This document shows, in pieces, positions 1 through 64,000 of a stretch of 64,000 bases of DNA. The notes under the pieces were generated by a model. The model searched no databases. It was not told where the DNA came from and saw nothing but the letters and a program-made list of their open reading frames with translations. Source of the DNA: Lachnospiraceae bacterium (GTDB taxonomy: Bacteria > Bacillota > Clostridia > Lachnospirales > Lachnospiraceae); NCBI GenBank assembly GCA_023663945.1, contig JAMPGL010000010.1, forward strand, positions 1 to 64,000, read 5' to 3'. How positions within the stretch are numbered: the stretch's first letter is position 1; each line of letters begins with the position of its first letter. Both the position numbers and the translations under genes were made by a program.

Positions 1-297
1 GAAGACGCAAAATCAAACTGGCAACCTGACTATGGTGAAAGGATTTACTGTTTTGACTGTGTTAGGCTGTGCATGGTTTCCGACAAATTACCGTTAATCA
101 CTACACAACGCTTCACTGCCAGTGCAGTAAACCATTCGACTGTAGCAGAGGCTTTAATTGGTAAAGATACGTTGGTCACTGACAGCTTGTATGGAGATTT
201 ATTTCTTAAGGAGCCTTTTAGAGAGCGAGAGCGTGGCGACGCAGAAATAAATCTCCATACAAGCGTCCGTTCTTTACCTCCTCCTTTACCACATTAA
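1..297 (+). other. Open frame of unknown origin at the window edge
   Basis: A reading frame is open from the first base to a TAA at 295-297, with an internal ATG at 73. The C-terminal part is Arg/Glu- and then Pro-rich and is encoded by the inverted repeat at 185-264, so that part is probably not a true protein domain. The upstream part (a tract with Trp, Cys and Tyr) could be the tail of a protein that begins outside the window. I recognise no family. It may be a degraded gene end into which a repeat element has inserted. Confidence 0.2.
185..264. repeat. Perfect 22-bp inverted repeat with 36-base loop
   Basis: Bases 185-206 and 243-264 are exact reverse complements (22 of 22). The 36-base centre (207-242) is purine-rich and contains GAGCGAGAGCG. 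There is no T-tract after the right arm, so this is not a plain terminator. The size and symmetry suit a small palindromic or MITE-like repeat element. No second copy was seen in the window. Confidence 0.6.
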
Positions 298-379
298 ACA
301 GAAATTTGGAAGAAAATAAGCACAAGTTTGTGCCTGCGCTGCATTCACAAACTTGAAATGCGCAGAAATGAGGTAAAAT

Positions 380-1855
380 ATGTATGATGTGATCATTATA
401 GGCGCGGGTGTCACCGGCTGCGCGATTGCCAGAGAGCTATCCAGATATAAGCTTAAAACAGCCGTTCTCGAAAAGGAAACGGATGTCTGTGAGGGAACCT
501 CCAAGGCAAACAGCGGAATTGTTCATGCCGGGTATGACGCTAAGCCGGGAACCTTAAAGGCAAAATTAAATGTTGAGGGAAGCAGGAGAATGGAAGCTCT
601 CTCCAAGGAACTGGATTTTCCATATCGGAGAAACGGTTCTCTTGTGCTGTGCTTTGATGAGACCAAGATTTCAAAGCTTACAGAATTAAAGGAGCGGGGA
701 GAGCAGAACGGCGTTCCGGATCTTCGGATTTTAAACCGGGAGGAGCTTGTCTCTCTGGAGCCTTCCGTTGGGGAGGGGGCTGTGGCGGCGCTTTATGCAC
801 CTGCCGGCGCTATTGTGTGTCCCTTTGGACTGACTATCGCGCTTGCTGAGAATGCGGCGGTGAACGGGGTGGAATTCTACAGGGGAACCAAGGTGCACGG
901 CATTGTCCGCAGGGAGCCCGGCTATCTGGTGCAGACCGACCGGGGAGATTATGAGACAAAGGTCTTAGTCAATGCGGCAGGCGTTCATGCGGACGAGATT
1001 CACAATATGGTATGCAGAAACAAAATGAAGATTGTCCCCAGAAGGGGAGAGTATCTTCTTTATGATAAGCGGATAGGAAGTATGGTCAGCCACACTCTTT
1101 TTCAGCTTCCCACGGAGCTTGGAAAGGGAATCCTGGTAACGCCTACGGTTCACGGGAATCTGCTTACCGGGCCGACTGCGCTTGATATTACGGACAAAGA
1201 AGATATAGGCACTTCCGGAGAGGGAATCCGGCAGGTTCAGCAGAAGGCAGCTTTAAGCGTGCCGGGGATACCGGGCAGGCAGGTGATCACCTCCTTTGCA
1301 GGGCTGCGTGCGCATATTGTCCAGATGCCCGGCGGGGAGGAGGCGGAGGACTTTTTGATTAAAGAAGCGGAAGACGCGCCCGGATTTATCGACGCGGCGG
1401 GAATCGAATCCCCGGGGCTTAGCTGTGCTCCGGCAACGGGAGTCTTTGCGGCAGAACTGGTGACAGAGATATTAAAACCGAATCAGAAGGAACAGTTTAT
1501 CCCTGCCAGAAAGGGAATCCCCAATATGGCACTGGCGTCTGAGGAGGAGAGGCATAAACTGATTCTTGAAAATCCCAAATACAGCAATGTCATCTGTCGG
1601 TGTGAGATGGTGACGGAAGGGGAAATCGTGGATGCTATCCGCAGACCTCTTGGGGCAGTGACTACAGATGGAATCAAAAGGCGTACCAGAGCAGGCATGG
1701 GACGCTGTCAGGCGGGATTTTGCAATCCCAGAGTGGTGGAAATCCTTGCAGATGAGCTTTCAGTGGATGAGAGCGAAATCCGCAAATCAGGAACGGGTTC
1801 CTGGTATTTGACTGGTTCTGCCGAGGAGGAGAAAGGAGAGTCCCATGAATCTTAA
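380..1855 (+). CDS. GlpA-like FAD-dependent glycerol-3-phosphate dehydrogenase
   Basis: Probable dehydrogenase oxidising glycerol-3-phosphate to dihydroxyacetone phosphate. The 491-residue protein opens with an FAD-binding GAGVTG at residues 8-13, followed by a DAO-type oxidoreductase domain. The C-terminal part is a BFD-like [2Fe-2S] domain with Cys 406, 408, 443 and 448 (C-x-C-x34-C-x4-C), as in anaerobic GlpA types. The start has GAGGTAAAAT just upstream. It heads an operon with a second flavoprotein, overlapped by 11 bases, and glycerol kinase, which supports a role in glycerol catabolism. A related FAD oxidoreductase such as a 2-hydroxyglutarate oxidase type is less likely given glpK. 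Confidence 0.85.
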   Translation: MYDVIIIGAGVTGCAIARELSRYKLKTAVLEKETDVCEGTSKANSGIVHAGYDAKPGTLKAKLNVEGSRRMEALSKELDFPYRRNGSLVLCFDETKISKLTELKERGEQNGVPDLRILNREELVSLEPSVGEGAVAALYAPAGAIVCPFGLTIALAENAAVNGVEFYRGTKVHGIVRREPGYLVQTDRGDYETKVLVNAAGVHADEIHNMVCRNKMKIVPRRGEYLLYDKRIGSMVSHTLFQLPTELGKGILVTPTVHGNLLTGPTALDITDKEDIGTSGEGIRQVQQKAALSVPGIPGRQVITSFAGLRAHIVQMPGGEEAEDFLIKEAEDAPGFIDAAGIESPGLSCAPATGVFAAELVTEILKPNQKEQFIPARKGIPNMALASEEERHKLILENPKYSNVICRCEMVTEGEIVDAIRRPLGAVTTDGIKRRTRAGMGRCQAGFCNPRVVEILADELSVDESEIRKSGTGSWYLTGSAEEEKGESHES

Positions 1856-3266
1856 AAAGGATCTTGTTATTATCGGGGGAGGCCCGGCAGGAATGGCGGC
1901 AGCCCTTGCGGCATACGAAAAGGGTATCCGCGATATTCTTATTCTGGAGCGGGACAGTGAACTGGGAGGCATCTTGAATCAGTGCATTCACACCGGATTC
2001 GGACTGCATACCTTCAAGGAGGAGCTGACAGGACCGGAGTATGCCGGGCGTTATATAGAGCAGATAAAAGAGAAGGAAATTCCAAGCCTGCTGCGGACAA
2101 TGGTCACCAATATTAAATCCGGAGACCCCTGCATCGTCACGGCAATGAACAAAGAGACGGGATTATTCCGGATTGAGGCGCAGGCGGTGGTGCTGGCGAT
2201 GGGATGCCGGGAACGCCCCAGAGGAGCAATGAATATACCGGGATACCGTCCGGCAGGAATCTACTCTGCGGGAACCGCTCAGCGTTATGTGAATATTGAG
2301 GGCAGAATGCCCGGAAAGGAAGTGGTGGTCTTAGGCTCCGGTGACATTGGGCTGATTATGGCAAGGCGGATGACGCTCCAAGGCGCGAAGGTTAAGATGG
2401 CAGCGGAGATTATGCCTTATTCCGGAGGACTTCGGAGGAATATTGTCCAGTGTCTGGACGATTATCACATTCCGTTGAAATTAAGCCATACCGTCACCTA
2501 TATTCATGGAAAAGAGAGGGTGGAGGGCGTTACGGTGTCTAAGGTGGACGAATCGCTGAATCCCATACCGGGAACGGAAGAATATGTATCCTGCGATACC
2601 ATCCTTTTGTCCTGCGGTCTGATACCCGAAAATGAGCTTACCATAGAAGCGGGAGCCGAGATGGATGAGGTAACTCAGGGACCGGTGGTGAACGAGCGCC
2701 TTGAGACTACGGAGAGAGGAATTTTTGCATGCGGAAATGTGCTTCACGTGCATGATCTGGTGGATAATGTATCGAAGGAAGCGGTAAAGGCGGGGACATT
2801 TGCCGCAGAATACATTCAAAACAAGAACAGCGATTGGGGAGAGGCGGTTCGGCCGCCGATTCCGGAGAAGAGCAAATGCACGCTGCCCGAAGGAAGGGAT
2901 TCTGAGAGCCAGTTAATCTGCATTGGCTGTCCGGCGGGCTGTCTGATCACGGCAAAGAAGGAACCGGACGGGAGTCTTAACATCACAGGAAACAGCTGTC
3001 CCAAGGGAGAAGCTTACGCCCGCAGTGAAATGACGGCGCCGGTCCGCATGGTCACATCTTTTATCCCTGTTCAGGGGGGAAAGGGGAAGGTAGTTCCGGT
3101 AAAGACCAAGGGAGAGATTCCCAAGGAAAAAATCGCCGCATGCATGGAGGAAATCCGAAGGACGACGGTGAAGGCTCCGGTAAAAATAGGAGACGTACTG
3201 ATTGCTAATGCGGCGGATACGGGAATTGACATTGTTGCAACCGGAAATGCAGATAAAGGAGTATAG
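1845..3266 (+). CDS. FAD/NAD(P) oxidoreductase with fused DUF1667-like Cys domain
   Basis: Partner flavoprotein of the glycerol operon. Residues about 6-335 form a pyridine-nucleotide-disulfide oxidoreductase-like unit with GGGPAG near residue 11 and a second dinucleotide fold (GSGDIG, around residues 164-169). Residues about 355-473 resemble the stand-alone DUF1667 protein that usually follows such genes; four Cys (359, 362, 366, 385) could hold an Fe-S centre. It probably takes electrons from the GlpA-like subunit to NAD or another carrier; that is inference. The start ATG lies inside the end of the upstream gene, so translation is probably coupled. At 473 residues it is longer than the usual separate flavoprotein of roughly 420. 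Confidence 0.8.
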   Translation: MNLKKDLVIIGGGPAGMAAALAAYEKGIRDILILERDSELGGILNQCIHTGFGLHTFKEELTGPEYAGRYIEQIKEKEIPSLLRTMVTNIKSGDPCIVTAMNKETGLFRIEAQAVVLAMGCRERPRGAMNIPGYRPAGIYSAGTAQRYVNIEGRMPGKEVVVLGSGDIGLIMARRMTLQGAKVKMAAEIMPYSGGLRRNIVQCLDDYHIPLKLSHTVTYIHGKERVEGVTVSKVDESLNPIPGTEEYVSCDTILLSCGLIPENELTIEAGAEMDEVTQGPVVNERLETTERGIFACGNVLHVHDLVDNVSKEAVKAGTFAAEYIQNKNSDWGEAVRPPIPEKSKCTLPEGRDSESQLICIGCPAGCLITAKKEPDGSLNITGNSCPKGEAYARSEMTAPVRMVTSFIPVQGGKGKVVPVKTKGEIPKEKIAACMEEIRRTTVKAPVKIGDVLIANAADTGIDIVATGNADKGV

Positions 3267-3269
3267 CGT

Positions 3270-4763
3270 ATGAGCAAATATATCATGGCATTTGACCAGG
3301 GAACCACCAGTTCCCGATGTATTCTTTTCAACAAAAAGGGTGAAATCTTAAGCATGGCGCAAAAGGAATTTACCCAGATTTACCCAAAGCCCGGCTGGGT
3401 GGAGCACAACCCTATGGAAATCTGGTCTTCCCAGCTTGCCGTCACAACGGAGGCAATGGCGATGGTGGGGGCGTCGCCGGAGGATATTGCGGCAATCGGA
3501 ATTACCAACCAGAGAGAGACCACTATCGTGTGGGATAAAAAAACCGGAGAACCAGTTTGCAACGCCATTGTGTGGCAGTGCCGCAGAACGGCGCAGAGAG
3601 TGGATGAGCTGGTCAGAGCAGGGTATGATGATAAGATCCGCGCAAAGACAGGGCTGATTCCGGACGCCTATTTCAGTGCCACCAAAATTGAGTGGATTCT
3701 GGAACACGTACCGGATGCAAGGAAACGCGCGGAGGCGGGAGAACTTCTTTTTGGAACGGTGGACAGCTGGCTGATCTACAATCTCACCAAAGGGGAAGTC
3801 CACGTGACGGATTATACCAACGCTTCCAGAACCATGCTTTTTGATATTCACCGGTTATGCTGGGATGAGGAGCTGCTTTCCCTGTTTCATATTCCGGCAT
3901 CGATGCTTCCGGAGGTCAAACCTTCCAGCTGTATTTACGGATACACGGAAAGCTCGGTCTTAGGCGGAAAGATTCCCATTGCAGGAATTGCGGGAGACCA
4001 GCAGGCAGCGCTGTTTGGACAGTGCTGTTTTGAAAAGGGACAGGTGAAAAATACCTATGGCACCGGCTGTTTCCTTTTGATGAACACCGGAAAAGAAGCA
4101 ATTACATCCGAAAACGGGCTTCTCACCACCATAGCGGCAAGCTGCGGAGAGCAGGTGGAGTATGCGTTAGAAGGCAGCGTGTTTGTGGCGGGTGCCGCGG
4201 TGCAGTGGCTTCGCGACGGGATGCGGATGGTGCAGAAGGCATCCCAGACAGAAGAATATGCGTCAAAGGTGGAGGATGCCGGAGAGGTTTACGTGGTGCC
4301 TGCCTTTGCAGGAATGGGAGCGCCCTATTGGAACCCTTACGCAAGAGGCACCGTTGTAGGGATTACCCGAGGATGCAAAAAGGAACATTTTATCCGCGCC
4401 ACTTTGGAATCCATTGCTTATCAGACTTATGATGTGTTAAAGGCAATGGAGGAGGATGCGCAGGTATCCATTGCAGGTCTTAAGGTAGATGGAGGCGCCA
4501 GCGCCAATGACTTTTTGATGCAGTTTCAGGCGGATATTTTGGGAGCGCGGGTTTACCGTCCGGAGTGTGTGGAGACTACAGCGCTGGGAGCAGCGTATCT
4601 TGCAGGCCTTGCCTGTGGGTATTATAAGAACAAAGAAGAAATCAAGGAAAACTGGCAGCTTGGCAGAGAGTTTGTCCACGAGATGACAGAGAGCGAACAA
4701 ACGAGGCTCTTAAAAGGATGGAAAAAGGCAGTAAAATGTGCGCTGCTCTGGACTGAAGAGTAA
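3270..4763 (+). CDS. glpK: Glycerol kinase
   Basis: Phosphorylates glycerol with ATP to glycerol-3-phosphate, the substrate of the dehydrogenase encoded upstream. The 497-residue length is normal for GlpK. The N-terminal FGGY-kinase phosphate motif DQGTTSSR sits at residues 9-16, and GITNQRETT and the GGASAND ATP-site motif are present. It starts three bases after the previous stop with GGAG upstream. Glycerol-facilitator genes are not seen in the window, so uptake must be encoded elsewhere or occur by diffusion. Confidence 0.96.
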
Positions 4764-4778
4764 AGTGAGGAAAAGAAA

Positions 4779-7460
4779 ATGAGAGAAATTCCACAGGGAA
4801 AAGTAATATATTCTGTAGGTCAAAAGCTGGATTCCTTTTATCTGATCCGGAAGGGCACGGTCACGGTCACTTATCAGGGGGGCAGATACCTTCTGCAGAG
4901 CGGGGACGTGATTGGTCTGTGTGAGATTGGAAGCGGAGTTTCCGGTATGGAATACCGGGCAGGAGCGGGAGTGGAGGTACTGGTGTATCCGTATGGAGCG
5001 GCGCAGATGAAGCATCTTTTTGAGAGCAGCCGTGATGCGGTGCGGTTTTTCACCTCTTCCTTTTTCAGACAGCTCAATGAAATTCTGGGGCGTTACAGAG
5101 TTCTCAGGGAAGAAAGTATGGAGCTGTATGAGTATCTGAATAACAGTTACAATACGTATCTCTCTTTATGTGAGAAATATCATATTCCGCCGGAGACGCT
5201 GGCAGGATATGGGGAGCTAAGCCAGCCCTCTGCAAGGGAGGAGGTTCCCATGTGGATTAACGGATACTATTCTACCTTGGAACAGATGATTGCCATATGG
5301 GATTATAATAAGACGGATTATGATTTTGTTTATGGGTTTATGCTGAAGTCGTCTTCCGATATACGGACGATTTTGACGCTTTCCCAGAAGCTTCACCGGT
5401 ATCAGACCGATGCATGTAAGTACCTGATGAATGAGGATGGGCTTGACCTGGTTGAACTGATGTTTCATCTCTACGAAGAGATCATGTACAGCGGCGGCGG
5501 GTCGGAGGATATTCTGATTGTCCGGGGCAGTATGGATGGAATGATTCAACAGCTTTATCGGCACGGCTATGATGTTCAGGAGAGAAAGGCGCGGATTGTG
5601 GAAGGAATCAGCGCTGTTGAGGAGGACGCCAAATCTCCTGCGCCTAAGAGGCGGCAAAGGCAGGAGAAGCAGACAGCGGAAGCGTCCGGTCAAGGCGCAG
5701 GACAGACAGCGGAAGCGACTGGTCAGAGCGCAGGACAGACAGCAGGAGCGACTGGTCAAAGCGCAGGGCAGACGGCAGAGGCATCCAGTCAGAGTGCAGG
5801 ACAGACAGCAGGAGCGACTGGTCAGAGTGCAGAGCAGACGGCAGAAGCGTCCGGTCAGAGTGCAGGACAGACAGCGGAAGCGTCCGGTCAGAGCGCAGGA
5901 CAGACAGAGGAAGCGTCCGGTCAGAGTGCAGAGCAGACAGAAGAAGCGTCCGGGCAGAGCGCAGAACAGACGGCAGAAGCGTCTGGTCAGAGTGCAGAGC
6001 AGACGGCAGAAGCGTCCGGACAAAGTACGGAGCAGGCGGAAACTTCTGCCTCAAAGTTCGAACCGATACCGGAGGAGGCTTTGAATGAGGATCTTCCGGC
6101 TGAATTGGAAAATTCTATCGAGACGATTCTTAATTTTGCAGGCTGTGAGAAGGAGCTTGCGGATTCCTTCAAGTCCCACATTGGGCGCTATCGGAAAATG
6201 CCCAATAAGAACGGCACGGAGGACGATATTCGTGTTTTACGGCAGGAGATTACAAAAGAGTTTAATCAGATTTATTGCAGTGCCTTTTTAAACAGTATTG
6301 ATAAGGAACTGCCGACAGCGGTAAAAATGTTCTTTACCTTCGGGTATGTGGATGAGAAGCTTGCAGGGGAGAAGAACGCAGTCTTTTTGTATCATCTGAT
6401 CAAGCGTCTGCCCACCAACCCGGAGCAGGGAGTTTACTCCGTTTATGAATGGCTGCAGGCAGTTTATGAGGAGAAAAAGGAACCCTGCCGGAATGAGTTT
6501 GACACCGATTATGTTGCATATCTCCTTGAGCAGAAACGGATGGGAAATATTACGGCGGAGGAGCAGAAGGAACTGCTTACCGACAAGGTTGCCAAAGTGC
6601 GCTTTGAGCTGGAAAATATGTTCCCGGTGGTAAACAAAGTGACTTACGGAAGGCTCAGTACCTTCTGCCCGGTGTTCAGCGGACATAACATCATGAAGCC
6701 CATGGATTCCATGCTGGTGTCAACGGACAAGATTATGGAAGTCTTGGAAGAAATCCGCGGGAAGGATTATGGAGCGTACTATCGGGAAACCATGTATACC
6801 AATCCCCAGCAGGGAATCCCCAAGGAGGTCATCCATGTGGAGATTCTTCCAGACTTTATCTTGATGCCCAATGCAGGCATAAGAGGCGTTATGTGGCAGG
6901 AGATAGAGGGGAAAAAGAGAACGACTCCTGCAAGAATGATGGTTTCCATATTCCAGATGGAAGATTTGAAGGCGATTTTGATTCGTCTGACCGGAGAGTT
7001 CCGCTGGGAGATGTGTAAGCGTGTGCAGGGTGCAAGATGGAACGACTTATCCGAAAAGTCGTTGACCAGCGAATACTTTGACTATATTCAGTTTTACCGC
7101 AAGAATTCGGACTTGTCCACGGAGACCAAGGAGAAGATTAAGACAGATTTGGGACGCACCAAGAACAGCTTCAAAGAAATGTTTTTGAGGGACTATTCTC
7201 TTTGGATTATGTATGAGAGCAACAGTTCTCCCAGATTAAATAAAGTGGCAAGAGCGATTTTCTTTACCTACTGCACCTTTACGACGCCGGTGCGCCAAAA
7301 ACTGAGGGCGAACCCGCTTTATCAGGAGCTGGCGGACCGATATGAGATTAAGCAGAAACAAAAGCGTCATAAGTACGAAAATATCTGTCAGAAGCTCCGC
7401 AGCCAAGGGAAAGAAATTCCGGAAGAAATTCAAAACGAGATGGATTTTATGAATATGTAA
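4779..7460 (+). CDS. Large protein with cyclic-nucleotide-domain-like N-terminus and 11-residue repeats
   Basis: An 893-residue protein of unknown function. Residues about 5-115 resemble the Crp/cNMP-binding beta-roll (FYLIRKGTVTV, then a GDVIGLCEI segment), but no helix-turn-helix follows. Residues 116-300 look helical. Residues 304-413 are ten perfect-length copies of an 11-residue unit like GQSAGQTAEAS, low in hydrophobics and probably an unstructured linker. Residues 425-893 form a large, well-conserved-looking globular part rich in charged and aromatic residues that I cannot assign. There is no signal peptide, so it is probably cytoplasmic. It starts 15 bases after glpK with GAGG upstream, so it is probably cotranscribed with the glycerol genes. 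Confidence 0.6.
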   Translation: MREIPQGKVIYSVGQKLDSFYLIRKGTVTVTYQGGRYLLQSGDVIGLCEIGSGVSGMEYRAGAGVEVLVYPYGAAQMKHLFESSRDAVRFFTSSFFRQLNEILGRYRVLREESMELYEYLNNSYNTYLSLCEKYHIPPETLAGYGELSQPSAREEVPMWINGYYSTLEQMIAIWDYNKTDYDFVYGFMLKSSSDIRTILTLSQKLHRYQTDACKYLMNEDGLDLVELMFHLYEEIMYSGGGSEDILIVRGSMDGMIQQLYRHGYDVQERKARIVEGISAVEEDAKSPAPKRRQRQEKQTAEASGQGAGQTAEATGQSAGQTAGATGQSAGQTAEASSQSAGQTAGATGQSAEQTAEASGQSAGQTAEASGQSAGQTEEASGQSAEQTEEASGQSAEQTAEASGQSAEQTAEASGQSTEQAETSASKFEPIPEEALNEDLPAELENSIETILNFAGCEKELADSFKSHIGRYRKMPNKNGTEDDIRVLRQEITKEFNQIYCSAFLNSIDKELPTAVKMFFTFGYVDEKLAGEKNAVFLYHLIKRLPTNPEQGVYSVYEWLQAVYEEKKEPCRNEFDTDYVAYLLEQKRMGNITAEEQKELLTDKVAKVRFELENMFPVVNKVTYGRLSTFCPVFSGHNIMKPMDSMLVSTDKIMEVLEEIRGKDYGAYYRETMYTNPQQGIPKEVIHVEILPDFILMPNAGIRGVMWQEIEGKKRTTPARMMVSIFQMEDLKAILIRLTGEFRWEMCKRVQGARWNDLSEKSLTSEYFDYIQFYRKNSDLSTETKEKIKTDLGRTKNSFKEMFLRDYSLWIMYESNSSPRLNKVARAIFFTYCTFTTPVRQKLRANPLYQELADRYEIKQKQKRHKYENICQKLRSQGKEIPEEIQNEMDFMNM
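5688..6044 (+). repeat. 33-bp in-frame minisatellite, ten full units plus partials
   Basis: Units begin at 5688, 5721, 5754, 5787, 5820, 5853, 5886, 5919, 5952 and 5985, with partial units before 5688 and after 6018. Each unit encodes an 11-residue repeat; the variable positions are mostly Gly/Glu at position 5, Ala/Gly/Glu at positions 8-9 and Ser/Thr at position 11. The unit length keeps frame, so copy number can change without frameshift. The tract also leaves other frames open on both strands, producing long spurious reading frames. Confidence 0.95.
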
Positions 7461-7471
7461 ATGAGGCAGTG

Positions 7472-8104
7472 ATGAAAGAAAAGAAAAAGAAGTATACAGC
7501 CGTCCGCAGGCTGACGGACAACCGGTTTTTGAATTTATACGAGATGGATGCGCTTACCGACACGGGAAGGGAATTTCACTATTATTTTGCATCCCGAAAT
7601 AAAGAAAAGGAGCTTCCGCTTCTGACCGGAAGGATTCCGGCTAACGGAATTGTCATTTATCCGGTGTGGAAAAGGGAGCCGGATAAACTGGTGATGATAC
7701 GGCAGTACCGCTATCCTCTTGATGCTTGGATCTATGAGCTTCCCGCAGGGTTAGTCGATGAGGGGGAGAGCCCCCGGGAAGCGGCAATCCGTGAGATGAA
7801 GGAGGAGACGGGGCTTGACTTTACGCCCTATGAAGGGGGAGAGCCCGGGTTTCAAAAGCCCTTCTTTTTGGGGGCGGGAATGACCGATGAGACCAGCACA
7901 TCCGTATTTGGATATGCGGATGGAGAGCTGTCGGGCCGCTTTATGGAGGATACGGAAAGTATCGAGGTTCTTTTGGCAGACCGGGAGGAGGCTCTTCGGA
8001 TTCTTAAGGAGGAGCGGGTTTCCCTCCGCGCCGGGTTTCTGCTGATGGAATTTGTTAAAATGAGCAGGGAAGACCCTTTTGCATTTTTATCCCTAAAGAA
8101 ATAG
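7472..8104 (+). CDS. NUDIX hydrolase, ADP-ribose pyrophosphatase type
   Basis: Probably hydrolyses ADP-ribose or a related nucleoside diphosphate compound. The NUDIX box is complete: G-x5-E-x7-REMKEETGL within about residues 89-113. The start is taken as ATG 7472, with GAGG at 7463-7466; a GTG three bases earlier is possible. At 210 residues the length fits the ADP-ribose pyrophosphatase (NudF-like) group. It begins 11 bases after the repeat protein and is probably the last gene of the glycerol operon; the metabolic link, if any, is not clear. Confidence 0.88.
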   Translation: MKEKKKKYTAVRRLTDNRFLNLYEMDALTDTGREFHYYFASRNKEKELPLLTGRIPANGIVIYPVWKREPDKLVMIRQYRYPLDAWIYELPAGLVDEGESPREAAIREMKEETGLDFTPYEGGEPGFQKPFFLGAGMTDETSTSVFGYADGELSGRFMEDTESIEVLLADREEALRILKEERVSLRAGFLLMEFVKMSREDPFAFLSLKK

Positions 8105-8161
8105 ACAAAAATTTTCAGAAAATTTTGTGAATTATTAAGCCTTCGGTTTTAATGTAATTTA

Positions 8162-8189
8162 TTGACTTTAAATTAATTTATTTTATAAT
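8162..8189 (+). promoter_or_regulatory. Sigma-A-type promoter for the alpha-galactosidase operon
   Basis: TTGACT at 8162-8167, a 16-base spacer, and TATAAT at 8184-8189 lie in a very AT-rich 132-base gap. The downstream gene has GGAGG and ATG at 8237. No obvious LacI-type operator palindrome is visible here. Confidence 0.7.
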
Positions 8190-8236
8190 TTAATTAGTTA
8201 ATTTTACCTAAATTATATTAAAATCGGAGGTTTTTT

Positions 8237-10441
8237 ATGGCAATCCAATATTATCAAAATTTGTCTGATGACGTAAAGGCAGTTTTTAAGCTGGATACTC
8301 CTAATACCAGTTACGTAATCGGTGTCGTAGATGAGGAGAATTTCCTCGGACATATCTATTATGGTCAGAGATTAAATGATTATCATTTATCTCATGTGCT
8401 CCGCATCAAGGAGAGTCCCTTTGTTCCATCTAAGAATAACCGTGACAGGGTTTCCTTTTTAGACAGTTTCCCCATGGAATACCCGGCAGGAGGGTTAGGC
8501 GATTACCGGGAGAGCTGTGTCAGCATTGAGACGGCGGGGGGAAATATGGGTCTGTCGCTAAATTATGTATCCCACAAGATAACCTTAGGAAAGCCGGAGC
8601 TTGCCGGTCTTCCTGCTTCTTTTGGCGGGGAAGATGTCTGCAGCAGTCTTGAGATTGTCTGCGAAGACCCTCATACAGGGCTTAAGGCGGCGCTTCTTTA
8701 TACGGTTTTTGAGGATGTGGATATGATTACCAGAAGCGTTAAGCTGATAAATGACGGGGCGGAAGAGTTGTTTCTCACCAAAGCTTATTCGGCGTGTATC
8801 GATATGGACAACCGGGATTTTGAGGCAGTCTCCCTTCACGGCTCCTGGGCAAGGGAGCGTCATATTCAAAGAGTTCCGGTAAGTCACGGAAAGCTGAGCG
8901 TGGAATCCATCCGGGGAGAGTCCAGCCATCAAGACCATCCCTTTATGGCTCTGGCATCAAAGGGAGCCGATCAGGAGCAGGGCGAGGTCTATGCAATGCA
9001 TTTTGTCTATTCCGGGAATTTTAAGGTGATGGCGCAGAGCGATCAGTTTGACCAAATCCGCATGGTGATGGGGATTCATCCGGAAGGCTTTAAATGGAAG
9101 CTGGCGCCGGGCGAAGCTTTTCAGACGCCGGAGACTGTGATGACTTATTCGGCAGAAGGGCTTGGCAGAATGACCCGCTCTTTTCATGATTTTTATAGAA
9201 ATCATTTGATCCGCGGAGCTTATAAGGACAAAAAGCGTCCGATTCTGATTAACAACTGGGAGGCAACTTATTTTGAATTTGATACGGACAAGCTGATTGC
9301 CATTGCGAAGCAGGCATCGGAGCTGGGGATAGAAATGCTGGTGATGGATGACGGCTGGTTTGGAAACCGTTGTGATGATAACCGTGCGCTTGGAGACTGG
9401 ATTGTCAATGAGGACAAGTTAAAGGGCGGTCTAAAATATCTTGTAGATGAGGTGAATAAGCTGGGAATGAAGTTTGGAATCTGGTTTGAGCCGGAGATGA
9501 TCTCCCCGGATTCCGACCTTTACAGGGCGCATCCGGATTGGGCGATTGCCATTTCCGGAAGAACGGGGAGCCTTTGCAGAAATCAGTATGTTTTGGATTT
9601 AACGCGCAGGGACGTGTTGGATTACACCTATGAGAGCGTTGCGAGAATTTTGCGGAGCGCCAACATTGAATATGTAAAGTGGGACATGAACCGTCAGCTT
9701 TCTGATATCGGTTCTGCCGCGCTCCCGCCGGAGCAGATGGGAGAGCTTTATCACAGGTATGTGCTTGCGGTATATGAACTGCAGGGAAGACTGATGAAGG
9801 AATTTCCGTACCTTCTTCTGGAAAATTGTTCCGGAGGCGGGGCAAGATTTGACCCCGGCATGCTCTACTACGGCCCTCAGATTTGGTGCTCCGATGACAC
9901 GGACGCTATTGAGCGTCTGAGCATTCAGGAGGGAACCGCAATGATTTATCCTTTATCCGCCATAGGCGCCCATGTCTCGGACTGCCCCAATCATACGGTG
10001 GGGAGAGTCACGCCTTTTGAGACCAGAGGACATGTTGCGCTGGCTGGAACCTTCGGTTATGAGCTGGATGTGACTCGGATTCCGGAAGAGGACAGAAAGA
10101 TGATTCCCGAACAGACCGCTATGTACCATAAGTACAATGACTTGGTGCGTGAGGGGGATTATTACCGCATTGCCTCTTATCAGGAGAATCATTTTTATGA
10201 CTGTTACGGAGTGGTGAGCAAAGACCGGAAGGAAGCGCTTTACACCTTTGTACAGGTTTTGAACAGACCCAATTACCACAGCCGGAGAATCTATCTTAAG
10301 GGACTTGATCCCGATAAATTCTATCAGATTGAAGGGGAAGAGGGCGTGTACTCCGGAGATGTGCTGATGAAAGCAGGTTATCTGGTTTCCAATATGTGGG
10401 GAGATTACAGGAGCCGTCTGATTCATCTGATGGAGGCATAA
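8237..10441 (+). CDS. Alpha-galactosidase, family GH36
   Basis: Removes alpha-1,6-linked galactose from raffinose-type sugars or galactomannan oligosaccharides. At 734 residues it has the usual GH36 size: a beta-sandwich N-terminal part, a TIM barrel with NNWEATYF and VMDDGWFG motifs, then a C-terminal sandwich. The catalytic nucleophile is predicted at D483 (VKWDMNRQ) and the acid/base Asp within CSDDTD (D553 region). There is no signal peptide, so it acts on imported sugars. It is the first gene of a unit with a second GH36 and a LacI regulator, and lies near a mannan-sugar locus, which suggests galactomannan side-chain removal. Confidence 0.93.
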   Translation: MAIQYYQNLSDDVKAVFKLDTPNTSYVIGVVDEENFLGHIYYGQRLNDYHLSHVLRIKESPFVPSKNNRDRVSFLDSFPMEYPAGGLGDYRESCVSIETAGGNMGLSLNYVSHKITLGKPELAGLPASFGGEDVCSSLEIVCEDPHTGLKAALLYTVFEDVDMITRSVKLINDGAEELFLTKAYSACIDMDNRDFEAVSLHGSWARERHIQRVPVSHGKLSVESIRGESSHQDHPFMALASKGADQEQGEVYAMHFVYSGNFKVMAQSDQFDQIRMVMGIHPEGFKWKLAPGEAFQTPETVMTYSAEGLGRMTRSFHDFYRNHLIRGAYKDKKRPILINNWEATYFEFDTDKLIAIAKQASELGIEMLVMDDGWFGNRCDDNRALGDWIVNEDKLKGGLKYLVDEVNKLGMKFGIWFEPEMISPDSDLYRAHPDWAIAISGRTGSLCRNQYVLDLTRRDVLDYTYESVARILRSANIEYVKWDMNRQLSDIGSAALPPEQMGELYHRYVLAVYELQGRLMKEFPYLLLENCSGGGARFDPGMLYYGPQIWCSDDTDAIERLSIQEGTAMIYPLSAIGAHVSDCPNHTVGRVTPFETRGHVALAGTFGYELDVTRIPEEDRKMIPEQTAMYHKYNDLVREGDYYRIASYQENHFYDCYGVVSKDRKEALYTFVQVLNRPNYHSRRIYLKGLDPDKFYQIEGEEGVYSGDVLMKAGYLVSNMWGDYRSRLIHLMEA

Positions 10442-10520
10442 AGGAATGAACTGACTGATTCATTTGACGGAAGCATAAGGGAATGGGACTGATTGACTCA
10501 TTTGATGGAAGCATAAGAAA
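10418..10520 (+). repeat. Triplicated 3' end of the alpha-galactosidase gene (37-38-bp period)
   Basis: Three imperfect tandem copies begin at 10418, 10455 and 10493. The first contains the last codons and stop of the gene (LIHLMEA then TAA); the next two repeat these codons, including an in-register TAA, after the stop. The copies differ by a few substitutions, so the duplication is not recent. They fill the gap before the second alpha-galactosidase. Confidence 0.85.
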
Positions 10521-10546
10521 ATATATAGAAAGTGAAAAGTGGGAAT

Positions 10547-12679
10547 ATGGAATTTATCAAGGAATGGATTAAGCTTGAAGAGGACGGGATTTATCTGGTC
10601 TTTGGAGTGACTAAGGAGGAACAGCTTAAATTTTTGCATTTTTCGTCCAAGCCTTACAAGGAGCAGGAGGAGACGGAAATATTTTTACAGGAGGGCTTTC
10701 AGCTCGTGCAGGTCAGCTTTTCCGGTTATAACAGGCCCTATGAAAAGCATGGAAATAAGCATATTGTGACGGCACCCGGGTATATGCTTAAGTATGTTGG
10801 CATGGAAGATACAAGGAACGAAACCGGAAGGCTTCTGGTCATCACGCAAAAAGATGAGCAGACCGGGGCGCTGGTGGAGTCTTACCTGCAATTTTACGCA
10901 GGGACTTCCGTGGTTCGGATATACAATCAGGTTACCAATACCGGAACCGAAGACCAGACGTTGGAATATCTCTCATCCTTTTATTATCTTGGGATTGAAA
11001 AGGAAGGGGAAGGCAGCTCCGATGACAAGATGAAGATTACCATAGCCCATCACGGCTGGCAGAAGGAGATGAGCTTTCACACTTATACCTTCCCGGAGCT
11101 GGGCATGGCGCAGACACAGCCTACGGTAACCCAGAGAACCTCCAAAACCATAGAATTTACCAACACGGGGAACTGGTCTGCCAAAGAATATCTCCCTATG
11201 GGATATTTGGAAAATACGGCGGCGGATACCTCTTTGTTCTGGCAGATTGAGCATAATGGTTCCTGGCATGCGGAAATTGGTGATGAAAATAATCATTTTT
11301 ATTTAGGGCTCAGCGGACCTACGGAAGTGCAGTCCCATTGGTTCAAGGTCTTAAAGCCGGGAGAGAGCTTTGTTTCGGTTCCCGCCGCAGTGGGAGTCTC
11401 TAAGGCGGATTTTGGCAGGGCGATGGGTCAGCTTACAACTTATCGGAGAAAGATAAGGCGCCGGAACGAAGATAATGAAAAGCTTCCCGTGATTTTTAAC
11501 GATTATATGAACTGCCTGTTTGGAGATCCGACCACCGAAAAGGAGCTTCCGCTGATTGATGCGGCGGCGCAGATGGGATGTGAATATTATGTGATTGACG
11601 CGGGCTGGTATGCGCCGGGAGCTTGGTGGGACAGTGTCGGGCAGTGGCAGGAAAGCAGGGAGCGTTTTCCGGGAGGAGTTCGTGAAATGACGGATTATAT
11701 CCGCTCTAAGGGAATGGTTCCCGGTCTGTGGCTGGAACTGGAGGTTATGGGAATCAATTGTGAAAAGGCAGAGAAAGCGCCGGATGACTGGTTCTTTGTC
11801 CGCCACGGAAAGAGAGTCTTTGACCGCAGCAGATACCAGCTGGATTTCCGCAATCCGGAAGTGATCGCCCATGCAGACGAGGTGATTGACCGGGTAGTAA
11901 AAGAATACGGCGCAGGCTATATTAAGATGGATTATAATATTGAACCGGGCATTGGCACGGAGCTTTATGCGGACAGCCCGGGGCAGGGAATGTTAGAGCA
12001 TGAAAGAGCGTATTTAAAGTGGCTGGACGGAGTTTTTGAGAGATACCCGGATCTGGTGATTGAAAACTGTTCCAGCGGAGGGCTTCGGACGGATTACGCT
12101 ATGCTTTCCCGGTACAGCATCCAGTCTACCTCCGATCAGGAGGATTATCGGAATTATGCAACTATTTCCGCCAACGCGGCAGCAGGGATTACCCCGGAGC
12201 AGGCGGCGGTGTGGTCTTATCCCCAGCGGGACGGGGACGAAGAGGAAACCATTTATAATATGGTAAACACCCTTTTACTGCGGATTCACCAGAGCGGACA
12301 TTTGGCGGAGCTTTCCGAAGAGAGAAAGCGTCTGGTAAAGGAAGGGATTGATTATTATAAAGGGATCCGGGGAGACATTAAGGAGGCGCTTCCCGTCTGG
12401 CCCATCGGATACGCGGATAATCTGGACTCGTGGCTGGCTTTTGCCCTTAAGACAGAGGACAAAGCATATCTGGCAGTCTGGAGACGAGGCGGAGAAGAGG
12501 ATAAGGAGATTCCCTTGGAGGGCATCTTTGACGGACAGGAGCCGGGGGAGGTTCTGCTGGCATATCCGAAAGAAAGCATGAACCAGAACTGCCTCTGGGA
12601 ATACAAAAAGGATACAAAAACTCTTAAGATAAACTATAAACAGCCGGTGATGGCAAGGCTGTTTGAGATTGTGAGGTAA
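10547..12679 (+). CDS. Second alpha-galactosidase-type glycosidase, GH36
   Basis: A GH36-like enzyme only distantly similar to its upstream neighbour. The TIM barrel shows YVIDAGWYAPGAWW. The predicted nucleophile is D462 (IKMDYN), and the acid/base is in STSDQEDY (D530). The motif ENCSSGG precedes it. No signal peptide is present. I take ATG 10547 as start (710 residues); GTG 10532 in the same frame is the alternative, and neither has a strong Shine-Dalgarno site. Two divergent GH36 enzymes in one operon suggest different chain lengths or linkages as substrates. Specificity for galactose is inferred from family. Confidence 0.87.
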   Translation: MEFIKEWIKLEEDGIYLVFGVTKEEQLKFLHFSSKPYKEQEETEIFLQEGFQLVQVSFSGYNRPYEKHGNKHIVTAPGYMLKYVGMEDTRNETGRLLVITQKDEQTGALVESYLQFYAGTSVVRIYNQVTNTGTEDQTLEYLSSFYYLGIEKEGEGSSDDKMKITIAHHGWQKEMSFHTYTFPELGMAQTQPTVTQRTSKTIEFTNTGNWSAKEYLPMGYLENTAADTSLFWQIEHNGSWHAEIGDENNHFYLGLSGPTEVQSHWFKVLKPGESFVSVPAAVGVSKADFGRAMGQLTTYRRKIRRRNEDNEKLPVIFNDYMNCLFGDPTTEKELPLIDAAAQMGCEYYVIDAGWYAPGAWWDSVGQWQESRERFPGGVREMTDYIRSKGMVPGLWLELEVMGINCEKAEKAPDDWFFVRHGKRVFDRSRYQLDFRNPEVIAHADEVIDRVVKEYGAGYIKMDYNIEPGIGTELYADSPGQGMLEHERAYLKWLDGVFERYPDLVIENCSSGGLRTDYAMLSRYSIQSTSDQEDYRNYATISANAAAGITPEQAAVWSYPQRDGDEEETIYNMVNTLLLRIHQSGHLAELSEERKRLVKEGIDYYKGIRGDIKEALPVWPIGYADNLDSWLAFALKTEDKAYLAVWRRGGEEDKEIPLEGIFDGQEPGEVLLAYPKESMNQNCLWEYKKDTKTLKINYKQPVMARLFEIVR

Positions 12680-12681
12680 TC

Positions 12682-13707
12682 ATGGCAAAGTCAGTCAAGC
12701 TGGCAGATATTGCTGCAGTTTTAAAGGTCAGTACAGTAACCGTATCAAAGGCGCTTTCCGACCAAAAGGGCGTCAGTGAGGAGATGCGGGAAAAGATTAA
12801 AAATCTTGCCAAGGAGATGGGATATAAGTCGCCCTCTGCGGTCAAGCAAAGCAAAAATAAGAAGAGCTATAATGTGGGGGTTCTGATTGCGGAGAGGCAT
12901 TTTAATCATTACGAATCCTATTATCTTCAAGTATATCAGATGGTGGCTACCCGCGCCGTTTCCAAGGAGTGCTTTACCATGCTGGAAATTATCAACTTAA
13001 AGGATGAGCAGGAAGGAAGGATGCCAAGGCTTTTGCAGGAGGATAAGGTAGACGGGCTGATCATCATAGGTCTTATGAAGGCGGATTATCTGGCAAGACT
13101 GAAGCAGTTTATTAAAGTGCCCTTCGTGTTTTTGGATTTTTATGATAAAGAAAATGACTGCGACGCGGTGATCGCCGACAGCTTTTACGGAATGTATAAG
13201 ATGACGAATTACTTATTTGACCAAGGACATAAAAAGATTGCTTACGTGGGAACCCTTTTGTATACCGACAGTATTACGGACAGGTATCTTGGATACTGCA
13301 AATCCCTTTTGGAGCATGGACAGACAGCGCGCGCCGATTGGATAATCGATGACAGGAGCATGGAGACCGGAGATGTGCGGAGCGGCGAGGCGCTCCGGCT
13401 TCCTAAAGAGATGCCAACTGCGTTTGCGTGTAACTGTGACCTGACCGCCGGCGTGCTGGTGGAGGCTCTAAGGAGAGAAGGATACCGGGTGCCGGAGGAT
13501 GTGTCTGTGGCGGGCTTTGACAACTACCTTTATCCAAGCATCTGCAGCCTTGGAATCACTACTTACGAGATTGACATTAAGGAGATGGCGCGCAGAACGA
13601 TCAACAAGCTGATCAAAAAGATGTCGGGCGAAAATTATAAGCCGGGAATCTTTATCGTGGATGGGCATATGGTGGTAAAGGAAAGCGTAAAGAGAGTGGA
13701 TGACTAA
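12682..13707 (+). CDS. LacI-family transcriptional regulator
   Basis: A sugar-responsive DNA-binding repressor. The N-terminal helix-turn-helix lies at residues 3-25 (KLADIAAVLKVSTVTVSKAL), followed by the hinge and a periplasmic-binding-protein-like effector domain ending in AGFDNYLYPS and a short tail. It starts two bases after the second GH36 stop, so it is cotranscribed and probably controls the alpha-galactosidase unit. The 341-residue length is normal. The ligand cannot be read from the sequence; galactose, melibiose or a manno-oligosaccharide are candidates by context. Confidence 0.93.
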   Translation: MAKSVKLADIAAVLKVSTVTVSKALSDQKGVSEEMREKIKNLAKEMGYKSPSAVKQSKNKKSYNVGVLIAERHFNHYESYYLQVYQMVATRAVSKECFTMLEIINLKDEQEGRMPRLLQEDKVDGLIIIGLMKADYLARLKQFIKVPFVFLDFYDKENDCDAVIADSFYGMYKMTNYLFDQGHKKIAYVGTLLYTDSITDRYLGYCKSLLEHGQTARADWIIDDRSMETGDVRSGEALRLPKEMPTAFACNCDLTAGVLVEALRREGYRVPEDVSVAGFDNYLYPSICSLGITTYEIDIKEMARRTINKLIKKMSGENYKPGIFIVDGHMVVKESVKRVDD

Positions 13708-13717
13708 AAAGTCATCC
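13698..13717. terminator. Perfect hairpin spanning two convergent stop codons
   Basis: GGATGACT (13698-13705) and AGTCATCC (13710-13717) pair around AAAA. The hairpin covers the stop codons of the LacI gene and the convergent AraC gene, which overlap by four bases. There is no clear T-tract, so it may be a weak bidirectional terminator or 3'-end protecting stem. Confidence 0.5.
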
Positions 13718-14603
13718 GCTGTTTGTATTCTAAAGGAGTGCTTCCGGTGTATTTTCGAAACAGAGTGATAAAGTGGTTGGTGTTGTCGATGCCTACCATG
13801 CTCCCTACCTCGTGAATCCGGTAGTCAGTGGTGCAGAGAAGATGCATCGCCACGTCAATACGGCGCCTGTTCAGATATTGCAGGGGAGAAATATGATAGG
13901 CGGCGCCAAACTCCCGGCAGAGACGGTATTTGCTCACGCGGAACCGCTTCTCCAGATCGTCCAGCGTGTAAAGCTCCTGAAAGTTCTGATCAAAAAGCAT
14001 GCGCATTTCCTCAATATAAGAGGGAATCTGATTGGCGGGCGCTGTCTCGTTCAATAAAAATGCAATGCCGGCGGTGGTCAAATGCCCCAACAGATCAGAA
14101 ATAATCAGCTTTTGCGGAAGACGGCTTCCGGGATACAGCTTGAAAAGCCTGTCCATGCTCATGGTAAGGTCAGAATAAGCGGAGGTGCGGAGAATGGAAA
14201 GCCGTTCCTTGGGAAAAAGCTGACGATAATAGGCAAGAGGGCTTCCCCATGCAAAAGCCACACGGTAATTCCAAGGCTCCACGGCAATATCGATCCGAAA
14301 ACGCTGCCGGCAGTCCAGAAGAAGAAAGGAATCTGCGTCCAGAGAATAAACCTGACTGTCAAGAAGCAGTTTACCGCATCCCTCTTCCGTATATAAATAA
14401 AGAAAACAGTCCATGGAGCGTATATCAAAGGACCAGGGAGATAGTGCATGTATTTTACCGCAGGAAAGGAGAGAAAGAAGAGGAGAAGAAGCATCCTCGT
14501 CTTCCAAAGGAAAAATCTGTCCCAAAAACGCTTCGGGAGCTTCTCCTCCGGCAAGCTTGGGCGCAGATGCAAAGGAATTAAGAAAAAGAGATTTAAAGTT
14601 CAT
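13704..14603 (-). CDS. AraC-family transcriptional regulator
   Basis: A one-component regulator of 299 residues. Residues about 195-299 hold the two helix-turn-helix motifs of AraC/XylS proteins (LDDLEKRFRVSKYRLCREF, then the HFITLFRKYTGSTPLEYK signature). The N-terminal 170 residues form a cupin-like sensing domain with aromatic residues, probably a sugar sensor. It is convergent with the LacI gene and divergent from nothing coding nearby, so the target is probably the alpha-galactosidase or mannan locus; that is inference. A GAAAGG ribosome site lies upstream of the ATG. Confidence 0.9.
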   Translation of the reverse strand: MNFKSLFLNSFASAPKLAGGEAPEAFLGQIFPLEDEDASSPLLSLLSCGKIHALSPWSFDIRSMDCFLYLYTEEGCGKLLLDSQVYSLDADSFLLLDCRQRFRIDIAVEPWNYRVAFAWGSPLAYYRQLFPKERLSILRTSAYSDLTMSMDRLFKLYPGSRLPQKLIISDLLGHLTTAGIAFLLNETAPANQIPSYIEEMRMLFDQNFQELYTLDDLEKRFRVSKYRLCREFGAAYHISPLQYLNRRRIDVAMHLLCTTDYRIHEVGSMVGIDNTNHFITLFRKYTGSTPLEYKQRMTF

Positions 14604-14852
14604 AGTTTCTGTAACCTTTCATTGCGGCGGAACTAAAGTATGCCCTTATTATAATATAAGTGCATAAAAATGTTAAGCTTATAAATTGATTAAAAATGGG
14701 TTATTAGGATGCTTAAAAAGAGAAAATAGTTTGAAATGTAAAAAATATGCGACAAAAAAGTAACCGCCCTTCAGTAGAAGTTCAAGCCGGAGAATACGGT
14801 TACTGTTTTGCAATCAATTTTAAGGATGATCGTTTATCGACGGTGTTTCTTT

Positions 14853-15800
14853 TTATGATATATTATGCAGATGTGCATATATCTTCTCACAGTCATAGTC
14901 AGGGGCACTTGCCAGCACCGCCTCATAGATTGGAGAGATGTCTAATGTTTCCTCTTCCAATTCTTCAGCTATAACCGGAAGCGTCTTGCCTTTCTCCACT
15001 TTACGGCAGATAAGTTCAATCAATTTTTGCTCTTCACCCTGCTCTATTCCATATAGTATTCCTTGCTGTATGCCCTGCTGTATTCCCTCATTGCGCACAT
15101 TTTCCAAATGCAGCTCTTCGTTATATTCATAAATACACACTGCTGTCGCCTCCGCTCGATTCTTGGACAGGAAATCTGCCAGTATTCCGTCACGAATGCA
15201 GTCATCGATTGCCTGCTCCACTGCCTCCGCAAAGGTCAGTCCCGTTGCCGTATACCTTCTGACCCGCTCCACGTACTGCGCATATTCCTTCAACAGACTG
15301 CACGCCTCCAATAGTTCCGGATTATGTCCCAGGTTTACATTGTATACCTTTACCGTAAGCTCCAGTTCCGGTTCACCTGTCTGCTTCTCATAGGCATCGG
15401 ACAATCTCAAAGTCTGCTCTTCCGGCTGTGGATCCGTTCCGTTGTAAAAAACAACAAATCTCGGCATGGGCAGTTTAATAAGGCTTGATTTATACAGATC
15501 GTCCGTCCTGATTCTCCCCTTAAGCAAGTCCGTCACATAGACCAGATCCCGGAGGGGCATGTTGGGATTGACGGTGGACTGGTGCTCGTACAGCATAAGT
15601 TCAAAGTCAAACACGAAAGATACATCATTCTTGAACTTCATGTAGACGGTATTTTCCAGTGTTGTGATTTCCAGCTTGTCCGCATCGGTATATGCTGTCT
15701 TGTTCAGTGCATTAAACAAATCCAATGCATTTTCCTTTTCCCGGAACAGCATGCGGAAAATCGTGTCCTTCAGGTTGCGTTGATAGTGTGTTTCTCTCAT
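14853..15800 (-). CDS. Rpn-family nuclease / PD-(D/E)XK transposase-like protein
   Basis: A 315-residue protein of the Rpn (recombination-promoting nuclease, YhgA-like) group. These carry a PD-(D/E)XK core; here the stretch FVFDFELMLYEHQST (around residues 61-75) fits the metal-binding strand. The C-terminal third is rich in Gln/Glu with an NEGIQQGIQQG tract, typical of these proteins and likely to be a helical region. Members act in recA-independent recombination and often occur in many copies in Lachnospiraceae. A strong AGGAGG lies before the ATG. It is a single gene bordered by non-coding DNA. Confidence 0.82.
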   Translation of the reverse strand: MRETHYQRNLKDTIFRMLFREKENALDLFNALNKTAYTDADKLEITTLENTVYMKFKNDVSFVFDFELMLYEHQSTVNPNMPLRDLVYVTDLLKGRIRTDDLYKSSLIKLPMPRFVVFYNGTDPQPEEQTLRLSDAYEKQTGEPELELTVKVYNVNLGHNPELLEACSLLKEYAQYVERVRRYTATGLTFAEAVEQAIDDCIRDGILADFLSKNRAEATAVCIYEYNEELHLENVRNEGIQQGIQQGILYGIEQGEEQKLIELICRKVEKGKTLPVIAEELEEETLDISPIYEAVLASAPDYDCEKIYAHLHNIS

Positions 15801-16133
15801 TCATTCTCCTCCTGTTGGTTGGCGCAGTCCCCATTGAAATCAGCTTTCAAAACAGCCTGCCCCTTGCAGGAGAACCGTTCCAGATTCCCCTGCTTTGTCA
15901 AATAAGTTAATAGGAATAAAAGCATGGATTTTCTGAAACTTTAGAATGTATGATACATCTTAGATTCATTGGATTTGTCTGTTGAAAATATGCTTTTTAA
16001 TATCATATCACATGTAAACGGAATGTCAATATGAAATTTCATTTTTTGAAAATTATTTTTAGTTGAGTTTCACTAGAATTTCACTTTATTCATTATGCAG
16101 ACCTGCATACATCTGACGACTGTCGCGAGAGCC

Positions 16134-16180
16134 GACAACCCCACATCGAAGATGCGCTATGCTTTGCATCGGGGTTGTTG
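16134..16180. repeat. Imperfect inverted repeat in long intergenic region
   Basis: ACAACCCC (16135-16142) pairs with GGGGTTGT (16171-16178) around a GATGC/GCATC-type inner stem. The right part resembles 54902-54933 (shared GCATCGGGG-TGTTG-ACTG-like pattern), so it may be one copy of a dispersed palindromic repeat. No T-tract follows. The remaining DNA from 15801 to 16340 is AT-rich and shows no gene that I can support. Confidence 0.4.
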
Positions 16181-16358
16181 TCTGCAAAATATTCCCTGCT
16201 TAAGCCGCTAAGCCTATAAACTGCTTAAAATTAAGTTAAAACATATCTTAAAGAAAACCATAAATAAAAAATTAACGTCGAAATATACAAAAACAGGCAA
16301 TTTCCAGCAGTGGAAAATTGTGAAATATAAGAGAAAAATTTACCAAATATAACAATGG

Positions 16359-16459
16359 TATACTAATAGCAAGTTTGAGTGATGATTAAAAAAGCAGAGT
16401 AAATATAATTAAATTAAAGTTACACGAGTAACTTTCCGTTTCGTCATTAAGATGAACGG
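16359..16459 (+). promoter_or_regulatory. Upstream copy of a duplicated promoter-leader region
   Basis: A TATACT -10 element at 16359-16364 is followed by a leader starting GAGTGATGATT at 16377. Bases 16377-16423 align without gaps to 17029-17075. A perfect 8-bp stem, AAAGTTAC (16416-16423) and GTAACTTT (16428-16435), is followed by a second imperfect hairpin at 16436-16459. The same two-hairpin arrangement recurs before the intact binding-protein gene, with different bases but preserved pairing. Confidence 0.6.
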
Positions 16460-16465
16460 CAAATT

Positions 16466-16621
16466 ATGATCAACAACGGTGAGATCGGCGCAATGGTACT
16501 TGGCTCCTGGGCATTCTCACAGATGGTAGAGGCAGGAGAGCACGGTGATGACATTATGGCAGACTGGACAGCAGATTGGAACGCGGCACAGGAAGAGCTG
16601 GGCGTTGAAGTAAATAATTAA
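16466..16621 (+). pseudogene. Internally deleted relic of a sugar-binding-protein gene
   Basis: A 51-codon in-frame remnant. Its first part matches residues about 313-341 of the intact binding protein at 17152-18624 (EIGAMVLGSWA, then QMVEA-EHG). It then jumps to the last 24 residues (DDIMADWTA, then AAQEELG-EVNN) and a TAA. So the N-terminal two thirds, including the signal peptide, and a second internal block of about 125 codons are missing. The junction is in a GATGAC-like stretch present in both segments. It has no good ribosome site and its own terminator, and is almost certainly non-functional. Confidence 0.85.
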
Positions 16622-16652
16622 TCTGTTTTTACCCAAAATTGCAGACTGAATT

Positions 16653-16679
16653 GAGCCGGGGATTATCCCGGCTCTTTTT
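16653..16679 (+). terminator. Rho-independent terminator of the relic gene
   Basis: GAGCCGGG (16653-16660) and CCCGGCTC (16667-16674) pair perfectly around six bases, followed by TTTTT. The stretch from 16680 to 17012 after it is AT-rich, contains no gene, and leads into the second promoter. Confidence 0.9.
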
Positions 16680-17012
16680 CTGTTTCATTAGGAAATTATT
16701 TTTAAAGAGCGGGATAATCGCTGAAACTGCGCTTTTTATGATAGATAAGGTAATTTGAATAAAAAGTATGGTTCTGCAAACAATATAGTTAGCGACACGT
16801 TTGCTATAGCTTCCAGTGCATTTCCCTTGAATCAATCCTGCAAAAATAAATTAAGTTAATAAATTACTTAAAATAAAGTTAAAAATAATTTTTAAAGGGT
16901 GAAAAAAGAAAACGAAGAAAATAAGAAATGCATGAAACTATACAAAATGCATAATTTTGGAAGGTAAAAATTGTGGAAAAGGAAGAAATATCCAAGTATA
17001 ACAAAAATAATA

Positions 17013-17151
17013 TATAATACGCAATAATGAGTGATGATTAAAAAATCAAAGTAAATATAATTAAAATTAAGTTACGCAAGTAACTCACCGCTGATTATAG
17101 GAATCAGACGGAAATAAAAGGATATGTTATTAAAAAGGAGGATATGTTATT
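17013..17151 (+). promoter_or_regulatory. Promoter and structured leader of the manno-oligosaccharide operon
   Basis: TATAAT at 17013-17018 lacks an obvious -35 box. The leader starts near 17025. A perfect stem AGTTAC/GTAACT with GCAA loop (17070-17085) and another, CTGATT/AATCAG (17091-17107), follow. The first is a 16-base palindrome and could equally be a repressor operator inside the leader. A 13-base direct repeat (17120-17132 and 17140-17152) duplicates part of the ribosome-site region; AAGGAGG lies at about 17135-17141 before ATG 17152. Confidence 0.65.
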
Positions 17152-18624
17152 ATGAAACTCAAAAAAGTTTTAGCACTCGCCCTCGCAGCGACAATGACTT
17201 TATCATTAGCGGCATGCGGCGGCGGAAATGCAGATGCACCTGCAGCAGATGACACGCAGGCAGAAGCGCCCGCAAATGACACACAGGCAGCTGCAGATGA
17301 TGCAGATGCAGAAGAGCCTGCTGATGACAGCGCAGATGCAGCGGCACCCGCAGAAGGAGTTCCCACTTACTCACAGATTACAGTAGGTACAGATTATACA
17401 GATCTTACCGCTTCCATTAAGTGGATTCACCACAAAACAGACCGTGCTGAGGACGGAACAATTGATGCAATGCTCGCTGAGTTCAACAAGGTATATCCCA
17501 ATATTACCGTTGAAGCAGAAGCAGTTACAGACTACGCAGAGGATTCCCTGCTTCGTCTTTCCGCTGGAGACTGGGGCGACATTATGTTTATCCCCGCAGT
17601 AGACAAGTCTGAGCTTGCAACTTACTTTATGCCCTTTGATACTTTAGAGAATATGTCCAAAGAAATCAACTTTGCAGAAGCATGGGAATTTGGCGGACAG
17701 TCTTACGGCGTTCCTTATATGGCTAACGCACAGGGCGTTCTTTACAACAAGGCAGTGTTTGAGGCAGCAGGCGTGACAACGCTTCCTAAGACTCCCGATG
17801 AGTTTATTGCGGCTCTTCAGGCAATCAAGGATAACACCGATGCAATCCCTCTTTACACCAACTATGCGGCAGGCTGGACCATGGGAGCATGGGACGCTTA
17901 TGTAGGCGTTGTATCAAACGGCGATGACACTTATATGAATCAGAAGTTTGTACACACAGCAGAGCCTTTCAAGGACAACGGCGATGGAACAGGCGCTTAC
18001 GCTCTTTACAAGATTCTCTTTGATGCAGTTGCGAACGGACTGATTGAAGACGACTACACCACAACCGACTGGGAAGGCTGCAAGGGCATGCTTAACAGAG
18101 GTGAAATCGGTGCAATGGTACTTGGTTCCTGGGCATATGCTCAGATGGTAGAAGCTGATGAGCACGGCGAAGATGTTGGATATATGCCGTTCCCGATGTC
18201 TGTAAACGGAACACAGTATGCACTGGCAGGCGGTGACTACAACTTTGCAATCAATGTTAATTCTTCCGATGAGAACAAGACAGCAGCTATGGTATTTGTT
18301 AAATGGATGACAGAAGAGTCCGGATGGTGCTACAACGAAGGCGGCTACACTGTTGATAAGAATGGACAGAATCCTGATATGTACTCCGCATTTGATGGAT
18401 GTACCGTATTGGCTGACCAGCCTGCACTTGCTGGTGAAGAGACATTCTTAAATGATGTAAACGCAGAGTCAGAGCTTTCCTTCAACGCTGGCGGAAATAC
18501 TAAGGTTCAGAGAATCGTGGAAGCGGCAGCTACCGGTTCCGAGACCTTCGATGACATCATGGCAGACTGGACAGCGGCTTGGAACGCAGCACAGGAAGAG
18601 CTTGGGATTGAAGTAAACAACTAA
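17152..18624 (+). CDS. ABC sugar-binding lipoprotein (CUT1 type)
   Basis: Captures oligosaccharides outside the cell for the two permeases downstream. The 490-residue protein has a lipoprotein signal peptide with lipobox ending at Cys22 (LSLAAC), then an acidic Ala/Asp/Glu/Pro linker to about residue 65 and a family-1 extracellular solute-binding domain. Its gene neighbours (epimerase, two GH130 phosphorylases) point to beta-1,4-manno-oligosaccharides. An ATPase subunit is not encoded nearby; a shared MsmK-like ATPase elsewhere is expected for this family. A deleted duplicate lies 530 bases upstream. Confidence 0.92.
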   Translation: MKLKKVLALALAATMTLSLAACGGGNADAPAADDTQAEAPANDTQAAADDADAEEPADDSADAAAPAEGVPTYSQITVGTDYTDLTASIKWIHHKTDRAEDGTIDAMLAEFNKVYPNITVEAEAVTDYAEDSLLRLSAGDWGDIMFIPAVDKSELATYFMPFDTLENMSKEINFAEAWEFGGQSYGVPYMANAQGVLYNKAVFEAAGVTTLPKTPDEFIAALQAIKDNTDAIPLYTNYAAGWTMGAWDAYVGVVSNGDDTYMNQKFVHTAEPFKDNGDGTGAYALYKILFDAVANGLIEDDYTTTDWEGCKGMLNRGEIGAMVLGSWAYAQMVEADEHGEDVGYMPFPMSVNGTQYALAGGDYNFAINVNSSDENKTAAMVFVKWMTEESGWCYNEGGYTVDKNGQNPDMYSAFDGCTVLADQPALAGEETFLNDVNAESELSFNAGGNTKVQRIVEAAATGSETFDDIMADWTAAWNAAQEELGIEVNN

Positions 18625-18670
18625 TCAGGTATTTATAATATCGAGAAGAAGTTCTATTAATGTAAATAAC

Positions 18671-18702
18671 AGAGCCAAGGGGAGCTAGTTCTCCTTGGCT
18701 CT
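18671..18702 (+). promoter_or_regulatory. Intercistronic hairpin between binding protein and permease genes
   Basis: AGAGCCAAGG at 18671-18680 plus AG pairs with CTCCTTGGCTCT (18691-18702), leaving a two-base bulge. No T-tract follows. Such stems between binding-protein and permease genes commonly stabilise or partly terminate the message, so that more binding protein than permease is made; here that is inference. Confidence 0.65.
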
Positions 18703-18748
18703 GCTTATAGAAAGAAAAGCAATATAATTAATCAGGAGGGAAGAGAGT

Positions 18749-19753
18749 ATGGCATCAAAAACTTTGGCGGCAAAACCGCAAAAGAGGACATTTGGGCAGT
18801 GGGCGAAAAGCAGGGACGGACAAAAGGTATTTGTCATGGTTGCGTTTATGGTCATTCCCCTTTTGCTGCTCTTTGTATTTACTTATCTGCCGTTTGCGGA
18901 AATGTTTGGATTCAGCTTTTATAACATGAAGTATATCGGCACAAGAAAATTTGTAGGATTAAAGAATTTTGCAAAGGTATTTCAGAGAGATGACTGCTTT
19001 GGCGCGTTAAAGCTCAGCCTATACTATATGGCGGGTTCTGTTGTGCAGTTAGCATTGTCCCTGTATCTGGCAACCGTGCTCAGCTTTAAGGTAAAGGGCG
19101 GCGGAATTTTTAAAGGCTTCATGTTTTTCCCTTATCTGATTAATGGTATTGCAATTGGTTTTATTTTTAAGTTTTTTTATACCAGAGGCTTCGTGTTTGA
19201 TACGGTGCTTCAGTGGTGCGGATTTCAACTGGATAATCTCCCGTACTGGTTAAAAGACCAGAGCATTAACAATATTTCTCTGGTGGGAACTTCGGTATGG
19301 CGTTATTTTGGTCAGAACATGGTGCTGTTCATCGGCGCAATCATGTCGGTAGACGGAGAACTGTATGAGGCGGCTATGCTGGACGGCGCAAACAGATTCC
19401 AACAGTTTAAGTATATTATCTTACCCAGCATCAAGACGATCATTACCTTGAATGTGATTTTGTCCATCACAGGTTCTTTAAGTGCATTTGAGCCTCCTTA
19501 TGTTATCACCAGCGGTGCAAACGGAACGGGTACTTATTTTGTAATCATGCATGAGATCGCCCACACCCAGCAAAAGGTAGGTCTGGCGTCGGCTATGGCA
19601 ATCGTGCTTTTGATGATTATTTTTGCGGCGACAATCCTGCAGAAGTTATTCTTCAAGTATGTATTTAAGAACGCTGAGGACGAGGATTTGAATGCAGCTG
19701 TTAAGCGTGAAAAGAAGCTGGCTAAATTAGCGGCAAGAAAGGCGGGGAGATAA
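18749..19753 (+). CDS. Sugar ABC transporter permease (MalF/LacF-like)
   Basis: One of two membrane subunits of the importer. The 334-residue protein has about six hydrophobic segments, the first at roughly residues 28-50. The EAA-like loop typical of binding-protein-dependent permeases is at EAAMLDGANRFQQFKYIILP (around residue 210), which contacts the ATPase. It ends in a Lys-rich tail. The ribosome site is GGAGGGAAGAG. The next permease starts directly after the stop, so both are translated together. Confidence 0.93.
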   Translation: MASKTLAAKPQKRTFGQWAKSRDGQKVFVMVAFMVIPLLLLFVFTYLPFAEMFGFSFYNMKYIGTRKFVGLKNFAKVFQRDDCFGALKLSLYYMAGSVVQLALSLYLATVLSFKVKGGGIFKGFMFFPYLINGIAIGFIFKFFYTRGFVFDTVLQWCGFQLDNLPYWLKDQSINNISLVGTSVWRYFGQNMVLFIGAIMSVDGELYEAAMLDGANRFQQFKYIILPSIKTIITLNVILSITGSLSAFEPPYVITSGANGTGTYFVIMHEIAHTQQKVGLASAMAIVLLMIIFAATILQKLFFKYVFKNAEDEDLNAAVKREKKLAKLAARKAGR

Positions 19754-20602
19754 ATGACTACATTACAGAAAATTGGCAAATATGTATTGATTTTCCTTAA
19801 GTATTTTTCATTGGTATTTTTCTCATTTGTGGCGGTTTTGCCGGTTGTTTCCTGTGTAATCACTGCATTTAAGACAGATACCGAGTATCAGAGAACTAAT
19901 GTAATGGTTCTGCCGGAGAGCTGGCTGAATTTTAATAATTATGTGCAGGCGTTTCAGAAGGCAAACATGGGACGCGCATTTATCAATTCAGTGATTGTCC
20001 TTTTGTGCGTGCTTGTGATTTCTGTGTTTGTGGGCACACAGCTTGCTTATGTATTGAACCGGTTTAAATTCCCCGGAAATAACCTGATCCGGAATTTATT
20101 CCTGTTTGCAACCCTGCTTCCCGGCGTTGCAATGCAGGTATCTGTATACGAGATTATGACTAAGCTGCACTTCATTAATTCCCTTCCGGGTTATATCATT
20201 ATGATGTGCGGTACGGATGTTATTTCCATTTACATTTATATTCAGTTCTTTGAGAACATATCGGTATCGCTGGACGAATCGGCAATCGTGGACGGGGCAT
20301 CTTATTTTACCATCTTTTATAAGATCCTGCTTCCTCTGCTGAAACCGGCGATCGTTACCTCCTGTATCTTAAAGGGCGTGGGAACCTACAACGAGTACTA
20401 CTCCGCAAACCTTTACTTACAGGATAAAAAGAACCTTCCTACCGTGGCAACCTCTCTTTACACCTTTGTGGGACCGCTGGGAAGCAAATATAATCTGATT
20501 TGTGCCGGAGTTATCATTTCCCTTCTGCCGGCGTTGATTATATTTATCACCTGCCAGAAGCAGATTTACAGCGGACTTACCTCCGGAGCGGTTAAGGGTT
20601 AA
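19754..20602 (+). CDS. Sugar ABC transporter permease (MalG-like)
   Basis: Second membrane subunit of the importer, 282 residues, with about six membrane segments starting near residue 15. The EAA loop is represented by DESAIVDGASYFTIFYKILL (around residue 175). Its ATG follows the stop of the first permease with no gap. By position it forms a heterodimer with the upstream permease and works with the lipoprotein binding subunit on manno-oligosaccharides. Confidence 0.93.
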   Translation: MTTLQKIGKYVLIFLKYFSLVFFSFVAVLPVVSCVITAFKTDTEYQRTNVMVLPESWLNFNNYVQAFQKANMGRAFINSVIVLLCVLVISVFVGTQLAYVLNRFKFPGNNLIRNLFLFATLLPGVAMQVSVYEIMTKLHFINSLPGYIIMMCGTDVISIYIYIQFFENISVSLDESAIVDGASYFTIFYKILLPLLKPAIVTSCILKGVGTYNEYYSANLYLQDKKNLPTVATSLYTFVGPLGSKYNLICAGVIISLLPALIIFITCQKQIYSGLTSGAVKG

Positions 20603-20623
20603 TGGAGAGAAAGGAGAAACAGG

Positions 20624-21799
20624 ATGGTAAGTGAAATCAAAAGCCATCTTCTCGAAAATATCATTCCTTTTTGGAAAGCCTTAAAGGATGAACAGTTCGG
20701 CGGATATTATGGCTACATGGATTATGACTTAAATGTGGATAAAAAGGCGGTAAAGGGATGTATCTTGAACAGCCGTATTTTGTGGTTCTTTTCCAATGCT
20801 TATACCCTTTTGAAGGATGAAAGCCTCCTAAAAGAGGCGGAACATGCATTTGCCTTTTTGAAGGAACACTGCATAGACAGGGAAAATGGCGGCATTTACT
20901 GGTCGATTCAGTATGACGGCGTGCCGGAGGATACTACGAAGCATACTTACAATCAGGCGTTTGCTATTTATGCGCTCTCCTCGTACTATGAGGCATCCGG
21001 AGATGAGGAAGCGTTATCTATGGCAAAGGAGCTGTTCCATATCATCGAAGAGAGATGTACGGATGAGATTGGATATAAAGAGGCTTTTGACAAGGAATTT
21101 AAAGAGATTGAAAACGATAAGCTTTCGGAGAACGGCGTAATTGCAGAGAAGACCATGAACACGCTCCTTCATGTGTTTGAGGCTTATACGGAGCTTTACC
21201 GTGTGGCAGGGCTGCCGGAGGTGAAGGAGTGCCTGAAATGGATCATGGATACTTTTGCGGATAAGGTTTACAATCCGGAGCTTCACAGGCAGGAGGTATT
21301 CTTTGACGCGCAGATGAATTCTATTTTGGATTTACATTCCTACGGTCATGACATTGAAACTGCCTGGCTGATTGACAGAGGCGTTGCGATTTTAGGCGAA
21401 AAGGAATACGAGGATAAAATGTCGCCCATCACCAAGGATCTCACGGCGCAGATTTATAAGACTGCATTTGACGGACATTCCCTTGCAAATGAATGTGAAA
21501 AGGGCGTGGTGAACGTGCACAGAATCTGGTGGGTGCAGGCGGAGACCGTGGTAGGATTTTTGAACGGATGGAATCAAAGTCCCGATAAGCCGGAGTATTT
21601 GGAAGCGGCGAAAAAGGAATGGGAATTTATCAAGGAGCACGTAATTGACAAGCGCACAGGCTCCGAGTGGTTCTGGGAGGTTGACCCTGAGGGGATGCCC
21701 TATCCCGAAAGACCTATTGTGGAACCGTGGAAATGCCCTTATCATAATGGTAGGATGTGCTTTGAGGTAATCAAACGAAGCGAGAAAGGTATGGTATAG
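20624..21799 (+). CDS. Cellobiose/mannobiose 2-epimerase (AGE family)
   Basis: Converts the reducing-end glucose or mannose of beta-1,4-disaccharides into its 2-epimer; here it probably turns mannobiose into mannosyl-glucose for the next enzyme. The 391-residue sequence closely resembles the known Ruminococcus albus cellobiose 2-epimerase along its whole length as I remember it: GVYW/GIYW, H183, [10 protein letters not shown] with H242 and E245, [11 protein letters not shown], and CPYHNGRMC near the end. It is cytoplasmic (no signal). A GGAGAAACAGG ribosome site precedes the ATG, and it ends two bases before the phosphorylase gene. Confidence 0.93.
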
Positions 21800-21801
21800 C
21801 T

Positions 21802-22980
21802 ATGTTACATGAGAAATATGCGCAGGTGCTCCAAAAGTACGAAGCGCTGATTGCCAGAAAGAATGAGGTGGATCCGGATTTTTATAATGGGATTTATGAC
21901 AGATACAAATATCCGGTGCTGACCAGAGACCATATTCCGCCTACATGGGAATATGACTTAAATCCGGAGACCAATCCATATTTTATGAAGAGATTGGGAA
22001 TCAATGCAGTTTTAAATTCCGGTGCAATTGAACTGGACGGCAAGTTTTACTTGGTTGCAAGAATTGAGGGAGATGACCGGAAATCCTTCTTTGGAGTTGC
22101 GGAGAGCGACAACGGGGTGGACGGATTCCGCTTTTGGGATTATCCCATCTTACTTCCGGATACCTGCCCGGAGGAGACGAACGTCTACGACATGCGTCTG
22201 ACCAAGCACGAGGACGGCTATATTTACGGCGTGTTCTGCTCAGAAAGCAAAGATACATCAGTCAATGACCTTTCCGCGGCGGTTGCGGCGGCAGGAATTG
22301 TGAGGACGAAGGATTTAAAGACTTGGGAGAGACTGGATAATCTTACCACGTTAAAGTCCCCTCAGCAGAGAAACGTAGTGCTTCATCCGGAATTTGTGAA
22401 TGGAAAGTATGCATTTTATACCAGGCCTATGGATGATTTTATTGAGACGGGGTCGGGCGGCGGTATCGGTTTTGGTCTCTGCGACGATATTGAACACGCC
22501 GTTATCGATGAGGAAAAGATGACCAGCATCCGCCGGTATCATACTATCACGGAGTCCAAAAACGGTGCGGGGGCGGTTCCCATCAAGACCGAAAAGGGCT
22601 GGATCCATATCGCCCACGGCGTGCGCAACACAGCGGCAGGTCTGCGCTATGTGATTTATGCGTTTGCAACGGACTTAAATGACCCTTCTAAGGTGATTGC
22701 AGAACCTTCGGGACTGCTGATCGGACCCAGAAGCGGAGAGCGTGTAGGCGATGTCTCCAATGTGGTATTTACCAACGGAGCTATTGCGAGAGACAACGGT
22801 GAAGTATACATTTATTACGCTTCCAGCGATACCAGAATGCATGTTGCAGTGACGAATGTTGACAAGCTGATCGACTATGTATTTAACACGCCGAAGGATC
22901 CTTACCGTTCCGTGGAATGTGTGGCACAGAGATGTGACCTGATTAAAAAGAACTTGGAATTTTTAAACACAAATAAATAG
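21802..22980 (+). CDS. 4-O-beta-D-mannosyl-D-glucose phosphorylase (GH130_1)
   Basis: Phosphorolyses mannosyl-beta-1,4-glucose to mannose-1-phosphate and glucose. The 392-residue protein matches the GH130 subfamily 1 pattern: [45 protein letters not shown], and NVYDMRL with the predicted catalytic Asp130. It lies directly after the epimerase that supplies its substrate, as in R. albus (RaMP1) and Bacteroides (MGP) pathways. The ribosome site is weak, so translation is probably coupled to the epimerase. Confidence 0.93.
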
Positions 22981-23001
22981 AAAGATTATGAGGGAAAAAG
23001 A

Positions 23002-24024
23002 ATGAGCGAATTAAAAATGATTGCTCCTCCGGTGAAGAACGTACCCTGGCAGGAGAGACCCGCTGACCTGAAAGGAGCGCCGATTTGGAGATACACCGAA
23101 AATCCCATTATCGGAAGAAATCCGGTGGAAGGCGTGGCAAGAATCTTTAACAGTGCCGTAATGCCTTACGGGGATGAGTTTATCGGCGTATTCCGCGGTG
23201 AGCAGACCAACGGGATTCCCTATATTTACATGGGAAGAAGCAAGGATGCGATTCACTGGGACATTGAAAAGGACAAAATTCCTTTTGTTGACGAGGAAGG
23301 GAAGCCTTTTATGCCCAAATATGCCTATGACCCTAGATTAGTTAAGGTGGAAGATACCTATTATATTATCTGGTGTCAGGACTTTTACGGAGCGTCTATC
23401 GGAATGGCTAAGACCACGGATTTTAAGACCTTTACGAGGCTGGAAAATCCGTTTATTCCTTATAACAGAAACGCCGTGCTCTTTCCCAGAAAGATTAACG
23501 GAAACTTCTGCATGCTGAGCCGTCCTTCGGACAGCGGACATACGCCTTTTGGAGACATTTTTGTCAGTGAGAGCCCGGATATGGTTTATTGGGGCAAGCA
23601 CAGGCATGTGATGGGCAAAGGAAGCGAATGGTGGGAGTCCGTTAAGATTGGCGGAGGCGCAGCCCCCATTGAGACAAGCGAAGGCTGGCTTCTGTTCTAT
23701 CACGGCGTAAGCGGAACCTGCAACGGTTTTGTTTATTCCATCGGCGGAGCAATTTTGGATCTTGACAATCCTTCCATCGTGAAATACAGATGTGAAACCT
23801 TCCTGCTGACTCCTGAGGAGTGGTATGAGGAGAGAGGGTTTGTTCCCAATGTATGCTTCCCCTGCGCAACCATTCACGATCCGGAAAGCGGAAGGATTGC
23901 GGTTTATTATGGATGCGCCGACAGCTATGTAGGGCTTGCGTTCACACAGTTTGAGGATATTATGGCGTATATCAAGGAGCATAGTGTAGTGACAGAATCC
24001 GATTCTGAAATTGGAATAAGATAA
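23002..24024 (+). CDS. Beta-1,4-mannooligosaccharide phosphorylase (GH130_2)
   Basis: Removes mannose units as mannose-1-phosphate from beta-1,4-manno-oligosaccharides. The 340-residue sequence has the second GH130 pattern: NPIIGRNPVEGVARIFNSAV, VFRGEQTNGIPYI, and KYAYDPRLVK with predicted catalytic Asp110. It pairs with the subfamily 1 enzyme, as RaMP2 does with RaMP1. A terminator follows at 24076, closing the importer-phosphorylase unit. The split of substrates between the two enzymes is taken from known homologues, not shown here. Confidence 0.92.
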   Translation: MSELKMIAPPVKNVPWQERPADLKGAPIWRYTENPIIGRNPVEGVARIFNSAVMPYGDEFIGVFRGEQTNGIPYIYMGRSKDAIHWDIEKDKIPFVDEEGKPFMPKYAYDPRLVKVEDTYYIIWCQDFYGASIGMAKTTDFKTFTRLENPFIPYNRNAVLFPRKINGNFCMLSRPSDSGHTPFGDIFVSESPDMVYWGKHRHVMGKGSEWWESVKIGGGAAPIETSEGWLLFYHGVSGTCNGFVYSIGGAILDLDNPSIVKYRCETFLLTPEEWYEERGFVPNVCFPCATIHDPESGRIAVYYGCADSYVGLAFTQFEDIMAYIKEHSVVTESDSEIGIR

Positions 24025-24075
24025 TTTTATGAATCGTAAGGATTCTGCAGAGTGAAAACGATTTTATTTGAAAAG

Positions 24076-24099
24076 GGTCTGCAGGGAGCAGACCTTTTT
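24076..24099 (+). terminator. Rho-independent terminator inside the mannan locus
   Basis: GGTCTGC (24076-24082) and GCAGACC (24088-24094) pair around AGGGA, followed by TTTTT. It lies only 18 bases before the esterase start, so downstream genes depend on read-through or on an unseen promoter. Confidence 0.88.
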
Positions 24100-24116
24100 C
24101 TACGGGAGGAGAAATA

Positions 24117-25238
24117 ATGAGATATCAGGTTCACACGCAAAACGGTATGATAAACAGAGGAAACTGGAATAAGATTAAAAACTGTATGAGAAGGGCAAAA
24201 AGGGGAGAGGCAGTAATGACAGCGTTTCTCGGCGGGTCAATTACGCAGGGAAGTCTTTCCTCCGCGCCGGAAACATGTTATGCTTATCTGGTGTACAGCT
24301 GGTGGAAGGAGAAATTTCCGGAGGCGGATATTTCCTTTTTGAATGCTGGAATCGGAGGAACCAGCTCACAGTTCGGCGTTTCCAGAGTAAACGACCATGT
24401 TCTTAAATACAAGCCGGATTTTGTTCTGGTGGAATTTGCGGTGAACGATGAGAATACGGAGTTTTTTCAGGAGACTTATGAAGGGCTGATCCGAAAGATT
24501 TGTAAGGATGAATGTAATCCGGCAGTTCTGTTAATGAATAATGTTCAGTACGACGACGGCAAAAACGCGGAAGAGATGCATCTGACGGTGGCAAAGGCGT
24601 ATGACCTTCCCATGGTCAGCATGAAGAGCACCATATGGCCGGAAGTGGAAGCAGGGAACATTGTACGAAGTGAGATTACGCCGGATAATCTGCATCCCAA
24701 TGACGCCGGACACGAGCTGGTAGCACGGGTCATTACAGATTTTCTGGAACAAATTTATAACGAGATGGACGAGGATGAGCCGGTTCCCTTTGCGAAAGGC
24801 TTTCCTGCTCCGATCACAGCCAACGCTTACGAGGAATCCGTGAGGTATCAAAATTACAATTCGAATCCGGAGACTGTCGGGTTTACTGCGGATCCGGAGC
24901 CTCAGAACGACATCCGGGAGATTTTCCGCTGCGGATGGACGGCCGGCAGAGCAGGCGATCGAATCTGTTTTCAGATCGAGGCAACAGGGATAGCGGTTCA
25001 GTACCGCAAATCCGTCCGGAAGCCGGCGCCGATTGCAAAGGTTGTGGTGGATGACAGAGAGGATCAGGCGGTGATTCTCGATGCAAATTTTCAGGAAGAT
25101 TGGGGAGACTGCCTGTACATTGACACCATAACCAGACATATGGAAGCAGGAACGCATAAAGTGGAGATCAGCATTGTCGAGGCTCACGCGGATGACGCGG
25201 TTCCCTTCTATCTTGTTTCCGTGATTGGATCGAACTAA
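24117..25238 (+). CDS. SGNH/GDSL acetylesterase, CE17-like, with C-terminal beta domain
   Basis: Probably removes acetyl groups from imported manno-oligosaccharides. The SGNH fold occupies residues 1-215: block I GGSITQG with nucleophile Ser41, block II NAGIGG (76-81), block III VEFAVND with Asn110, and block V DNLH with Asp190 and His193. Residues about 225-373 are a beta-rich domain like CBM35, the order known for CE17 mannan esterases (RiCEX of Roseburia); CE2 enzymes have the reverse order. No signal peptide is present. The start has GGGAGGAG. Exact specificity is inferred from context. Confidence 0.85.
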   Translation: MRYQVHTQNGMINRGNWNKIKNCMRRAKRGEAVMTAFLGGSITQGSLSSAPETCYAYLVYSWWKEKFPEADISFLNAGIGGTSSQFGVSRVNDHVLKYKPDFVLVEFAVNDENTEFFQETYEGLIRKICKDECNPAVLLMNNVQYDDGKNAEEMHLTVAKAYDLPMVSMKSTIWPEVEAGNIVRSEITPDNLHPNDAGHELVARVITDFLEQIYNEMDEDEPVPFAKGFPAPITANAYEESVRYQNYNSNPETVGFTADPEPQNDIREIFRCGWTAGRAGDRICFQIEATGIAVQYRKSVRKPAPIAKVVVDDREDQAVILDANFQEDWGDCLYIDTITRHMEAGTHKVEISIVEAHADDAVPFYLVSVIGSN

Positions 25239-25255
25239 AGAAATGGGGGAATGGA

Positions 25256-27415
25256 ATGGAGAGAGAAAACAAAATTTCCGAAAATGAATTTTCTGAAAAC
25301 GAAGCTATAAAAAAACAAAGTGAAAAGGAAAGACTAAAAGCGGAAAAGAAGGCCGTTGTGAAGGAAGTGCGGGGGAACAGCAAGCGAAGCATTATGCAGA
25401 CTCTGCTTTTGGGATTTTTGGTGCCGGTAGCTATGATGATCGTGTTAGGAGTGGTATGCTACAATACGGCGGCTTCCGGCATGATTTCCAAATATCAGGA
25501 ATCGGCGGAATCAACGGTTTCCGCAGTGGGAAATTACTGCAATCTGATCTGCACCTCCATATCCAGCAAGGCACTGGAGCTTATCGGCAAGGGTGATGTG
25601 GCGGATTATTTTGAGAGGTATTACAAAAAGCAGGATGCGGAGGCGATTGAAACCTTAAGAAATGCCAAAACCGTTTTAGGCAATGTAAAGGCGACCAACA
25701 GCTACATATTCAGTTACAGCGTGATTCCGGAAGGAGGAGCTTATCTCACCTCCCTGACCGGTTCCATGACGGAGAATCCGCATGATGATTTTGCGGCATC
25801 AGCGGAAGGAAAATATCTGGCAGAAAATAAAAAACTGCGGAACGCATGGCTTGGATATCATAGTTATATTGACAACTGTTTAAGCAGTAAGGAGGAGAAT
25901 TATGCAATTTCTTTTTATCAGAGATTTGCTAAGGGCGATTCTTATTTAGTGCTTGACATTGACATGAAGGTGATAGCGGAAATGTTGTCTCAGATGGATT
26001 TTGGGGACGGAACCATCCGCGCGGTGGTATCGGGGGACGGCAGAGAGATTGTTTCCATTCAGGGAAGAGAAGAGGAAGAAATCACAGAGACCTATTTTGC
26101 GGGGCAGAGTTTTTTTGAAAATTCCAAGGAACTGGAAGAGACCTCAAGCATGGATGTGAAGGTAGACGGAAAGAGGTATGTGTATCTGTCCACTCCGGTA
26201 GGTAAGACCGGAATTATAATCTGCGCATTGATTCCCAGAAGCAATCTGATGGGGCAGGCGAATGCCATCCGTACCATTACGATCATTATGGTAATTTTGG
26301 CGGCAGCGGCGGCACTGCTCACAGGCGGATTTATTTCCATCGGCATCAGCCGCGAAGTAAAGAGCATGACTCTGGGAATCTCCCGGGTAGCGGAGGGAGA
26401 TTTAAGCGACAACTTTGTCACAAAGAGACAGGACGAGTTTGGAATCTTATCTGTAAGCCTGAATAAGATGCTGGAAAGTATGCGTACGCTGATGCGGGAT
26501 ATGCAGATGTTCGGCGTGAAAGTGCGTGAGATGGCGGCGGATGTTTCGGAACGCACGGAGAATATTGACGATTCCGTTAGAGATACGTCGCGCACCATGG
26601 ACGAGGTGGCAAAGGGCGTTCAATCTCAGGCGCACGAGACGGAAAACAGCAACGAGAAGATGATGGTCTTTTCTGAAAATATCAACATGGTAAGCGGACA
26701 GACAAGCCGCATGGGTCAGACGGCGGACCGTGCCATTGAAGCGGTAGGAGAAGGAAAGGATATTGTACAAGAGCTAAATGCAAAGAGCGATTCCACGGTG
26801 GAGCTTACCCGAATGCTGGTGGAAAACATTAACGAGGTGGAGCAGAACTCAGAGGAGATCAAGGGCTTTGTGGAAGTCATCAACAGCATTGCAGGGCAGA
26901 CCAATCTGCTTTCCTTAAACGCTTCCATCGAAGCGGCAAGAGCGGGAGAAGCGGGACGGGGATTTGCAGTGGTTGCGGAAGAAATCCGCAAGCTGGCGGA
27001 TCAGTCCAAGGAATCCGGAAACAGGATACAGGATATTGTTGTCGGCATCGGAAACACTACGCAGAAGACTACCGACTCCGCAAAGAAAGCGGAAACCATG
27101 GTATTGGAGCAGGCAAAGGCGCTCAGGCAGACCGTGGAAGTCTTTGGACGGATACAGGAGTGCGTGGGAGAGCTTGTGGAAGGGATTCATCTCACCTTAG
27201 AGCGGTTAGAGCAGATTACCGCTGAAAAGGATCAGGTTCAGGATTCTATCCGGAATATCTCTTCGGTTTCCGAGGAAGTGGCGGCGTCTACCGAAGAGGT
27301 TACGGCAACGCTCAGTGGGCAGACGGAAGTGATTGGACAGCTTGCTGCTAAGGCGGAAGCGCTCAGCAGGGAAGCGGAAGAATTAGACCAATCCATAGCG
27401 AAATTTAAGCTTTAA
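25256..27415 (+). CDS. Methyl-accepting chemotaxis protein
   Basis: A membrane chemoreceptor of 719 residues. It has a charged cytoplasmic N-terminus (1-45), a membrane helix at about 48-70, an extracytoplasmic Cache-like sensor to about 335, a second membrane helix at about 340-365, a HAMP domain, and a C-terminal signalling coiled coil with the hairpin tip and AEEIRKLADQS. It lies between the esterase and the GH1 fusion on the same strand with short gaps, so it is probably coexpressed with mannan-sugar genes and may sense those sugars or their binding protein. It implies that the organism is motile. Confidence 0.93.
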   Translation: MERENKISENEFSENEAIKKQSEKERLKAEKKAVVKEVRGNSKRSIMQTLLLGFLVPVAMMIVLGVVCYNTAASGMISKYQESAESTVSAVGNYCNLICTSISSKALELIGKGDVADYFERYYKKQDAEAIETLRNAKTVLGNVKATNSYIFSYSVIPEGGAYLTSLTGSMTENPHDDFAASAEGKYLAENKKLRNAWLGYHSYIDNCLSSKEENYAISFYQRFAKGDSYLVLDIDMKVIAEMLSQMDFGDGTIRAVVSGDGREIVSIQGREEEEITETYFAGQSFFENSKELEETSSMDVKVDGKRYVYLSTPVGKTGIIICALIPRSNLMGQANAIRTITIIMVILAAAAALLTGGFISIGISREVKSMTLGISRVAEGDLSDNFVTKRQDEFGILSVSLNKMLESMRTLMRDMQMFGVKVREMAADVSERTENIDDSVRDTSRTMDEVAKGVQSQAHETENSNEKMMVFSENINMVSGQTSRMGQTADRAIEAVGEGKDIVQELNAKSDSTVELTRMLVENINEVEQNSEEIKGFVEVINSIAGQTNLLSLNASIEAARAGEAGRGFAVVAEEIRKLADQSKESGNRIQDIVVGIGNTTQKTTDSAKKAETMVLEQAKALRQTVEVFGRIQECVGELVEGIHLTLERLEQITAEKDQVQDSIRNISSVSEEVAASTEEVTATLSGQTEVIGQLAAKAEALSREAEELDQSIAKFKL

Positions 27416-27437
27416 AGAAAAATTGGAGGTTTTGAAC

Positions 27438-29762
27438 ATGTTTCGTGATGATTTTGTCTGGGGCGTGGCAAGCAGCGCTTATCAGATCGAGGGAAGAGAA
27501 GAAGGCGACGGATGCGGAAAGGGCATCTGGGATACTTTTACGGAAGAAGGACGTATTTTAGATGGACATACATCTTATACGGCGTGCGATCATATGCATC
27601 GTTATAAGGAAGATTATGCGCTTATGCGGATGCTGGGGATTAAGGCGTACCGGTTTTCGGTAAGCTGGGCAAGGCTGATTCCAAACGGAACCGGAGAGGT
27701 GAACAAAAAGGCGGTAACCCTTTACCGCGATATGATTACAGAGATGAAAAGGAACGGGATAGAACCTTATCTGACGATGTATCATTGGGAGTTCCCCCAG
27801 GCGCTTCAGAACCGGGGAGGCTGGCTGAATGAGGAAGTGATTCAGTGGTTCGGTGAATATGCCAAAGCTGTGGCGGAGAACTTTTCGGATCTTTGTGAGA
27901 ATTTTATCACCCTAAACGAGCCGGAATGCTTTGTGGGATTAGGGCATCTTTCCGGTGTTCATGCGCCGGGGCTTAAGCTGCCGCAGAAGGATGTGTTCCA
28001 GATTGCCCATAACGCCCTCCGCGCCCATGGTCAGGCGGTGATCAATTTGCGGAAATATGCGTGCCGTCCGATTAAGGTGGGTTATGCGCCTACCTGCGGA
28101 ATGGCGTATCCGGCAAGTGAGCGGGAGGAGGATATTGAAGCGGCAAGGGAGGTTCTCTTTGGGTTTTATCAGCCTATGGAGAACTGGACGTGGAATGTGG
28201 CATGGTTTAATGACCCGGTATTTTTAGGGAAATATCCGGAGGAGGGGCTTAAAAAGTTTGCAGAATATCTTCCTAAAATTACGAAGGAGGACATGGAATT
28301 AATTTCTCAGCCTCTTGACTTTATGGGACAGAATATTTATAACGGATATATGGTCAGAAGAGGCGGCGGCGGAGAGATTGAATTTGTTGACAGACCGGAG
28401 GGCTTTCCCAAGACGGCGGCAAACTGGCCGGTGACGCCGGAATGCTTTTACTGGGGCGTGAGGTTTTTGTATGAAAGATACAAGCTGCCCCTGTATATTA
28501 CGGAAAACGGCATGTCCTGTCATGATGATGTGTCTCTGGACGGAAAGGTTCATGACCCCAACAGGCAGAATTTTCTTGACCTGTATCTTTCAGCCCTTCA
28601 AAAGGCGAACGATGACGGGGCGGATGTAAGGGGATATTTCCTCTGGACGTTTTTGGACAATTTTGAATGGGATAAGGGATATACGGAGCGGTTTGGAATC
28701 GTCTATGTGGATTTTGCCACTCAAAAGAGAATCGTCAAGGATTCGGCTTACTGGTATCAGAGGATTATTGAATCCAATGGAAGAGAGCTGACGATTAACG
28801 TGAAGGAAAGACCAATCTTATTTTTACAGCCCGTGTTTAAGCAGATGCTTTGGGGCGGAAATAAGCTGAATACGGAATTTGGCTATCCGATTCCCGGCGA
28901 CGATACCGGAGAGTGCTGGGCAATCAGCGCGCACCCTAACGGGGACTGTGTGGTGAAAGAGGGAATTTATGCTGGAAAGAAGCTTTCGGAGCTTTGGAAG
29001 GAGCATGGAGAGCTTTTTGAAAATCTGGATTTGGATCGGTTTCCGCTTTTGATCAAGATTATTGATGCGAAGGATGATTTGAGCATTCAGGTTCACCCGG
29101 ACGACGCCTATGCAGGCGAACACGAGAACGGCTCCCTTGGGAAGACGGAGTGCTGGTATGTTCTGGACTGCCCGGAGGATGCGGCGCTGGTGGTAGGACA
29201 CAATGCGTCCGACAGAGAAGAGCTGAAGGATATGGTGGAGCAGGGAAGATGGGGAGAACTGATTCGGGAGATTCCCGTGAAAAAGGGCGATTTCATTCAG
29301 ATTAATCCCGGCACGGTTCACGCTATCAAAGGAGGGCTTCTGATTTTGGAGACCCAGCAGAACAGCGATATTACCTACCGCGTCTATGATTATGACAGAC
29401 TGACGAACGGAAAGCCCCGCCAGCTTCATGTAAAGCAGAGCATTGACGTGATTACGGTTCCTGCGCCCTCTATAGGGGACAGCGTGCGCTTTGTGGGAGA
29501 CCTGCCGGAGAACGTGATGAACGAGCTGATTTCCTGCGACTATTACACGGTATGGAAGCTGGATGTGACAAAACCTGTCAGGGTAGAGCAGAAGTATCCT
29601 TTCTTAAATATGAGCGTGATAGAAGGGGAAGGTCTGGTGAACGGACAGATGATCAAAAAGGGTGACCATTTTATTCTCCCGGCAGGAATCGGAGAGGTTT
29701 CCCTGCAGGGGAATATGAAGTTAATTGCGTCCACGGTTCCAAATGAGGAGAAGGATGCATAG
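27438..29762 (+). CDS. GH1 glycosidase fused to type I mannose-6-phosphate isomerase
   Basis: A 774-residue two-domain protein. Residues 1 to about 455 are a full GH1 beta-glycosidase: VWGVASSAYQIEG near the start, acid/base E161 (TLNEPE), and nucleophile E356 (YITENG). Residues about 458-774 are a complete ManA-type isomerase with Zn-site motifs QVHPDD (Q551, H553), KTECW (E571) and GTVHAI (H628). The reading frame is continuous through the joint (around 28800) with no stop or repeat. The start is ATG 27438 with TTGGAGG upstream. The GH1 part may cleave mannosyl or glucosyl beta-linkages; the isomerase converts mannose-6-phosphate to fructose-6-phosphate, the exit step of the mannan pathway. 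Confidence 0.92.
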   Translation: MFRDDFVWGVASSAYQIEGREEGDGCGKGIWDTFTEEGRILDGHTSYTACDHMHRYKEDYALMRMLGIKAYRFSVSWARLIPNGTGEVNKKAVTLYRDMITEMKRNGIEPYLTMYHWEFPQALQNRGGWLNEEVIQWFGEYAKAVAENFSDLCENFITLNEPECFVGLGHLSGVHAPGLKLPQKDVFQIAHNALRAHGQAVINLRKYACRPIKVGYAPTCGMAYPASEREEDIEAAREVLFGFYQPMENWTWNVAWFNDPVFLGKYPEEGLKKFAEYLPKITKEDMELISQPLDFMGQNIYNGYMVRRGGGGEIEFVDRPEGFPKTAANWPVTPECFYWGVRFLYERYKLPLYITENGMSCHDDVSLDGKVHDPNRQNFLDLYLSALQKANDDGADVRGYFLWTFLDNFEWDKGYTERFGIVYVDFATQKRIVKDSAYWYQRIIESNGRELTINVKERPILFLQPVFKQMLWGGNKLNTEFGYPIPGDDTGECWAISAHPNGDCVVKEGIYAGKKLSELWKEHGELFENLDLDRFPLLIKIIDAKDDLSIQVHPDDAYAGEHENGSLGKTECWYVLDCPEDAALVVGHNASDREELKDMVEQGRWGELIREIPVKKGDFIQINPGTVHAIKGGLLILETQQNSDITYRVYDYDRLTNGKPRQLHVKQSIDVITVPAPSIGDSVRFVGDLPENVMNELISCDYYTVWKLDVTKPVRVEQKYPFLNMSVIEGEGLVNGQMIKKGDHFILPAGIGEVSLQGNMKLIASTVPNEEKDA

Positions 29763-29821
29763 ACCGGAGAAATTTGAAAAGGAAATATTTTTAAGTATCT
29801 AGGAAAAGGAAGTACACAGAG

Positions 29822-31006
29822 ATGATCAATGAGCAATATAAGAAAATGCTGGAAGGAAAATCCGTAATTCGTGAGCTGTCAGAATTTGCCACGGCAAGGG
29901 GAAAGGAAATCGGCTATGAAAACGTATTTGATTACAGCCTTGGCAACCCTTCCGTGCCGGTTCCGGAACAGTTTACGGAGACGATGATTAACCTGTTAAA
30001 GACCAAGAGCTCCATAGAGCTTCACGGCTACAGCCCAAGCCTTGGGATTGCTTCCGTTAAGGAGGCAATTGCAGAGTCTTTAAATAAAAGATTCGGCATG
30101 GATTACACGGGGAATCATATTTTTCCCACTACCGGAGCGGCGGGCGCCGTGGCGCATGCGGTGCGGTGCGTTACCTGCCCGGGGGATGAGGTGCTGACCT
30201 TTGCCCCCTACTTTCCGGAGTATAATCTGTACATTAATATGTCCGGCGCAGTGCTTAAGGTGGTGCCTGCGGACACGGAAAACTTTCAGATTAATTTTGA
30301 GAAGCTGGAGGAGATGCTGAATGCCAAAACGGCGGCGCTTCTGCTCAACACGCCCAATAACCCTTCCGGCGCCGTGTACAGCGCACAGACCCTCACAAAG
30401 CTTTCGGAGCTTCTTACAAGGAAGCAGAAGGAATATGGGCATGACATTTTTATTATCTCCGATGAGCCTTACCGGGAGATTGTGTTTGACGGGGTGGATG
30501 CTCCTTACGTGTCTAAGTTTTATGATAATACGTTATCCTGCTATTCTTACTCCAAATCCCTTTCCCTTCCGGGAGAGAGAATCGGATATGTGGCGGCGAA
30601 TCCCCGCTGTACCGACGCGGAATTAATCAGCGCTATGTGCGGACAGATTTCAAGGGGAATCGGACATAACTGCCCGCCCTCCATCATCCAGCTTGCGGTA
30701 GCGGAGGTGCTGGATCTGACTTCGGATATGAGCGTTTACGAGCGGAATATGAATCTTTTATACAAAGAGCTTACAGAGCTGGGATTTGACTGTGTAAAGC
30801 CCGGAGGAACCTTTTATATTTTCCCGAAAGCGCTGGAAGAAGATGCATCCGCCTTTTGCAAAAAGGCGCTTAAATACGATCTGGTGCTGGTTCCCTCCGA
30901 CAGCTTCGGCGTGTCCGGCTATTTTCGTATGGCGTACTGCATTGACACAGAAAAGGTGGAGCGTTCCTTAGAACCGCTTCGGAGATTTGTGAAAGAAAAT
31001 TACTAA
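29822..31006 (+). CDS. PLP-dependent aminotransferase, class I/II
   Basis: A fold-type I aminotransferase of 394 residues, substrate not known. The PLP lysine lies in YSYSKSLSLPGERIGY, with the NTPNNPSGAVYS and DEPYREIVFDG cofactor motifs upstream. It resembles the aspartate/aromatic aminotransferase group (AspB-like) of Clostridia. It begins 59 bases after the GH1 fusion and precedes uppP; no functional link with mannan use is obvious. The ribosome site is AAAGGAAG, a little upstream of the ATG. Confidence 0.88.
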   Translation: MINEQYKKMLEGKSVIRELSEFATARGKEIGYENVFDYSLGNPSVPVPEQFTETMINLLKTKSSIELHGYSPSLGIASVKEAIAESLNKRFGMDYTGNHIFPTTGAAGAVAHAVRCVTCPGDEVLTFAPYFPEYNLYINMSGAVLKVVPADTENFQINFEKLEEMLNAKTAALLLNTPNNPSGAVYSAQTLTKLSELLTRKQKEYGHDIFIISDEPYREIVFDGVDAPYVSKFYDNTLSCYSYSKSLSLPGERIGYVAANPRCTDAELISAMCGQISRGIGHNCPPSIIQLAVAEVLDLTSDMSVYERNMNLLYKELTELGFDCVKPGGTFYIFPKALEEDASAFCKKALKYDLVLVPSDSFGVSGYFRMAYCIDTEKVERSLEPLRRFVKENY

Positions 31007-31045
31007 AGCAGGTTATGAAAGCAAATGGAAAGGATCGGTAACGGG

Positions 31046-31894
31046 ATGATTGAGTTTTTGAAGGCGGTGCTGTTCGGAATCGTGGAGGGAATCACGGAAT
31101 GGCTTCCCATAAGCAGTACCGGACATATGATACTTCTGGATGAATTTGTGAAGCTTGATGTGTCGCCGGAATTTTGGGAAATGTTTTTGGTTGTGATTCA
31201 GCTTGGAGCAATTCTTGCGGTGGTGCTTTTGTTCTGGAACCGGATATGGCCCTTCGGCAAAAAGAATAATCCGCATCCGGCGGGCAGAAGCGGAGCGCTG
31301 GCATGGTGCAAGAAGGATGTCTGGATTTTGTGGTTTAAAATTATAGCCGCCTGTCTTCCGGCGGCTGTGGTGGGGCTTTTGTTTGACGAGTATTTTGAGA
31401 GTCTTTTTTACAACGGAGTCTGCGTGGCGGTTGCCCTGATTGTGTTCGGCGTCGGGTTTTTGGTTATTGAAAACAGAAATAGTAACAGAAAGCCTAAGAT
31501 TCATTCTTTGAACCAGATTACCTATAAGACGGCGCTGATCATAGGAATGTTTCAGTTAATTGCGGCAATCTTCCCGGGAACCTCCCGCTCAGGGGCTACC
31601 ATTTTAGGTGCGCTTCTTATCGGTGTTTCCAGAACCGTTGCGGCGGAGTTTACGTTTTTCCTTGCCATCCCTGTTATGTTAGGGGCAAGCCTGTTGAAGA
31701 TTTTGAAATTTGGATTTGCTTTTAGCGGGAATGAGATGATGATTTTGGTTACCGGAATGGTGACTGCCTTTGTGGTTTCTGTGATAGTGATCAGGTTTTT
31801 GATGGGCTACATTAAGAAGCATAATTTTAAGATTTTTGGGTGGTATCGGATTGTTTTGGGGATTTTGGTGCTGTTTTATTTTGGGATGGCGTAA
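31046..31894 (+). CDS. uppP: Undecaprenyl-diphosphatase
   Basis: A membrane enzyme that dephosphorylates undecaprenyl diphosphate to recycle the lipid carrier of cell-wall synthesis; it also gives bacitracin tolerance. It has the two family signatures, EGITEWLPISSTGH near the N-terminus and PGTSRSGATI in the second half, with about eight hydrophobic segments. I place the start at ATG 31046 (282 residues), because homologues begin just before this region and AAAGGA lies upstream; ATG 31025 would add seven residues. A strong terminator follows at 31984. Confidence 0.95.
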   Translation: MIEFLKAVLFGIVEGITEWLPISSTGHMILLDEFVKLDVSPEFWEMFLVVIQLGAILAVVLLFWNRIWPFGKKNNPHPAGRSGALAWCKKDVWILWFKIIAACLPAAVVGLLFDEYFESLFYNGVCVAVALIVFGVGFLVIENRNSNRKPKIHSLNQITYKTALIIGMFQLIAAIFPGTSRSGATILGALLIGVSRTVAAEFTFFLAIPVMLGASLLKILKFGFAFSGNEMMILVTGMVTAFVVSVIVIRFLMGYIKKHNFKIFGWYRIVLGILVLFYFGMA

Positions 31895-31983
31895 ATTGTT
31901 TTCTTGGAAAAGTGACCCCTGCCTTTTGTACGCGAAACAATTTACTAATAAGTTAATGGTGCATAAATTTAATATTAAAGCAG

Positions 31984-32021
31984 AAACGCATGGGATAGTA
32001 TTGCAAGCCATGCGTTTTTTT
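31984..32021 (+). terminator. Terminator downstream of uppP
   Basis: AAACGCATGG (31984-31993) and CCATGCGTTT (32008-32017) form a perfect 10-bp stem with a 14-base loop and end in a run of seven T. Confidence 0.9.
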
Positions 32022-32081
32022 GTGCATATAGAGCTGTCTGCATAAATGCTATATAGATAGAGAATTTAAAGGAGCGAATTA

Positions 32082-32110
32082 TTGACATAAGAGCGTAATA
32101 ATGCTAAAAT
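32082..32110 (+). promoter_or_regulatory. Sigma-A promoter of the orphan binding-protein gene
   Basis: TTGACA (32082-32087), 17-base spacer, TAAAAT (32105-32110). Transcription would start near 32117 and leave a leader of about 135 bases. Confidence 0.8.
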
Positions 32111-32200
32111 TAAAAAAGATTTGAAATAATTATAAAATATTTTAAATATATTCCAAGGGGTGGAATATAAATGGGAGTTTTATATATTAACTAAGGTTTC

Positions 32201-32226
32201 AATTCAGCACAATAGTGTGCTGAATT
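32201..32226 (+). promoter_or_regulatory. Perfect palindromic hairpin in the leader of the orphan binding protein
   Basis: AATTCAGCACA (32201-32211) and TGTGCTGAATT (32216-32226) pair perfectly around ATAG. It lies about 25 bases before the GGAGG site and 26 before ATG 32252. It could be an RNA stem protecting the message or an operator for a repressor; no T-tract follows. Confidence 0.65.
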
Positions 32227-32251
32227 AGAAATAAAATAAGGAGGATATAGT

Positions 32252-33829
32252 ATGAAGATCAAAAAAGTTTTAGCCATAGTTCTGGCAACAGCTATGGCAG
32301 CAACTATGTTGACCGGTTGTGGCGGGGGGAATGAAACTGCACCGGCGGTCAGCGACAGTCAGCCGGAAGCCCCGGCAGAAGATGCATCTCCTGCCGAAGA
32401 TACATCGGAAGACAACGCAGAATCTGCTGAAAATGCAGGCGGAGAAAAGGTTCATATTAACATTTACAAGTCCAGCTTTAATGTACCGGCGCCTGACAGT
32501 GCACAGGTTGCAAAGATTCAGGACGCTATTAATGAGTATATTGCTGATAAGATTAATGTAGAAGTCAGTATCACGGATGCTTCTTCCGGAGAATATCCGG
32601 AAAAGGCAAACTTAGCATTGGCAAATGGTGAGATTAACCTTTTGTGGACAGCTTCCTGGGAACCTACCGTGGGAACAAATGAGCTCTGGAAGTCTAATGC
32701 GGTATATGACATTACAGATTTGCTTCCGGGAACCACGTTATATGATTCCATGCCGGAGTCAATTTGGGAAGCTTCCCGTTATGACGGCAGAGATTTATAT
32801 GTTCCTGTATATAAGGAAGCTTACGAAGGTTATGATTTGAAATTCCCGGAAGGCTATGTGAATGAGTTTGGTCTAGACCTTTCTTCTATTAAAGAGTTGA
32901 AGGATTTGGAGCCTTATCTCGAATGGTGCAAGACAGAGAAAAATATGCGGTACCCTTACTTATTAGGTAAGACAGCAATGTTTTTCCGTTATTACATTGA
33001 TAAGTACGATTTCTTTACAGGCACTTATTCCTTTATTGCCGTTGACAGAGAGACCAATGAAGTAGTAAACACTATTTTAACTCAGGACTATCTCGACTTC
33101 TGTACTTTGATGTGCGAATGGGGAGAAAAGGGTTACATTTCGGAAGATGAAGCAGCTAAGGTCACATTGGACAACGCGGCACAGGGAGATTCCTGGGGCG
33201 TTAACTGGTGGACATGCGTACCGGGTGATGAGGCAAACTCTGAATCACGTGACCTTCAGGAAGAAGTATTTATAGAAGGATTTACCGGCAAGTATGCTCA
33301 TTCGACAACAACACTTGGCTCCTGCTATGCAATTACGTCAATCAGTACGGAAGAAGAGGCAAAGGCTTGTATTGATTTCTTAGGACTGTTATATACAGAC
33401 ACTACACTGGCTGACCTTTATACCTATGGCATTGAAGGTGAAGATTATACGCGTGATGCTGAGGGCAAGGTTACTGCTAACAATGAAAAATATGGCCATT
33501 CAGCCTGGGAGTCAACTTCTATTGTTCCGCTCAGTCTTGTAGCGGGCGATGCTGATGACAAGGTTCAGAACTATATTGATAATAACAATGCGGCAATTTC
33601 CTCTTGTGCATCCGGATTCCGTTTTGATGCAAGCCCGGTAGAAGCGCAGTATGCGGCATGCGGTAATATGTATGATCAGTATGGTTATGTGCTTGAGGTC
33701 GGCGGTTATCCTGCGGCTGATGTTGAGGCAGTGATTCAGGAATACAGTGCGGCTCTTGACGAAGCCGGCTATCAGGATGTTTTGAAAGAGTTCCAGTCAC
33801 AGTATGATGCATGGAAGGCTTCCAAATAA
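32252..33829 (+). CDS. Extracellular solute-binding lipoprotein without linked permeases
   Basis: A 525-residue lipoprotein with a signal peptide and lipobox ending at Cys23 (LTGC), then an acidic Pro/Ala/Glu linker to about residue 65. The rest looks like the large CUT1/LplA-type binding proteins of Clostridia that end in a DUF3502-like helical tail (QSQYDAWKASK). It stands alone between its own promoter and terminator, so it must share membrane partners encoded elsewhere or serve as a receptor. The ligand is not known; a complex glycan or oligosaccharide is likely by family. Confidence 0.85.
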   Translation: MKIKKVLAIVLATAMAATMLTGCGGGNETAPAVSDSQPEAPAEDASPAEDTSEDNAESAENAGGEKVHINIYKSSFNVPAPDSAQVAKIQDAINEYIADKINVEVSITDASSGEYPEKANLALANGEINLLWTASWEPTVGTNELWKSNAVYDITDLLPGTTLYDSMPESIWEASRYDGRDLYVPVYKEAYEGYDLKFPEGYVNEFGLDLSSIKELKDLEPYLEWCKTEKNMRYPYLLGKTAMFFRYYIDKYDFFTGTYSFIAVDRETNEVVNTILTQDYLDFCTLMCEWGEKGYISEDEAAKVTLDNAAQGDSWGVNWWTCVPGDEANSESRDLQEEVFIEGFTGKYAHSTTTLGSCYAITSISTEEEAKACIDFLGLLYTDTTLADLYTYGIEGEDYTRDAEGKVTANNEKYGHSAWESTSIVPLSLVAGDADDKVQNYIDNNNAAISSCASGFRFDASPVEAQYAACGNMYDQYGYVLEVGGYPAADVEAVIQEYSAALDEAGYQDVLKEFQSQYDAWKASK

Positions 33830-33886
33830 TCAGAGTTAAAATAAAATGTAATAAGGAGCTGTTGTAAAAGCAGAGAATTATCTGCC

Positions 33887-33906
33887 GGAGCAAGGGCTCC
33901 TTTTTT
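33887..33906 (+). terminator. Terminator of the orphan binding-protein gene
   Basis: GGAGC (33887-33891) and GCTCC (33896-33900) pair around AAGG, followed by TTTTTT. Confidence 0.85.
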
Positions 33907-33978
33907 CAAAAAAGGGCTTTCAAACAATATCAAAAATTAACAAATTGAGCTTTTTAAGCTGTAAAATCATCAATTTAG

Positions 33979-34007
33979 TTGACAGTTGAGAGATTATGGG
34001 TTACACT
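33979..34007 (+). promoter_or_regulatory. Promoter of the histone-like gene
   Basis: TTGACA (33979-33984), 17-base spacer, TACACT (34002-34007). The leader to ATG 34114 is about 100 bases; AAAGGAG lies before the ATG. Confidence 0.75.
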
Positions 34008-34113
34008 GATTTGCAGAAATGTACTGTCAGTGTGTACACCGGACAGGATTTCGGGGGAGAAATAAGTACGTAACCGTTATTATGGGAGAGATTGATCGAA
34101 AGGAGTCATTATC

Positions 34114-34548
34114 ATGGCAGAAGTAAAAAAAGCAACTGCTAAGGCGGTTGCTAAGGCAGAGCCGGTAAAAGAAGCGGCAGCTGAGGCAAAAAAAGAGGTA
34201 AAAGAGGCACCTGAGGTTAAGGCGGAGGTAAAGAAAGCTCCTGCAAAGAGGGCAGCAGCGAAGAAGCCTGCCGCAAAGAAAGCGCCCGTAAAGAAGGCTG
34301 CTGCTAAGAAGGAAACAGCGCCCAAGGAAGCTGTAAAGCAGGAAGAAGTAAAAGAAACTGTTAATTTCCAGTTCAGCGGAAAGTCCTATACGCCGGATGC
34401 GCTCTTAAGCATCTGCCGGGACGTATGGAAATACGACCTGAATGGAAAAGAAGAAGATTTCAAGAGTGTAGAGCTTTATGTGAAACCGGAAGAGAACACT
34501 ACATATTATGTGATCAACGGAGATATTACCGGAAGCTTCTTTATCTAA
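34114..34548 (+). CDS. Histone H1-like Lys/Ala-rich protein with DUF6465-like C-terminus
   Basis: A 144-residue protein in two parts. Residues 1-80 are almost only Lys, Ala, Glu, Pro and Val with KKPAAKKAPVKKAAAKK-type repeats, like bacterial H1-like tails that bind DNA without sequence preference. Residues about 83-144 form a small compact domain (FSGKSYTPDALLSICRDVWK, then a YVKPEEN-YYVING segment), which I match to DUF6465 of Clostridia. The gene has its own promoter and terminator. A role in nucleoid structure is plausible but not proven; the C-terminal domain might bind a partner protein. Confidence 0.8.
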   Translation: MAEVKKATAKAVAKAEPVKEAAAEAKKEVKEAPEVKAEVKKAPAKRAAAKKPAAKKAPVKKAAAKKETAPKEAVKQEEVKETVNFQFSGKSYTPDALLSICRDVWKYDLNGKEEDFKSVELYVKPEENTTYYVINGDITGSFFI

Positions 34549-34575
34549 TGAAATAAAGATTGACAGAAATCTTTT

Positions 34576-34604
34576 GAGCTGGCTGAATCGCCAGCTCTCT
34601 TTTT
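34576..34604 (+). terminator. Terminator of the histone-like gene
   Basis: GAGCTGGC (34576-34583) and GCCAGCTC (34590-34597) form a perfect stem around TGAATC, followed by TCTTTTT. Confidence 0.92.
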
Positions 34605-34661
34605 GCGTAAGGAGCAGCTTCTATTTTAGACTTTTTTAATAATTATTTTTTGATATATCTG

Positions 34662-34690
34662 TTGACAATGAATAGGGTAAGTGATATTTT
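34662..34690 (+). promoter_or_regulatory. Promoter of the hrcA-dnaK operon
   Basis: TTGACA (34662-34667), 17-base spacer, TATTTT (34685-34690). The CIRCE operator begins 15 bases after the -10 box. Confidence 0.85.
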
Positions 34691-34704
34691 ATGGTAAGAA
34701 GATG

Positions 34705-34731
34705 TTAGCACTCTATTAGATTGAGTGCTAA
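34705..34731. promoter_or_regulatory. CIRCE operator (HrcA binding site)
   Basis: TTAGCACTC, nine bases, GAGTGCTAA: an exact match to the CIRCE consensus. HrcA encoded just downstream represses from this site at normal temperature, so the chaperone operon is self-controlled. Confidence 0.98.
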
Positions 34732-34787
34732 CAACATGAGGATCAGGAGCTTATGGAAGAGGTTTTGCATAGAAAGGGGTGAAGGCG

Positions 34788-35819
34788 GTGCAGTTAAGTG
34801 AAAGAAAAGTAAGAATCCTGCAGGCAATCATCCGAAATTATCTGGAAACCGGTGAGCCGGTGGGAAGCAGGACCATTTCCAAGTACACGGATTTGAATTT
34901 AAGCTCCGCGACTATCCGAAACGAGATGTCGGATTTGGAGGAGATGGGTTATATCCTTCAGCCCCACACTTCCGCAGGGCGCATTCCTTCGGATAAGGGA
35001 TACCGGCTTTATGTGGATACCATGATGGAGGAGAAGGAAAAGGAGTTAGAAGAGCTGAAAGAGATGATGCTGGAAAAGGAAGATAAGATGGATCATCTTC
35101 TTAAGCAGGTGGCAAAGCTTCTGGCGGTTAACACTAATTACGCCACCATGATTTCGGCGCCGACCATCCATACCAATAAGATTAAGTTTTTACAGCTTTC
35201 CCGCGTGGACAGCAACCAGCTGCTTGCGGTGGTGGTAGTAGAAGGAAATGTGATTAAGAACAACATCATTCCGGTAAGCGAGGAGATGAGCGACGAGACG
35301 CTCCTAAAGCTGAATATTCTGCTGAACACCCATTTAAACGGGCTGGCGCTTGAAGAGATTAATCTTGGCATGATTTCCGCAATGAAACAGCAGGCGGGCA
35401 TTCACAGCACCGTAGTAGGGGATGTGGTTGACGCCATTGCAGAGTCCATTAAAGCGGATGAAGATTTGGAAATTTATACCAGCGGCGCAAACAATATTTT
35501 TAAATATCCGGAGCTGGCGGATCAGCAGAAGGCAAGCCAGATTATCAATACCTTTGAAGAAAAGCAGATGCTTACGGAGCTGGTGCAGGATACGCTGGCG
35601 GACGAGAACAATACGGGCATTCAGGTGTACATTGGAAACGAGACGCCTATTCAGACCATGAAGGACTGCAGCGTGGTCACCGCAACCTATGAATTAGGGG
35701 AAGGAATGCGAGGAACAATAGGAATTATCGGACCGAAGAGAATGGATTACGACAAGGTAGTAGGCACGCTTAAGACAATTACTCATCAACTGGATGAACT
35801 ATATAAAAAGAAAACATAG
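34788..35819 (+). CDS. hrcA: Heat-inducible transcription repressor HrcA
   Basis: Represses class I heat-shock genes by binding CIRCE, 57 bases upstream of this start. The winged helix-turn-helix lies in the first 80 residues, with the family signatures TGEPVGSRTI, SSATIRNEM and PHTSAGRIPSDKGYR. I choose GTG 34788 (VQLSERK, where homologues begin) with AAAGGGG about nine bases upstream; GTG 34779 adds three residues. About 343 residues, normal for the family. Confidence 0.96.
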   Translation: MQLSERKVRILQAIIRNYLETGEPVGSRTISKYTDLNLSSATIRNEMSDLEEMGYILQPHTSAGRIPSDKGYRLYVDTMMEEKEKELEELKEMMLEKEDKMDHLLKQVAKLLAVNTNYATMISAPTIHTNKIKFLQLSRVDSNQLLAVVVVEGNVIKNNIIPVSEEMSDETLLKLNILLNTHLNGLALEEINLGMISAMKQQAGIHSTVVGDVVDAIAESIKADEDLEIYTSGANNIFKYPELADQQKASQIINTFEEKQMLTELVQDTLADENNTGIQVYIGNETPIQTMKDCSVVTATYELGEGMRGTIGIIGPKRMDYDKVVGTLKTITHQLDELYKKKT

Positions 35820-35841
35820 CAAATGAAAGGGCTGAGGACGA

Positions 35842-36492
35842 ATGAGTGAAGAAGTAAAGAAAGATATGCCTGACGAGGAGACGGAAGACATGCCGGAAGA
35901 GGCTTTGGAAGAGGAAACAGATACAGAAGCGGAGGCAGAAGCGGAAACAGAGGCGGAAGCGGAAGACGAGAGCGCCGGAGAACCGGAGCCGGAGGCTGTA
36001 TCGAGAGCGGAAAAGAAAGCGGCAAAAAAGAAATTCAAAGCGGATAAAAAACAGGATGCATTAAAAGAAAAAATCGAAGAGCTTGAAGACCGTGTGAAAC
36101 GTCAGATGGCGGAATTTGAAAATTTCCGCAAGCGCACGGAAAGAGAAAAGACAGCCATGTTTGAAACCGGCGCAAAGAGCGTAATCGAAAAGATTCTGCC
36201 GGTGGTAGACAACTTTGAAAGGGGTCTGGCTGCGGTTCCCGAAGCGGAGAAGGGCGGCGCCTTTGAAGAAGGGATGGAAATGATTTACAAGCAGCTTATG
36301 GCAGAATTGGAAAAGATGGATGTGAAGCCTATCCCGGCAGTGGGAGAAGAGTTCAATCCGGAATTTCATAACGCGGTGATGCAGGTGGAGAGTGAGGAAT
36401 ACGAATCCGGCATCATTGCCCAGGAGCTTCAAAAGGGATACACCTATCGGGACTCCGTGGTAAGACACAGCATGGTCGGCGTTGTAAGCTGA
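35842..36492 (+). CDS. grpE: GrpE nucleotide exchange factor
   Basis: Cochaperone that releases ADP from DnaK. Residues 1-60 are an acidic, low-complexity Glu/Ala tail. A coiled coil follows (about 70-110, with [11 protein letters not shown]), and the C-terminal beta domain has the GrpE signature around [14 protein letters not shown] and [14 protein letters not shown]. 216 residues. It sits between hrcA and dnaK, the normal order in Firmicutes. Confidence 0.96.
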
Positions 36493-36559
36493 CTTCAAAA
36501 GGCAGTTAACATCAATATTGCATAAATCAAACAATTATAATTTTAAGGAGGAAATCGTT

Positions 36560-38431
36560 ATGAGCAAAATAATTGGTATTGACTTAGGTACAACAAACAG
36601 CTGCGTGGCAGTTATGGAGGGCGGCAAGCCCACTGTTATCGCAAATGCGGAAGGTGCAAGAACCACACCCTCTGTGGTTGCATTTACAAAGACGGGAGAG
36701 AGACTGATTGGCGAGCCTGCAAAGCGTCAGGCGGTGACCAATGCGGAGAAGACTATTTCTTCCATTAAGAGGGATATGGGTACGGACAGAGGACGCACCA
36801 TCGACAGCAAGAAATATTCACCTCAGCAGATTTCGGCTATGATTCTTCAAAAGCTGAAAGCGGATGCGGAGAGCTATCTTGGCGAAAAGGTAACGGAAGC
36901 GGTTATCACGGTTCCCGCATACTTTAACGATGCACAGCGTCAGGCGACCAAGGATGCAGGCAAGATTGCAGGCCTTGATGTAAAGCGTATCATCAACGAG
37001 CCTACGGCAGCGGCTCTTGCGTATGGTCTTGACAACGAAAAAGAGCAGAAGATTATGGTATACGACTTGGGCGGCGGTACTTTCGATGTTTCCATTATTG
37101 AAATCGGTGACGGCGTTATCGAGGTTCTTGCGACCAACGGCGATACCCATCTTGGCGGCGATGATTTTGACAATAAGCTGACCCAGTGGATGATTGATGA
37201 ATTTAAGAAGGCGGAGGGCGTAGACCTGTCCAATGATAAGATGGCGCTTCAGAGATTAAAGGAAGCGGCAGAAAAGGCAAAGAAAGAGCTTTCTTCCGCT
37301 ACCACCACCAACATCAACCTTCCTTTCATCACGGCAACCGCAGAAGGACCGAAGCACTTTGACATGAACCTTACCAGAGCAAAATTTGATGAGCTGACGC
37401 ATGACTTGGTTGAAAAGACGGCTCTGCCGGTACAGAATGCAATGAAGGACGCAGGACTTACCAATTCCGACCTTGGCCAGGTGCTTTTAGTAGGCGGTTC
37501 CACACGTATTCCTGCGGTACAGGATAAAGTAAAACAGTTGACGGGACATGAACCCAGCAAGAGCCTGAATCCGGATGAGTGCGTAGCGCTGGGCGCTTCC
37601 ATTCAGGGCGGTAAGCTTGCAGGCGATGCAGGCGCAGGGGAAATCCTTCTTCTGGACGTTACGCCCCTCTCTCTTTCCATTGAGACCATGGGCGGTATTG
37701 CAACCAGACTGATCGAGAGAAATACAACCATCCCCACCAAGAAGAGCCAGATCTTCTCCACGGCGGCGGATAATCAGACAGCGGTTGACATCAATGTATT
37801 ACAGGGTGAGAGACAGTTTGCAAGAGATAACAAGTCCTTAGGGCAGTTCCGGTTAGACGGAATCCCTCCGGCAATGCGCGGTGTTCCGCAGATTGAGGTT
37901 ACTTTTGATATTGATGCAAACGGTATTGTAAACGTATCTGCGAAGGATCTTGGAACTGGCAAAGAACAGCATATTACCATCACGGCAAGCTCAAATATGT
38001 CCGATGACGAGATTGATAAGGCTGTCAAGGAAGCGGCTGAGTTCGAGGCACAGGATAAGAAGAGAAAAGAAGCGGTTGACACTAGAAATGAAGCGGACTC
38101 CTTCGTATTCCAGACAGAGAAGGCTCTGAATGAAGTGGGCGATAAGATTGATGCTTCCGAAAAGGCATCCGTTGAGGCTGATGTTCAGGCGGTTAAGGAT
38201 ATTTTGGAGAGAACCAAAGATCAGGAGATGTCCGATTCCGATATTGACGAGCTGAAAGCGGCAAGAGAAAAGCTTACTACAAGCGCACAGGCTTTGTTCA
38301 CCAAGATGTATGAGAACATGCAGCAGGCAGGCGGAGCCGGCCCGGATATGGGCGCGGGAGCCGGTCCTGACATGGGAGCAGGCAGCGACGGAGCTGACGA
38401 TGTAGTTGACGGAGACTACAGAGAGGTATAA
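36560..38431 (+). CDS. dnaK: Chaperone DnaK (Hsp70)
   Basis: ATP-driven chaperone. The ATPase domain opens with [18 protein letters not shown], and has [20 protein letters not shown] and the [11 protein letters not shown] phosphate motif. The substrate domain and helical lid follow, and the C-terminus is a Gly/Asp/Met-rich repeat (GAGPDMGAG twice) ending in [11 protein letters not shown]. The start is ATG 36560 with AAGGAGG upstream (623 residues); an in-frame upstream ATG at 36518 has no ribosome site. Confidence 0.98.
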
Positions 38432-38458
38432 AATATCATAGTAATTATGACATAGCTG

Positions 38459-38488
38459 GCGGGGCATATGGCAAACCATATGTCTCGC
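38459..38488 (+). promoter_or_regulatory. Hairpin between dnaK and dnaJ
   Basis: A 13-bp stem with two G-U pairs (38459-38471 with 38476-38488) around CAAA, centred on CATATGG/CCATATG. There is no T-tract. It is probably an RNA processing or stability element that lowers DnaJ relative to DnaK. Confidence 0.6.
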
Positions 38489-38512
38489 TAAAGATATGCA
38501 GGAGGAACAAAG

Positions 38513-39670
38513 ATGGCAGAACAAAAACGTGACTATTATGAGGTTCTTGGAATTGATAAAAGTGCCGATGAAGCCACAATTAAAAAAGCATACAGAGCTC
38601 TTGCCAAGAAATATCATCCTGACATGAACCCGGGGGATGCGGAGGCTGAGAAAAAGTTTAAAGAGGCATCGGAAGCCTATGCAATCTTAAGCGACCCGGA
38701 AAAGAAGAAACAGTATGATCAGTTTGGGCACGCGGCATTTGAGGGCGGCGGCGGATTTGGCGGATTTGACTTTAACAGTGCAGATTTCAGTGACATTTTC
38801 GGCGACATTTTTGGAGATTTCTTTGGAGGCGGACGCAGAAGCCGGGGCAATAATGGTCCCATGAAAGGCTCGAACATAAGAACCAGTGTGAGAATCACCT
38901 TCGAGGAGGCTGTATTCGGCGTTGAGAAGGAAATAGAGCTCACCTTAAAGGATGAATGTAAAACATGCCATGGAAGCGGAGCAAAGCCCGGAACCAGCCC
39001 CGAAACCTGTCAGAAGTGTGGCGGCAAGGGACAGGTGGTGTTTACCCAGCAGTCTTTCTTCGGCACGGTCCGGAATGTGCAGACTTGTCCGGAGTGCAGC
39101 GGAACCGGTAAGGTAATTAAAGAAAAATGTGAGGACTGTCACGGCTCAGGATATATTGCAAACCGCAAAAAGATCCAAGTTTCCATCCCGGCGGGCATTG
39201 ACAATGGTCAGAGCGTGCGCATCAGGGATAAGGGCGAACCGGGAGTGAACGGAGGTCCAAGAGGAGACCTGCTGGTAGAGGTAATCGTAGGACGCCATCC
39301 CATTTTTCAGAGACAGGATTACAATATTTATTCCACAGTACCCGTATCCTTTGCGGTTGCCGCTTTAGGCGGAGAGGTGGTAGTGGATACGGTTGACGGC
39401 AAGGTGATTTATGAGGTAAAAGCAGGAACGCAGACAGACACCAAGATCCGGCTGAAAGGAAAAGGCGTTCCCACCCTTCGGAATAAGGATGTCCGCGGCG
39501 ACCATTATGTGACGCTGGTGGTACAGACGCCGGATAAGCTTTCCCATGAGGCAAAGGAGCTTTTGCGACAGTTTGACGCTTTATGCGGGGACAGTCTGAA
39601 TGCAGCGAAGAAGGTACAGACAGAGAAAACGGAGACCAAAGACGCAAAGAAAAAGAAGTTCTGGAAATAA
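38513..39670 (+). CDS. dnaJ: Chaperone DnaJ (Hsp40)
   Basis: Stimulates the DnaK ATPase and delivers unfolded clients. The J domain has HPD (YHPDMNPGD) at about residues 35-37, then a Gly/Phe-rich linker. Four zinc repeats follow: [24 protein letters not shown] and CEDCHGSG. The C-terminal substrate domains complete the 385 residues. AGGAGG precedes the ATG. It is the last gene of the operon. Confidence 0.98.
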
Positions 39671-39683
39671 GATTTTAATTTGG

Positions 39684-39731
39684 AAAGTTCCCTGTGGCAG
39701 AAATATGGAAATACTGTCGTAGGGAACTTTT
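39684..39731 (+). terminator. Terminator of the heat-shock operon
   Basis: AAAGTTCCCT (39684-39693) and AGGGAACTTT (39721-39730) pair perfectly with a 27-base partly paired loop; TT follows. On the minus strand it also ends in a run of A/T and may serve the convergent gene. Confidence 0.7.
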
Positions 39732-39765
39732 CAGTCATAAATATCAAAACAGCGCATAAACTGGA

Positions 39766-40374
39766 TTATTGACAGAGGCTTTTTAAAAATTCCACAATAT
39801 GGCTTTTCATAGGGGAATTTAAGCTCTCGGCAACAGGAATCAGCTCCCGGATTTTGTCCGGCTGTCCCTTCTGCTGATAAATCTTTGCAAGAAGCTTGTA
39901 GGATGCGCTGATGTCGGTGCGCGTCTTAACGGCAAATTCCAAAACCGTCACGGCATCATCCGGACAGCCCTCCTTATGCAGTGCTTCTGCCCAGGTCTGG
40001 AGGGTGCGCGCGAGGAGCGTGTACCGCTGGTCATATTGGGATAGCAGTTCAATATTGGGAGCGCCGTATTGAAGCTTTAAGTCGGTATTTGTGATTCCGG
40101 TCAGGTTGACCACCGGCTCAGAGGAAATCTCCCGCAGAGTCTCTTGGCAGTCCTTGACTGTGGGGTGCTCCGGAAGGGTATCCATAGGGAGAGCCTCAAA
40201 GGGAATGTGAATATAATCAAGGTTCTCTAAGGATTTTCTACGGGTATTGTTGGCGGCGGCTTCCTTTGCCCAAAAATCTTCGGAGGCTTTTGCCTCCATA
40301 TTGCGGTGCTTGTGGATTTCGTAACCGAGCCAGATACAGAAGACGATAAAACTTGCAAAAAAAGGGAATCTCAT
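39766..40374 (-). CDS. Membrane-anchored TPR-like protein of unknown function
   Basis: A 202-residue protein, start ATG at 40374 with AAAGGAT upstream on the minus strand. Residues 3-19 are a single hydrophobic anchor (FPFFASFIVFCIWLGY). The C-terminal 90 residues look like two or three TPR-type helix pairs (WAEALHKEGCPDDAVTVLEF, then YKLLAKIYQQKGQPDKIREL). It probably serves as a protein-binding platform at the inner side of the membrane. No enzyme motif is seen. It is convergent with dnaJ. Confidence 0.6.
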   Translation of the reverse strand: MRFPFFASFIVFCIWLGYEIHKHRNMEAKASEDFWAKEAAANNTRRKSLENLDYIHIPFEALPMDTLPEHPTVKDCQETLREISSEPVVNLTGITNTDLKLQYGAPNIELLSQYDQRYTLLARTLQTWAEALHKEGCPDDAVTVLEFAVKTRTDISASYKLLAKIYQQKGQPDKIRELIPVAESLNSPMKSHIVEFLKSLCQ

Positions 40375-40414
40375 ATATAATATCCTTTCAAAGGTGTACA
40401 ATCGGAGGAACGAA

Positions 40415-40522
40415 ATGTTTAATTTTTCTAACAAAAAAAGTAAAAAGATCGTATCAGCGATTATAGTGATTTTATTAGTGTTGGCTATGATTATTCCAAC
40501 TATAGCATCTTTTTTATATTAA
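40415..40522 (+). CDS. Small membrane protein, 35 residues
   Basis: ATG 40415 has a strong GGAGGAACGAA site. The product has a basic N-terminus (NKKSKKI) and one hydrophobic helix (VSAIIVILLVLAMIIPTI) ending FLY. Composition and length resemble the tiny single-pass proteins of Firmicutes such as Prli42-like stress-complex anchors, but I cannot assign a family. It ends 19 bases before the VanW-family gene and could be cotranscribed with it. Confidence 0.6.
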   Translation: MFNFSNKKSKKIVSAIIVILLVLAMIIPTIASFLY

Positions 40523-40541
40523 AGCAATCTAAGGAGCGGTT

Positions 40542-42074
40542 ATGAATAAATTTGTAAAAGGAATGTTTGGCACAGGGCTGTGCTTTCTGGCGTGTATCCT
40601 GCCCGTATCTCAGGCGGACGCACAGGTAAAGGTGGAGAAAGAAAACAGAATATTACCGGGAATTTACGCGGATGATATATCCTTGGAAGGAAAAACGGCA
40701 AAGGAAGCCAGAGATATGATAGAGGATTATGTGGAGGAGCTTTCCGGGAAAGAAATCGTGCTGACGGCGGTAGATGGAAACGAGATTCTGCTCACGCCTG
40801 CTGACCTTGGCTTTTGCTGGACGAATCAGGAGATTGTGGACGAGGCTGCCTCGATTGGGCAGAAGGGAAATATTGTACAGCGGTACAAGGCGGCTAAGGA
40901 TTTGGAGCATGAGAATTTGATCTACAATCTTCAATTTACCATCGACCGGGAGCTTGCCGGGCAGGTGCTCACAGAGCAGTGTGCGGCGTTTAACGTGCAG
41001 GCGGTGGATGCCACGCTCTTTCGGGACGAGGGAGGATTTCTGGTACAGCCCGGTCAAGTGGGAAAGGTGGTAGACGAGGAGGCTTCCAAGGATCTTCTCT
41101 GTGAGTTTTTTAATGATACATGGAACAGGGATAATGACTCCCTGCAGTTGGTGATCAGAGAGGATGAGCCGAGAGGCACGCAGGAGGAGCTCTCCAAGGT
41201 AAAGGATGTGCTGGGAACCTTTTCTACCAGCTTTCGGACTTCCGGGACTTCCAGAAGTGCCAATGTGCGGAACGGATGCGAACTGATCAACGGGACAACG
41301 CTGTATCCGGGCGACGAGTTTTCCACTTATCAGATGGTGTCGCCCTTTTCGGAGGCAAACGGTTATTATATGGCAGGCTCCTATTTGAACGGACAGGTAG
41401 TGGACAGCTTGGGCGGCGGAATCTGTCAGGTATCCACCACCTTATACAATGCTGTGCTTTTGGCGGAGCTTGAGGTCACGGAAAGACATAATCATTCCAT
41501 GATTGTAACTTATGTGGATCCTTCGGCGGATGCGGCGATTGCAGAGTCATCCGGAAAGGACTTCCGGTTTGTCAATAATACGGGGGCGCCGATTTATATT
41601 GAAGGATATACTACGGATGATAAACAGATCTGTTTTACCATATACGGCATGGAAACAAGGGACAGTGCGCATCAGGTGCGCTATGAAAGCGAAGTCATCA
41701 GCACGACCTATCCGGAGTCGGAGGTTATCTACGTGAATGAATCCCTCCCGGTGGGTTCTGTTTCCGTACAGTCGGCGCATATCGGATATAAGGCAAATCT
41801 CTGGAAGGTTGTCACGGAGAACGGGGTGGAAGTCAGCCGTGAAATGATTAATTCCAGCAGTTATCAGGTGGCTCCCAGAACGGCGACGGTGGGCGTTGCA
41901 ACGGGGGATCCCAATGCATACAATGAGATTATGGCCGCCATTGCGACCAACAATATCGACCATGTGAAGAACGTAGCGGCGGCGCTGGCGGCAGCTGCGG
42001 CACCGCCTCCGGCAGATGCGCCTGCGGAGGCATCGCCCGCGGAAGCGCCGGCTGCAGAAGTACCAGCGGTATAG
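40542..42074 (+). CDS. VanW-family protein with putative peptidoglycan-binding domain
   Basis: A secreted or membrane-anchored cell-wall protein of 510 residues. It has a signal peptide (about residues 1-28, cut near SQADAQ), two YoaR/PG-binding-4-like repeats (about 40-230), then the VanW domain with STYQMVSPFSEANGYY and GGGICQVSTTLYNAVL (around residues 290-310). The C-terminal 40 residues are Ala/Pro/Glu-rich and probably unstructured. The exact function of VanW proteins is not known; in this class they are not linked to vancomycin resistance. The ribosome site is AAGGAG. Confidence 0.88.
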   Translation: MNKFVKGMFGTGLCFLACILPVSQADAQVKVEKENRILPGIYADDISLEGKTAKEARDMIEDYVEELSGKEIVLTAVDGNEILLTPADLGFCWTNQEIVDEAASIGQKGNIVQRYKAAKDLEHENLIYNLQFTIDRELAGQVLTEQCAAFNVQAVDATLFRDEGGFLVQPGQVGKVVDEEASKDLLCEFFNDTWNRDNDSLQLVIREDEPRGTQEELSKVKDVLGTFSTSFRTSGTSRSANVRNGCELINGTTLYPGDEFSTYQMVSPFSEANGYYMAGSYLNGQVVDSLGGGICQVSTTLYNAVLLAELEVTERHNHSMIVTYVDPSADAAIAESSGKDFRFVNNTGAPIYIEGYTTDDKQICFTIYGMETRDSAHQVRYESEVISTTYPESEVIYVNESLPVGSVSVQSAHIGYKANLWKVVTENGVEVSREMINSSSYQVAPRTATVGVATGDPNAYNEIMAAIATNNIDHVKNVAAALAAAAAPPPADAPAEASPAEAPAAEVPAV

Positions 42075-42113
42075 TCGGAGCATTCAGGACAGCGATTACA
42101 GAAGGGATACCAG

Positions 42114-43100
42114 ATGAGAACAGGGAAAATATCGGAGAGTATCTTAAAACGTTCGGTATTGCGGCTTATCAAAACTCATAGGGATGAAGTGATAAAAGGT
42201 GCAGAAGTAGGCGGAGACTGCGCCTTTTTGTCTTGGAGGAATCAGGAGCGGGGGACGGCGTGTTCCATGCAGACCGTTACGCTCCCTGTTAAAAACGCCG
42301 CCTACTTGGCGGTTATTGCCGGCACAAACAATCTGACGGCATCGGGGGCGGAGCCTGCGGCGGTACTGCTGTCACTGACACTGCCGGAGGAGGCGCCGGA
42401 GGAAATATTAAAGGAAATCATGAATCAGGCGCAAAAGGGATGCACGGAACTCAATATTCAGATTGCAGGCGGGCACACGGAGGTAAGCTCCGCGGTCAGA
42501 AGCCCGGTTATCAGCGTGACGGCGGTGGGGACGATAGGCGATACCGCCTGCATGGAACAGGGTGACGCCTCAGAGATGGACATTGTGATGAGCAAGTGGA
42601 TTGGGCTGGAAGGGACGGCGGTTTTAGCGCTTGAAAAGGGAGAGGAGCTTGCAGGGCGTTTTCCAGCACGTCTGATTGACAAGGCAAAGAGCTGTGAGGG
42701 ATGGCTTTCCACGGCGAATGAGGCCGCAATAGCCCTTAAGTCCGGCGTTTATACAATGCACGATATAAGAAACGGCGGTGTTTTCGGTGCATTGTGGGAG
42801 TTATCCCGGAAAATAGGCGTTGGACTTACGGTTCATTTGAGAGAAATTCCAATCAGGCAGGAGACCGTGGAAATTTGTGAGTTTTTTGATTTAAATCCCT
42901 ACGAACTGTTGTCGGGAGGAGCCCTTCTTATGGTTACGTCAGATGGAAAGAGGCTTGCAGAGGACTTACAGAGAGAAGGGGTTCCGGCGGCGGTAATCGG
43001 GAGGACGAACAGCGGAAACGACAAGGTTGTGCTCAACCGGGACGAAACCAGATACCTGACCATGCCTGCGGCGGATGAAATATTTAAAGTATCTTTTTGA
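42114..43100 (+). CDS. AIR-synthase-related protein (HypE/ThiL-like fold)
   Basis: A 328-residue member of the AIR-synthase (PurM/HypE/ThiL/SelD) superfamily, by the central AGTNNLTASGAEPAAVLLSL and IAGGHTEVSSAV motifs and a C-terminal ligand domain. It lacks the Cys C-terminus of HypE, so it is probably not the hydrogenase factor itself. Clostridial relatives are annotated only as AIR-synthase-like. It ends 13 bases before the start of an Lrp-type regulator, which suggests one transcription unit. Confidence 0.75.
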   Translation: MRTGKISESILKRSVLRLIKTHRDEVIKGAEVGGDCAFLSWRNQERGTACSMQTVTLPVKNAAYLAVIAGTNNLTASGAEPAAVLLSLTLPEEAPEEILKEIMNQAQKGCTELNIQIAGGHTEVSSAVRSPVISVTAVGTIGDTACMEQGDASEMDIVMSKWIGLEGTAVLALEKGEELAGRFPARLIDKAKSCEGWLSTANEAAIALKSGVYTMHDIRNGGVFGALWELSRKIGVGLTVHLREIPIRQETVEICEFFDLNPYELLSGGALLMVTSDGKRLAEDLQREGVPAAVIGRTNSGNDKVVLNRDETRYLTMPAADEIFKVSF

Positions 43101-43113
43101 AGGAGGAAACGAG

Positions 43114-43596
43114 ATGAGAGAGCAAATTTTAGCAATCATAGAAAAAAACAGCCGGATTGACATAAAGGAGCTGGCAATTATTTTGGGAGTGGAGGAGATT
43201 GACATTGCCAACGAGCTAAAGGCAATGGAAGAGGAGGGAATCATCTGCGGATACCATACCATGATTGATTGGGAAAAGACCTCTATCGAGAAGGTGACGG
43301 CACTGATTGAGGTGCGGATCACGCCTCAGAGGGGACAGGGATATGACAACATTGCAGAGAGAATCTACAAGTATCCGGAAGTGAACAGTGTCTATTTGAT
43401 TTCGGGAGGATACGACCTTTTGGTTACGTTAGATGGCAAGTCTTTAAAAGCGGTTTCCAGCTTTGTGTCCGATAAGCTTTCCACGCTGGACGGGGTCTTA
43501 AGCACCGCAACACATTTTATTTTGAAAAAGTATAAGGATCACGGAACCATCCTTACCAAAAAATATGAAGACACAAGGGAGAAGGTCACGCCATGA
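43114..43596 (+). CDS. Lrp/AsnC-family transcriptional regulator
   Basis: A 160-residue regulator of amino-acid metabolism. The N-terminal winged helix-turn-helix spans about residues 8-50 (IDIKELAIILGVEEIDIANE), and the C-terminal RAM ligand domain follows. The start is ATG 43114 with AAGGAGG; an earlier in-frame ATG lies in the upstream gene. The stop overlaps the following aminotransferase start by four bases (ATGA), so the two are translationally coupled and the regulator probably responds to that enzyme's amino acid. Confidence 0.93.
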   Translation: MREQILAIIEKNSRIDIKELAIILGVEEIDIANELKAMEEEGIICGYHTMIDWEKTSIEKVTALIEVRITPQRGQGYDNIAERIYKYPEVNSVYLISGGYDLLVTLDGKSLKAVSSFVSDKLSTLDGVLSTATHFILKKYKDHGTILTKKYEDTREKVTP

Positions 43597-44771
43597 GAAA
43601 TCCGTTAGCAGATAAAATTATTGGAGTAAAGCCCTCCGGTATCAGAAAGTTTTTTGACATTGTAAGTGAGATGGAGGATGCCATTTCCCTTGGCGTGGGG
43701 GAGCCGGACTTTGACACCCCATGGCATATCCGCGACGAGGGGATTTATTCTCTGGAAAAGGGGAGAACGTTTTATACCTCAAATGCAGGATTAAAGGAAC
43801 TTAAGGTAGAGATAACTAAGTACATACAGAGGAGTCAGGGCGTCGCTTATGATGCGGACCATGAGGTGATTGTCACGGTGGGCGGTTCGGAGGCAATTGA
43901 TTTAGCCCTGCGTGCTATGATCAATCCCGGAGACGAGGTTCTAATCCCGCAGCCCAGTTATGTCTCCTATGAGCCCTGTGCGATTATGGCGGATGCCGTG
44001 CCTGTGATTATTGAGCTGAAAGAGGAAAATGAATTTCGGTTAACGGCCAAGGAGCTTCGGGACGCCGTCACGGACAAGACAAAAATCTTGATTCTTCCAT
44101 TCCCTAATAATCCCACCGGAGCCATTATGGAAAAAGAGGATTTGGAGGAGATTGCAGAAATCATAAGAGAAAAGGATCTTTTTGTGATTTCTGACGAAAT
44201 CTATGCGGAGCTTACCTATAAGGGCAGGCATGTGTCCATTGTAAGCCTTCCCGGTATGCAGGAGAGGACAGTCCTCATCAATGGATTTTCCAAGGCGTAT
44301 GCCATGACCGGATGGAGGCTTGGGTATGCCTGTGCGCCCAAGGAAATTATGGAGCAGATGATCAAGATTCATCAGTTTGCCATTATGTGTGCCCCCACCA
44401 CCAGCCAGTATGCGGCAGTGGAGGCGCTTAGAAACGGCGATGATGATGTGGCTTCCATGAGGGAATCCTACAACCAGCGGAGAAGATATTTGATGAATGC
44501 ATTCCGCGAGATGGGACTGGAATGCTTTGAGCCTTACGGAGCTTTTTATGTATTTCCCTGCATCAAAGAGTTTGGCATGAGCAGTGAAGAATTTGCCGAA
44601 AGGCTGCTTAGGGAGGAGAAGGTGGCTGTTGTGCCGGGAACCGCGTTTGGCGACTGCGGTGAGGGCTTCCTCCGCATCTCTTATGCCTATTCTTTGGAGA
44701 ACCTGAAAATAGCGCTGGATAAGATTCAAAGCTTTATCACCAGACTCAGGGCGGAAAAGCATGCCGGTTAA
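43593..44771 (+). CDS. PLP-dependent aminotransferase (class I)
   Basis: A 392-residue aminotransferase paired with the Lrp-type regulator. The PLP lysine is in NGFSKAYAMTGWRLGY; other signatures are PFPNNPTGAIM and ISDEIYAELTY. The pairing with Lrp/AsnC is common in Clostridia, where such enzymes are annotated as aspartate or aromatic aminotransferases; the substrate is not certain here. Its end overlaps the convergent SIMPL lipoprotein gene by four bases. Confidence 0.9.
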   Translation: MRNPLADKIIGVKPSGIRKFFDIVSEMEDAISLGVGEPDFDTPWHIRDEGIYSLEKGRTFYTSNAGLKELKVEITKYIQRSQGVAYDADHEVIVTVGGSEAIDLALRAMINPGDEVLIPQPSYVSYEPCAIMADAVPVIIELKEENEFRLTAKELRDAVTDKTKILILPFPNNPTGAIMEKEDLEEIAEIIREKDLFVISDEIYAELTYKGRHVSIVSLPGMQERTVLINGFSKAYAMTGWRLGYACAPKEIMEQMIKIHQFAIMCAPTTSQYAAVEALRNGDDDVASMRESYNQRRRYLMNAFREMGLECFEPYGAFYVFPCIKEFGMSSEEFAERLLREEKVAVVPGTAFGDCGEGFLRISYAYSLENLKIALDKIQSFITRLRAEKHAG

Positions 44772-45589
44772 TACATTTGATATTCCACGATAATGCTTGC
44801 TTCCACCTGAATTTCACCGGGCATGATTGCGGCGTAGTCCTCCATTGCCATCTCTTTGGCGGCTCCGGATGCCATCATATTTGAACGGGCGGTATCGTTA
44901 TAGCGGGCTTCAGAATAGCCGCTTACTTCCGTGATATTTAAGGCAGTGCCTACGCTGCGTCCGGAAGCCTGCGCCAGTACCTGCGCCTTCTGATAAGCGG
45001 TGTCTACCGCCTTGCGGAGGGCTTCCTGATAGCCTGCATCGTAATTGCTTGCCATGTAAGTAATGGACTGTATGGTGTTGATTCCTCCGTCCACGGACTT
45101 GGACAGTATTTCATCAAGACCATCAATAGGCAGGTCGGATACGGTCAGGGAAGTAACCGCCTCGTAGCCGGTGACCCGGGCTGTGTTTCCGCTGTAATTA
45201 TAAACGGGATGCATATAGTAGTCGGAGGTCTGAATAGAGGCTTCCGATACCCCCAGCTCTTTTAACTGCGCAATAACAGAAGAGACAGCTTCCCCATTGC
45301 CCTGCTGGCAGCCGGAGGCTGTCTTTTCTTCTGTCCGCACGGAATAAACAATCTGCGCAATGTCAGGAGTAACGTTGACTGCTTCCGAGCTTTTTACGCT
45401 GATGCTGTTTCCGGTATAATAAGAAATCTTATCTCCGATATCCAGAACAACGTTTTTATCCTCATCGGGTTCGGCGGAAGACGTTTCCGCCGCCGGCGGA
45501 GCGTCCGCGGTGGAACTATTCCCACAGGCAGTGCACAGAAGAGTGAGGGCAGTGATAAGCAGAACGGGTAACATTAATTTTTTATTCAT
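44768..45589 (-). CDS. SIMPL-domain (DUF541) lipoprotein
   Basis: A 273-residue exported lipoprotein with a lipobox ending at Cys22 (LLCTAC), an Ala/Glu-rich linker, then a SIMPL (DUF541) domain from about residue 50, seen in GVSEASIQTSDYYMHPVY and the repeated SLTVSDLPIDGLDEILSK pattern. SIMPL proteins have been linked to signalling or oxidative stress, but their role in Firmicutes is not known. AGGAGG precedes the ATG. It is transcribed convergently with the aminotransferase. Confidence 0.88.
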   Translation of the reverse strand: MNKKLMLPVLLITALTLLCTACGNSSTADAPPAAETSSAEPDEDKNVVLDIGDKISYYTGNSISVKSSEAVNVTPDIAQIVYSVRTEEKTASGCQQGNGEAVSSVIAQLKELGVSEASIQTSDYYMHPVYNYSGNTARVTGYEAVTSLTVSDLPIDGLDEILSKSVDGGINTIQSITYMASNYDAGYQEALRKAVDTAYQKAQVLAQASGRSVGTALNITEVSGYSEARYNDTARSNMMASGAAKEMAMEDYAAIMPGEIQVEASIIVEYQMY

Positions 45590-45655
45590 GATAAATCCTC
45601 CTTTGGTATCTCTTGGTTAAGATACGGATAAGGAGGAGTTTTTTGTGGAAAAATT

Positions 45656-46162
45656 TCAAGAAATATTGTCGGACTTCCAATGGAGCCTGTGAAGCTCCCC
45701 CTCCATCTGCAAGGAGGAGAAATTTTGCTGTCTGAGAGCCTCGTAAAGCACAATGGCAACGGAGTTGGACAGATTTAAGGAGCGAATCTGGGGAAGCATG
45801 GGGATACGGATGCAGGTCTCTTCGTATTCAAGCAGAAGCTCTTCCGGGATTCCGGCGCTTTCTTTGCCAAACATAATGTAATCATCCGGTCCGTAAGAGA
45901 CATCTGCATATCCATGCTTTGCCTTGGTGGTCGCCATCCAGATTTTGCTCTCCGGATGCATGCTTTTAAACTCGTCAAAGTTCATATAGCGGGTCACGGA
46001 CAGATGCTCCCAATAGTCCATTCCGGCGCGTTTGATTTCTTTTTCCGTGAGACGGAAGCCTAACGGTTCGATTAAGTGAAGGGATGTACCTGTGGCAACA
46101 CAGGTTCTTCCAATATTTCCGGTGTTTGCAGGAATTTCCGGCTGGTGTAATATAATATGCAT
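45656..46162 (-). CDS. trmL: tRNA (cytidine(34)-2'-O)-methyltransferase TrmL
   Basis: A SPOUT methyltransferase that methylates the wobble ribose of tRNA-Leu. The 168-residue sequence starts MHIILHQPEIPANTGNIGRT, and the trefoil-knot motifs FGKESAGIPEELL and LNLSNSVAIVLYEALRQ are intact. It lies 11 bases downstream of the sensor kinase gene on the same strand and may be cotranscribed, though the functions seem unrelated. Confidence 0.95.
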   Translation of the reverse strand: MHIILHQPEIPANTGNIGRTCVATGTSLHLIEPLGFRLTEKEIKRAGMDYWEHLSVTRYMNFDEFKSMHPESKIWMATTKAKHGYADVSYGPDDYIMFGKESAGIPEELLLEYEETCIRIPMLPQIRSLNLSNSVAIVLYEALRQQNFSSLQMEGELHRLHWKSDNIS

Positions 46163-46173
46163 AGCAAAATCTC

Positions 46174-47598
46174 CTAATCGTCACTGCCCTCATCCGCAAC
46201 AGGGAGCGTAAAGATAAATTCGGAACCGACGCCCTCCGTGCTGATCACATTGATATTCTCTCCGTGTGCCTGAATAATCTCCTTGGTAATTGAGAGTCCA
46301 AGCCCGGTGCCCTTTTTATCCTTTCCGCGGGACAGATCGGATTTATAAAACCGGTCCCAGATCAGCTTCAGCGCATCCTTGGGAATCCCGATGCCGCTGT
46401 CCTTCACCGACACAAAAACCTTGTTGTGCTTTTCGGTGGTTTCAATTTTGATGATGGAATCCGGGTGGCTGAATTTGATCGCGTTGTCCAGAAGGTTATA
46501 AATCACCTGCTGAATCTTGCCCACATCCGCTTCCACAAACAGCTCGTCGCCGGTGAGGATCAGCTCGATAGCGATTGCCTTTTGACGGCAGGTTCCCTCA
46601 AAGGATGCGGCGATATTGCGGATAACGCGGTTAATGTCAAAAAAACTCTTATCTAAGAGCATTCCCTTGGTATTTAAGTTGTTCAGGGTGAGCAGGCTTC
46701 CGGTCAGCTTAGTCAGCCGTTCCGTCTCATTCAGCACGATAGTAAGGTATTTCTCGTGAAGCTCGGGAGGAATCGTGCCATCCAGCATAGCTTCCAGATA
46801 GCCCTTGATGGAGGTTAAGGGTGAGCGGAAGTCGTGGGAGACATTTGCCACGAACTTTTTTTGGTCGTCCTCAGAACGGGCAATCTCACTTGCCATATAG
46901 CTTAGGGTGGCGCCCAGATAACCAATCTCATCTTCACTGTCAATCTGAAATTCGTAGTGCATATTTCCCGCCGCATACTGCTCCGTGGCTTCCGTGATCC
47001 TGCGCAGGGGCAGATAGACCATTTCCGTAAAAAAGATTAAAATGATCATGGACAGGAGAAATAAAATAGTCAGCATCAGGTAGGAAATATTGAGCAGGCT
47101 GTTACAGGACGCGGTGATACTGCTCATGGGATAATGAATGACAACGTATCCGCGCACCTTATAGTCGGAGGTGATAGGCGCAAATACGCTGAGCTGTTCC
47201 TCCTCAAAGCTTTTCCAAAAGTTGCCTACGGTGTAGTAGGAATTTTCGGTGACGGTGGGGTCAAAGCCTTCAATCACCGTCTCATTTTCCACGTCCAAGG
47301 GAGCCTTGGAATCAAGAATCATACGCCCGGATGGGTTGATGATCCATAGATTAGCCGAAAGGTAGGCGTCTAAAGCGTCCAACTGCTTTTTAACGGTGTC
47401 CAGCGAGGTCTCATTGTTGTACAGATCCGATGCGTAGGTATTGGCAATCAGGGTGGCTTCCTTGTAAAGGGCATCCGCCTTATCCCTCTTTAAGTGTTCT
47501 AAGGTCATGCTGCTCACAAAGGTAGCAACCACAACAAAACCAAAAAATCCAAAGATAAAATATGCAAGAAGAAACTTTAAATAGAGCGTTTTTCTCAT
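46174..47598 (-). CDS. Sensor histidine kinase
   Basis: A membrane sensor of a two-component system, 474 residues. It has membrane helices at about 9-30 and 165-187 flanking a small extracytoplasmic sensor, a HAMP segment, then HisKA with phospho-acceptor His255 (VANVSHDFRSPLTSIKGY) and an HATPase with the N box (DNAIKF) and G boxes (DSGIGIP, GTGLGLSI). Its start overlaps the response-regulator stop by four bases. The class (ResE/PhoR-like) is common in Clostridia; the signal is not known. Confidence 0.94.
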   Translation of the reverse strand: MRKTLYLKFLLAYFIFGFFGFVVVATFVSSMTLEHLKRDKADALYKEATLIANTYASDLYNNETSLDTVKKQLDALDAYLSANLWIINPSGRMILDSKAPLDVENETVIEGFDPTVTENSYYTVGNFWKSFEEEQLSVFAPITSDYKVRGYVVIHYPMSSITASCNSLLNISYLMLTILFLLSMIILIFFTEMVYLPLRRITEATEQYAAGNMHYEFQIDSEDEIGYLGATLSYMASEIARSEDDQKKFVANVSHDFRSPLTSIKGYLEAMLDGTIPPELHEKYLTIVLNETERLTKLTGSLLTLNNLNTKGMLLDKSFFDINRVIRNIAASFEGTCRQKAIAIELILTGDELFVEADVGKIQQVIYNLLDNAIKFSHPDSIIKIETTEKHNKVFVSVKDSGIGIPKDALKLIWDRFYKSDLSRGKDKKGTGLGLSITKEIIQAHGENINVISTEGVGSEFIFTLPVADEGSDD

Positions 47599-48296
47599 TG
47601 ACGCACCTCAAATTTATAGCCGATTCCCCAGATGGTGGCAATCCGCCAGTTGGCGTGATCGCTGATTTTTTCCCGAAGACGCTTGATGTGGACATCCACG
47701 GTCCGGGTGTCGCCTATGTATTCGTAGCCCCAGATTTGGTCAAGGAGCTGTTCTCTGGTAAATACATGGTTGGGCGAAGAGGCAAGAAAATATAAAAGCT
47801 CTAATTCCTTGGGCGGCATATCCACATTCCTGCCCTTGTAGATTACGGAATAGTTGGTCTGATTTACGGTCAGATCCGGGTATTCCACACACTTAATGTC
47901 TGAATCTCCGGCTGGGGATGCGGCTGGCTTATATCTCCGCAGAACCGCTTTCACCCGCGCCACCAGCTCCTTAGAGTCAAAAGGCTTTTCCATATAATCA
48001 TCGGCTCCCAATTCCAGCCCCAAAACCTTGTCAAAGATCTCGCCCTTGGCGGAGAGCATAATGATAGGGGTGGAGGATTTGGCGCGGATCTCCCGGCACA
48101 CTTGATAACCGTCAATCCCCGGAAGCATCAGGTCTAACAGAATCAGGTTAGGCGCAAAGGAGTCCGCCAGCAGAAGGGCGGTTTCGCCGTCGGGGGCAAT
48201 TGTAGTCTCAAAGCATTCTTTTGTCAGGTAAAGGGAAATCAGTTCCGCAATGTTGCTGTCATCATCCACGATTAAAATTTTTTGTCTGTTAACCAT
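47595..48296 (-). CDS. OmpR-family response regulator
   Basis: A DNA-binding partner of the adjacent kinase, 233 residues. The receiver domain has DDD at residues 11-13, phospho-acceptor Asp55 (LILLDLMLPG) and Lys in MEKPFD; the C-terminal winged helix ends with the TRTVDVHIKRLREKI motif. The start is ATG 48296 with AGAAAGG upstream; a longer frame from a TTG lacks a suitable site. The order regulator-kinase-trmL on one strand suggests an operon. Confidence 0.95.
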   Translation of the reverse strand: MVNRQKILIVDDDSNIAELISLYLTKECFETTIAPDGETALLLADSFAPNLILLDLMLPGIDGYQVCREIRAKSSTPIIMLSAKGEIFDKVLGLELGADDYMEKPFDSKELVARVKAVLRRYKPAASPAGDSDIKCVEYPDLTVNQTNYSVIYKGRNVDMPPKELELLYFLASSPNHVFTREQLLDQIWGYEYIGDTRTVDVHIKRLREKISDHANWRIATIWGIGYKFEVRQ

Positions 48297-48361
48297 AATA
48301 TTCCTTTCTCCTTCTCCCAAATCTTTTCTCTCAAATCATTTCCAAATCAGGATTTCAAAGC

Positions 48362-50749
48362 TTACTCTTTAAAAGTCACAATTGTGACACCTGCGTCACC
48401 TTCTCCGTACTCTCCCAAACGGTAAGACTTAACGTATTTTACGCGCTTTAGGTGGCTCTGCACGGCGCTTCTTAACGCTCCGGTGCCCTTGCCGTGCACC
48501 ACGCGGACGGAAGAAAGATGCGCCAGATAGGCATCGTCCAAATATTTGTCCAAAAGAGCAACCGCCTCGTCCACGGTTTTACCTAGGAGATTAATCTCCG
48601 GAGAAATACTGAAAGATTTGGACATCTTGACCTTTCCGGAGCCGGCCGCCTTTGACCGCTGCAGGGAGGAGGCGGAGGAGGGTTCCTGTGCGTAGACTAA
48701 ATCCTTAATGTTTGTCTGGGAACGCATGACGCCGCACTGGACGAACAGGTTACCCTTGTGGTCCGGCAGGGTGCTGACGGTTCCGGAAAGCCCCATGGAA
48801 AGAATCTTTACGTGATCCCCCACTTTAAGCTGTTCCGGAGAAGGCTTTTGACCGCTTTCCGGTTTTTCGTCATTTTTGAGGGCAAGCTTTTCGTTCTTTT
48901 TGCCGATTTCGCCCCGAAGCCTGTCCCGGGTCTTTTCCAAGTCTTTTAAGGAGGCTCCCGGTCCCGCCTTTTGGTAAATGCGTATGGTCTCGTCCGCCAC
49001 GTTTTTGGCATCTTTTAAAATATCTCTTGCCTGCTCGTTTGCCTCCCGCAGAATGCGTTCTCTGGCAAGATCGATTTTATCATTTTTGGCTTGGAGACGC
49101 TCCCTTAAGGTTTTAATCTCCTCTTTGTAGGAGGCAATTTCCAACCGTTCGTTTTCGATGGTAATCCGGCTCTGCTCCAAGTCGGTGAGCAGATCCTCAA
49201 AGCTCTTTTCTTCGGTGGTAATCTGTTCCTTAGCGGCATTTATAATGTAATCCGGCAGCCCTAACTTGGAGGAGATGGCAAATGCGTTGCTCTTTCCGGG
49301 AATGCCGATCAAAAGACGGTAGGTGGGTGCAAGGGTTTCCACGTTAAATTCACAGCAGGCATTTTCCACAAAGGAAGTGGAAAGGGCGTACACCTTTAAT
49401 TCGCTGTAGTGTGTGGTAGCCATGGTGCGGATTCCCCGGGTGTGGAGATGATCCAAAATCGCAATGGCAAGCGCCGCGCCTTCCGTGGGGTCGGTTCCTG
49501 CGCCTAATTCGTCGAACAGGCACAGGGAATTGTCATCCGCCTGCTTCAAAATAGACACAATGCTGGTCATATGAGAAGAAAAAGTACTCAGGCTTTGTTC
49601 AATGCTCTGTTCGTCCCCAATATCCGCAAAAACCTCTGTAAAAACAGACAGCTCCGAGCGGTCTAAGGCGGGGATATGGAGCCCTGCCTGTCCCATCAGG
49701 GTAAACAGCCCGACGGTCTTTAAGGAAACCGTTTTACCGCCGGTGTTGGGACCGGTCACAACCAGAAGGTCAAAGTCCCTGCCGAGGTGAACGTCAATGG
49801 GAACCACCTTTTTGGAGGAAAGCAGGGGGTGGCGTCCTTTGCGGATATTAATCCTGCGTTCCGTGTTAAATAGGGGCATTGCGGCATTCTGATCCATAGC
49901 CAGAGAAGCCTTGGCAAAGGTAAAGTCGAGAAAGGTCATAATCCTTTGGTTTTCGGCTAATTCTAAGGTATGGGAGGCAGCCTGTGCGCTTAAATCGGCA
50001 AGAACCGCTTCGACCTCTTCTTTTTCCTTTATGGAGAGCTCCTTGAGCTGATTGTTCAGATTGACAATGGCGGCAGGCTCAATAAAAAAGGTGGAGCCGG
50101 TGGAGGACTGATCATGAATCATTCCGGAAACCTGACTTTTGTATTCCGCCTTGACAGGGATACAGTAACGGTTATCTCTCATGGTGATTACGGCATCCTG
50201 AAGATAACTGCGGAAGGAGCCGTTTAGCATGGAGGCAAGCTGTGAGTGTATCCTGTCGTTGGTAAGAGCCATAGAACGGCGCACATGCTTAAGCCCCGGG
50301 CTGGCATCGTCCGCAATCTCATCTTCGGAGAGAATACAGCGGTGAATTTCGTTTGCCAAAGCGGTAAGGGGCTCCAGAGCATGAAAATATTCAGTCAGGG
50401 AGGTTTCCTTCTCATCCTCCTTAGAAGACCTGCCGTAGGATTTTATCCGGCTTACATTGTCAAGAAGACTGGCAATGTGCAAAAGCTCCGGCGCAGATAA
50501 GGCGCTTCCAATCTCTAAGGAGCGGAGGGAGGCGGAAATGTTTTTATTGCCTCCAAAAGAAGTTGAGCCTTTGGCAAAAAGCATGGAAAGAGCGTCCGCG
50601 GTCTGCGTCTGCGCCAGCGATATGGCATCTAAATCCGTCATGGGAACCAGATCCCTGCACAATTCCCTGCCGGGGTCTGAGGAGGCTCTCTCGGTGAGCA
50701 TGTTGATGATTTTGTTATATTCTAAGGTTTTTAAAACTTTTGCATTCAT
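48362..50749 (-). CDS. mutS2: MutS2 endonuclease/ATPase
   Basis: Mismatch-repair paralogue acting on recombination intermediates and, in Bacillus, on collided ribosomes. The 795-residue chain has the MutS core, an ABC-type ATPase with Walker A TGPNTGGKT, Walker B LFDELGAGTDP, a long coiled coil, and a C-terminal Smr nuclease domain (VRVVHGKGTGALR). The start is ATG 50749 (MNAKVLKTLEYNKI), where homologues begin, with AAGGAA upstream; 14 more codons could be read from an earlier site without support. Confidence 0.96.
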   Translation of the reverse strand: MNAKVLKTLEYNKIINMLTERASSDPGRELCRDLVPMTDLDAISLAQTQTADALSMLFAKGSTSFGGNKNISASLRSLEIGSALSAPELLHIASLLDNVSRIKSYGRSSKEDEKETSLTEYFHALEPLTALANEIHRCILSEDEIADDASPGLKHVRRSMALTNDRIHSQLASMLNGSFRSYLQDAVITMRDNRYCIPVKAEYKSQVSGMIHDQSSTGSTFFIEPAAIVNLNNQLKELSIKEKEEVEAVLADLSAQAASHTLELAENQRIMTFLDFTFAKASLAMDQNAAMPLFNTERRINIRKGRHPLLSSKKVVPIDVHLGRDFDLLVVTGPNTGGKTVSLKTVGLFTLMGQAGLHIPALDRSELSVFTEVFADIGDEQSIEQSLSTFSSHMTSIVSILKQADDNSLCLFDELGAGTDPTEGAALAIAILDHLHTRGIRTMATTHYSELKVYALSTSFVENACCEFNVETLAPTYRLLIGIPGKSNAFAISSKLGLPDYIINAAKEQITTEEKSFEDLLTDLEQSRITIENERLEIASYKEEIKTLRERLQAKNDKIDLARERILREANEQARDILKDAKNVADETIRIYQKAGPGASLKDLEKTRDRLRGEIGKKNEKLALKNDEKPESGQKPSPEQLKVGDHVKILSMGLSGTVSTLPDHKGNLFVQCGVMRSQTNIKDLVYAQEPSSASSLQRSKAAGSGKVKMSKSFSISPEINLLGKTVDEAVALLDKYLDDAYLAHLSSVRVVHGKGTGALRSAVQSHLKRVKYVKSYRLGEYGEGDAGVTIVTFKE

Positions 50750-50912
50750 GATACGATTCCTTAAGGCTGTTCGACTGTTTGTTTCCTGCAACGTTTATTA
50801 TAGCATACCGCAGGAGGAAAAACCACAGGAGAAGTTGCATTCCTTGTCCGGTTTTGCTAGAATTGAAATCAGGTTACAGGAAAGGAAATGTACAGGGTGG
50901 AGAGCAGGAACA

Positions 50913-51857
50913 ATGACAGCGTGGGAGGAAATCAGCGGCAGCCCTTGCAATTTGTGCCCCAGAGAGTGTATGGCGCAGCGGGAACGGGGACAAATAGGCT
51001 ACTGCATGATGGACAATAGGATTTCCATAGCAAGGGCGGCGCTCCATATGTGGGAGGAGCCTTGCATTTCCGGAGAGAACGGTTCGGGAACCGTATTTTT
51101 TTCGGGTTGCAGTTTAAGGTGTGTATATTGTCAGAATTATGAGATTGCCGCAGGACGGAAAGGAAAAATAATTTCGGAGGCGGAGCTTGCCGGGATTTTC
51201 CTGAATTTGCAGGAACAGGGAGCGGCAAACATCAATCTGGTGACGCCGGATCATTATATGCCGGCTGTAGCGGAGGCGGTACTTTCCGCTAAGGAAAGAG
51301 GGCTTAGGATTCCCGTTGTCTACAACGGAAGCGGTTACGAAAAGAAGGAAGTCATCCGTCAGCTGTCAGGAATTATTGATATTTTTCTCACGGACTTTAA
51401 GTACATGGATCCAGAATTGGCGGGACGGCTTTCTTCTGCGCCGGACTATCCGGAGATTGCGAAAGAGGCGCTGAAAGAGATGGTAAAAATCACCGGAGCG
51501 CCGGTTTTTGACGAAAAAGGAATGCTGAAACGGGGCGTTATAGTGCGGCACCTGCTTCTGCCCGGACATAAGAAAAATGCAAAAGATGTGATACGATACG
51601 TTCATGAGACGTACGGAAAACAGGCCATCTTAAGCCTGATGAATCAGTACACCCCTTTTGAAAGGCTGAAAGGGCATCCGGAGTTTCAGGAGCTTTGCCG
51701 GAAGGTTACCAGAAGAGAGTATGAGCAGGTGGTAAATTACGCTCTTGAAATTGGCGTGGAAGATGCTTTTATCCAAGAGGGAGACACGGCAAAAGAAAGT
51801 TATATTCCGGAATTTTGGACAGATGACGGAAATACGGAAACAGAGGATAAATTTTAG
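50913..51857 (+). CDS. PflX-like radical SAM protein
   Basis: A radical SAM enzyme of 314 residues of the PflA/PflX-like (COG1313) group. The 4Fe-4S SAM cluster is held by CSLRCVYC (Cys66, 70, 73). An extra N-terminal Cys set, CNLCPREC (12, 15, 19) with Cys31, could bind a second cluster. The start ATG 50913 (GGAACA upstream) avoids the long upstream extension that merely runs through the mutS2 promoter. The reaction is not known. It ends 11 bases before the GH151-like gene. Confidence 0.88.
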   Translation: MTAWEEISGSPCNLCPRECMAQRERGQIGYCMMDNRISIARAALHMWEEPCISGENGSGTVFFSGCSLRCVYCQNYEIAAGRKGKIISEAELAGIFLNLQEQGAANINLVTPDHYMPAVAEAVLSAKERGLRIPVVYNGSGYEKKEVIRQLSGIIDIFLTDFKYMDPELAGRLSSAPDYPEIAKEALKEMVKITGAPVFDEKGMLKRGVIVRHLLLPGHKKNAKDVIRYVHETYGKQAILSLMNQYTPFERLKGHPEFQELCRKVTRREYEQVVNYALEIGVEDAFIQEGDTAKESYIPEFWTDDGNTETEDKF

Positions 51858-51868
51858 GAGGAAAAGAC

Positions 51869-53911
51869 ATGTGGATTGAAGGAAACTACAGAAGAAACCT
51901 GCTGGACATGCATATTGACGATTGGAATCCGGAGTTTCTTTCCAAGGTGGATGTGCAGGAGTATGTGGACGCGCTGAAGGCAGCAGGGGTGCAGGCGGCA
52001 ATGGTGAAGGGAAAGCCCCATACGGGATTATGCTATTATCCCACCAAAATCGGGCGAATGCACCGAGGGCTTAAGGGCTATGATTATTTTGGTGAGATGA
52101 TCAAGAAGTGCCACGAAAACAAGATAGCCGTAATCGCATATTTTTCTCAGATTTTTGACAATTGGGCGTATGAGGAGCATCCGTCCTGGCGGGTTGTCAC
52201 GGCGGAAGGGAAAAATATGAGAGAATACCGTCACGGGTCGGACTTTAAGACCGGACGGTACGGGATTGTCTGCCCCAATAATCCGGAATACCGTGAGTAT
52301 GTCAAGGCATGCCTGACGGAAATGAACACCATGTATGATTTTGAGGGCATGTTTTTGGATATGACCTTTTTCCCGGAGGTGTGCTATTGTGACAGCTGCC
52401 GGGAGCGGTACAAAAAGGAGACCGGCAAGGAGCTTCCAAGGCGTGTGGACTGGTCTGACCCGGATTGGCTTTCTTTTGTTTATCTGCGGGATGAGTGGAT
52501 TGCGGATTATGCGAAATTTGCTACCGGCTGTATAAAGGCGGTGAAGCCTCATGTGACGGTGGAGCATCAGTTTTCCAGAATTACGGGAAGCTGGATAGAT
52601 GGAAGCTCGGAAATGCTGACGGAGGCGGTGGACTATTCCGGCGGTGATTACTACGGCGGATTTTTACAGCAGACCTTTATCAATAAGTATTATAAAAATG
52701 TTTCCCCGAACCTTCCGTTTGTCTATCACACGTCACGGTGCGACCCGGAGCTCTGCTATCACACCACCACCAAGACGGAGGAAGAGCTGCTTTTGCATGC
52801 AGTGACGGCGCTGATTCACAACGGAGCATTTCTCCTAGTGGATGCGATTAACCCAGATGGAACAATTGTTCCGGATGTGTACCACAACATTATGAAAAAG
52901 GTTTTTGGACAGACGGAGCCTTACGAGAAGTATATCAGCGGAAAGCTTTACCATAATGCGGCAATCTGGTTTGCCTCTCATGCCAAATATGACCCCTCTG
53001 AGAAAAGCTGTGAGATCATGGATAAAAAGTTTTGGCCTGGATATTATATGGAAGCGCCTGTAGCATCGGCATCTATTTTGCGGGAAAACAATATTGCTTT
53101 TGAAGTGATTGGAACCAAAAACATCAAGGATGAAAAGGCGGATGTGATGATTTTGTCTCATGTGGCGGCTATCCGGGATGAGGAGATGGACGAAATCGAA
53201 GGATACTTGGAGCGCGGAGGAAATCTCTATATAAGCGGACCGGTGGGAAACGAACGGCTTCAGAAGCTTTTGGGCATCAGCATCATCGGAAGGACGGAAC
53301 ACGAATTTACTTATATGAGCCCTACGGAGGAGGGAAAAGAGATTCTGCAGGGATTTGACCGCCTGACGCCGCTGACGGTTCCTATGGCGCAGATGAGGGC
53401 GGAAATTATCGACGGAAAGGGGCTCACCGTTCTTGCGACCAGAACGCTCCCATATACCCGGACCGATACGGAAGACTTTGCGGCGATTCATTCCAATCCG
53501 CCCGGAATTTATACAAAGGAGCCCAGCCTGATCTTGAAGGATACCGGAAAAGGAAAATTAATCTGGTCTGCGGCGCCGATTGAAATGTCAAAGCCCTATA
53601 TGAGCCGGCAGGTATTTTTCCGAATCATTCAGTCGCTGATAAGAAAGCCGGTGTTTACCTCCAATGCACCGAAGTTTGTGGAGATTCTTTCTTGGGAAAA
53701 AGATGGGAAAGATTATCTGGCGGCGGTCAATGAGCAGGAGGAGTCACCGATTGCGCCCATGTATGATATTACGGTTGACGTGAAGAATCAGGGAAAACAT
53801 GCATATCTGCTTCCTTTAAGGGAGGAGCTTCGGACGGAGCCTGTGGGAGAGGATACCATGCGGATTTATCTGCCTAAGCTGGAGGTTTTCCAGATGATAG
53901 AGATTTCGTAG
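51869..53911 (+). CDS. Probable GH151-type alpha-L-fucosidase
   Basis: A cytoplasmic glycosidase-like protein of 680 residues. Residues about 10-380 look like a TIM barrel (VKGKPHTGLCYYPTKIGRMH, FEGMFLDMTFFPEVCYCDSC), residues 390-590 like the beta-galactosidase trimerisation domain, and the end like a beta-sandwich. That order and length fit GH151, whose known members are alpha-L-fucosidases. The gene leads into a ketose 3-epimerase and L-fucose isomerase, which supports fucose release. I do not assign the catalytic residues. AGGAGG precedes the ATG. Other glycosidases with this architecture remain possible. Confidence 0.65.
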   Translation: MWIEGNYRRNLLDMHIDDWNPEFLSKVDVQEYVDALKAAGVQAAMVKGKPHTGLCYYPTKIGRMHRGLKGYDYFGEMIKKCHENKIAVIAYFSQIFDNWAYEEHPSWRVVTAEGKNMREYRHGSDFKTGRYGIVCPNNPEYREYVKACLTEMNTMYDFEGMFLDMTFFPEVCYCDSCRERYKKETGKELPRRVDWSDPDWLSFVYLRDEWIADYAKFATGCIKAVKPHVTVEHQFSRITGSWIDGSSEMLTEAVDYSGGDYYGGFLQQTFINKYYKNVSPNLPFVYHTSRCDPELCYHTTTKTEEELLLHAVTALIHNGAFLLVDAINPDGTIVPDVYHNIMKKVFGQTEPYEKYISGKLYHNAAIWFASHAKYDPSEKSCEIMDKKFWPGYYMEAPVASASILRENNIAFEVIGTKNIKDEKADVMILSHVAAIRDEEMDEIEGYLERGGNLYISGPVGNERLQKLLGISIIGRTEHEFTYMSPTEEGKEILQGFDRLTPLTVPMAQMRAEIIDGKGLTVLATRTLPYTRTDTEDFAAIHSNPPGIYTKEPSLILKDTGKGKLIWSAAPIEMSKPYMSRQVFFRIIQSLIRKPVFTSNAPKFVEILSWEKDGKDYLAAVNEQEESPIAPMYDITVDVKNQGKHAYLLPLREELRTEPVGEDTMRIYLPKLEVFQMIEIS

Positions 53912-54003
53912 GGAGTTGTTTTGCGGTAATGGTTAAGCGGACTGGCAGACGGCTTGGGCTAAGGCTGAGCCCATGCCTGTCAAAATAGGAAAGGCGGGGT
54001 TAT

Positions 54004-54873
54004 ATGAAATACGGAATTTATTTTGCATATTGGGAAAAGGAGTGGAACGCAGACCAAAAGGCTTATATTTCCAAGGTGAAGGAGCTTGGCTTTGATATTT
54101 TGGAGATTTCCTGTGCGATGCTGAAAAACATCACCGAAGCGGAGCTTGTGGAAATGAAAAAGATGGCGCAGGATGCGGGGGTGGTGCTGACAGCCGGTTA
54201 TGGCCCGACGGCAAGAGAAAATCTGGCAAGTGCGGATGAGGGAACCGTGAAAAATGCCATAGGATTTTTTACAGATATTCTGAAAAAGCTGGAAATTCTT
54301 GATATTCATACTTTGGGCGGAGGGATTTATTCCTATTGGCCTGTGGATTACAGCGTGCCCATTGATAAAGAGGGCGATTGGGAGCGAAGCGTAAGGAATG
54401 TGAGAACCGTGGGGAAGATTGCCGGGGAATGCGGAGTGGATTACTGCCTGGAGGTACTGAACCGGTTTGAGGGGTATCTGCTTAATACATGCAGTGAATG
54501 CAGACAGTTTGTGGAGCAGGTGGATGTCCCTGCGGTGAAGATTATGCTGGATACCTTCCATATGAACATTGAGGAGGACAGCATGACAGAGGCAATCCTG
54601 CTTGCAGGGGATAAGCTGGGACATTTTCATGTAGGTGAAAATAACCGGCGTCTGCCCGGAAAGGGCAATATGCCCTGGTATGAGATTGGAAGCGCGCTCC
54701 GCGCCATCGGCTACGACAAAAACGTGGTGATGGAGCCCTTTGTGAGAAGCGGAGGAGGCGTTGGAAGCGATATTAAGATTTGGCGCGATTTAAGCAAAGG
54801 GGCATCGGATGAGATGCTTGACCGCGACGCGGCTTGGTCGGTGTCGTATTTGAGAAGTGTTTTTGCAGGCTGA
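54004..54873 (+). CDS. D-psicose (allulose) 3-epimerase-type ketose epimerase
   Basis: A TIM-barrel sugar isomerase of 289 residues that interconverts ketoses at C-3. It resembles the Clostridium cellulolyticum D-psicose 3-epimerase throughout, and the metal and catalytic residues fall at the same positions I recall there: E150 (CLEVLNRFE), D183 (LDTFHMNIE), H209 (GHFHVGENN) and E244 (VVMEPF). In this fucose-type cluster its natural substrate could be L-fuculose or another 6-deoxy ketose; that is inference. It is 92 bases after the fucosidase-like gene. Confidence 0.88.
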   Translation: MKYGIYFAYWEKEWNADQKAYISKVKELGFDILEISCAMLKNITEAELVEMKKMAQDAGVVLTAGYGPTARENLASADEGTVKNAIGFFTDILKKLEILDIHTLGGGIYSYWPVDYSVPIDKEGDWERSVRNVRTVGKIAGECGVDYCLEVLNRFEGYLLNTCSECRQFVEQVDVPAVKIMLDTFHMNIEEDSMTEAILLAGDKLGHFHVGENNRRLPGKGNMPWYEIGSALRAIGYDKNVVMEPFVRSGGGVGSDIKIWRDLSKGASDEMLDRDAAWSVSYLRSVFAG

Positions 54874-54879
54874 ATCCCA

Positions 54880-54938
54880 CGAGCAATGAGTCAAGTGTCA
54901 TGCTTGGCATCGGGGCTGTTGACTGACAAAAGCAGATA
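54880..54938. repeat. Possible dispersed repeat copy in the epimerase-fucI gap
   Basis: The stretch contains GAGCAATGAGTCAAG followed by GCTTGGCATCGGGGCTGTTG. The second block resembles 16161-16187. The element lies between two genes without coding potential. Its nature is uncertain; a dispersed palindromic repeat of the genome is likely. Confidence 0.35.
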
Positions 54939-54959
54939 GAGAGAGGAGAGATTGATTCT

Positions 54960-56729
54960 ATGAAAAGTTATCCCGCAATCGGTATCAGACCAATTGTTGA
55001 TTCCAGAAGAATGGGCATCCGCGATGCTCTTGAGGATAAGGTTGCCCAGATGGCGGAAAGCGCACGGAGGCTGATTGAAGAAAATGTTTTTTATGCGGAT
55101 GGGACGCCGGTAAGAGTGGTGGTATTTCCGGGAAGCATTGCAGGGGGAGAGGAAGCGGCAAGATGTGCGGCGTACTTTGAGGAAAGAAATGTAATTGCGA
55201 CGCTGAGCGTTACCCCAAGCTGGTGCTATCCTTTAGAAACCATAGACTTAAGCCCATGGACCATGAAGGCAATCTGGGGCTTTAACGGCACGGAACGTCC
55301 GGGGGCAGTATACCTTGCCTCTGCGCTGGCGGCACATAATCAGATGAACCGTCCCTGTTATTCTATTTACGGGAGAGATGTGCAGGACATGGAGGACGAG
55401 GAGATTCCTGCGGATGTGCAGGACAAAATCCTCCGCTTTGCCAGATGCGCCGCCGTAGTGGGGCAGATGCGGGGAAAATCCTATGTAGGATTTGGAGCGG
55501 TATCCATGGGAATCATGGGCTCCTTCCTTGACCCGCTGTTTTATATTCAGTATTTGGGAATGCGCCCGGAGTGGGTGGATATGACGGAAATTCTCCGCAG
55601 GATGGATTATGGAATTTATGACGAAGAAGAATTTCAAAAGGCCTTGGCATGGGTGAAAGATAAATGCAGGGAAGGGCATGATCCAAATCCGGATTCCCGC
55701 GCCCATACCAGAGAACAAAAAGATGAAGAATGGGAATTTGTGGTTAAAATGACCATGATAGTCAAAGACATTATGCAGGGAAATCCCAAGCTGGCGGAAA
55801 AGGGATTTGCGGAGGAAGCGCTGGGAAGAAACGCGCTGTTCGGCGGTTTTCAGGGACAGCGCATGTGGACGGATTATAAACCGAACGGAGATTTTACGGA
55901 AGCCATATTAAATTCTACCTTTGACTGGAACGGAAAGAGACCGCCCTTTGTCTTTGCCACGGAAAACGATAATCTGAATGGGCTTGCAATGCTCTTTGGC
56001 AGTCTGCTGACAGGAAAGGCAAGCGGATTTTCGGATGTCAGGTGTTATTGGAGCCCTGAGGCGGTGGAAAGAGTTACCGGCTGGAAGCCGGAAGGCTTGG
56101 CGGAGAATGGATTTATTCATTTGATCAACTCAGGTTCCACCTGCTTAGATGCCACGGGAAAGAGCAGGGATGAGCATGGAAATCCCGTGATGAAAGAATG
56201 GTGGAAGATGACAGAACAGGACATTGACGCCTGCTTGGAGGCAACGGACTGGTGTCCGGCGGAGCTCTGCCAGTTCCGGGGCGGCGGATATTCCTCACAC
56301 TTTAGGACGGAGGCGCAGATGCCGCTTACCATGGTGCGGATTAATCTGGTGGAAGGCGCAGGACCGGTGATGCAGATTGCAGAGGGAAGCAGTGTTGTCC
56401 TTCCGGAAGATGTCCATAAAAAAATTGACGACAGGACAGATCCTACTTGGCCTACAACTTGGTTTGTGCCCAGGCTTACAGGAGAAGGAGCATTCCGTGA
56501 TGTGTACAGTGTGATGGCATCATGGGGTGCAAATCATGGAGCTTTTGTTCATGGGCATGTGGGAGCGGACTTGATTACGCTGGCTTCCATGCTGAGAATA
56601 CCGGTAGCCATGCACAATGTGGAAGAACAAAGAATATTCCGCCCTCACGTCTGGGACAGCTTTGGGACTAAGGACAGGGAAGCGGCGGATTACGCGGCAT
56701 GCAAGGCGTATGGACCGCTGTACCGGTAG
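54960..56729 (+). CDS. fucI: L-fucose isomerase
   Basis: Converts L-fucose to L-fuculose (and D-arabinose to D-ribulose). The 589-residue length and opening YPAIGIRPIVDSRRMGIRD are typical. Predicted metal and catalytic residues are E335 (FATENDN) and D359 (GFSDVRCYW), with a His-rich C-terminal patch (GAFVHGHVGADLITLASM). GAGAGGAGAG lies upstream. Fuculokinase and aldolase genes are not in the window; they would be needed for the full pathway. Confidence 0.96.
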   Translation: MKSYPAIGIRPIVDSRRMGIRDALEDKVAQMAESARRLIEENVFYADGTPVRVVVFPGSIAGGEEAARCAAYFEERNVIATLSVTPSWCYPLETIDLSPWTMKAIWGFNGTERPGAVYLASALAAHNQMNRPCYSIYGRDVQDMEDEEIPADVQDKILRFARCAAVVGQMRGKSYVGFGAVSMGIMGSFLDPLFYIQYLGMRPEWVDMTEILRRMDYGIYDEEEFQKALAWVKDKCREGHDPNPDSRAHTREQKDEEWEFVVKMTMIVKDIMQGNPKLAEKGFAEEALGRNALFGGFQGQRMWTDYKPNGDFTEAILNSTFDWNGKRPPFVFATENDNLNGLAMLFGSLLTGKASGFSDVRCYWSPEAVERVTGWKPEGLAENGFIHLINSGSTCLDATGKSRDEHGNPVMKEWWKMTEQDIDACLEATDWCPAELCQFRGGGYSSHFRTEAQMPLTMVRINLVEGAGPVMQIAEGSSVVLPEDVHKKIDDRTDPTWPTTWFVPRLTGEGAFRDVYSVMASWGANHGAFVHGHVGADLITLASMLRIPVAMHNVEEQRIFRPHVWDSFGTKDREAADYAACKAYGPLYR

Positions 56730-56767
56730 GGATTTTTAACAAAAATAAAAAACAAAGGTATAAACTG

Positions 56768-56835
56768 CCTCCATTTACAGATACTAGTAGCACGATTAAA
56801 AAGTGAGATAAAAATACGAGTAGAGTAAATGGAGG
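56768..56835 (+). promoter_or_regulatory. Long-range inverted repeat covering the spoVT ribosome site
   Basis: CCTCCATTTAC (56768-56778) and GTAAATGGAGG (56825-56835) are perfect complements, separated by 46 bases. The right arm contains the GGAGG ribosome site of spoVT and is followed by TTTTTATA. The stem could hide the ribosome site, or act as a terminator for fucI and leader attenuator of spoVT. Confidence 0.6.
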
Positions 56836-56845
56836 TTTTTATAAT

Positions 56846-57391
56846 ATGAAAGCAACGGGCATTGTTAGAAGAATAGATGATCTGGGACGCATTGTTATTC
56901 CAAAAGAAATCAGGAGAACCCTTCGGATTCGGGAAAGCGATCCTTTGGAAATCTATACGGACAGAGAAGGTGAGATTATTCTTAAAAAATATTCCCCAAT
57001 TGGCGAGATGACTTCTTTTGCCAGACAGTATGCGGAAAGTCTGGCGCAGGCATCCGGAAGAACTGCGCTGATTGCAGACAGGGACCAGTTTATTGCGGTG
57101 TCAGGGGGATATAAAGGAATCCTGGGTAAGTCAATCAGCAAAGATTTGGAGGATAAGCTGGGAAAAAGAGAAATGGTAATTGCTTCAAAGGGCGACAGTA
57201 ATTTTATTCCAATCACGCAGGATCTGACGGATGAATTTGAGCAGGAAGCGATTTATCCGATTATCTGTGAGGGTGATATGATTGGAGGTGTAGTTCTAAT
57301 CGATAACAGCGATAAGGGCAAAATGGGTGAAGTAGAACAGAAGCTGGTGCAGTCGGCAGCAGGTTTTTTGGGAAGACAGATGGAGCAGTAA
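56846..57391 (+). CDS. spoVT: Stage V sporulation protein T (AbrB family)
   Basis: A DNA-binding regulator of late sporulation genes. The 181-residue protein has the N-terminal AbrB swapped-hairpin domain (GIVRRIDDLGRIVIPKEIRR, residues 4-23) and a C-terminal GAF-like domain (about 60-178). This is the SpoVT layout. It shows that the organism belongs to an endospore-forming lineage. The GGAGG ribosome site is inside an inverted repeat. Confidence 0.95.
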   Translation: MKATGIVRRIDDLGRIVIPKEIRRTLRIRESDPLEIYTDREGEIILKKYSPIGEMTSFARQYAESLAQASGRTALIADRDQFIAVSGGYKGILGKSISKDLEDKLGKREMVIASKGDSNFIPITQDLTDEFEQEAIYPIICEGDMIGGVVLIDNSDKGKMGEVEQKLVQSAAGFLGRQMEQ

Positions 57392-57461
57392 GGGTTTATT
57401 CCCGTGGGCAGAGAGAAGAGACCGTGCCCTTGCGGACAGTTGGCGAATACGGTAAGACAGG

Positions 57462-57491
57462 GCGGGCTATGGCAAATTGCAGCCCGCTTTT
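57462..57491 (+). terminator. Terminator downstream of spoVT
   Basis: GCGGGCT (57462-57468) and AGCCCGC (57481-57487) pair around 12 bases, followed by TTTT. Confidence 0.8.
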
Positions 57492-57538
57492 GAGTGCTGA
57501 ATATTTTGCGCTTCATGATAACGGTGTTGCGATTGAAT

Positions 57539-58012
57539 TTAAACCCTTCTCAAATATAAAGTATAGTCGCTTGGATCAAACTCGTCCCCATATCCTTTAT
57601 CAATGGCTTCCGTAAATCCGAATTTAAAATAAATATGCTTTGCCCGTTCGTTATTATCTTCAACGCCGATAGTAAATTCGGTATACCCCTGTTCTTCCAA
57701 ATCAGACAAGGCAAACCCAATTAACCTTTGTCCAAGCCCTAATCCTTGATAGCTGTTATCTAATCGAAAAGCTTGGAGATAAACTCTTTGACCGGGGATT
57801 GCCTCAGAAGCTAAATCATGACTGATATAATTAATTGACAATTCCCCTATAAAGGAATCATTTAGTTCAATTACATAAACATCAATTTCTTTCTTATCAA
57901 ATTCCTGTAGTCTCATGTTCCGGTATTTCAGCCACATTTGCTCATCATCCGGGAAAAGGTCATGCAATTTATCAAATTCATCTTTCGCAATTTTTCTGAT
58001 AATATAATTCAT
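57539..58012 (-). CDS. GNAT-family N-acetyltransferase
   Basis: A 157-residue acetyltransferase. The acetyl-CoA loop is SYQGLGLGQRLIG (around residues 87-99), followed by FTIGVEDNNERAKHIYFKFGF, the usual motif B. The substrate is not known. Its start overlaps the stop of the C39-like gene by four bases, so the two are one unit. It has a lower GC content than the genes to its left. Confidence 0.9.
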   Translation of the reverse strand: MNYIIRKIAKDEFDKLHDLFPDDEQMWLKYRNMRLQEFDKKEIDVYVIELNDSFIGELSINYISHDLASEAIPGQRVYLQAFRLDNSYQGLGLGQRLIGFALSDLEEQGYTEFTIGVEDNNERAKHIYFKFGFTEAIDKGYGDEFDPSDYTLYLRRV

Positions 58013-58632
58013 TTTGTTTCCTGTCTAATTTGGGCGGTATTGTACATGATTAATGCTTCACGGCAAGAATAGTCCCCCATTTCATAGTAGTCCATGGTAG
58101 TGCGGTTCATCCGCTCGATGCTGACGGAACGGTTGGCTTTTTTGGGAGTGTCAAGGAGAAATTCAATCTCGTCGGTGGAGTATTCCTCGTCCAGCTCCGG
58201 ATCATCGATTTCCTCGTAAAAGGGGTCAAACAACAGAACCCTGTCATCTTTGATTCCGGTTAAAAGGACGTAATGCGGGACTTCAAGGAAAACGTGCACC
58301 ACAACCACGCCGCCCTTTTTAAGCGCGTGAGTAATCCGGCTTTCAGGAGTAATGACAACCTCTTTCCCGGTAAAAAATTCACAGGCAAGGGGAAATTTCT
58401 TTACCTCTCCGAAATGATTCATCCAGCTTGCCATATAATTCATGGCGGCGGCGGAGGTGCCGTGTTTGCACAGCTCGCCCGCTTCATTATAGCTGTCCAT
58501 GCAGTAGAGCATGATAAATTTAACCAGATCGGGGGCAATCTCTTCCCGCTCAAACAGATAGCGGATGCCGTTTAACAGGCTGACAGGACCACAGTCATAT
58601 TCAGATGTTTGATAATTTAATAGGTTCTTCAT
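58009..58632 (-). CDS. Peptidase C39-like protein
   Basis: A 207-residue papain-fold protein. The catalytic set of the C39 group can be traced: Cys14 (EYDCGPVSLLNG), His120 (EVPHYVLLTG) and Asp136 (LLFDPFYEE). It lacks the membrane and ATPase parts of bacteriocin exporters, so it is a free cysteine-peptidase-like protein, possibly processing a peptide or protein inside the cell. The start is ATG 58632; a TTG 12 bases earlier is nearer to the AAGGAA site. It is coupled to the acetyltransferase gene. Confidence 0.78.
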   Translation of the reverse strand: MKNLLNYQTSEYDCGPVSLLNGIRYLFEREEIAPDLVKFIMLYCMDSYNEAGELCKHGTSAAAMNYMASWMNHFGEVKKFPLACEFFTGKEVVITPESRITHALKKGGVVVVHVFLEVPHYVLLTGIKDDRVLLFDPFYEEIDDPELDEEYSTDEIEFLLDTPKKANRSVSIERMNRTTMDYYEMGDYSCREALIMYNTAQIRQETK

Positions 58633-58751
58633 GGTATTTTGCAATATTCCTTAGTGTTTGATAGGTTTTGTTATAATTTATGTTGTGTCAAAAATAATGG
58701 TGCAAAGTGATTGTAATATACCGCGGTTTTCTCTGTTTGTCAATATATAAG

Positions 58752-58780
58752 TTGACATTGAAGAACGTATGTTCTATAAT
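58752..58780 (+). promoter_or_regulatory. Consensus promoter with LexA (SOS) box in the spacer
   Basis: TTGACA (58752-58757), exact 17-base spacer, TATAAT (58775-58780): a perfect sigma-A promoter. The spacer end holds GAACGTATGTTC (58763-58774), which fits the Gram-positive LexA/DinR core GAAC-RNRY-GTTC. Bound LexA would block RNA polymerase, so the restriction gene is probably induced by DNA damage. The bases 58645-58751 before it are AT-rich with no gene. Confidence 0.8.
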
Positions 58781-58816
58781 AATATATGAAATGTAAAGCA
58801 GTGCACGCTATTGTAC

Positions 58817-58846
58817 AATTAATTCTATAATGTTATAGAATTAATT
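58817..58846. promoter_or_regulatory. 30-bp near-perfect palindrome in the restriction gene leader
   Basis: AATTAATTCTATAA (58817-58830) and TTATAGAATTAATT (58833-58846) are exact complements around TG. It lies about 30 bases after the predicted transcription start and 115 before the gene. It has the form of a dimeric repressor operator or an RNA hairpin; no T-tract follows. Confidence 0.7.
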
Positions 58847-58931
58847 ATCTAATTATAGTATCATTATTTATATGTGAGAAAGTATAATAGTGAGTATTTT
58901 TATAATTGCAGTTATCAAAGGCGGAAAGACC

Positions 58932-58973
58932 ATGGAGAACAAAATATATAGGAGGCAATTATGGAAAAAATAA
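58932..58973 (+). other. Possible 13-codon upstream reading frame overlapping the methylase start
   Basis: ATG 58932 has AAGGCGG upstream and runs 13 codons to TAA 58971-58973, overlapping the first codons of the methylase gene in another frame. Two AGG Arg codons in the frame form the Shine-Dalgarno AGGAGG of the methylase. It may be a leader peptide that couples translation, or chance. Confidence 0.3.
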
Positions 58974-61534
58974 TATATACATTAGAAGCAGATGTAGATG
59001 ATTTTGTAAAGAGGAAGTTTGATAGTTTAAAACTCAGGAAAGGAATAGACTATAATGAAAAATCGGTTATGTCAAGTTATATGAAGGAAGCGTTAAAAGG
59101 TGCGGCTAAAACAAGAAATAAAAAAAGTTTTGGACAGCCAGATTTCCATATAGAGAAATATCAAATTCCGGTTGTAATTGAAAATAAACTTTATCATAAA
59201 TTTCACATTGCAGTTGCCAAAGAAGAAATTAAGGCGGATGATAAATCAGTTAGCAATTATGCAGTTAATGGCGCTGTTTATTATGCTAGAAGCATGATTG
59301 AAAGCAAGCGATATGATGAAGTAATTGCAATAGGTATTTCGGGAGAAAGCGATGATAGCATTAAAATATCTACTTATTATGTTTTTTCATCTAATATTAA
59401 ACCTAAATTTATGAAAGATTATAATTCACTTGATTTTTTAGAAAGTGAAGAAAGTTTTAATGCATTTTATGATAATGCAGTAGTTACAGAGGATGAGAAA
59501 CATAAAATTTTAATTAAAACACGAGAAGAACTTATTAAACATGCAAAAGTTCTCAATAAGATGATGAATAACCAAAATATAGGCGTTGAGCAAAGAGTAG
59601 TTTATGTATCTGGGATGCTGCTGTCAATGCAGGATGTATTAGATGACGATTTTTCAGTACTTGACGGCGGACTTGTGCCAGATGATTTGCAAGGTATAAA
59701 AACGGAGCAAAAGAGAGATGGAATAATAATAATTAACCATTTAAGAGATTACCTTGATAGAAAAAATCTTCCTGAGGATAAGAAAAATATTATGCTCGAT
59801 TCTTTTAAAATGTCGATATCTTTGGATGCGGCAAGAGATGTCCCGATAAATCTCGATAAAGCGGTAGATGGTATGATAAATGGTCAGGCATCAATTACGA
59901 AACAGATATTTACATATTTATACTTTAATGTGTATACTGCAATTAATTTGACAGGTGGAGCATTAGATATTATGGCAGAGATGTATTCTACCTTTTTGAA
60001 GTATGCATTAAGTGATGGAGCATCATTAGGTAAAGTTTTAACACCTCCATATATTACAACATTGATGGCTAAATTATTAGATGTAAATAAAAAATCCAAA
60101 GTTATGGATATTGCAACTGGATCGGCGGCATTTCTTGTTGCAGCAATGGAACAGATGATAAGTGATGTAAATAAAACATATGGAAAAAACACCAGTGCTG
60201 CACGGAAAGCGATAACTTCAATAAAAGAAGAACAATTATTGGGGATAGAAATTGATGCTAAAATGTACACACTTGCCGCTTCAAATATGATTTTACGCGG
60301 AGATGGAAGTACTCAAATAAAGAAGATGGATACATTTACAACACCAGAATCTGTGTTTGACGATTTTAATGCAGACGTACTTTTATTAAATCCTCCTTTT
60401 TCATATGCAGGAAATGGACTACCTTTTTTTAAATTTGGTCTTGATCATATGAAAAAAGGCGGGTATGGAGCTGTTATTATTCAAGATTCAGTAGGCGCTG
60501 GAAAGACTATTGAAATCACGACAGCAATTTTGGAGAAACACAGAATGATTGCAAGTATTAAAATGCCCATGGATTTGTTTGAACCGAATGCAACAGTGCA
60601 AACAAGTATATATATTTTCAAAGCAGGTACACCGCATAATTTTGATTATGATATTGTAAAGTTTATTGATTTTAGAAATGATGGATATAAACGTACGGAA
60701 AGATGTATAAAAGAGATTGATTATCCAACAGAAAGATATCAAGATATATATTTAGTTTACAAATTAGGATTTAATGCGGTAAAAAATTCAGAATTTCATT
60801 CAGAATTATGGGATTTAAAGAAAGTCTATTGTGAAGATACTATAAGTAAAAAGGGTGATGACTGGAATTTTGAGAAACATATTGAAATTAGCAATAAGCC
60901 GGAAGAAAAGTCTTATTTGAGTTCAATTGATCATCATCTATCATGGGATATTGAGAACTGGATATTGACACAAATTAATGCGCCCTTTTCAGAGGAAGCA
61001 ATAGAATATTTAATTCAAAAAGAAATGAAAGAATTTGAGGTTTCAAAAGTATTCAATATTACTAAAACATCATGTAGTTACAACAAGGAAGACTTAAAAA
61101 AACCAACAGACGACATAGATGTATATGACTATATAACAAGAACAGTAACGAATAGAGGAATTTGTGATATTACAGGATTCATTGACTCTAATGGATTAAA
61201 TGAGGAAGGTACTTATAGTTTAGGATTGCTTCAGATGGCATTTTTCTATCGTGAACGTGCATGGTATGGCGGTCAATTTATGAGAGTGGTATCTTGTAAA
61301 TATAAGATAGACAAATACGCGGGGTTATATTTAGAAACAATTTTAAATGGGTTGTCTGAGAAGCTTTTGTCGGGATTAGTTAGAGATGTTGATAAAACTT
61401 TCTTGAAAATGAAAGTATTGCTTCCGGTAAATAATGATGGAGAAATTGATTTTGAATGGATGTCTCATTTTGCAAGGGAGAGGGAAAAAAATATAATTCG
61501 TAGATTTTTTAGTGAATATCATAAGGAGGATTAA
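58961..61534 (+). CDS. Single-chain restriction-modification enzyme (type IIG-like, N6-adenine methylase)
   Basis: An 857-residue protein joining three parts. Residues 1-150 hold a PD-(D/E)XK-type nuclease motif: PD at 60-61, then E74-N-K76. Residues about 330-640 are a gamma-type N6-adenine methyltransferase with motif I DIATGSAAF (383-391) and motif IV NPPF (477-480). Residues about 650-857 look like a target-recognition region (LSGLVRDVDKTFLKMKVLLP). The layout fits type IIG enzymes that cut and methylate. Base composition is much more AT-rich than the flanks, which suggests transfer. AGGAGG precedes ATG 58961. Confidence 0.85.
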   Translation: MEKIIYTLEADVDDFVKRKFDSLKLRKGIDYNEKSVMSSYMKEALKGAAKTRNKKSFGQPDFHIEKYQIPVVIENKLYHKFHIAVAKEEIKADDKSVSNYAVNGAVYYARSMIESKRYDEVIAIGISGESDDSIKISTYYVFSSNIKPKFMKDYNSLDFLESEESFNAFYDNAVVTEDEKHKILIKTREELIKHAKVLNKMMNNQNIGVEQRVVYVSGMLLSMQDVLDDDFSVLDGGLVPDDLQGIKTEQKRDGIIIINHLRDYLDRKNLPEDKKNIMLDSFKMSISLDAARDVPINLDKAVDGMINGQASITKQIFTYLYFNVYTAINLTGGALDIMAEMYSTFLKYALSDGASLGKVLTPPYITTLMAKLLDVNKKSKVMDIATGSAAFLVAAMEQMISDVNKTYGKNTSAARKAITSIKEEQLLGIEIDAKMYTLAASNMILRGDGSTQIKKMDTFTTPESVFDDFNADVLLLNPPFSYAGNGLPFFKFGLDHMKKGGYGAVIIQDSVGAGKTIEITTAILEKHRMIASIKMPMDLFEPNATVQTSIYIFKAGTPHNFDYDIVKFIDFRNDGYKRTERCIKEIDYPTERYQDIYLVYKLGFNAVKNSEFHSELWDLKKVYCEDTISKKGDDWNFEKHIEISNKPEEKSYLSSIDHHLSWDIENWILTQINAPFSEEAIEYLIQKEMKEFEVSKVFNITKTSCSYNKEDLKKPTDDIDVYDYITRTVTNRGICDITGFIDSNGLNEEGTYSLGLLQMAFFYRERAWYGGQFMRVVSCKYKIDKYAGLYLETILNGLSEKLLSGLVRDVDKTFLKMKVLLPVNNDGEIDFEWMSHFAREREKNIIRRFFSEYHKED

Positions 61535-61542
61535 TTAGGAAA

Positions 61543-61746
61543 ATGGAGAAATTACATATAGAATTTGATTCACCATTAAATGAGCAGGACACAGAGCAAC
61601 AAACATATGGGTGCAGGGCTAATAATCCGGATATATGTTCTAATAATTCGATACCTAATATTTGTGCGTTTACATCTGCGGATAATATATGTAGAAGACC
61701 ATCTAGAGCATGGAAGAAACAATATGAAAAATTAAAAGCAAAATAA
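61543..61746 (+). CDS. Small Cys-rich protein next to the restriction enzyme
   Basis: A 67-residue protein starting eight bases after the methylase stop, so it is cotranscribed. Four Cys at 24, 32, 41 and 50 are spaced 8, 9 and 9 apart inside three short similar units (CRANNPDIC, SNNSIPNIC, AFTSADNIC), followed by a basic Trp-containing tail (RRPSRAWKKQYEKL). The pattern suggests a small zinc-binding or disulfide-knotted protein. No signal peptide is present. It may modulate the restriction enzyme; no family is certain. The ribosome site is weak (TTAGGAAA). Confidence 0.65.
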   Translation: MEKLHIEFDSPLNEQDTEQQTYGCRANNPDICSNNSIPNICAFTSADNICRRPSRAWKKQYEKLKAK

Positions 61747-61773
61747 TTTAACTACTTATAGGGAACGCCTATT

Positions 61774-61816
61774 ATCAGCGGAAATTTATTTGTATTAACA
61801 GATTTCCGCTGATTTT
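61774..61816 (+). terminator. Terminator of the restriction unit
   Basis: ATCAGCGGAAAT (61774-61785) and ATTTCCGCTGAT (61802-61813) form a perfect 12-bp stem around 16 bases, followed by TTT. It marks the right edge of the AT-rich unit. Confidence 0.85.
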
Positions 61817-61869
61817 GCTATACTCAGATTTGACAGCAGGAAAACAGAAATGGAAAGTGAGGAAGCTTT

Positions 61870-63024
61870 ATGGAATATCAAAATGCTACAAAATGTATTC
61901 ATTTAGAGGAAAATGAGAATATTGAAAAGGCATTTGGAGCGGTCAGTTTTCCGATTTATCAGACCGCAACATTTGCGCATAAAGGAGTGGGAGAAAGCAC
62001 CGGATACGACTATTCAAGGATGCAGAATCCGACCAGAGAACAGCTTGAAAAGACGGTAGCGGCGTTAGAGAAAGGGATTGATGCCATAGGATTTTCAAGC
62101 GGAATGGCGGCGGTCACGGCAGTGATGGAATTGTTTGTACCCGGAGATCATGTGATCATAGATGCAGATTTGTATGGGGGAAGCGTCAGGCTGTTTCAAA
62201 ATATTTCGGCAAAAAACGGCATTGTGTTTTCCAGAGTCGATTTAAGCAGGGAAGAGGTAAGCGGTTATATTACCGAGCGGACAAAAGCGGTATTTTTGGA
62301 GACTCCTACCAATCCCATGATGCATGTGATTGATTTAAAAAAGCTCAGTGAAATTACCAGACAAAAGGAAATTCTGCTGATTGTGGACAACACCTTTTTG
62401 TCGCCTTATTTTCAAAATCCGCTGGACATGGGGGCTGATATTGTAATTCACAGCGGGACAAAATATCTGAATGGTCACAATGACGCCATTGCCGGTTTTG
62501 CGGTAGTGAAGGATGAGAAATTGAAGGAAAAGCTCCGTTACATTTATAAGACCGTAGGCTCCTGCTTATCGCCCTTTGACAGCTGGCTGATTCTCCGTGG
62601 GATTAAAACCTTGGCTGTGCGCATGGAAAAGGCGCAGGAAAATGCATTTTTGATTGCGGGCTGGTTAAAAGAGCAGAGGCAGGTCAAGAAGGTTTTTTAT
62701 CCCGGTTTGCCGGAGCATCCCGGATATGATATTATGAAAAAGCAAAGCAGAGGATATGGCGCGATGATCAGCTTTGAGGTAGAAGACCGGGAGCTTGCAA
62801 GGCGCATTTTAAACAAAGTGCATCTTATTCAGTTTGCAGAAAGTCTCGGAGGAGTGGAAACATTGATTACATATCCCATTATGCAGACCCATGCAGATGT
62901 GCCGAAGGAAGAGCTTGCAGAAAATGGAATTACTGACGCGCTGCTGCGGATTTCCGTGGGGATTGAGGACGGCAGGGACTTATTAGCCGACTTAGAGCAG
63001 GCTTTTCGTTTTGGCGGGCAATGA
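61870..63024 (+). CDS. Cys/Met metabolism PLP enzyme (cystathionine gamma-lyase/synthase type)
   Basis: A trans-sulfuration enzyme of 384 residues (PF01053 family). The PLP lysine is in HSGTKYLNGHNDAIAG; the opening AFGAVSFPIYQTATF, YDYSRMQNPTREQLEKTVAAL and SLGGVETLITYP are family signatures. It could be a cystathionine gamma-lyase, gamma-synthase or methionine gamma-lyase; the sequence alone does not decide. A PatB/MalY-type beta-lyase follows 77 bases later, which favours a methionine/cysteine interconversion operon. Confidence 0.9.
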   Translation: MEYQNATKCIHLEENENIEKAFGAVSFPIYQTATFAHKGVGESTGYDYSRMQNPTREQLEKTVAALEKGIDAIGFSSGMAAVTAVMELFVPGDHVIIDADLYGGSVRLFQNISAKNGIVFSRVDLSREEVSGYITERTKAVFLETPTNPMMHVIDLKKLSEITRQKEILLIVDNTFLSPYFQNPLDMGADIVIHSGTKYLNGHNDAIAGFAVVKDEKLKEKLRYIYKTVGSCLSPFDSWLILRGIKTLAVRMEKAQENAFLIAGWLKEQRQVKKVFYPGLPEHPGYDIMKKQSRGYGAMISFEVEDRELARRILNKVHLIQFAESLGGVETLITYPIMQTHADVPKEELAENGITDALLRISVGIEDGRDLLADLEQAFRFGGQ

Positions 63025-63101
63025 GTCAGGCGTGCATGCAGTAAGCCGGGCGTGCGTGCCTGCAGCAGGTATTAACGGAAACAGATTATGAAAGAGGGAA
63101 G

Positions 63102-64000
63102 ATGAAAATGGCGGAGAGAAATCTTGATTTTGACAGGGTGATTGACCGGAAAAACACAAATTCTTTAAAGTATGACTTTGCGGAGCAAAGAGGGAGACGT
63201 AAGGATATTCTTCCTTTATGGGTGGCGGATATGGACTTTCCGGTTTCCTCTTATATTCAGGATGCCCTGCTTGGGCAGATTCAGCATGGGATTTACGGCT
63301 ACAGTGAGCCTGGGGAGGAATACTTTGAGGCGGTGAGCGGATGGATGCAGAGGCGTCATGGCTGGGAGGTAAAACCGGAGTGGATGATTAAGACTCCCGG
63401 CGTAGTTTATGCGCTTGCGATGGCAGTGCGCGCTTTTACCAACGTAGGGGAGGGCGTTCTGATCCAACAGCCGGTATATTATCCATTCAGCGGGGTGATT
63501 CTGGATAATAAAAGAAGAGTGGTCAACAACGCGCTTATCCTTAACGATGATGGAAAATATGAGATGAATTATAAGGACTTTGAGGAAAAGGTTGTAAAGG
63601 AAAATGTGCGGTTGTTTTTCCTGTGTAATCCTCATAACCCTGTGGGAAGGGTGTGGAGCCGTCAGGAGCTGGAAACCATTGGAGACATTTGTCTTAAGCA
63701 TCATGTAACAGTGGTCAGTGATGAGATTCATTCCGACTTTATTTGGCAGGGGAAGCATCAGGTATTTGCAGATATTAAAGAAGAATACCGGGATATAACG
63801 GTTACCTGTACGGCACCCAGCAAGACCTTTAACATTGCAGGGCTTCAGGCATCTAATATCTTTATTTCCAATGCCAGACTGCGCCATTTATTTAAAAAGC
63901 AGATAGACGCATCCGGCTACAGCCAGCTTAATTCGGCGGGCATTGCAGCCTGTGAAGCAGCTTACCAGCATGGGGAGGAATGGTATCAGGCGGTTTCAAA
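63102..64000 (+). CDS. patB: PatB/MalY-type cystathionine beta-lyase (partial, runs off the window)
   Basis: The first 299 codons of a fold-type I PLP enzyme, open to the window end. The opening LPLWVADMDFP is the usual signature of PatB/MalY. NPHNPVGRVWS, SDEIHSDFIW and the PLP lysine in APSKTFNIAGLQ follow in order. It probably cleaves cystathionine or cysteine to release homocysteine, sulfide or pyruvate. The start is ATG 63102 or 63108 with AGAGGGA upstream. The gap before it (63025-63101) holds a short GC-rich imperfect repeat. Confidence 0.92.
   Translation, partial: MKMAERNLDFDRVIDRKNTNSLKYDFAEQRGRRKDILPLWVADMDFPVSSYIQDALLGQIQHGIYGYSEPGEEYFEAVSGWMQRRHGWEVKPEWMIKTPGVVYALAMAVRAFTNVGEGVLIQQPVYYPFSGVILDNKRRVVNNALILNDDGKYEMNYKDFEEKVVKENVRLFFLCNPHNPVGRVWSRQELETIGDICLKHHVTVVSDEIHSDFIWQGKHQVFADIKEEYRDITVTCTAPSKTFNIAGLQASNIFISNARLRHLFKKQIDASGYSQLNSAGIAACEAAYQHGEEWYQAVS

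What the first reader, a model, noticed from the sequence alone, without database searches (positions are those of the whole stretch)
58752..58780. LexA box placed exactly in the spacer of a consensus promoter driving a restriction-modification gene
Seen directly: TTGACA, 17 bases, TATAAT, with GAACGTATGTTC abutting the -10 box. Known: the Firmicute LexA/DinR core is GAAC-RNRY-GTTC, and occupancy there blocks polymerase. Inference: this nuclease/methylase is held off and released on DNA damage, which is unusual because restriction without prior methylation would be dangerous. It might act as a damage-triggered defence, or degrade foreign DNA after damage.
Basis: partly seen in the sequence, partly recalled or inferred. 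Interest (0 to 1): 0.76.

Follow-up and report, generated by a model that had tools for sequence, protein, structure and literature searches.

The report
SOS-controlled single-chain restriction-modification gene
A bacterial DNA-cutting and DNA-marking enzyme appears to be switched by the cell's DNA-damage alarm, and a few relatives of the gene carry the same kind of switch at different places in their promoters.

Summary
In detail: TTGACA-17-TATAAT at 58752-58780, with GAACGTATGTTC (58763-58774) abutting the -10. The host uses this LexA box. Perfect copies precede recA, uvrB and a Y-family polymerase, the last with the identical 12-mer, also inside a 17-bp spacer; one-mismatch copies precede lexA. 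The gene is a single-chain Type IIG enzyme: nuclease motif, N6-methylase and one specificity domain in 857 aa, so both activities would rise together.

Of 28 scored homologue loci, 3 have a perfect box within 400 bp upstream: 84%, 56% and 36% identical proteins. 0 of 1000 shuffles gave 3. The box lies over the -35, in the spacer or after the -10, suggesting repeated gain or movement. Against this, 25 of 28 lack it, including an 82% relative, and with one mismatch allowed sites do not exceed the reversed control (4 against 5). N6-methylase genes in general show no excess (1 of 90, control 1).

Most likely, LexA holds a leaky promoter down and SOS turns up a self-balanced enzyme. Induction is untested. 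Side find: a small four-cysteine protein beside restriction-modification genes in all 9 other genomes where it was found.

The parts
58752..58757 (+). -35 hexamer TTGACA
58763..58774 (+). LexA box GAACGTATGTTC in the spacer, abutting the -10
   Evidence: identical 12-mer before the host's Y-family polymerase gene
58775..58780 (+). -10 hexamer TATAAT
58781..58960 (+). leader of about 175 nt; GGAGG ribosome site at 58951-58955
   Evidence: transcript start inferred from the -10, not mapped
58810..58853 (.). 21-nt arms, 86% complementary, 2 nt apart (AT-rich inverted repeat in the leader)
58961..61534 (+). single-chain Type IIG restriction-modification enzyme, 857 aa
   Evidence: PADLOC REase_MTase_IIG E 6.4e-186
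59138..59188 (+). candidate PD-(D/E)XK nuclease motif, residues 60-76 (PD...ENK)
   Evidence: position; the reading as a nuclease motif is recalled, Pfam has no hit there
59966..60406 (+). N6-adenine methylase domain, residues 336-482, with NPPF at 477
61019..61498 (+). single Methylase_S specificity domain, residues 687-846
61543..61746 (+). 67-aa four-cysteine protein, 8 bp after the enzyme gene, probably co-transcribed
   Evidence: co-transcription inferred from spacing
58715..58743 (-). promoter-like site (11 of 12) of the divergent C39-like peptidase gene; similarity to same-genus genomes ends by here, so the left edge of the inserted islet is at about 58744
   Evidence: similarity to 58743 in L203 and to 58729 in L201

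Best explanation
The 857-aa protein is a HaeIV-like single-chain Type IIG enzyme in which cutting, adenine methylation and target recognition share one polypeptide. Host LexA binds GAACGTATGTTC between the -35 and -10 and blocks RNA polymerase. DNA damage activates RecA, LexA cleaves itself, and the promoter opens (general SOS pathway; inferred here). One box, against two at recA (one perfect, one with a mismatch) and four one-mismatch boxes at lexA, suggests leaky repression, so a basal supply keeps the chromosome methylated and SOS acts as a volume control rather than an on switch. The extra enzyme would restrict unmodified DNA present during damage, such as phage, induced mobile elements or conjugating DNA, and would also methylate newly repaired host DNA. 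Shown: promoter, box, host box type, domain order, recurrence before some homologues. Inferred: LexA binding, induction, leak, benefit.
For: Box and promoter geometry. Same box type at host recA, uvrB and Y-family polymerase; one-mismatch boxes at lexA. Perfect boxes at three homologues' promoters: L004 GAACACGTGTTC 6 nt after TATAAT; L088 CGAACTTGCGTTCG enclosing TTGCGT 17 nt before TATAAT; L068 GAACATAGGTTC 2 nt after TATTAT. Dinucleotide shuffles of the 28 upstream stretches: mean 0.12 loci, 0 of 1000 reach 3. L004's host has a perfect and a one-mismatch box at recA. Domain order.
Against: 25 of 28 homologue loci have no perfect box, among them L005 at 82% identity, whose host recA does carry boxes. 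Allowing one mismatch, the 28 loci hold 4 sites (three of them perfect) against 5 for the reversed control, one of them perfect, so only perfect sites exceed chance. N6-methylase genes at large show no enrichment. L068's box centre (ATAG) does not fit RNRY, and in the first 1700 bases of its host recA locus only a one-mismatch site was found. L088's gene is in two pieces in different frames, the second reaching the contig end, so it may not be intact. No binding, transcript or methylation data exist here.
Confidence: 0.62

Rival explanations
1. The main gain is modification, not restriction: SOS raises the enzyme so that freshly synthesised, unmethylated repair and recombination patches are methylated before the same enzyme cuts them.
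For: Methylase and nuclease motif are fused, so any SOS boost raises methylation. Type I systems show the related problem: unmodified sites arise after damage and restriction is alleviated (PMC3874165, passages read).
Against: The same boost raises nuclease equally; nothing here separates the two activities.
Confidence: 0.2
2. Damage-triggered self-killing: repression is tight, the chromosome is unmethylated, and induction cuts host DNA, stopping phage spread at the cost of the cell.
For: A consensus promoter with the box in its spacer could be tightly held; SOS-induced toxins such as SymE exist (PMC1891008, abstract start in the listing and passages).
Against: A single box, while recA has two and lexA four one-mismatch boxes, argues for leak; a fused methylase would protect as well as cut.
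Confidence: 0.12
3. The box is a chance palindrome or serves another regulator, and the gene is constitutive.
For: 49 sites in the genome against 56 for the reversed pattern; 25 of 28 homologues lack it, and one-mismatch sites do not exceed the control.
Against: Placement in a 12-of-12 promoter; identical 12-mer in the host's polymerase promoter; three homologues with perfect boxes at or beside a promoter hexamer, 0 of 1000 shuffles reach three.
Confidence: 0.12
4. The box serves the divergent C39-like peptidase gene, whose -35 lies about 20 bp away.
For: Distance.
Against: No GAACN4GTTC in any of the 7 same-genus loci L200-L206 that carry this gene, scanned whole (2252-3609 bases); the box is inside the enzyme's promoter.
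Confidence: 0.04

Closest known systems
HaeIV (single-chain Type IIG/IIB, one target-recognition domain; PMC3874165, passages read)
   Same: Nuclease, gamma-type methylase and one specificity domain in one chain; by analogy expected to work as a homodimer on a symmetric bipartite site.
   Different: LexA box in the promoter here; site and cleavage unknown; downstream four-cysteine protein.
BcgI (RM subunit plus separate S subunit; same passages)
   Same: RM part is related; the homologue in one staphylococcal phage is annotated bcgIA/bcgIB.
   Different: S is fused here.
LexA regulon of Bacillota (Bacillus subtilis DinR type; box consensus recalled)
   Same: Box GAACN4GTTC before recA, uvrB and a Y-family polymerase, near boxes before lexA in this host.
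   Different: The regulated gene is a restriction-modification enzyme. I recall, from no call, that B. subtilis BsuM methylase genes (ydiO-ydiP) were listed in a LexA regulon study (J Bacteriol 187:7655); that paper was not held.
Caulobacter vsrA (PMC12907096, passages read)
   Same: A PD-(D/E)XK endonuclease gene functionally linked to DNA methylation whose mRNA rises on DNA damage, with a LexA site suspected inside the ORF.
   Different: A repair-type nicking enzyme, not a restriction-modification enzyme; site inside the gene, not in the promoter.
Controller-protein restriction-modification systems (C proteins; recalled)
   Same: Restriction-modification gene under a DNA-binding regulator; homologues L006 and L008 have a small HTH gene just upstream.
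   Different: Here the presumed repressor is the host's LexA, not a gene of the system.
SymE/SymR (SOS-induced toxin; PMC1891008, listing, passages)
   Same: LexA-repressed gene whose family is associated with restriction-modification loci.
   Different: SymE is a toxin with antisense RNA, not the restriction enzyme.

Membership tests
LexA (SOS) regulon of this host | Box matches the host's own LexA boxes | tested here: met
   recA GAACATTTGTTC, uvrB GAACTTTTGTTC, Y-family polymerase GAACGTATGTTC, lexA four one-mismatch boxes
LexA (SOS) regulon of this host | Box overlaps the promoter | tested here: met
   Between -35 and -10; the promoter itself is a consensus match, not mapped
LexA (SOS) regulon of this host | Host encodes LexA and RecA | tested here: met
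LexA (SOS) regulon of this host | LexA binds and transcript rises after damage | not testable with these tools
   needs gel shift and RNA data
LexA (SOS) regulon of this host | Box kept before homologues | tested here: inconclusive
   3 of 28 scored loci perfect, 25 without; 0 of 1000 shuffles reach 3; one-mismatch sites no more than control
Single-chain Type IIG enzyme, HaeIV type | Nuclease, methylase and one specificity domain in one chain | tested here: met
   N6_Mtase 336-482, Methylase_S 687-846; PADLOC IIG model over residues 5-665; nuclease motif by eye
Single-chain Type IIG enzyme, HaeIV type | Cuts both sides of a symmetric bipartite site and methylates it | not testable with these tools
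   needs purified enzyme or long-read methylation data
C-protein-controlled restriction-modification system | Own small HTH controller gene beside the enzyme gene | tested here: not met
   Between the C39-like gene and the enzyme the longest ORF wholly within the gap is 37 aa; between the enzyme and 61870 the ORFs are the 67-aa protein, without a Pfam family, and shorter ones of at most 51 aa. HTH genes are present upstream in L006 and L008

The most novel reading that the evidence does not exclude
A lineage of horizontally moving single-chain Type IIG enzymes has repeatedly placed itself under the host's LexA by gaining boxes at different points of its promoters, so that restriction is turned up, not alleviated, when DNA is damaged. 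Because cutter and marker are one chain, this is tolerable, and the host SOS repressor stands in for the HTH regulator gene found beside other members of the lineage.
Probability: 0.45. Interest if true: 0.7.

Novelty: new variant of a known kind. Interest (0 to 1): 0.55.

Why it matters
DNA damage turns Type I restriction down (restriction alleviation; PMC3874165, passages). Here the promoter predicts the opposite for a self-balanced enzyme. If true, it links the damage response to restriction, gives a simple test of how fused enzymes tolerate induction, and suggests that some bacteria raise restriction when antibiotics or phages damage their DNA.

Tried and rejected
Danger from unbalanced cutting: rejected, since the activities are fused. 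Phage or plasmid origin: no relative in viral contigs by a scan that finds close relatives only; only one plasmid (50%, split genes, no box) and one phage record (27%) cover at least 80% of the query. No mobile-element genes were recognised beside the window gene among the seven flanking proteins scanned, only an inserted islet. RNA regulator in the leader: no Rfam match.

General rule for methylase genes: 90 N6-methylase loci gave 1 box (L162, GAACGATAGTTC, 198 bp upstream, not looked into further) and 1 reversed control. They are the 30 best-scoring places given with loci plus 60 that I chose from the further places printed, whose list was itself cut. The gene was picked there as the longest frame with an NPP-type motif and the first ATG, so some starts may be wrong. 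Type I operons whose box lies before another gene would be missed.

A first homologue scan chose the longest ORF and took the wrong gene in at least L088, L005 and L013, and only a partial frame in L012; it was replaced, where L104 (G341) gave no hit and was dropped (29 loci given, 28 scored). The 28 are 11, 8 from genomes found, and 9 chosen from the 40 plasmid and 40 phage rows printed. L216 was fetched but not given. L009 and L010 look alike upstream, so not all 28 are independent.

Literature: ten searches showed me no paper describing a LexA-controlled Type IIG system; this covers only the held open-access library and only the listings plus passages of nine papers: PMC1891008, PMC12907096, PMC2614495, PMC5730154, PMC3874165, PMC7647400, PMC2701414, PMC6344619, PMC13388538. 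No paper was read whole.

Full report
What is there. The promoter scan gives 12 of 12 matches, the only such score among the 6 sites it lists in 58600-59000. The gene starts at ATG 58961 after GGAGG, leaving a leader of about 175 nt that holds an AT-rich inverted repeat at 58810-58853 and no Rfam family.

Is the box the host's LexA box? The genome has one match to the LexA DNA-binding domain and one RecA over cut-off. Of its 49 GAACN4GTTC sites, the 47 outside the window were read in 46 stretches. My ORF caller used overlong frames, so its inside/outside labels are unreliable; I inspected six candidates by hand. Perfect boxes lie before recA (GAACATTTGTTC, with a second, one-mismatch box in the -35/-10 spacer), uvrB (GAACTTTTGTTC) and a Y-family DNA polymerase (GAACGTATGTTC; Pfam IMS). 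The polymerase promoter reads TTGAAA-17-TATAAT with the identical 12-mer in the spacer, three bases further from the -10 than in the window. lexA has four one-mismatch boxes upstream. The other three of the six precede an ArsR-type gene, a DUF2726 gene and a DUF3795 gene. The bare motif is not enriched in the genome (49 against 56 reversed).

What the gene is. The 857-aa product matches Pfam N6_Mtase (336-482) and one Methylase_S domain (687-846) and the PADLOC Type IIG model over residues 5-665 at E 6.4e-186. Residues 60-76 read PD...ENK, a candidate nuclease motif (motif knowledge recalled). Three solved chains match, over the methylase part only. The order nuclease-methylase-one specificity domain is that given for HaeIV in the review PMC3874165 (passages), where AloI has two specificity domains and BcgI a separate S subunit.

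Homologues. The genome-contig scan gave 11 loci. L004 (Robinsoniella by record title, 84%; Lachnospiraceae) has GAACACGTGTTC 176 bp upstream of the ATG and 6 nt after a TATAAT that aligns with the window's -10. L005 (82%) has none. Adding hits from family and order searches and plasmid and phage records, 28 loci could be scored: 3 have a perfect box in the 400 bp upstream plus 60 inside, 25 do not; the reversed control occurs perfectly in 1. With one mismatch allowed there are 4 sites against 5 for the control, so only perfect sites stand out. The other two positives are L088 (G210, 56%; CGAACTTGCGTTCG enclosing a -35-like TTGCGT 17 nt before TATAAT) and L068 (G014, 36%; GAACATAGGTTC 2 nt after TATTAT). 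Both genomes are in the window's own family. Dinucleotide shuffles give a mean of 0.12 positive loci, and 0 of 1000 reach 3. Counting the window, four boxes sit at four positions relative to the -10, which argues for repeated gain or movement; a tree was not built.

Limits. Among 90 N6-methylase loci of the family, 1 has a box and 1 a reversed control, so this is no general rule. L068's box centre does not fit RNRY and its host recA locus showed only a one-mismatch site in the part scanned. L088's gene lies in two pieces in different frames, the second reaching the contig end. Of seven homologue hosts examined, recA has a perfect box in those of L004, L005 and L008, only one-mismatch sites in those of L006, L012 and L013, and none in that of L007. 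So absence of a box before the enzyme may reflect a different LexA in some hosts, but not in those of L005 and L008.

Setting. In the 7 same-genus loci fetched, the C39-like peptidase gene lies next to SpoVT, and the GNAT gene found between them in the window was not found. Beyond the peptidase gene they carry other genes: a cysteine synthase-like gene in 4 of the 5 for which I printed upstream ORFs (my reading of the printed proteins). Similarity to the window on this side reaches 58743 in L203 and 58729 in L201; blastn found none beyond the peptidase gene in the other five. So the enzyme gene, its promoter and the small gene look like an inserted islet; its right edge was not mapped. L006 and L008 have an HTH gene immediately upstream of the enzyme gene and no box.

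How it most likely works. LexA on the spacer box blocks the promoter; SOS releases it; enzyme level rises with cutting and methylation coupled in one chain. A single box suggests leak and therefore a methylated chromosome at rest. What induction is for (restricting foreign DNA, re-methylating repaired DNA, or self-killing) is not decided by these data; I rank them in that order.

Side find. The 67-aa protein downstream has four invariant cysteines over the 11 sequences aligned (the window, L006, L008 and 8 of the 9 other family genomes; the copy in L084 was missed by the pattern and left out). It has no match in Pfam, NCBIfam or PADLOC and none in the phage or plasmid collections at E 0.01. 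It occurs in 10 of 397 sampled family genomes including the window's. In all 9 others a neighbouring gene is a Type I specificity or methylase gene or an Eco57I-type gene. Among the 11 loci it was found only in L006 and L008, by tblastn over the DNA held.

Noticed in passing
61543-61746; homologues in L006, L008, L079-L087: A 67-aa four-cysteine protein without a Pfam, NCBIfam or PADLOC match sits beside restriction-modification genes in all 9 other sampled family genomes that have it. Possibly a new small zinc-binding accessory of Type I and IIG systems; function unknown, zinc binding inferred from the cysteines.
   Followed up: partly
L032:2432-2443 (contig 30, 18431): A perfect box GAACTAAAGTTC lies about 90 bp before a DUF2726 gene, possibly another SOS-linked gene in this host.
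   Followed up: no
L038:2467-2478 (contig 38, 25266): Intergenic GAACATATGTTC, fully palindromic, between a DUF3795 gene and a 149-aa ORF without family.
   Followed up: no
L006:4645-4974 and L008:138-398: Small HTH genes directly upstream of the enzyme gene in two homologues, where the window has a LexA box (the L006 match is barely over Pfam's cut-off).
   Followed up: partly
L005:5924 onwards: Next to the 82% homologue lies a gene whose product reads like a C5-cytosine methylase, by eye from the translation.
   Followed up: no
58810-58853: AT-rich inverted repeat with 21-nt arms in the enzyme's leader; could be an operator or a hairpin.
   Followed up: no
57539-58012: GNAT acetyltransferase gene between SpoVT and the C39-like gene, not found by tblastn in the 7 fetched same-genus loci: a second small insertion beside the islet.
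   Followed up: partly
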